The notes under the pieces: model-generated
Seen by the model: the letters and a program-made list of their open reading frames with translations, nothing else
Databases searched by the model: none
Told to the model about the DNA's origin: nothing
Made by a program: the position numbers and the translations under genes
Assembly: GCA_902984215.1 (NCBI GenBank)
Contig: CADWAF010004036.1
Coordinates: 1-28,585, forward strand
DNA from: Willaertia magna
Taxonomy: Eukaryota > Heterolobosea > Eutetramitea > Acrasida > Naegleriidae
Direction: 5' to 3'
DNA length: 28,585 bases
In this document: positions 1 through 28,585 of the stretch, in pieces
How the letters are laid out: every line of letters begins with the position of its first letter
Position numbering within the stretch: position 1 is the first letter of the stretch

Positions 1-66
1 GTTTTTTAATTATTTTAAAGTTTGTGTTTTTTAATTATTTCAAAATTACAGTAATATTGGTTGTCA

Positions 67-3000
67 CTAATTACACTCTACGTAAATAATTAATTCTATT
101 ATAGTTTCAATACTATTTTGTGGTGAATAAAAATGAATGGATTGTATATTTCTTATTCCAATAGAATTGCCCATACCCATTAAGAATTTTAAAGCAAGCA
201 CAAATTTCTTTAAATTTGTTTTCAATACATCACTTGTAAAACAAAAGTAAAATTTTGAGTTGTTTTTAAAATTATTGATATTTAAGTGAGATGTAAAATT
301 ACCATCATTATGGAATATTATAATCTTATTATCTTGTTGTTGCATAGAATCTAATGTGTTAATAACATTATTAAATGCCTCACTTCTTTCATGATCAGAT
401 GGTATTAATTCACAAATTTTATCTAGTTTGTTTTGGTCTTCGTTAATCAAATCATATAAATACAATAAAGTATTATTATTATCCATACTTATTTTAATTG
501 GGTTATTCATTTTGGATAAAAAGTATTGTTGACTTTTTAAACAATACAATCCTCTTTCTCTACATAAATATTCAAATTCAATGTCTTCTTGATATATTCT
601 GGCTGGGAAGAAAGCTCTTTTTTCACATGTTGCCCTCACATTTAATAAAAAGAAAGAACAAATAGTGTGACTTTGTATGAATGGATGATAATTTAAACTA
701 GAGTTATACCTATAGCCATCTTTTCTAATTCCAATCATTGCTATATTATGTTTTCCAGATGTAAACTCATTAATTGGGTCATTCCACACTAATGGCTCTT
801 GTTTTGACTTCTTTGTAAAGTTAGATGGATTAATATTAGTAGTATTGTTATCAACTATTGATAGAATTGGTTGTTCATCAAACACTATAGTTTCAATATG
901 TTTCATAACTTCAAACATTGAACAAGTCACTTTTTGCTTTTGATTAGTAAAATCTATCTTTTCAAAATGATGACAAGTATCATCTATCATCCAAATGAAT
1001 TCCAAACCAAAAGCAAATGCAAGTAATTGAATAGCTAACCTGGCAAATCCTATTCCATTAATACAGTCCCTTAAAGTGCAAGCATTTTGATTTCTGAACT
1101 CTATTTCCTCAATTAATTTATTTTCATTTAAATATGGGATAATATTATTAGATTGAATTTCATTTGGTAAAGACATTATTATAAAATAGTTCCCCAAAGT
1201 TTCTACATATGTATCAAATTGTTCACCATCCCTTACAACAATAACTTGGCCATAAGTCCCACTTTCCATACTATCCAAAAAGAATAATCCTCCAGCACTT
1301 CTATTATGAGAAGGCATAAATATCCAATTTTTAATATTTTTATCATCTAATTTATGCATACCATTAATTTCAGAATTATCGTTAAACTTAAAAAGGGAAA
1401 CAAAGTTGTTTGGTATTGAAAATCTTGGTTTGGAAGAAGGAAAGAAAGTTTGAAACATTGAGTATTCCACTAATTGATAAACTTTACTTTCTGACCTATT
1501 ACGCAATACTTCAGATGTCAATCCTCTATTTATATATCTATTATCCAAATAGTTCAAAGAAATGTTGGTTGGATTATTTTTGGTTGTGTTAGTTACACTT
1601 TTAATAATATTTCTACCCTTTTCAACAATCAAACTTTTACTACCACTATTACTAGAATGTATAGAATCATATAATTCTATAAGTCTTCCGTCAAACGTTA
1701 AAATTGTTTTTTCATTTACTTCTACCTTATTTCTTAGTTCATTAATTTTATGTAAATAAATATTTGAATTTAAAGAAAGAGATTCTATTAAAGAAATTTC
1801 TTTAACAAAGAAAGAATACCAATTTGTTGATGCTTTTTCTAAACTATCAAATATATCTTTTCTAGTTTTTAAAACTAATTTACCATATTTTCCAGGTGTT
1901 AATTCTTCATAAGCAGGCACTTTTTGTTTGATAATGTTTAAATGATAAGGCAATAACCATTCTAATGGTGAATACTCTTTGTCTGATATTATAATATCCT
2001 CATTGTCACATACATCATTTATTTCTTCATCTATGCCTAAGGAAAATCTATTAAATGCAATGTCACTCTTTAATCTTTCTAAAAAATGTAAAAAGCTATC
2101 TGTTTTACCAATTTGAGGTTCAGCAAATAATAATATTCTATTTCTATGAGTCTCCTTTTGACTTATATTTCCATTTGGTGCTCTACTATAATCATAACTA
2201 GGCGGTGATGGATCTTGATTTTTACGACGTCTTCCTCCAACAGCCCTCATCATTCTTCTACATGTTGTAATAATATTCCAATATTTTTGCGCTTCTAAAT
2301 TTTTTTGTTTTACAATATACTTATCTAATTTCATGTTTGTATTAATGTAAGAATCACTAACATTACTTGATTTCTTTAAATCTTTAAAAACAGAACCTGG
2401 AACTAAAGCGATTGGTTTTTCTTCATCATCTGAAATATATCTACACAATCTACCAAACTCCTGAGTAAATGAACTGTAATTTGGTAAACCATCTCCTTTA
2501 GCTCTCATATCTAGACAATTAAAACTTGATGGAAATGTATCACCTTGTCTGCCTTTTTGTACTAATAATAATATGCAAGGAAAATTATGAAGATTAATAT
2601 ATTCTAAACTTTTCTCATCTTTAGTAAGTTTAGTTGAATCTTTTAAAAACTTTTTATATGAAGTTTCACTAAGTATCTTCTCTGCCAATTTTAATCTTGT
2701 GACAACACTTAATTGATCTAAATTTAATGCTTTTTCTCCTGTATCAATTAAAATATCTGGAAGAATAAAGGAATTATTTTGTAAAGGTAAAAGTTGTGAA
2801 ATTGAGTATTTTAACATGTTATATACAGAAATAGCGTATTCTTGTGATGTAATTCTAATTATTTTCATATTTCCCTTAAGTTTACCTTCGATTTTACATG
2901 AATTTAATAAATTTTCAACCACTAATTTGGTATAACTATTGTTTTCATTTGAACTTATTTTGTTTATTGCCTCATTAAATAAATTTATTACCAATGTCTC

Positions 3001-6000
3001 TTTTTCTTTTAATAATTTTGTTACTTCTTCTGATTTAGTTTTAATAAATTTAATTAACTGTTCCTTTTTTTCTTTCTTACTACTTGTTTCTTTCTCTTCT
3101 GATGGATCTATGTAATCTTTATCATCCTCCTTTTCCTCGCTTTTATTTGATAATTGATTTAATTTTGAAGCAAATTGTGATTTTTGTTGACCTTTAGTAT
3201 TGGTTATTATAAAATTAAATAAATAAATAACTTTAGAAAGCGTAATTTGTGGTAATAAAAATTTTGAAATCTGTTTTATATTATCAATTTCTATAAATTT
3301 TGTATAAAATTCATTTACTTTTATATCTCCTTTCAAGTATAAATAAAACAATAACCAAAAATGATAATCCATAGCTAATAAAAGAGGTCTCAATATCATA
3401 GATACCTTATTAACTTTTCCTAAAAGTTGTTCAAAAGGTTTATCTGATTTGATTAAAGAATTATCAGTAGTAATTGTATTCACATAATCTTGTTTACTAA
3501 AATATTTTTTTCTATTTGGTTTTTCTTCATCTTTTTTCAATTCAGTATTCTTTTGCACAGTATTCCAACTAATTACATTTAATTCTTCATATAAAGTTGC
3601 TCTTCTAAAATTCCAATCATCTATTTTATAAATTTTATTTTCTGTATCATTTTCTTTTTTAAAGAAAATTTCCCAGCGCACTGAATCATATAATTCTACT
3701 AGTGTATTTTCTTTTAAATTATCTAACGCTTTCTTTAAAAAGAATTGACTAGTAGATTTCTTAATTTTTGAGTTATCTCTTTTTTCAATTTTATATTTCA
3801 CATAAATACTAGGATCTGATACTTTTTTAATTATATCCCCCTTTTCCCTCAAAATTAATTCACCAACCTCGAACCCCTTATCAAGTAATTCTTTTATGTA
3901 TCCTAACTCTTCTACAGTTTGTAAATAATTATTTTTATCTTTTTCTGTTATAAAATATATTTCATTATTTTCAATATTTGAATTCACGATATCACTTTGT
4001 TTAATTAAGTAACCAATTGGTTTTCTTTTAAAGTTGGTATTATGGACTGTAATGATAGTATCTTTTGAAATAGTAATTTCATTATTAGAACTATCTTCCA
4101 AACATCTTAAGTCATTCTTTACAATATATCTTTCAGGTATATTAGAGTCAATTGAAAGAACATTATAAGGAGTTGCACTAACCAATAAAACAAATAAATT
4201 ATCAGCTTCTTTCAAAATAGACCCATTATTTTCACTATCATTAACTATTTTATCATGTGCCTTTTCTTTTGTTATTGCATAATGACATTCATCAGCGACC
4301 ACAACAAACAATGTGGAACTTTCTTTTTTAACTCTTTCCCTAAACTTTTGATAGTGTGGAATATGTTTATCGAAATACTTAATAGCAATTTTTTTAATAT
4401 CCTTTTTTTCCGTTATAAAAGGTAATAATTCTGTTTGCTTTAATCTTTTGACATTTTGATCCCATAAAGTGTTTTGGTTGGGACTGCAAATTAAAAAACT
4501 TAATTCTGTAAATTGTTTACATCTTTCTTCTCCAATAATCTCCCTTAATCTCTTAAAAAGTTCAAATGAAATAACTCTTTGTTCAAAATGAACGTGACGT
4601 GATGCCAATTTAATTTCAATCTTTCCTTTAAGTTTCTCCAAAGAAATAACAGATAGCGGTATAGATATATTGCATTCAATCTTTTTACGTGTTAAATCCT
4701 TATTTAATAAAACAAAAGATTGTATATCTAATAATTTAATGTATAATTGTGAAACGATTACTGATTTGCAAAAGTTATCATCAATGACATTCTCATATTC
4801 TTTACTTATTGAAATATCCAAATTGGCCAAAAATTGTTGACTTATCTTATTTCCTTCAAGTGCACTTATATTTAAAATAATTTCATACGGCACTTGCGCT
4901 TCGTTCTCTTTACTTCTACTTGTAGATTCTTCTTCTTCTTTAATTTCCTCTTCTTCAACTTCTGATTGTTGATTTAGAAGAAAATATAAATACTTAGCAA
5001 TTTCCACATGCACTTCTTTTTCTTGAAATCGAACATTTATCTCAGACTCATTAAATTCAAAATCTAATCCACACTTATTAGATATATTTAATTGAAAAGA
5101 TAAATTAAGTGGAATTTGATTCTTTGGATCTAAGCTTTGGGAAATAGCACCATCTATAATACTAATAAAATCTTGAAATGAAATCATTTCTTTTTGACTT
5201 CCTATATAAATGTACAATTGAAAAGCGAATTGATAAAACCTATCTTCTGATGAAATCACATTATTAATATTATTTCCATTATTATTTCCAGTCAAGTAGT
5301 GAAATAATTTATTACCATTTAAAAGTATTGTTTGATCGTCACCCTCTGAAGACTGAATTAATTCTTCATCAACAGTAATATTGTTATTATTTAAAGAATT
5401 ATTACATTTAAATTTTAAATAAATAGATGAATCTTTAGAATAAGTTTGATCAAAAACCCTTGTAAGTAGTTCATCATTTGATAAAGAAATATTATTGTTC
5501 ATTATATTATTTATAAAAGGAGAAGAAGATAGTTCACCACTCAATGAAAATGAATCTGAAGGTGTTAATAATCCATCATTACTTCTTTCCGAAATAAAAG
5601 AAGTTGCTACACTTGAAGGAGTACTGGTATTGCTATTAGTATTATGAATTGCATTATTAATTAATAAAGAACTAGTAGCAATATTACTGGTATCTACTTT
5701 AATATTACCTAACTTTTGTTTTTTTTCTTCCTTTTCCGTTGTTTTGTCCTTCTTCTTTTTTCTCTTTTTTTCGGGAGAAGATGATGTTAATACTGAACTA
5801 TTGCTAGCGGTGGTAGATGTAATTGAAGATGATTGATTACGAGGATTGATACCTAAAGCATTAGCACATTCTTTACACTTACAAACACTAGAACAACCTT
5901 TTCCACTAGAGACGCAAGGACATTTTCTAGTCTTACAACCAGATTTACATTTACATGAGGTTTCGGAACTACTTTTTGTACCAGTAGAAGAAGTGGTATT

Positions 6001-6141
6001 ACTAGGTTGAGAAAGGGTTATTGGATTGGTATTATTCTTTGATTTATTTTCACCATTGTTTTTGTTATTATTAACAACAGAAGGTGACAAAGAAATATTA
6101 TTATTGCTAACTCCTTTCGATATCTCTTTATTAGCTGACAT
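67..6141 (-). CDS. CXC domain + circularly permuted SF2 helicase + TAGT/GREB1-like glycosyltransferase (2,024 aa)
   Basis: Single-exon gene. Residues 63-92 hold a CXC (tesmin-like) zinc domain with nine Cys followed by Asn94, then a basic nuclear signal at about 124-143. A motif Ia-like segment lies near 551-562, motif II DECH at 617-620 and motif III SATP at 655-658. Motif V KGRQGDTFP starts at 1196 and motif VI QEFGRLCR spans 1227-1234. Walker A AEPQIGKT comes last, at 1340-1347. Motif I after motif VI is a circular permutation, the arrangement described for vertebrate GREB1. The region at about 1600-1870 looks like a GT-A glycosyltransferase: FMPSHNR at 1608, a conserved-looking GIGFARLAIQ helix, FIWMIDD with Asp1720-Asp1721 as a probable metal-binding DxD-like motif, and QED with Asp1853. 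From family knowledge this matches TAGT, the TET-associated glycosyltransferase related to base J glucosyltransferase. Inference: a nuclear enzyme acting on modified DNA bases or chromatin proteins. The start follows an A-rich leader. Low-complexity Asn/Ser linkers and a charged segment (about 1010-1070) separate domains. Confidence 0.8.
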   Translation of the reverse strand: MSANKEISKGVSNNNISLSPSVVNNNKNNGENKSKNNTNPITLSQPSNTTSSTGTKSSSETSCKCKSGCKTRKCPCVSSGKGCSSVCKCKECANALGINPRNQSSSITSTTASNSSVLTSSSPEKKRKKKKDKTTEKEEKKQKLGNIKVDTSNIATSSLLINNAIHNTNSNTSTPSSVATSFISERSNDGLLTPSDSFSLSGELSSSPFINNIMNNNISLSNDELLTRVFDQTYSKDSSIYLKFKCNNSLNNNNITVDEELIQSSEGDDQTILLNGNKLFHYLTGNNNGNNINNVISSEDRFYQFAFQLYIYIGSQKEMISFQDFISIIDGAISQSLDPKNQIPLNLSFQLNISNKCGLDFEFNESEINVRFQEKEVHVEIAKYLYFLLNQQSEVEEEEIKEEEESTSRSKENEAQVPYEIILNISALEGNKISQQFLANLDISISKEYENVIDDNFCKSVIVSQLYIKLLDIQSFVLLNKDLTRKKIECNISIPLSVISLEKLKGKIEIKLASRHVHFEQRVISFELFKRLREIIGEERCKQFTELSFLICSPNQNTLWDQNVKRLKQTELLPFITEKKDIKKIAIKYFDKHIPHYQKFRERVKKESSTLFVVVADECHYAITKEKAHDKIVNDSENNGSILKEADNLFVLLVSATPYNVLSIDSNIPERYIVKNDLRCLEDSSNNEITISKDTIITVHNTNFKRKPIGYLIKQSDIVNSNIENNEIYFITEKDKNNYLQTVEELGYIKELLDKGFEVGELILREKGDIIKKVSDPSIYVKYKIEKRDNSKIKKSTSQFFLKKALDNLKENTLVELYDSVRWEIFFKKENDTENKIYKIDDWNFRRATLYEELNVISWNTVQKNTELKKDEEKPNRKKYFSKQDYVNTITTDNSLIKSDKPFEQLLGKVNKVSMILRPLLLAMDYHFWLLFYLYLKGDIKVNEFYTKFIEIDNIKQISKFLLPQITLSKVIYLFNFIITNTKGQQKSQFASKLNQLSNKSEEKEDDKDYIDPSEEKETSSKKEKKEQLIKFIKTKSEEVTKLLKEKETLVINLFNEAINKISSNENNSYTKLVVENLLNSCKIEGKLKGNMKIIRITSQEYAISVYNMLKYSISQLLPLQNNSFILPDILIDTGEKALNLDQLSVVTRLKLAEKILSETSYKKFLKDSTKLTKDEKSLEYINLHNFPCILLLVQKGRQGDTFPSSFNCLDMRAKGDGLPNYSSFTQEFGRLCRYISDDEEKPIALVPGSVFKDLKKSSNVSDSYINTNMKLDKYIVKQKNLEAQKYWNIITTCRRMMRAVGGRRRKNQDPSPPSYDYSRAPNGNISQKETHRNRILLFAEPQIGKTDSFLHFLERLKSDIAFNRFSLGIDEEINDVCDNEDIIISDKEYSPLEWLLPYHLNIIKQKVPAYEELTPGKYGKLVLKTRKDIFDSLEKASTNWYSFFVKEISLIESLSLNSNIYLHKINELRNKVEVNEKTILTFDGRLIELYDSIHSSNSGSKSLIVEKGRNIIKSVTNTTKNNPTNISLNYLDNRYINRGLTSEVLRNRSESKVYQLVEYSMFQTFFPSSKPRFSIPNNFVSLFKFNDNSEINGMHKLDDKNIKNWIFMPSHNRSAGGLFFLDSMESGTYGQVIVVRDGEQFDTYVETLGNYFIIMSLPNEIQSNNIIPYLNENKLIEEIEFRNQNACTLRDCINGIGFARLAIQLLAFAFGLEFIWMIDDTCHHFEKIDFTNQKQKVTCSMFEVMKHIETIVFDEQPILSIVDNNTTNINPSNFTKKSKQEPLVWNDPINEFTSGKHNIAMIGIRKDGYRYNSSLNYHPFIQSHTICSFFLLNVRATCEKRAFFPARIYQEDIEFEYLCRERGLYCLKSQQYFLSKMNNPIKISMDNNNTLLYLYDLINEDQNKLDKICELIPSDHERSEAFNNVINTLDSMQQQDNKIIIFHNDGNFTSHLNINNFKNNSKFYFCFTSDVLKTNLKKFVLALKFLMGMGNSIGIRNIQSIHFYSPQNSIETIIELIIYVECN

Positions 6142-6190
6142 TATTTTTTGTTAAAGTGAAATGCTTTTCTGTCAACATCCCAACAAAATA

Positions 6191-6242
6191 CCTTAAAAAT
6201 TTTGTAATTTGAGACAAAGCATAGCAAGGCTTTGGTTTAAGG
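6191..6242. repeat. Nested inverted repeats in the intergenic spacer
   Basis: CCTTAAA (6191-6197) pairs with TTTAAGG (6236-6242). Inside it CAAAGC (6215-6220) pairs with GCTTTG (6229-6234) around an 8-base loop. The element lies between the stop of the sphingomyelin-synthase-like gene and the start of the upstream helicase/glycosyltransferase gene. It could be a 3'-end hairpin or a regulatory palindrome. Chance is possible in AT-rich DNA. Confidence 0.35.
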
Positions 6243-6311
6243 CATTTTTTCCCGGTTTTTTTTTACTGTTTTTATTTCTAAAATAAAAGTTTAAAAAAAT
6301 TAATTCTGTGT

Positions 6312-7196
6312 TTAAACTTGTTCTTGCTTTTCTTCTTCTTTTTGTTGAATTATTAAATGGTTATTATTATCAATTTCTTTAAAGAAGGGAATTAAAAGAA
6401 ATTCATTAAGGGGATGATGTTTCTTAAATAAATTCTTTGATTTGTCAGTGGATTTTAAATTATGAAAAGTAAAAACTAGAGAATGATAATATTGACAAAC
6501 AATTAAACTTAAATAAAATCCTAAAACAACATCTACAGTATAATGTTCTCTAGAAATAATTATACAAATCATTCCAATAATATTTAACAAATAAGTCAAC
6601 ATTTTAATGAATAGAGATTGTAAAGGATATGATGTTTTATAAAGAGAAGAAAGATATCTTCTAACGAAAAAGGAAAAAACTGTCAACGTTAAAGTGTGAC
6701 CACTAAAAACATAATCCCCACAAGTAGCAATTTGTTCATTCATCCCTGAGGTTCCGGCCCCCAATAGTAATGAAAGAAATAAATCATACTTGTTTTGTTT
6801 CACCTTGTCAATAAAAGAGCTGCACTTGGCATGTAAACTAGATGAAGGAACTGGAAAAACAGTTATGGCTATACACATGGCTCTTAAATACAACATAAAT
6901 CCTTCCAATAAGAAAAATCTAAACAGAATGTTCATCTTCTCGTTAAACTTATTAAGAAGAACAGTTAGAATTAATAACACTACTAAGCTAATAGTACATA
7001 TCTCTGCTATTGCGAAGGCTTTTGGATTTTCTGGTAAGATTTCAAAGAGAACATCTTTGGAAGGTTCTGTTTTTAAATTAATTCTGTCCCCAATTACAAA
7101 AACTGTTACAACAACGTTAGTGCATGTTGCTGAAAAGAAGAATAGTACAGCAACTAATATTTTAAGAGCCTGTATTAAAAGAAGGGACTTTAGCAT
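6312..7196 (-). CDS. Sphingomyelin synthase family protein (ceramide phosphotransferase, 294 aa)
   Basis: A polytopic membrane protein with about six hydrophobic segments. It carries the signature motifs of the sphingomyelin synthase/inositol phosphorylceramide synthase branch of the PAP2 superfamily. A D2-like motif starts at Arg105 (RAMCIAITVFPVP). D3 is CGDYVFSGHT at 159-168, and D4 is REHYTVDV at 216-223. The expected catalytic triad is His167, His218 and Asp222. Such enzymes move a phospho-headgroup from a glycerophospholipid to ceramide in Golgi or plasma membrane. Which headgroup (choline, ethanolamine, inositol) cannot be read from the sequence. The tail is cytosolic, Glu/Gln/Lys-rich and has no membrane segment. 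No intron is evident. The ATG lacks the A-run usual here, but the first hydrophobic segment begins directly after it. Confidence 0.85.
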   Translation of the reverse strand: MLKSLLLIQALKILVAVLFFFSATCTNVVVTVFVIGDRINLKTEPSKDVLFEILPENPKAFAIAEICTISLVVLLILTVLLNKFNEKMNILFRFFLLEGFMLYLRAMCIAITVFPVPSSSLHAKCSSFIDKVKQNKYDLFLSLLLGAGTSGMNEQIATCGDYVFSGHTLTLTVFSFFVRRYLSSLYKTSYPLQSLFIKMLTYLLNIIGMICIIISREHYTVDVVLGFYLSLIVCQYYHSLVFTFHNLKSTDKSKNLFKKHHPLNEFLLIPFFKEIDNNNHLIIQQKEEEKQEQV

Positions 7197-7683
7197 TAGA
7201 GTTAAAATTAATAATTTTTTTCTAACGTGCGTGTTAAAATTATTGTCATCTTGTTGACCAGTGATTGATATTTGTCGTATAAGTCTTTGTAAGATATTTT
7301 GATTTTTAAGGTGGTAAGTAATGCAAGAATATATTTATAAACTTGTTATTAATAGAAATGTTCTAATTATTGTAAAGTATTTCTAATGTTGTAAGTTTTT
7401 TTTGGTCAACCCAAAATAAAGTTCGACAAAGTTCTCAAACTGAATTTATGTTTTCAATACCATATTGAATGGATTACTTGGAATTGGTCTAATTTTATTT
7501 TTGTAAAATAATAATTTATTTTTTAATGGTTTTTTTGATTATGTGTAAGAGGCAATGACGTCTTTACAAAATTAAGAACGACCAATTTTTTTTCCAAAAA
7601 AGAATTGCATAATATCCCACTTAGAACTTGGAAAAAGGAACTAGTTGAAACATAATCACAACAAAAAAAGTTTACTTTAAAAA
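7197..7683. other. Divergent intergenic region, 487 bp
   Basis: The spacer lies between two outward-facing genes and should contain both promoters. It is AT-rich with T- and A-runs, for example around 7585-7602. I see no ORF with domain support, no tRNA and no clear repeat. The last bases form the A-rich leader of the F-box/Rho gene. Confidence 0.6.
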
Positions 7684-9025
7684 ATGTTTAAACGTGAAGG
7701 AAAGGATAATTCAAACAACAATAATAAAACGGAAAATAGCTTGGCATTAGTAGCCAGTTTTGAATTTAATTATTTCAACATTCGTCATTTTGAAACAACA
7801 TTGGGTGATGACGAAAAGAAAGTAATTTTAAGTTTTTTAGATCGTTTTTCTCTTTGTAAAGTGAATTGTGTTTCAAAACAGTTTAGTTTATCTCTTTTAA
7901 GTAATGACGATTTATTTTGGAAAGATTATTTTATAAAATTTATTAATCGATTTTTTAAAACAAATTATATTTCACAATTTTACAATGGGATGAGCGAAGA
8001 GGAAATAAAAATGGAAAAGAATAAAGTTATTGAGCTTACAAAATGTAATTATAAAATGGAATTAATTAAACAAATTAAAAAATTATTTAAAAAAGCTGAA
8101 AATATTCCAAAAGAAAGATTATCAAAAATTTTTTACGAACCAAATACCTTTTTAGTTAAAAAAGAAATGACACTTGAAAATCAATCAAATATTTTACAAA
8201 AATCAAAAGAACTAGCAGAAAGTATTAAAACAGTAATTATTGGAAATGAAAGTGTTGGAAAGGTAAGTATTATTTAACATTTTTCCATGAAATGAAATAT
8301 TACTGTTTTATTTGTGTTAATAAAAAAAGAACTGTTTAATGTTTGTTTTAAGTGGACAAAGCGACAGTATCAAACATGAAAGTTACATTTCAACAGTAGA
8401 TAATATTGGAAAGTCAGTTGAGATTGGCAATAAAAGTTATTCTTTGCATTTATGGGGAATGTAAGTAGTTTTGAATAGTTAATTATGATAACTTTTTTTT
8501 AAAGAAAAGGACAAGAAGTAAGTATTTATTGGAAGAAATTATATTTTCTAACTATAATTTAGCAATATGAAAGATTAAGACCCTTATCTTATCCTGGCAC
8601 TGACATCTTTATATTGTGTTTCTCAATAGTTGATTTAGATTCTTTTGATCAAGTAAGGTAAGTTATTATCACAATAATTAATTATAAATTAATTAAATGT
8701 TAGTAACTGGGCCAGAGAATTAAATTTTTATTGCCCAGATACACCAATAGTGTTATGTGGAACTAAGGTTGATTTAAGGGATAATAATTTTCAATTGTTA
8801 TTAAAAAGTGGAATAGTACCTGTCAGTAAAGAGGAAGGAGTGGCAAAAGCAAAAGAGATTGAGGCAATAGCTTACGTTGAAGTATCTGCAATGAATGGAG
8901 GTGGAGAATTTAAGGATTTGGATAAATTTATTCTTTTATTGTCTTACTTGACAAAATCTTACTCACAAAAAGAAATTCAAGAATTATGTGAAAAATTTGG
9001 AAAAGCAAAATGTTTAATTCAATAA
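7684..9025 (+). CDS. F-box/Rho-family GTPase fusion, 5 exons (379 aa)
   Basis: Exons reconstructed from GT-AG sites and Rho homology are 7684-8262, 8330-8460, 8505-8517, 8563-8657 and 8704-9025. Introns are 67, 44, 45 and 46 bases, and all donors are GTAAGT. Residues about 40-85 resemble an F-box ([21 protein letters not shown]). The Rho domain runs from about 181 to 379. The P-loop is GNESVGKN at 187-194, the switch I Thr is 215, WGIKGQE is at 235-241 with Gln240 in place of Ras Gln61, and [13 protein letters not shown] follows, a Rho hallmark. TKVD is at 293-296, and CLIQ at 376-379 is a CaaX prenylation box. The residue after the P-loop Lys, normally Thr or Ser, is Asn. Inference: a membrane-anchored Rho-like switch that recruits SCF-type ubiquitin ligase machinery. 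The F-box call is weaker than the Rho call. Confidence 0.85.
8505..8517 (+). other. 13-base microexon of the F-box/Rho gene
   Basis: This exon completes a split Ile codon and encodes Lys-Gly-Gln-Glu, the G3 loop with the catalytic Gln. It is bounded by an AAAG acceptor and a GTAAGT donor. Both splices restore an exact Rho alignment: tryptophan, GQE, then [10 protein letters not shown]. Confidence 0.8.
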
Positions 9026-9045
9026 ATACTAAAAATTAGGAAAAA

Positions 9046-12000
9046 TTAAATTAAAATCAACAAGTTTACAAATAAAGATATTATCAACATCCACAAAGAA
9101 AATACCATTAAGCTGTTGCTTTCAGAAACTTTTACACTTTTGGAAAATCCTCTTGGTGGTTTAATATGTGTAGAATTAGCGGCAAAAGGTTTAGATGTTG
9201 ACACTAAAGGTTTTGGACTTGTTTTAACTGAAACCTGAGGTTGAATAACTGATTTTGATGGCTTTGGTTTGGTACTTGAAATTGTTGGTTGTGGTTGTGG
9301 TTGCACAGAAGGTTTTGGACTAGATTGAGGCTTAGTTGATGAAGATGGTTTTGGAGAATAATTTGGTGTTGGACTTGGTTTCGTAGAGTGAAGTGGTTTC
9401 AATGAGGCAGTTGGTTGAGGATATATAGATGGGCTAGGTTTTGGACTTGGCATTGGCTTCACTGAGACAGTAGGTTGTGGTTGAGGGTGCACAGATGGAC
9501 TTGGTTTTGGAGAATAGTTTGGTACTGGAGAATGGCTTGATTTTGGGCTTGGCACTGGACTTGGTTTTGGAGAAGAATGTGGTTTAAATGAGGCACTTGG
9601 TTGTGGTTGTACAGAAGGTTTTGGACTTGGTATTGGACTTGGTTGTGAACAATTTGAATTAATATTCCAGTCGCTATTACAATTGCATTGATTAGGTCCA
9701 GTACAAGAACCATGTCCTGAACAATCGTTCATTGATTCACATGATGGCAGTGAACAATTTAAATTACCCTTCCATCCTGGGTCACAATTACAAGTATTTG
9801 GTCCACTGCAAATACACCATTACCATTACAATTATTTAAAGCATCACATGAAGGTGCAGAACAATTATTGTTACCTTTCCAACCACTGTCACAAGTGCAT
9901 TGATTTGGTCCACTGCAAATACCATGATTTGAACAATTATTTCTATTGCCACAGTTGACAGTGCTGCAATTATTTCCTTCCCAACCACTACTACAATTGC
10001 AAATATTAGGTCCAACACAAAAACCATGATTGGAACAAGTATTCACACTTAAACAATTGTAAATTGAACAATTATGTTCACCCCATCCGTCATTACAAAG
10101 ACATTGATTTGGTCCAGTACAAGTACCATGTCCAGAACAGTTATCTAACTTTTCACAAGTTGGTGATGAACAGTTGGAATTTCCTTTCCAACCATCGTTA
10201 CAAGTACACGTATTTGATCCTGTGCAAGTTCCATGTCCAGAACAATTATTCATCATTTCACAACTGAAAGTGTTACAATTTAAACTTCCATTAAATCCAG
10301 AGTTACACAAACATTGATTTGGACCAACACAAATACCATTACCTGAACAATCATTAAGTAAATTACAGGAATATTCTGAACAATTAGCTCCTTTCCAACC
10401 TGCATTACAAGTACAGTTATTTGGTCCACCACATACCCCATTACCAGAACAACTATTCGTTAATTCACAGGTTGCAATACTGCAATTATTAGATCCTTGC
10501 CAACCTGGATTACAGTTACATTGGTTCGGTCCAGTACAAATTCCATGTCCAGAACAAACACTTGTATTGTTACTTGAAATTCCAAAACAAAGTGGTTCGT
10601 CACAAAATTGACCACCATAATTCAAAGTGGTACAATTACATAAATTAGGTGCAATACATTGACCATGTCCAGAACAAACATTTGATGAATTAGATGAAGT
10701 ATTATTACATACAAAATATTCACACAAAGAGCCTGTATATCCATCCTTACAGGAACATTTATCTGTTGACACGCAATTACCAACCCCATTACAAGCACTT
10801 GGATCGCTTGCTAAAGTTCCATTACATAACCTAACAGTAGTTGATATTAATCTAAGATAATTACCAGTAGTAATAAGTATTTCACCATTTGGTTTTATAG
10901 CAACCCCAAAAGGGGAGGTTAATTGAGCAGTTGTAGCTGAAATATTATCTCCATTATACCCTGAAATACTAGTTCCAGCAATTGTAATAATTATTCCATT
11001 ATTTAATATTTTACGAATTCTGTTATTAAAAGAATCAGCAATATAAATTTCACCTTTAACAGAATCATATGACACACCATTAGGGAATGATAATCTAGCT
11101 GATGTTGCCAAAAAATTATCGCCACTAAAGGTTCCAGCTCCTGAAGGTCCACTTCCAGCAATTGTAGTAATTGTTCCGTTTGTTAATATTTTACGAATTC
11201 TGCTGTTGGATGAATCGACAATTAAAATTTCACCGTTTGAATCTACAGTAACACCATAAGGATTTCTTAATTGAGCTGTTGTTGCCAAAATATTATCACC
11301 ATCATATCCCCCTGTTCCAGTACCAGCTATTGTAATAATTATTCCATTATTCAATATTTTACGAATTCTATTATTACCTGCATCAGCAATTAAAATTTCA
11401 CCATTTAAATCTACAGCAACACCATAAGGATTTTTTAATTGAGCTGTTGTTGCCAAAATATTGTCCCCGTTAAATCCCCCCGTTCCAGTACCAGCAATTG
11501 TTATAATTGTCCCATCGCTCAGTATTTTACGAATTCTATTATTACCTGTGTCAGCAATATAAACCTCATTGCTTATTGTACTAACTGTTATTCCGTAAGG
11601 ATTTTTTAATTGAGCAGCTGTTGCCAAAATATTATCACCATCATATCCTGCAGTTCCAGTACCAGCAATTGTTATAATTGTTCCATTGTTTAATATTTTA
11701 CGAATTCTATGGTTACCTGCATCAGCAATATAAATGTCATTGTTTGGTGCCGCAAACAGTCCTTTGGGATTTGATAAAGGTACCTTGGATGCCAATATGT
11801 CTTCACCACAATAATTAGTTACCCCCATTCCAGCAGTGGTAGCTATATTTCCATTTGCCAATATTTTACGAATTCTGTGATTACTTGAGTCAGCAATTAA
11901 AATCTCACCATCTTTCGTTTTCAAAGAATCTATTGGAAAATTCAACTGAGCAGTTGTTGCCAAAATGTTGTCACCATTATATCCCTTATTTGCTGTTCCA

Positions 12001-12938
12001 GCTATAGTTGTAATCAATCCAGTTGGTGGTATTTTACGAATTCTATTATTATTTGTATCAGCAACGTAAACTTCACCACTTAAAGAATCAACTCTAACGC
12101 TATTTGGAGCACTTAATTGAGCAGTTGTTGCTAAAATATTATCGCCATTGTATCCTGCAGTTCCTGTTCCAGCAATTGTTGTAATCATTCCATTTGTCAA
12201 TATCTTACGAATTCTATTATTGCTACGATCAGCAATATAGACTTCACCATTTGAGGCAACTGAAACACTGTAAGGATTAAACAAAAGGGCACTTGTAGCT
12301 AAAATGTTGTCACCATTATACCCTGCAGTTCTTGTTCCAGCAATAGTTGTAATCATTCCATTATTTAATATTTGACGAACAGCATGGCCACCCACTTCTG
12401 TAAAAAAAACTTGTCCACTGGAATCTGTTGCAATTCCAAAAGGAAAGTTTATTTGAGCAGTTGTTGCTAAAATATTATCGCCATTGTATGCTGTAGATCC
12501 TGTTCCTGCAATTGTTACAATTGTTCCATTATTTAATATTTTACGAATTCTATGGTTGCTGTAATCAGAAAATAATATTTCACCATTAGAGTCGACTGCA
12601 ATGCCAGAAGGGTTGTTTAATCGGGCATTTGTTGCTAAAATGTTGTCACCATTATACCCTGCAAATCCTGTTCCAGCAATTGTTATAATTGTTCCATTTA
12701 AGAAAATTTTTCGAATTCTGTGATTAACTGTGTCAGCAATAAAAATTTCGTCGTTGAAAATTGCTACTCCACGAGGAGCATTAACGACCGCAAGTTGAGC
12801 TTGTTCACCATCACAAACTCCAAAACCAGCAATTGTTGTAATTATTGAGTCACCAACAGAAGATGATAGAGCCTGTTTTGTAGACCAAATAATTGTCAAC
12901 AACAACACGGCACAATAAATAAAGAATAAATATTTCAT
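9046..12938 (-). CDS. NHL-repeat/EGF-repeat surface protein with Pro-rich stalk, frameshifted (about 1,300 aa)
   Basis: The first frame runs 12938 to about 9815 and the second about 9815 to 9046. I start at 12938 because that ATG follows a long A-run and opens a signal peptide (MKYLFFIYCAVLLLTIIW). An in-frame ATG at 13049 lacks both. Order: about twelve NHL repeats (enough for two six-bladed propellers), about eleven EGF-like modules of the CSGHGxCxGPNxCxCxxGW type, a Ser/Pro/Lys stalk, and a C-terminal hydrophobic tail (LMVFSLWMLIISLFVNLLILI region) acting as a membrane span or GPI signal. Inside the tenth EGF module the frame is lost: relative to sister repeats the coding strand has two extra bases (GGTGTATTTGC against GGTATTTGC), and the modules resume in another frame. 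No intron fits. This is a real broken gene, a base-calling error or an unusual recoding site. Likely role: adhesion or particle recognition. Confidence 0.75.
9140..9660 (-). repeat. Pro/Ser/Lys-rich stalk repeats (PKPSP type)
   Basis: Degenerate tandem units such as SPKPSP, QPQP and STKP, about 170 residues, link the EGF modules to the C-terminal hydrophobic anchor. This composition is typical of an extended, probably O-glycosylated, wall- or membrane-proximal stalk. Confidence 0.7.
9680..10810 (-). repeat. About eleven tandem EGF-like modules
   Basis: Units of roughly 35 residues read C-S-G-H-G-x-C-x-G-P-N-x-C-x-C-x3-W. The DNA copies are similar enough to align directly. The module near 9811-9820 contains the frameshift. 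Confidence 0.8.
10840..12850 (-). repeat. About twelve tandem NHL repeats, period about 168 bp
   Basis: Each unit of about 56 residues reads roughly EVYIADxxNNRIRKILxNGTIxTIAGTGxxGYNGDN in pieces, followed by ILATTAQL and a Gly-Val strand. Twelve units fit two six-bladed NHL propellers. The sixth is the most divergent (CGEDILASK) and the twelfth lacks the Arg-rich strand. The coding DNA is also highly similar between units, indicating recent duplication or gene conversion. Confidence 0.85.
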
Positions 12939-13291
12939 TTTTTTTTTGTTCGGTGGGTAGAAGCAGTATAAAATACACAAATCAAATACACAAATCATTA
13001 GGGGTACTCTGTTAAGAAGTACGACACCTATGGATATTTCGTATTTCACTTATCCATCAGGTTACTTTCTTTTCTTAATAGGTAATTTTAGTAATCAAAT
13101 ACCTAAAACAGTTTTGATAATATTCAATACACGCCAACCGAAAAACTCGAAAATCACGAGTAAGTAAATTGGATAGTGGTTTAACATTTTAAAAAATAGA
13201 AAAAGATACAATTTTAATATAAAAGTCAGAAGTTTATTTACAATAAATTTTTTTTTAAAAATGAAACAGTTTTCAATGAAAGCCGTTTAAA
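12939..13291. other. Intergenic region between two minus-strand genes
   Basis: The left part is the 5' flank of the NHL/EGF gene, including a probably unused in-frame ATG at 13049. The right part is the 3' flank of the PB1-like gene, with TTGTAAAT on the minus strand near 13240. No other gene is visible. Confidence 0.55.
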
Positions 13292-14104
13292 TTAAACAAT
13301 TACTTGAGTATTTTCTTTTGCTTTGTTTAATTTTTCTTTCTTTTTCTTTTCTAAATTCTTTACTTTCTTTTCCTTCTTTTCTTTCTTTTGTTCTTTCTTT
13401 TCTCTTCTTTTCTTTAATTTTTCTTCTCTCTTATTTTCTTCTTTATTATTTTCATTAAAGACTGTTGCCTCTTCTTTAATTTCTTCTTTCATTTCATTAC
13501 TTTCTTCTGAAGGAATTTCTGCCTTAATCTCTTCAATTTCTTTAATTTCCTTATCTTTCTTTTCTTTAATCTTTTTCATCTTCTTTTCTTGTTTATTATT
13601 GAAACTTTTCATTTCCTTTTGTTTCATCTTTTCTGCTCTTTTTTCTTCTCTCTTTTGTTCTCTTTCTAATTTTCTTAATAATTTCTTCTTTTCTTTTTCT
13701 TCTTTCTTTTGTTCCTCCTTTAATGCTTTCTTTTCTTCATCTTCTCTTTTGTTCGTTACTTCAACATTTAAATGATTTTCGTTCTTTTCTAATTTCTTTG
13801 CCTTCTTTCTTTCTTCTTTTTCTTCTTTAGTCAACTTGAGCTTCTTTTCTTTCATTGCATAAAGAACTAAAGGATTGAATTTTAATAATTCATTCATTAA
13901 AATCTTCCAAGATTCATCACTTGAAATTGTAATTAATTCACCATTTTCTAATTTAAACTGAATAATTAATTGTTTCTTAAAATTAAAAGTTTGACAAATA
14001 TCACGTTTTAAATCTTCTAAAGTATTATGCTTATTAATGTCAAATGGAATTTCCATTGATTTTTCTTTTAAAAAGACTGTAATCATTGCTGCTTTAATCA
14101 TCAT
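13292..14104 (-). CDS. PB1-like domain protein with Lys/Glu-rich coiled coil (270 aa)
   Basis: Residues about 7-84 look like a PB1 domain. A first strand (MITVFLKEKSMEIPF) is followed by a helix, then FKLENGELITISSDESW at about 50-66, which resembles the acidic OPCA motif. Residues 85-270 are almost only Lys, Glu and Arg with a few hydrophobics and should form a long single helix or coiled coil. PB1 domains pair with other PB1 domains in scaffolds of kinase and autophagy signalling, but no second domain shows a specific role here. Two adjacent Met codons open the frame, and the Met before Ile8 is another possible start. The coding strand is extremely purine-rich over about 560 bases. Confidence 0.6.
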   Translation of the reverse strand: MMIKAAMITVFLKEKSMEIPFDINKHNTLEDLKRDICQTFNFKKQLIIQFKLENGELITISSDESWKILMNELLKFNPLVLYAMKEKKLKLTKEEKEERKKAKKLEKNENHLNVEVTNKREDEEKKALKEEQKKEEKEKKKLLRKLEREQKREEKRAEKMKQKEMKSFNNKQEKKMKKIKEKKDKEIKEIEEIKAEIPSEESNEMKEEIKEEATVFNENNKEENKREEKLKKRREKKEQKKEKKEKKVKNLEKKKKEKLNKAKENTQVIV

Positions 14105-14576
14105 CTTGAATTGTTTTATTGAATTGTAACTATTGTTGTAATTGTTTTTTTTTGTTATTATTTGCTGAAGATCTTTGTTTCTGGGCCGTTTAAATGTTAC
14201 TTCTAAAAAGTATAATCAGAAATTTACAAGGAAATAATTTGCACATGCAAGTAATAATAAAGGTTGCAAAAAACCCTCTAAAGAGCTGAACAATTAATTA
14301 CACTACTAAACTGTTCTAATTAATGTTCCAATACATTTCCTTGTTGCTCTCTATTTTCTTGTAAATGCAAAAAATAGTGCACCAAACCTAGCTACAATTT
14401 CTAAAAATTGATTCTTTATAAACTCCCTTTAATTAATTAATTAGTAATACTTTCACAACCGGATGGAAAAACGAAAGAACACATTATCTTCCCGATAATT
14501 TTTTATCTTCTTCTACTTGTTGAAAATCACCATCATTAAGCTAACCTTAGGAAACATCTTCTTACATTAAAAAAAA
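14105..14576. other. Divergent intergenic region, 472 bp
   Basis: It holds the presumed promoters of the PB1-like gene and the S9 peptidase gene. One widely spaced inverted repeat is visible, ACAAGGAAAT at 14226-14235 and ATTTCCTTGT at 14335-14344. An ATTA-rich tract lies near 14430. No ORF or RNA gene is supported. Confidence 0.55.
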
Positions 14577-16854
14577 ATGGAGATTAAACAAATGAAAGAA
14601 AGTAACAATGATAAAAACAACAACATGTTGAATATTGACAGTACGGAAAGGAAAGAAGAAGAATTATTAAATAACACACTATTAAAATACATGTCAATAG
14701 AATCATGTGGAGGATTAAGTTTCGGTACAAACCAATTTAGTTTTATTTATAATGGAGCTGGAAATTATCAAATCTATAGTACACCGCTATTATTAAATAA
14801 AGATGAAAATAATGATGATGACAATAATTACTTTCCTTTAGCTTCAACTCGTTTAACATTTGAAATTGAAAGATGTACAGATGCTCATTTCATTCCAAAC
14901 TCACCATTTATAGTTTTTCATCAAGATAATAAGGGAGATGAGAAATTTCAATTGGGAATTATTGAAACTTATTTTCATAAAGAGTTAAAAGAAATTTCAA
15001 GTAAAAATTTAAGGATTTTTACTTGTGATAAAAATGCAAAATATTTATTACAAAAAATCGATAATGAGTTTATTTATTATTTAAGTAATAAACAATTAAT
15101 TAAAGAGTTTCATTCATCTATTAATGAAAATTACAATAATAATTTAAAGAGAAATACATTTCATTTATATAGAGTTTCAATTAAAGATTTAATTAATTGT
15201 AAAGGTGAAGAAATTGATAAAGAAAAATCAGAAATTATTTATTTTAATAATGAACCTGGAATTATACCATTTGTTGACGTTATTGAGAAAGATAGATCTA
15301 TTGTATTAAGTATGAAATATAGCACATTAGGTTGGAAATTAAAAACGTTTGATATTGGATCTAATAACATCACAGACTTAACGAATGCTAATACAAATAG
15401 ATGGAATGGTATAAGATGGTTAGATGAAAATCATTTATTAGTTACAACAGATATAATAGATAATAATTTAATGACATTTGCTATTGTTAATAAAAGTAAT
15501 CCAGGAATTGTAAATATTGTTAAAGGATTTGAAAATCAAAAATTTGAATTTCAAAATGCAATGTGTAATGAAAATGATCCTTTTGTTTACTTTATTGAAA
15601 ATAGAAATGGTTATTCAAAACTTTTTAGAGCTAAGTTTTATAGTAATGCAACGATATCAGATTTTGAAGAATTACCTTTACCTTATGATGGAAATATATT
15701 AAGGTATGACACTAGGGTATTTACACATGGTTTAGAGTTATCTCCTGATGGGAATTATTTGGCTTATACTTTAAATGCATCTAATTCTCCTTCTTGTATT
15801 TATTTATTAAATTTAAAAACGAAAAGGACAAGAAAATTAACGAATATTGAATGTGGTGGATTAATCCAAAGTGATTTTGTAAAGAGTGAATTATTTTTGT
15901 ATAAAAGTTTTGATGGAATGGAAATTCCTTATTTCCGTTATCTACCCAACAATAATAAGTTGTTGACAAGTAACGAAGAGAAGAAAGTCCCTTGCTTTTT
16001 CATTCTTCATGGTTAGTAGAATTATTATTAACAATTTAATAATTTTTAATGAAATTATAAAAGGTGGTCCAAACTCTCAATCTAAAGATGATTTCGATCC
16101 TAGAGTTCAATTCTTTTTAGAATGTGGTTTTGCAGTTGTACTACCAAATATTAGAGGAAGTAATGGGTATGGAAAGCAATATTTATTGGCAGATGAAGTT
16201 GAAAAGAGATTAGACTCTATTAAGGATATTAAATATTTAGCATTACACTTAAAAGAAAATGATCCAATGATTGACACTGAGAAAATTATTGTAATGGGAG
16301 GTAAGGCGATAATATTTATTTATTTTAATTAAACATTGATTATTTATTTACAATAACTTTCGTTAGGATCATACGGTGGATATGCAACATTATGTTCATT
16401 ATGTTTCTTCCCTGAAATGAATTGGTTGGGAGGTGTTTCAATGGTTGGAATGTCAAATCTTGTAACATTCTTACAAAACACTGCAAATTGGAGAAGAAAA
16501 AATAGAGAAGCTGAATACGGTTCATTAGATAAAGATTTAGAAGTTTTAGAAAGAGTTAGTCCAATAAATAAGGCAAGTGATTGTATAGCTCCAATTTATT
16601 TCATTCACGGAGCTTATGATGAAAGGGTAAGTCAATTAACATAACTGTAAATTAGGTTTTTACAAATTTAATTTTAATAGGTACCATTAAGTGAAACATT
16701 AAATATGTATGAAAAAGTAAAAGATAATAATCCGTTTACTACTTTATTACAATTTGAAAATGAAGGACATGGAGTTACAAATAAGGATAACAAAATTAAA
16801 AGTTATACACTAATTATTCAATGGGTTAGGAAGTTATTAAAAGAGAAACAATAA
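14577..16854 (+). CDS. S9 (prolyl oligopeptidase family) serine peptidase, 4 exons (701 aa)
   Basis: Exons are 14577-16011, 16064-16300, 16367-16626 and 16681-16854, with introns of 52, 66 and 54 bases. Joined, they give an unbroken 701-residue protein of normal S9 length. Residues 30 to about 440 form the beta-propeller (for example LSPDGNYLAYT near 403). The C-terminal third is an alpha/beta hydrolase. It has HGGP as oxyanion motif, PNIRGSNGYGKQY, the nucleophile GGSYGGY with Ser559, HGAYDERVP with Asp642, and EGHG with His674, so the triad is complete. The family cleaves short peptides or removes acylated amino acids. The pattern is closest to acylaminoacyl-peptidase/S9C, but the subfamily is uncertain. 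No signal peptide is seen, so it is probably cytosolic. All three introns fall inside catalytic motifs. Confidence 0.9.
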
Positions 16855-16972
16855 TTTTATTTAAATTTTATAATAATAAATTTACAATAACGAAGTTCCT
16901 ACAAAGACAACTGGAAGTTTTGTACAAGTTTACAATAGGATGTTTTGAATATTTAAAAAATAACTAAAAAAA

Positions 16973-18271
16973 ATGATTTTATCAGAACTAGATGATGACA
17001 CTATCGCAACGATGTTGCAATATTGTGATGTTCTGACAATTGAAAATTTTTCTCTTATAAATCAATCGTTTTATAAACTTTTTAGAAATGCTACTAATTT
17101 ACAAAGGTATAATACTTCCGTTTATCAATTATTATTAAATGTTTATAGACCATACTATGTAATTTCGGTATATGTAAATAAAACCGAGATAACTACAATT
17201 ATGTCACTTTTAAGTGAAATGTATAATTTTAAAAGGATCTCAAGAAATGAAGGAATTTTTCGGTTTTCCATTACAAAAGAAGATGACGTTTCTTTTTTTA
17301 ATCAAAATAATCAATTAAAAGAAAGTATAAGTTTAAAACAAATTATAAATTCCATTGATGTTCATACAGTATTTATTTGCGATTATAATTATTCACCATT
17401 TGATTCAGTTTACCTTAGAAAAGAAAATAGTGTTACTGAAGAAACGTTAAGAGAACTTGTTGAAAAAGAAGTTATTAATAATTTAGTAAATAAATTTGTG
17501 ACAAGCGATTCGTTGGAATTACAAAAGATTTATAAAAATAACGAAATGAAAATATTAGAATCTAAAACAAGTGACAATGAAGTATTAAATTATTTAATAA
17601 TAGAAAATAATATTTTTAAAAGAATTAGGAAATTACTTTTTCTAGAAGATAACTTTCATTTACAATTTTATTTTAGAAATATAGACAACTATAATTTAGA
17701 GCGTGTTGCCGCAAATTTTCAAATTCAACTCGTTAATGCAATGACAATGATAAATTACAATGATTTACCTATTTTACAAAAAATTAAGTTATTTGAAATA
17801 TTTGAAATTAATGAACTATTAAATCGACCACCATTATCTGATGAAGTAAAAGAATTATTTAAGATGAATAAAGATGAACTAGATGTAATTTATAATAAAT
17901 CTATTGAGGAAAAAACACTTACCTTACAATATTATGAACCATATAGTTATGAAAGGAAAGTAGATTTGGCAACTCATACAATTAAATATTATTTAAATAA
18001 TTTTGAATATTATCATTTAAAATCAATAACGACTGTTAGAGATGTGAAAGATTTTAGAAATAACAGTAATTTTATTAGTAAAGTAAATGATTTTATTTAT
18101 AAGTTACTTAATGAAACATGTTGCTGTGGAATATTAACTTGTTGTTTTAGATGTAATGTCATTTGTTGTTGTTATTGTTGCACTTGTTGTTGTTGCTATC
18201 GTTTCCCCTTAAAAGATGGCTGGACAAAACACAAATATTTTGAAAGTTTAGATTTACAATACTTGTTATAA
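16973..18271 (+). CDS. F-box-like protein with C-terminal cysteine cluster (432 aa)
   Basis: The first 45 residues (LDDDTIATMLQYCDVLTIEN and following) resemble an F-box helix set that would bind Skp1. The middle 300 residues are mixed helical and unrecognised. Residues 383-408 contain fifteen Cys in 26 positions (blocks CCC, CC, C, CCC, CC, CCCC), then a Trp/Lys-rich tail. The spacing does not match a zinc finger. It resembles Cys-rich membrane-association or palmitoylation segments. The start follows an A-run, and no intron is apparent. The upstream F-box/Rho gene also starts with an F-box-like segment, but I see no convincing homology between the rest of the two proteins. Function unknown. 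Confidence 0.55.
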   Translation: MILSELDDDTIATMLQYCDVLTIENFSLINQSFYKLFRNATNLQRYNTSVYQLLLNVYRPYYVISVYVNKTEITTIMSLLSEMYNFKRISRNEGIFRFSITKEDDVSFFNQNNQLKESISLKQIINSIDVHTVFICDYNYSPFDSVYLRKENSVTEETLRELVEKEVINNLVNKFVTSDSLELQKIYKNNEMKILESKTSDNEVLNYLIIENNIFKRIRKLLFLEDNFHLQFYFRNIDNYNLERVAANFQIQLVNAMTMINYNDLPILQKIKLFEIFEINELLNRPPLSDEVKELFKMNKDELDVIYNKSIEEKTLTLQYYEPYSYERKVDLATHTIKYYLNNFEYYHLKSITTVRDVKDFRNNSNFISKVNDFIYKLLNETCCCGILTCCFRCNVICCCYCCTCCCCYRFPLKDGWTKHKYFESLDLQYLL

Positions 18272-18287
18272 TTTATTACAAAATATT

Positions 18288-18350
18288 TTATAACCCTTAA
18301 TAACTATTATAAATTATTTATAACCCTCGATAATAATTATTATAACTAAT
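18288..18350. repeat. Two imperfect 30-bp direct repeats
   Basis: TTATAACCC begins at 18288 and again at 18318, each followed by a TAAT/TATTATAA-rich segment. They lie in the 3' flank of the F-box-like gene, just before a TATTGTAAAA element and the leader of the RJL gene. Confidence 0.5.
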
Positions 18351-18417
18351 TATTGTAAAATAATTTTAGACTAAAAACCATTCAAAGCGAACAGACACTT
18401 TTAAGTTTGTAAAAAAA

Positions 18418-19216
18418 ATGATGAACGGCGGGAGAAGTTTCCAAAACATTATGGATAAAGATATAGGGCAGATATCGGGAGTAACGAGGAATAAAGAATC
18501 AAGGAAAGAATTACTACAAAGGTTACCTAAACCTAATTTTTTAAGAGTTAAAGTTATAAGTATGGGAGAATCAGAAACGGGGAAGAGTTGTTTAATAAAA
18601 CGATATTGCGAAGAAAAGGTAAGGCTTTATTCAAAGCTTTAAAGGTAGATTAAGATTTTAAAAGTTTCATCCGAAATATAATGGTACAACGGGAGTTGAT
18701 TTTGGAGTAAAGAAAGTGTTAATAGATGGAAAAGAAGTAAGAGTAAATTTTTGGGATCTAAGTGGACAGCCAGAATTCTTTGAAGTAAGGAATGAATTTT
18801 ATAAAGATACTCAAGGGGTAAGGATTTTCATTTAAACTTTAATTTACATTTGTTAAGGCTATACTGGTATATGATGTCACTTCTAGAAAAACATTTGAGG
18901 CTTTGGATTCTTGGATGGCTGAATCGTCAAAGTATGGAGCTAAAAGTATTGTTGTTGTAGTTTGTGGGAATAAAATAGATGAAAAGAACAGAGCTGTAAG
19001 TGAAAAGGATGGAAGAGATTGGGCAACGAAAAATGGTTTAATGTAAGTAGAATTTATCAAACTCTTGAACTGATCAAAAACAATTATGACATTTACTAAT
19101 GCCTCAACATTAACAACCCTAGATTTTTTGAAACGAGTGCTTCTTCGGGAGAAAACGTTCAATTAGTTTTTGATACTTTATTCAGAGAAGTTATTAAGAA
19201 CGTACTTAACAATTAA
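18418..19216 (+). CDS. RJL-family small GTPase (DNAJC27/RBJ-like, no J domain), 4 exons (210 aa)
   Basis: Exons are 18418-18618, 18665-18817, 18858-19042 and 19123-19216, with introns of 46, 40 and 80 bases. The spliced protein carries the family marks RVKVISMG, the P-loop GESETGKS (50-57), IKRYCE, TTGVDFG, WDLSGQPEFFEVRNEFYKDT (97-116), ILVYDV, GNKID (155-159) and FFETSA. This matches the RJL family, whose animal members (DNAJC27) carry a C-terminal J domain. Here the protein ends right after the GTPase fold, as in many protist members. There is no C-terminal Cys, so it is not prenylated, which is normal for RJL. Gln102 at the Ras Gln61 position is present. Role in the cell is poorly defined; association with cilia and flagella is an inference from the family's species distribution. 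Confidence 0.9.
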
Positions 19217-19351
19217 CAAGAACCACAAACAGCAACATCTATCCACCCACATTAATAGTTATCTATTTGTAATTTAATATTTGTAATCTATTTCGACAAA
19301 CCCCAACTGACAACAGCAAATGTAAATAACAATTTGGGTTTTCCCTCTCTT

Positions 19352-19359
19352 TTTGGCGC
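19352..19359 (+). promoter_or_regulatory. Candidate E2F/DP site TTTGGCGC
   Basis: TTTGGCGC is an exact match to the E2F consensus TTTSSCGC. It sits about 33 bases before the ATG of the CAF-1 p60 gene, in a very AT-poor-for-C/G neighbourhood where GGCGCC stands out. CAF-1 subunits are S-phase genes and known E2F targets in animals and plants. That this organism uses it is inference. Confidence 0.5.
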
Positions 19360-19392
19360 CTAAAAGTTCAGTTTAAAAATTTAGAGAAAAAA

Positions 19393-20925
19393 ATGTCAGA
19401 AATTTCAGAGGAGAAAACGAAAATACTATTCTTTCATGATGAATTTATGAAAGGTTTATGGAAAAGACCTGATCCTCTATTAACAGTAGATTATCATCCG
19501 TACATAAATCGTGTTGTTACTGCGGGTATTCAAACAGATATAAAAATTTGGGAAATTAATAGTGATGATGAATTTCAATTAATAGCTAAAATGGATCCTA
19601 TTTATGATACCGCAAAGATAGTTAACGTTGCAAGATGGAGTCCATGTGGGAATTACATTGCGACTGGTTGTGGTAGAGGAGCTATTTTAATTTGGAAAAA
19701 GAAATGCAATTTAGATAATGTCAATAACAATAATTCTATCTCTTTATCTTCTTCAAATCAACCAAGTGGCAATGATAAAGATAAGATGGATATTGAAACT
19801 AGTCTAAAAGACCAAAGTGAAATGAAGCCTACTGAAGAATGGATGATATTTAGAAAGTTTGGTGGAGAAGAAGGAGAAGATGTTTGGGATCTTAATTGGA
19901 GCCCTCCATTAATTGATCAAAAAACAGGGAAGACTTGTTTCTTGCTAGCTGTAACAACAATGGATAGAAAATTAAAGGTTTACCAACCATTAGATAACGT
20001 TGAAATATTATTTGAGTATACTTCTGATAACTTTTCTTCTATAGGAGGATGTAGTTGGGATCCTAATGGTTGTTTATTGGCTGTACAATTAAGTGTAGCA
20101 AAGAAAGTAATATTATTTTCTTTAAATAATGAAAGATATACTTTAATGACACCTAGCTCAACAACAGATGAAAATGTAACATTACAAAAGAAAAAGAAGA
20201 GAAATTCACCTTTATTGGAAAAGATTTCAACAATCAAAAAGAATGGAAAGGATAATAAGGATTTATTTCAAGGTGATAATTATACTATTCAATACAGATC
20301 TACTGTGCTTAATAGTATAAGAAGACTAAATTTTTCACCTGATGGTATGTTTTTAATTGCAACAGCTGGTCAAGGTAATTCTGCTTTTATGTTTTCGCGT
20401 AAGAACTGGAAGATACCCGTTAAATGTATTAATGGGTTTACTTCAACCTCACCAATAACTAAGTTTTCTAGTGTTTTATATAAGTCAACTGTTGATAATC
20501 CCTTATTACCTTATAAAATGGTTGCCTGTGCAAGCTCTAAGGATGAAATTATAGTATTTGATACTGAGAGTGAAACTCCTCTCTTTAGATCACAAAGGCT
20601 TTTTGCTCAATCTATATCTGACATATCGTGGAGTAATGATGGTAATAGTCTATTCGTCACTTCGCAAGAAGGATACATGGCAATTATTAAATTTGAAGAA
20701 GGAACATTTGGAGAGAGGTATGATTTGTCACAAAACGTAAAACCTTTGTCACCAACATTATCTCCTACTGAAATTCATTTAGCTCTTTTAAATGAGTGTA
20801 AAACCCAAACAAAAAGATTGTTACAAAATTTAACAAACCAAAATAGTGACAAGAACGCAACAACCACACAAGAAGAGGTCAATATTTTAATACCAAAGAA
20901 AAAGAAAGTAAATACAGAAAATTAA
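19393..20925 (+). CDS. CHAF1B: Chromatin assembly factor 1 p60 subunit (CHAF1B/Cac2-like, 510 aa)
   Basis: A WD40 propeller protein. After a short lead come DYHPYINRVVTAGIQTDIKI, then VARWSPCGNYIATG (about 73-86), DVWDLNWSP, a DRKLKVY blade, GGCSWDPNGCLLAVQ, and the family-typical end: IRRLNFSPDGMFLIATAG, AFMFSRKNWKIPV, SSKDEIIVFDTES and SDISWSNDGNSLFVTS. The FSRKN and SDISWS blocks point to CAF-1 p60 rather than HIRA. Low-complexity inserts occur at about 110-145 and 250-275. The C-terminus carries PKKKKV (501-506), a good nuclear signal. CAF-1 deposits newly made H3-H4 behind replication forks and p60 also contacts Asf1. The gene has no intron, and its stop lies 6 bases from that of the convergent kinase gene. 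Confidence 0.88.
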   Translation: MSEISEEKTKILFFHDEFMKGLWKRPDPLLTVDYHPYINRVVTAGIQTDIKIWEINSDDEFQLIAKMDPIYDTAKIVNVARWSPCGNYIATGCGRGAILIWKKKCNLDNVNNNNSISLSSSNQPSGNDKDKMDIETSLKDQSEMKPTEEWMIFRKFGGEEGEDVWDLNWSPPLIDQKTGKTCFLLAVTTMDRKLKVYQPLDNVEILFEYTSDNFSSIGGCSWDPNGCLLAVQLSVAKKVILFSLNNERYTLMTPSSTTDENVTLQKKKKRNSPLLEKISTIKKNGKDNKDLFQGDNYTIQYRSTVLNSIRRLNFSPDGMFLIATAGQGNSAFMFSRKNWKIPVKCINGFTSTSPITKFSSVLYKSTVDNPLLPYKMVACASSKDEIIVFDTESETPLFRSQRLFAQSISDISWSNDGNSLFVTSQEGYMAIIKFEEGTFGERYDLSQNVKPLSPTLSPTEIHLALLNECKTQTKRLLQNLTNQNSDKNATTTQEEVNILIPKKKKVNTEN

Positions 20926-20931
20926 AAATAT

Positions 20932-22344
20932 TTATTTACAATCGTTTTGCATCATTCCTTCTCTTATTTCCATGACACCTTTTCTCTTTGTTTCTTTCTT
21001 TTTACTCCAAGTGAAACCTGCAAATAGTAAATGTTTATCTATTCTCATATTTCTATGTTTGATTGGATCTTTTAGAGTTTTATACATGTCAGTCTCTTCA
21101 AGATCATCAAAATAGCTTGTATCAGTCTCACTAGTCAACTCTGGAACAAAAGGTGCTTGAGTTTTTCTAAGATGATCCCAAGGGATACCTTTAAAGAAAG
21201 GATGTTGTTTAATTTCTTCTACGCCATTTAAACCAATTCTATCCTCTGCATCACATAAAAATCTTGTAATTAAATCTTTTGCTTCTCTAGATAATACCAC
21301 ATCACCTGGAAAATGTAAATTTTCTCTCCACTTTATAATTCTTAAACAAGTTTGAGTTGGAGGTTCATCAAATGAAAAAGGAGGATAACCACATAACATT
21401 TCAAACATAATAATACCAACTGACCACCAATCACATTCAGGACCATAACCTTTCTTTAATAAAACTTCAGGTGCAATATATCCTGTACTTCCTACCATAC
21501 TATACAATTTAGCTCTACCCTTCTTCTTCCATTCGTCAGCTCTTTGCCTACCCGATTGACCTTCCATTAAATTTGTAGAAGTTAAAGCATTCAATTCACT
21601 ATTATTTAAATCTCCAATTGTTTTATTATTTTCATCTTCTTCTTCTTTATAAGGCTTTGAAAGACCAAAATCACTTAACTTTATATGACCATTCTTATCT
21701 AAAAGAATATTATCAGGCTTTAAATCTCTATGAACATAACCTAATGAATGAATAGAATCTACAGCTAATACTAACTCAGCAATATAAAATCTAGTCTCAT
21801 CCTCAGAAAAGTATTCCCGATGTATTAACCAAGTCATCATATCACCTGCAGGTAAATATTCCATAACTAAATACAAATATTCATCATCCTGAAAAGAACA
21901 GTCTAACTCTACAATCCATTCATTATATTTATTACTTTCTTGTTCTCCAGAATCTGCCATTAAATTCCTTTCCGTTCTAACATGTTGAATTTGTCCCTTT
22001 TTCATCATTTCAGACTTTTTCAACATCTTCATTGCCATAATCTTACCAGTTTGTTTCTCTCTTATTAATCTAACCTCTCCAAATGCACCTCTTCCAATAA
22101 CTGCAACTTTCTCATAATCAGTTACTGATTTACGTTTAACCATCTCGGACCAACTAACATTTGCATTATTCGTTTTAGATAGTTTTTGTCCTTTATATTT
22201 ATTTTCTAATAGGGATCTAGCTACTGCTACTTTTTCTTTTGTTAATTGAGAGAATTGTTTATTTTCTATATTGTTATTATTTGGAAAAGTAGATGAAGAA
22301 GTGGAAGGAATTGTTGGATCTTGTTGTTGTTGTTGGGAAATCAT
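20932..22344 (-). CDS. NDR/LATS-family AGC protein kinase (470 aa)
   Basis: All kinase elements are present: GRGAFGEV at 84-91, Lys106, HRDLKPDN starting at His205, DFG at 225-227 and APE at 291-293. The long insert between DFG and APE with a basic run (KKKGRAKL) before the T-loop is the NDR/LATS hallmark. The T-loop reads [13 protein letters not shown], with Ser282 as the likely activating site. Residues about 32-58 ([17 protein letters not shown]) match the N-terminal regulatory region that binds MOB. The C-terminal hydrophobic motif is FAGFTW with Thr445 as the expected upstream-kinase (MST/Hippo) site. Family role: cell polarity, cytokinesis and growth control. The N-terminus is Gln/Asn/Ser-rich. 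No intron is present. Confidence 0.92.
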
Positions 22345-22979
22345 TTTGTTGTCAAGTTATTGATTACAAGTCAATAATTGAATATTGTTTTGAATATATT
22401 GTTTAATTAAATTGATCCTCAAATTGGGGATACTATTATAAATAATAATAAATAAATAATAAATAAGAAATTTATGATTTACAATAAAGGCTTGCTTCCT
22501 TTTAATAATTGAAGAAAAAGTTTGATTTAAAAAAAAATATTATCTTTGTTACTTTTTTTTTGATAGTTTTTTTTAGAGTTTTGGGTTAGACAGTTGTTAT
22601 GGCGGAACGGTTTTTTTTGATGAATCTTGTTTTTATGATTTGTGTACCAATGCTGACAGTTTTTTGACTATCAATCTACAATTTTGAACGTTGTTGTTTG
22701 ACAGACGTTTAACTTTAAAATCTTTACAACAAACAAGTTTTACGCTTGGTTAAAATCCTTTATAATGTTATACAGCAAAGTACAATAATCAAACAATTTT
22801 TTATCTAAAAACAATTGTTTGTCTTATAATTAATTCTGCCAAGAACTGGAACAGTTTTTGAAGTTTTTTACAAGAAGATAAAGTAACGATTATTTAAACA
22901 ATTAAAAAAATACCGATTATTTCACTACACCTCGCTTGGTAAGAAGAGACCCAAAAGTAAAGAGAGACCACAAAACAAT
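22345..22979. other. Divergent intergenic region, 635 bp
   Basis: The longest spacer, between the NDR kinase and importin alpha. Features seen: T-runs near 22550-22620, a GC island GGCGGAACGG near 22600, and an inverted repeat CAAACAATT (22790-22798) with AATTGTTTG (22813-22821). The last 60 bases before the importin ATG are open in its frame and encode a Lys/Arg-rich stretch without a Met. The promoter of each gene should lie here. No other gene is visible. Confidence 0.55.
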
Positions 22980-24353
22980 ATGAGTTTTAATAATTTCACC
23001 AACAATAATGAACAAGAAATGGTTAACCAATTTCAAAACATTTCTCTTTCCGATAACAATAACAATGACAGCTATTATGTTCTTTCTACTTTACCAAGTA
23101 TTGTTCAAGGTATCAACGCATATCAAATTCCAGTGCGTTTAGATGCAGTCACAAAAGTCAGAAAATTATTAAGTATTGAAAAGAATCCACCTATAGATGC
23201 CGTTTTACAAAGTGGAATATTACCAAAATTAGTTGAATTTTTATCACTTTCTGATTATCCTCCTTTACAATTTGAAAGTGTATGGGCTATTACAAATATT
23301 GCTTCTGGTAGTTCAGAACATACACAAACAGTTGTAAAGTGTGGTGTTGTCCCAATATTAATACAATTACTTCAATCCCCAACTGAAGATGTAGTTGAAC
23401 AATCTATTTGGGCTTTAGGTAACATTGCCGGTGATTCAGCAGTGCTTAGAGATTATGTTTTACAATCAGGGGTAATGCAACCACTTTTAAATGTTATACA
23501 GAAATACCCAAAAACATCCATAATGAGGAATTCCACTTGGACTCTTTCTAACTTGTTTAGAGGGAAACCAATACCATCAACTGATTTGGTTTTACCTGCA
23601 CTTTCTACTTTAGCCCATTTATTGTTTCATACTGATGAAGAAGTAATTTGTGACGCTGCTTGGGCATTTTCTTATTTTTCTGATGGACCTAATGATAGAA
23701 TTCAAGTGGTAATTGAAACTAATATTGTCAGAAGATTAATTGAATTGTTAATGCATCATAATGCTTCTATAGTTTCTCCTACATTAAGGACATGTGGAAA
23801 TATTGCAACTGGAAATGACTGTCAAACTCAAATCCTTTTAAATGCAAATTTTTTACTATGTCTTAATAGTTTATTGTCACATAGTAAAGCCAGTATAAGA
23901 AAAGAAGCTTGTTGGACTATTTCTAATATTGCGGCTGGGAGTAATACTCAAATACAATCAATAATAGAAGCAAATTTAATACCTAGAATAATTGATATAC
24001 TTTCAAATCCAAATGAAGATTTCGCTGTCAAAAAGGAAGCATTATGGGCGATCAGTAATTTATTTTCAGGAGGAAATGAACAACAAAAAGTATATACTTT
24101 ACAACAAGGTTGTTTACCACCAATTGTAAATTTGTTAGACAATTGTAAAGACAATGTGGTAGTAAATGTTATTTTAGAGACAATTAAAAATGTTTTATAC
24201 ACAGGAGACAACAGTCCGTGTATTGGACAAATTGAAGAATGTGGTGGATTTGAGAAAGTTAGGTTATTTACAAACCATTCCAATGAAGCATTAAGAAATT
24301 TAGCTACAGAAATATTATCCGCCGTTGAACGTGAAGATACAGAAATGAATTAA
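22980..24353 (+). CDS. KPNA: Importin alpha (karyopherin alpha), apparently without an IBB domain (457 aa)
   Basis: Armadillo-repeat nuclear import adaptor. Cargo-binding Trp/Asn pairs are visible in WAITNIASG, WALGNIAG, WTLSNLFRG and, in the minor site, WTISNIAAG and WAISNLFSGG. The intervening repeats have the usual substitutions (WAFSYFSDG, RTCGNIATG). The C-terminal cap EECGGFEKV is typical. Canonical proteins are about 520-540 residues and begin with a basic importin-beta-binding (IBB) domain. Here the armadillo repeats begin by about residue 33 after an Asn-rich lead with no Arg/Lys cluster. The ATG lacks the A-run found before most starts in the window. A basic in-frame stretch (GKKRPKSKERPQNN) just upstream lacks its own Met, so a missed 5' exon is possible. 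Confidence 0.9.
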   Translation: MSFNNFTNNNEQEMVNQFQNISLSDNNNNDSYYVLSTLPSIVQGINAYQIPVRLDAVTKVRKLLSIEKNPPIDAVLQSGILPKLVEFLSLSDYPPLQFESVWAITNIASGSSEHTQTVVKCGVVPILIQLLQSPTEDVVEQSIWALGNIAGDSAVLRDYVLQSGVMQPLLNVIQKYPKTSIMRNSTWTLSNLFRGKPIPSTDLVLPALSTLAHLLFHTDEEVICDAAWAFSYFSDGPNDRIQVVIETNIVRRLIELLMHHNASIVSPTLRTCGNIATGNDCQTQILLNANFLLCLNSLLSHSKASIRKEACWTISNIAAGSNTQIQSIIEANLIPRIIDILSNPNEDFAVKKEALWAISNLFSGGNEQQKVYTLQQGCLPPIVNLLDNCKDNVVVNVILETIKNVLYTGDNSPCIGQIEECGGFEKVRLFTNHSNEALRNLATEILSAVEREDTEMN

Positions 24354-24398
24354 GAAGATTTTGTATTTTAAAGTATTAAATGTAGTATTGTAAAATAA

Positions 24399-25727
24399 TT
24401 AATTATTTATTTTAAATATTGTTCTTAAGGCATAGTGATCACTTGCATAAATACTTTCTTCAAAAGGTTTATTTTCAATCACAGTGCACAATTGAGGAAT
24501 TAAATAAGAAGAAGAATCCACATTATACATTAATATTCTATCATATCTTGCTATCCCTGTAGAATTTGGTGAAAATAAATTTACAATTGGATTTTCTTTG
24601 TAATTAAAAGTAAATCCATTCTTTTCTTCTTCTGTAATATTTTCTATATTATTGTGTAAATATGGATAGATATCAATAATATCATAATCACTAATATAAT
24701 TTTCTTCAAATTCATGATTTAAATTAAAATCGCCACAAATAATAATTGTTTTAATTAAATTGTTATCAAACATTTCTTTAAAGTATTGTTTATCTTCCAT
24801 TCTTTTTAAATTATCTTCAAGGGCAAAGTGAAAAGTTGAATCATTATAAATTACTACATTATTATTACTTGAAGTATTGTTCTTCTTATTATTATTCTTT
24901 TTCTTATTGTTGTTTGTGTTTTTATTATTCTTATTGTTTATTTCTTCTTCTTTCTTTTCTAGCTCATTATTTTCTTCAACTACATTTTCTTCATTCTTCT
25001 TTTCTTCAATTGTTGTTGTAAATTTTATTCTTTTAATTTTAAATAACGAAAATAAACATTTTAATTGTTTTTTTCTAATTTCAAAACATTCTTTAAAAGC
25101 TTTTAAATGTAAATTTGTAATAATTATTCCATTATTTAAAGTAACTAAAAGACAAGGTCTTTTTGAATAAACTAATTTATTTTGATAATAATACAAGTGA
25201 CATTGACTAAATGGGATTTTAGAAATTATTAAATTTATGAAATCGCCCTTTTCAATTTTCATTTCAATTAAATGTTTTTGTCCTTCTTTTTGTAAATTTA
25301 ATAATTGATAATTATTTTTATCTAAATGTGTAATATAGTGATAATTATTTTTAAATAAATATTCTTTTAAATTTAATAATTTTTGTAAAAAATAATTACC
25401 AACTTCATTTAAACAAATAATGTCAGCATTTTCTTGAGGTAAAAATTCATTTAAAATATAATTGTAACGTTTTTCAGTTGAAATTTTATTTGATAATTCT
25501 AAATTATTTAATTCATCATGTAAAACATTAAATTGTAAAATTTTAATATTATTATTTTGTAAAGTATTTTTGTTCTCTAAAGAAAAATTAAAAGATGAAA
25601 TATTGTTATCATTACTGTCATTGTTATTCCACCAACTTATTGGTTTCCATTTAAAACTTTCATTGTCTTCTTCTTTTACTAATTGAAAGAAATGACAAGG
25701 CTTAATTCCATTCCGTTTTTGACCCAT
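24399..25727 (-). CDS. Endonuclease/exonuclease/phosphatase family protein, TDP2-like (442 aa)
   Basis: The EEP fold motifs appear in order: QFNVL with Asn67, ADIICLNEVG with Glu108, NLHLKA with His207, CGDFNL with Asp333 and Asn335, and SDHYAL at 429-434. All metal- and phosphate-binding residues are kept. The block GFTFNYKENP ... ARYDRILMYN before SDH resembles tyrosyl-DNA phosphodiesterase 2, which removes trapped topoisomerase II from 5' DNA ends, but other EEP nucleases and phosphatases remain possible. A Glu/Asn/Lys-rich insert at about 241-290 separates the two halves of the domain. The start follows an A-run, and no intron is seen. Its 3' end faces importin alpha with 45 bases between stops. 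Confidence 0.75.
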   Translation of the reverse strand: MGQKRNGIKPCHFFQLVKEEDNESFKWKPISWWNNNDSNDNNISSFNFSLENKNTLQNNNIKILQFNVLHDELNNLELSNKISTEKRYNYILNEFLPQENADIICLNEVGNYFLQKLLNLKEYLFKNNYHYITHLDKNNYQLLNLQKEGQKHLIEMKIEKGDFINLIISKIPFSQCHLYYYQNKLVYSKRPCLLVTLNNGIIITNLHLKAFKECFEIRKKQLKCLFSLFKIKRIKFTTTIEEKKNEENVVEENNELEKKEEEINNKNNKNTNNNKKKNNNKKNNTSSNNNVVIYNDSTFHFALEDNLKRMEDKQYFKEMFDNNLIKTIIICGDFNLNHEFEENYISDYDIIDIYPYLHNNIENITEEEKNGFTFNYKENPIVNLFSPNSTGIARYDRILMYNVDSSSYLIPQLCTVIENKPFEESIYASDHYALRTIFKINN

Positions 25728-25884
25728 TTTTTATTTGTTCTTCTTCTTTTGTTCTTCCTCTCTTCTTTTCGTAATTGCATTAGTTGCGGTGTCGTGCTGA
25801 GCTAGTAGAGGTTTGAAATTTAACCTTCAACAAAAGGTTCTTCAATAATAATAGATAAACAACAAGGACTTTGCAACCTTTGTT

Positions 25885-25896
25885 CTTCCGCGGAAG
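25885..25896. promoter_or_regulatory. Perfect 12-bp palindrome CTTCCGCGGAAG
   Basis: A GC-rich palindrome in the 272-bp divergent spacer between the EEP gene and the AAA ATPase gene. Position and symmetry suit a dimeric transcription factor site serving both genes. This is inference only. Confidence 0.4.
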
Positions 25897-25999
25897 GCTG
25901 AAAAACAACACCTGAAGAACAAAATTTTAAAAGAAGAAGAAATGTTAATAGCAATCCCGAAGGTAAAGAAGCTTCTTTAACTTTTTGAAACAACAAAAA

Positions 26000-28405
26000 A
26001 TGCAACAAAACAAGGAAGAACAATCTACCGTCAAACATAGAGCAATTAAAAGGATATGTTCGGAAATTGTAATTATTAACAACAATAAATTAAATAACAA
26101 TAAATTAAATAACAATACATTAAATAACAATGATTATATCATTTATTTTGATGAACAAACTATTGAACAATATCAATTACATTTAAATTATTATATTCGT
26201 ATTGTTTTAATTAAAAAAGAAGAAAATAAAGAAAAAAATAAAGAAAAAAAAATTATAAAATATGCAAAAATTAAGAAAGATAAAACTTTAAAAACAAAGG
26301 AAAATATAAAATTAACATCTTTATTTGGAAATGAATATTTAAACGAAAATATTTTAATTTATATAACAGATCAAATTAAAAATGTATCTATTGCTAATTT
26401 AATAATTATAAAACAAGAAAATATTTTATTTAATTTAACGAAAAATAATTTATTGCTAGTTAAAAATTTATTTAATTTTTATTGTAAAAATTGTGATATA
26501 ATTTTGCAATCTAATAATATTTATTCTTTTAATTTATGTGAACAAAAAATTAATTTATTTGTAAAAGGATTTGAAGACTTAAATAATGAATTAAAATTAT
26601 TTAAAATAAATGAAAGAACTATTTTTCAATTGGATAGTTTTGAAAATAGTTTACAACATTCTTTACAAAATAGTCCAGAAAATAGTTTACAAAATAATAA
26701 TTTAGAAATGAAAGAATTATTTAATTTATTAATGTCAGAATTAAATCCGGAAATTTATAAAAGTTTTTATACAGAATTACTTTACAATTTATTTTTTGAA
26801 AATTTAAATCATATTTTAATTTATGGACCAAGTGGTGTAGGTAAAACTTTTACAATTAAAAAAATATTAAATACTTTACAAAAAATATTAAATAATGATA
26901 AAAATATAAAATTTAATTATTTTTACATTTCTGGAAATGATTTAATGCAAAAAGGAAATATTGGTGAAAGTGAAAATGTTTTAAAAAAATTATTAAAAGA
27001 TTACAAAAAAGATTACAATGGAAAAGATTACAATAATAAATATTTTAAATTTATTGTAATTGATCAAATAGATTCTTTATTTAGTAATTCACAAAACGAT
27101 AGAATTGAAAAATCTTTAATTTGTGAATTAAAATCATATTTAGATCAATTAAGTTTTACAAAGAATAAAGATAATAATCACTTTACAAAAATCATTGGGT
27201 TGACTAACCAATTAAATAAATTAGATGGTTCATTAAGAAGAGTAAATCGTTTTGATGTAGAATTGGAAATGAAAATACCAAACTTTGAAGAACGTAAAGT
27301 TTTATTAAATAATCTATTAAATAATTTATTACAAAATTCTTTACAACAAAATTTACAGAATAATTTACAACAAAATAATGAATTTAACGAAAAATTATTA
27401 TTACAATGCCAAATAGAATCTCAAGGATTTGTTTACTCAGATTTTAATAAATTATTTTACTATTTAAAACAAGAGTTAAATAAACAAAATAAAATTTCTT
27501 TACAAAATATTTTAGAAACAATACAAATAATAAAACAAACCACAAGATATAAATTATCAAATAAAATGATAAATAACAACAACACTATAGATGAAAATAA
27601 TTCAATTTTAACATTTTCCCAATTAGGTGGATTAAATAAAATAATTAAAGAAATACAGTTATCAATTATTTATCCATTACAAAATCCAAATAAATATAAA
27701 CAATTAGGTATAAATCTACCTAAAGGATTATTATTATATGGCCCAAGTGGTGTAGGTAAATCATTAATAGCTAAATGTATTGCAAATGAATGTAAATGTA
27801 ATTTTATAAATGTGGAATGTGTCAATTTAATTAATAAAATTGTTGGTGAAAGTAGTAGATCAATTAAATATTTATTTGAAAAAGCAAGAAGTCAATCACC
27901 TTGTATTCTATTTTTTGATCAAATAGAAGCAATTACAAAGAATAGATTACATGAAGATTCATCTTCCAGTATGGATAGAATGTTAAGTACTTTATTAATT
28001 GAAATGGATGGTATTAACACAACAAGAGTTAATAACAAGCATAAGGAGAATAATAATGAAGGAATTAATAATATGGTATTTGTATTAGCTGCAACTAATA
28101 GAATTGAATTAATTGATAGTGCAATACTAAGGCCAGGAAGAATTGATAAACAAATTTATATTTCATTACCTGATGAAGATAGTAGAAAAGATATTTTAAG
28201 AAAGAAATTAAAAGATATGCCTATTTTAAATTTAGAAGAATGTTTAGAAGAAATTGTAAAGAGAACAGATGGTTGTTCAAGTGCTGATTTAGATAATATT
28301 TGTAGAGAAGCTGCAATTTTATGCTTGAGGGAAAATATTGAGAATGAATGGATAACTAAATATCATTTTGAATTGTCAATGGAACAATGTTTGAAAAGGA
28401 ATTAA
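26000..28405 (+). CDS. Two-ring AAA ATPase, AFG2/SPATA5L1-like, both Walker B Glu replaced by Gln (801 aa)
   Basis: I start at the ATG at 26000, which follows an A-run. The frame is open slightly further upstream but has no ATG. Residues 1 to about 240 are an Asn/Lys-rich N-domain. D1 has Walker A GPSGVGKT at 276-283 and Walker B VIDQID with Asp355-Gln356, then a sensor region LTNQLNKLDGSLRRVNRFD. D2 has FSQLGGLNKII, Walker A GPSGVGKS at 581-588, Walker B FFDQIE with Asp640-Gln641, AATNR and RPGR at 711-714 with the arginine fingers. Tandem rings place it in the Cdc48 clade. An insert before AATNR and the DMPIL ... SSADLDNICREAA tail recall AFG2B/SPATA5L1, a 60S ribosome maturation factor, but this is tentative. 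The catalytic Glu of both rings is Gln. Confidence 0.8.
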   Translation: MQQNKEEQSTVKHRAIKRICSEIVIINNNKLNNNKLNNNTLNNNDYIIYFDEQTIEQYQLHLNYYIRIVLIKKEENKEKNKEKKIIKYAKIKKDKTLKTKENIKLTSLFGNEYLNENILIYITDQIKNVSIANLIIIKQENILFNLTKNNLLLVKNLFNFYCKNCDIILQSNNIYSFNLCEQKINLFVKGFEDLNNELKLFKINERTIFQLDSFENSLQHSLQNSPENSLQNNNLEMKELFNLLMSELNPEIYKSFYTELLYNLFFENLNHILIYGPSGVGKTFTIKKILNTLQKILNNDKNIKFNYFYISGNDLMQKGNIGESENVLKKLLKDYKKDYNGKDYNNKYFKFIVIDQIDSLFSNSQNDRIEKSLICELKSYLDQLSFTKNKDNNHFTKIIGLTNQLNKLDGSLRRVNRFDVELEMKIPNFEERKVLLNNLLNNLLQNSLQQNLQNNLQQNNEFNEKLLLQCQIESQGFVYSDFNKLFYYLKQELNKQNKISLQNILETIQIIKQTTRYKLSNKMINNNNTIDENNSILTFSQLGGLNKIIKEIQLSIIYPLQNPNKYKQLGINLPKGLLLYGPSGVGKSLIAKCIANECKCNFINVECVNLINKIVGESSRSIKYLFEKARSQSPCILFFDQIEAITKNRLHEDSSSSMDRMLSTLLIEMDGINTTRVNNKHKENNNEGINNMVFVLAATNRIELIDSAILRPGRIDKQIYISLPDEDSRKDILRKKLKDMPILNLEECLEEIVKRTDGCSSADLDNICREAAILCLRENIENEWITKYHFELSMEQCLKRN

Positions 28406-28585
28406 TTGTTTTTGATTGATTGACAGATGAACTCAATTTTCTCTTATTGATTTATTTTAAAATTTTTTGTAAACATTATAAAAAATTAAACAAAATAATT
28501 AAAGGGATAATAAGGATTTAATTGATTGTTTAATTGACAGTAGTTTTGTTTTTTGTTAAAGAATATCAAAATTATAAAATATCAT
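28406..28585. other. 3' flank of the AAA ATPase gene
   Basis: AT-rich sequence with TTTTTTGTAAACAT near 28465. No gene is visible before the window ends. Confidence 0.5.

What the first reader, a model, noticed from the sequence alone, without database searches (positions are those of the whole stretch)
67..6141. GREB1-type permuted helicase joined to a TAGT-like glycosyltransferase in a protist
Helicase motifs occur in the order Ia (about 551), II DECH (617), III SATP (655), V (1196), VI (1227), I AEPQIGKT (1340), so motif I has moved behind motif VI. A glycosyltransferase-like domain follows. This is the arrangement reported for vertebrate GREB1, whose glycosyltransferase is related to the TET/JBP-associated (base J) enzymes. 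A free-living protist version, in a lineage where TET/JBP dioxygenases are known (Naegleria), would point to an ancestral role in modified-base glycosylation.
Basis: partly seen in the sequence, partly recalled or inferred. Interest (0 to 1): 0.9.

Follow-up and report, generated by a model that had tools for sequence, protein, structure and literature searches.

The report
Amoeba GREB1-like helicase–sugar transferase
A free-living amoeba carries a full-length relative of the animal protein GREB1, a rearranged helicase motor joined to a sugar-adding enzyme, in a genome that also has DNA-methylating and TET-like genes, so it might make sugar-tagged DNA bases, which can be tested.

The parts
67..6141 (-). 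whole GREB1-like gene, 2024 aa, single open frame
5857..5961 (-). Cys-rich CXC (tesmin/TSO1-like) segment, residues 61-95; candidate DNA-binding element
   Evidence: Pfam TCR E 0.0047, below its cut-off; 14 of 30 identical to the N-terminus of the Owenia homologue P0005; the pattern was found in 3 of 124 proteins, P0001, P0002 and P0005
2068..4596 (-). circularly permuted SF2 helicase module, residues 516-1358
   Evidence: Pfam PF20692; SF2 matches of the structure model
4282..4293 (-). motif II DECH, residues 617-620
4168..4179 (-). motif III SATP, residues 655-658
2533..2556 (-). motif V KGRQGDTF, residues 1196-1203
2437..2463 (-). motif VI QEFGRLCRY, residues 1227-1235
2101..2124 (-). motif I (Walker A) AEPQIGKT, residues 1340-1347, placed after motif VI
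   Evidence: predicted strand-loop-helix 1335-1367
532..1332 (-). TAGT glycosyltransferase domain, residues about 1604-1870
   Evidence: Pfam PF20691, PHROG 842, structure matches
976..984 (-). DXD-like motif, here DDT, residues 1720-1722 (third residue Asn in 118, Ser in 1, Thr in 1 of the 120 proteins that cover it; the Thr is this protein)
583..588 (-). conserved Glu-Asp, residues 1852-1853, candidate catalytic pair (Glu in 116 of 119, Asp in 117 of 118 covering)

Best explanation
A nuclear GREB1-type enzyme. The permuted SF2 module (and perhaps the N-terminal CXC segment) binds and moves along nucleic acid using ATP; the attached GT-A domain then transfers a sugar from a nucleotide-sugar donor to the hydroxymethyl group of a pyrimidine made by a Tet/JBP-like dioxygenase (5mC to 5hmC, or T to 5hmU). 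Shown here: domain identity, permuted motif order, kept catalytic motifs of the helicase, GT-A fold nearest to phage TAGTs among viral models, and DNMT1-like plus Tet-like genes in the same genome. Inferred: ATPase and transferase activity, nuclear location, the acceptor, the sugar.
For: Domain identity. Walker A Lys and Thr in 123 of 123, motif II Asp in 114 of 114 and Glu in 112 of 114 covering rows, motif VI arginines in 123 of 123, GT Asp-Asp in 120 of 120 covering rows. Among viral models the GT domain has 8 matches at E <= 1e-3: three named TET-associated glycosyltransferases, one Klebsiella phage beta-glucosyl-HMC-alpha-glucosyltransferase, one Bodo saltans virus protein, three unnamed; the Klebsiella phage gene lies directly behind dCMP hydroxymethylase. 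Match to that phage family (PHROG 842) is stronger for the amoebae (2e-8, 6e-7) than for Owenia (1.6e-5) or Montipora (0.0073). Tet-like ORF matching NgTet1 at E 1.4e-11 and a DNMT1-like gene, type judged by eye, in the same genome. Base J, a glucosylated hydroxymethyl base, is made in kinetoplastids (PMC11065753, passages), which are also Discoba (recalled).
Against: No substrate or activity evidence at all. Third residue of the DXD-like motif is T here and N in 118 of 120, not the D of the phage enzyme and of the second amoeba TAGT. By Pfam TAGT the order is reversed: Owenia (1.1e-14) scores better than the amoebae (5.8e-9, 1.1e-9). PMC11065753 (passage) says JGT homologues in metazoa were predicted inactive, and PMC6163654 (passage) says the GREB1 helicase has no catalytic activity. 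N. gruberi showed no 5hmC by Nanopore (PMC12344493 section 7). Human GREB1 is reported as a protein O-GlcNAc transferase. The re-ordered-sequence test did not improve the Willaertia match to ResIII. Tet_JBP matches stay below the Pfam cut-off, 0 of 5 above it.
Confidence: 0.48

Rival explanations
1. The GT domain glycosylates nuclear proteins (chromatin or transcription factors), as reported for human GREB1 on the oestrogen receptor; the helicase module only tethers it to chromatin.
Against: Of the 8 viral-library matches at E <= 1e-3, 4 are named TET-associated or HMC glucosyltransferases, 1 is an uncharacterised Bodo saltans virus protein, 3 have no name; that library holds viral proteins only. 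Tet-like and DNMT1-like genes are present.
Confidence: 0.34
2. The protein is a catalytically dead scaffold, kept for nucleic-acid binding.
For: A review states that the GREB1 helicase has no catalytic activity, another that metazoan JGT homologues were predicted inactive; DDN/DDT replaces DDD.
Against: Motifs I, II, III, V, VI and the GT residues R1614, R1701, D1720, D1721, E1852, D1853 are nearly invariant over deeply diverged relatives.
Confidence: 0.1
3. The gene came to heteroloboseans from an animal by lateral transfer and says nothing about ancestry.
For: Patchy distribution in the searches made here.
Against: Willaertia and Naegleria form their own pair (SH-aLRT 100), split with P0004 from the 25 other rows, which hold all the named annelids and corals in the tree (SH-aLRT 99) (midpoint root, quick method, long-branch warning for P0004).
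Confidence: 0.08

Closest known systems
GREB1 family (Pfam PF20692 cpSF2-GREB1 + PF20691 TAGT)
   Same: Same two modules in the same order, same permuted motif order, same conserved GT residues as the annelid and coral members
   Different: Heterolobosean host; N-terminal CXC segment found in 3 of 124 proteins; DDT instead of DDN; no vertebrate GREB1 sequence was obtained for direct alignment
Phage TAGT / beta-glucosyl-HMC-alpha-glucosyltransferase (PHROG 842)
   Same: GT domain sequence and predicted fold; P-S-x-x-R, VVR, G-x-x-R and (L/I)DD aligned; the Glu-Asp pair was matched by eye only
   Different: Phage enzyme is a stand-alone 280 aa protein with DDD and sits beside dCMP hydroxymethylase
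Base J glucosyltransferase (JGT) of kinetoplastids
   Same: A PMC4111573 passage gives TAGTs as candidates for the base J enzyme and GREB1 as the mammalian orthologue; that JGT is a TAGT is recalled
   Different: No JGT sequence was available here; not compared
Type I restriction translocase HsdR and other SF2 translocases
   Different: Motif order; HsdR rows start at chain residues 261-272, behind position 220 (recalled as its Walker A lysine), but rows of other helicases start earlier and a range shows only its ends, so this is a hint, not a test

Membership tests
GREB1 family | cpSF2-GREB1 domain above curated cut-off | tested here: met
   330.2 bits against 26.2
GREB1 family | Walker A placed after motif VI | tested here: met
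   same in 123 of 123 proteins, window included, though the search region that found most of them spans these motifs
GREB1 family | P-loop packs into the RecA1 sheet beside motif II | tested here: inconclusive
   Model shows strand-loop-helix at 1335-1367 but coordinates are not readable; re-ordered sequence raised the ResIII score for P0013 (23.2 against 17.3 with motif I shuffled) and P0014 (21.0 against 16.0) but not for P0001 (18.7 against 19.3); one shuffle each
GREB1 family | TAGT domain C-terminal to the helicase | tested here: met
   36.6 bits against 27.5, residues 1607-1740
GREB1 family | nuclear receptor co-regulation (vertebrates) | not testable with these tools
   no expression or interaction data
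TAGT glycosyltransferase | GT-A fold | tested here: met
TAGT glycosyltransferase | DDD metal motif of the phage enzyme | tested here: not met
   DDT here, DDN in 118 of 120 proteins covering the column; DDD in phage PKO111 and in the second amoeba TAGT
TAGT glycosyltransferase | sugar transfer to 5hmC or 5hmU | not testable with these tools
   needs biochemistry
TET/JBP pathway in the same genome | Tet/JBP-like ORF with the ligand residues of NgTet1 aligned | tested here: met
   L012 3151-3813 residues 52-162 align to NgTet1 212-319 at E 1.4e-11 with H, D, H and R in register (ligand roles recalled); Tet_JBP stays below its Pfam cut-off and the N-terminal half of NgTet1 is not matched; L011 lacks the first His and the Arg

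The most novel reading that the evidence does not exclude
Heterolobosean amoebae make a sugar-capped hydroxymethyl base (glycosyl-5hmC or a J-like base) with an ATP-driven, permuted-helicase glycosyltransferase; the cap hides 5hmC from current Nanopore models and is read as methylation by EM-seq and bisulfite, which would explain why N. gruberi shows 5mC but no 5hmC. GREB1 in animals then descends from a DNA-modifying enzyme.
Probability: 0.25. Interest if true: 0.88.

Novelty: new member of a known kind. Interest (0 to 1): 0.58.

Why it matters
GREB1 is a hormone-receptor cofactor whose enzymatic role is unsettled. A diverged protist version with kept ATPase and transferase motifs, in a genome with DNMT1-like and Tet-like genes and in an amoeba that grows axenically (PMC11702301, passage), gives a clean system to ask what GREB1-type enzymes modify, and supplies a concrete, testable reason for the missing 5hmC in Naegleria.

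Tried and rejected

Considered and rejected: unrelated P-loop at 1340 (it is inside the Pfam family block and kept in 123 of 123), bacterial contamination (Naegleria orthologue, matching Willaertia protein), transposon (one cpSF2-GREB1 gene; neighbours look like ordinary host genes by eye).

Limits: most compared proteins came, whose region holds motifs V, VI and I, so conservation there is biased by selection; motifs II, III and the GT residues lie outside it. 120 of 202 hits were listed; P0002 was dropped from the counts as a near copy of P0001. By precomputed labels 23 of the 120 carry no TAGT label (my count), though only 3 of 123 have gaps at the Asp-Asp columns. G000 is 19.2 Mb while PMC6892926 (abstract and outline) gives 36.5 Mb for W. 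magna c2c maky, so absences are weak. The presence of the gene in N. gruberi was not tested. Iyer et al. 2013 and Shin et al. 2021 were not read. Searches (GREB1 + Naegleria; GREB1 + evolution + protist) found 0 papers in the held library, which lacks most subscription papers, so prior description is not excluded.

Full report
What is there. The finding is the minus-strand ORF 67-6141 of the window, 2024 aa without interruption. The window is contig 620 of a 19.24 Mb, 894-contig genome. A Willaertia magna protein (ABK040_005548) is identical except for 27 extra residues near its N-terminus (98.68% over 2051 columns; 100% over residues 500-2024); a Naegleria lovaniensis protein is 41% identical over 59% of that stretch. 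Willaertia is a heterolobosean in Discoba.

Domains. Pfam gives cpSF2-GREB1 ('circularly permuted SF2 helicase found in GREB1 proteins') at E 4.4e-98 and TAGT at E 5.8e-9, plus a weak CXC match (E 0.0047, below cut-off) at 61-95. The phage family PHROG 842, beta-glucosyl-HMC-alpha-glucosyltransferase, matches 1607-1836 at E 2e-8. The genome search finds one cpSF2-GREB1 gene and two TAGT genes.

Motif order. The quoted residues are right: DECH 617, SATP 655, KGRQGDTF 1196, QEFGRLCRY 1227, AEPQIGKT 1340; Ia near 551 by eye. Among 123 proteins (the window's and P0003-P0124), motif I lies behind motif VI in 123 of 123 and the Walker A Lys is kept in 123 of 123; motif II Asp in 114 of 114 and Glu in 112 of 114 rows that cover it; motif VI Arg 1231 and 1234 in 123 of 123. 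Most were found with a region spanning V-VI-I, so only motifs II, III and the GT residues are a count free of that bias. In the GT domain Asp1720 and Asp1721 are kept in 120 of 120 covering rows; the third residue is Asn in 118, Ser in 1 and Thr in Willaertia.

Pathway in the same genome. Tet_JBP gives 5 weak matches, none above cut-off, but ORF L012:3151-3813 matches NgTet1 at 1.4e-11 with its H, D, H and R in register (ligand roles recalled), and searching with it finds 10 places, 6 of them with stops inside. A DNMT1-like gene, in pieces that suggest an intron (the main match holds 2 stops) and with a BAH-like upstream ORF, lies on C319, and a Dnmt2-like ORF on C456 (types judged by eye). 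The second TAGT, on C191, is fused to a GTPase (MMR_HSR1 6e-7; IRG and dynamin models match below cut-off) and has DDD.

Function. Best-supported reading: an ATP-dependent nucleic-acid module carrying a nucleotide-sugar transferase for hydroxymethylated pyrimidines. The phage relatives, the Tet-like and DNMT1-like genes and the conserved motifs support it; the acceptor is inferred. The amoeba domains match PHROG 842 better than Owenia or Montipora do, but Owenia matches Pfam TAGT better than the amoebae do, so closeness to the phage enzymes is not settled. Against the reading stand the altered DXD motif, the report of human GREB1 as a protein O-GlcNAc transferase (cited in PMC10446492, passage read), the statement that the GREB1 helicase has no catalytic activity (PMC6163654, passages) and that metazoan JGT homologues were predicted inactive (PMC11065753, passages). 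The coral and annelid proteins seen here keep the residues counted, so those residues give no reason to call them inactive, apart from the DDN.

An open question it touches. PMC12344493, section 7 read in full: N. gruberi has 5mC by EM-seq, bisulfite and Nanopore, yet no 5hmC by Nanopore despite TET-like enzymes; the authors suggest transience, further oxidation, thymine or RNA as target. Sugar-capped 5hmC would count as modified in the first two methods and be outside the Nanopore model (inference). That section does not mention glycosylation. Whether N. gruberi has this gene was not tested.

Distribution. Searches find this family in two heteroloboseans, in annelids (4 of the 120 listed bear annelid names), in corals (14 of 120), in 102 of 120 rows without an organism name, and in a metagenomic WD40 fusion (P0004). 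The tree (28 rows, quick method) sets Willaertia and Naegleria together at SH-aLRT 100, split from the 25 rows with the named animals at 99; the placing of the long-branched P0004 beside them is unsafe.

Noticed in passing
L010:1535-5209 (G000:C191): A second TAGT (1224 aa) with a DDD motif, fused behind a GTPase domain (MMR_HSR1; weaker IRG and dynamin matches); possible defence-type protein (PADLOC LeoBC 7.8e-10).
   Followed up: partly
L012:3151-3813, L011, L013 and loci L021-L025: A family of Tet-like ORFs, one with NgTet1-like ligands, others lacking them or holding stops; L012 lies beside a 789-aa ORF without Pfam match, so it may be element-borne.
   Followed up: partly
proteins P0007-P0124: cpSF2-GREB1/TAGT proteins seem multiplied in corals: 3 from one Oculina contig, 4 from Stylophora, at least 2 from Acropora muricata; many unnamed rows are long single ORFs, some with ankyrin repeats.
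   Followed up: no
P0004: Metagenomic 3027-aa protein joins WD40 repeats to cpSF2-GREB1 and TAGT.
   Followed up: no
P0005 residues 1-45: The annelid Owenia homologue starts with a CXC segment like that at residues 61-95 of the amoeba protein.
   Followed up: partly
A0A2H4UV75: A Bodo saltans virus protein resembles the TAGT domain in predicted fold.
   Followed up: no
window 6020-6035, residue about 38: The W. magna ABK040 protein has 27 extra residues here (81 bases, in frame); strain difference or unspliced intron.
   Followed up: no
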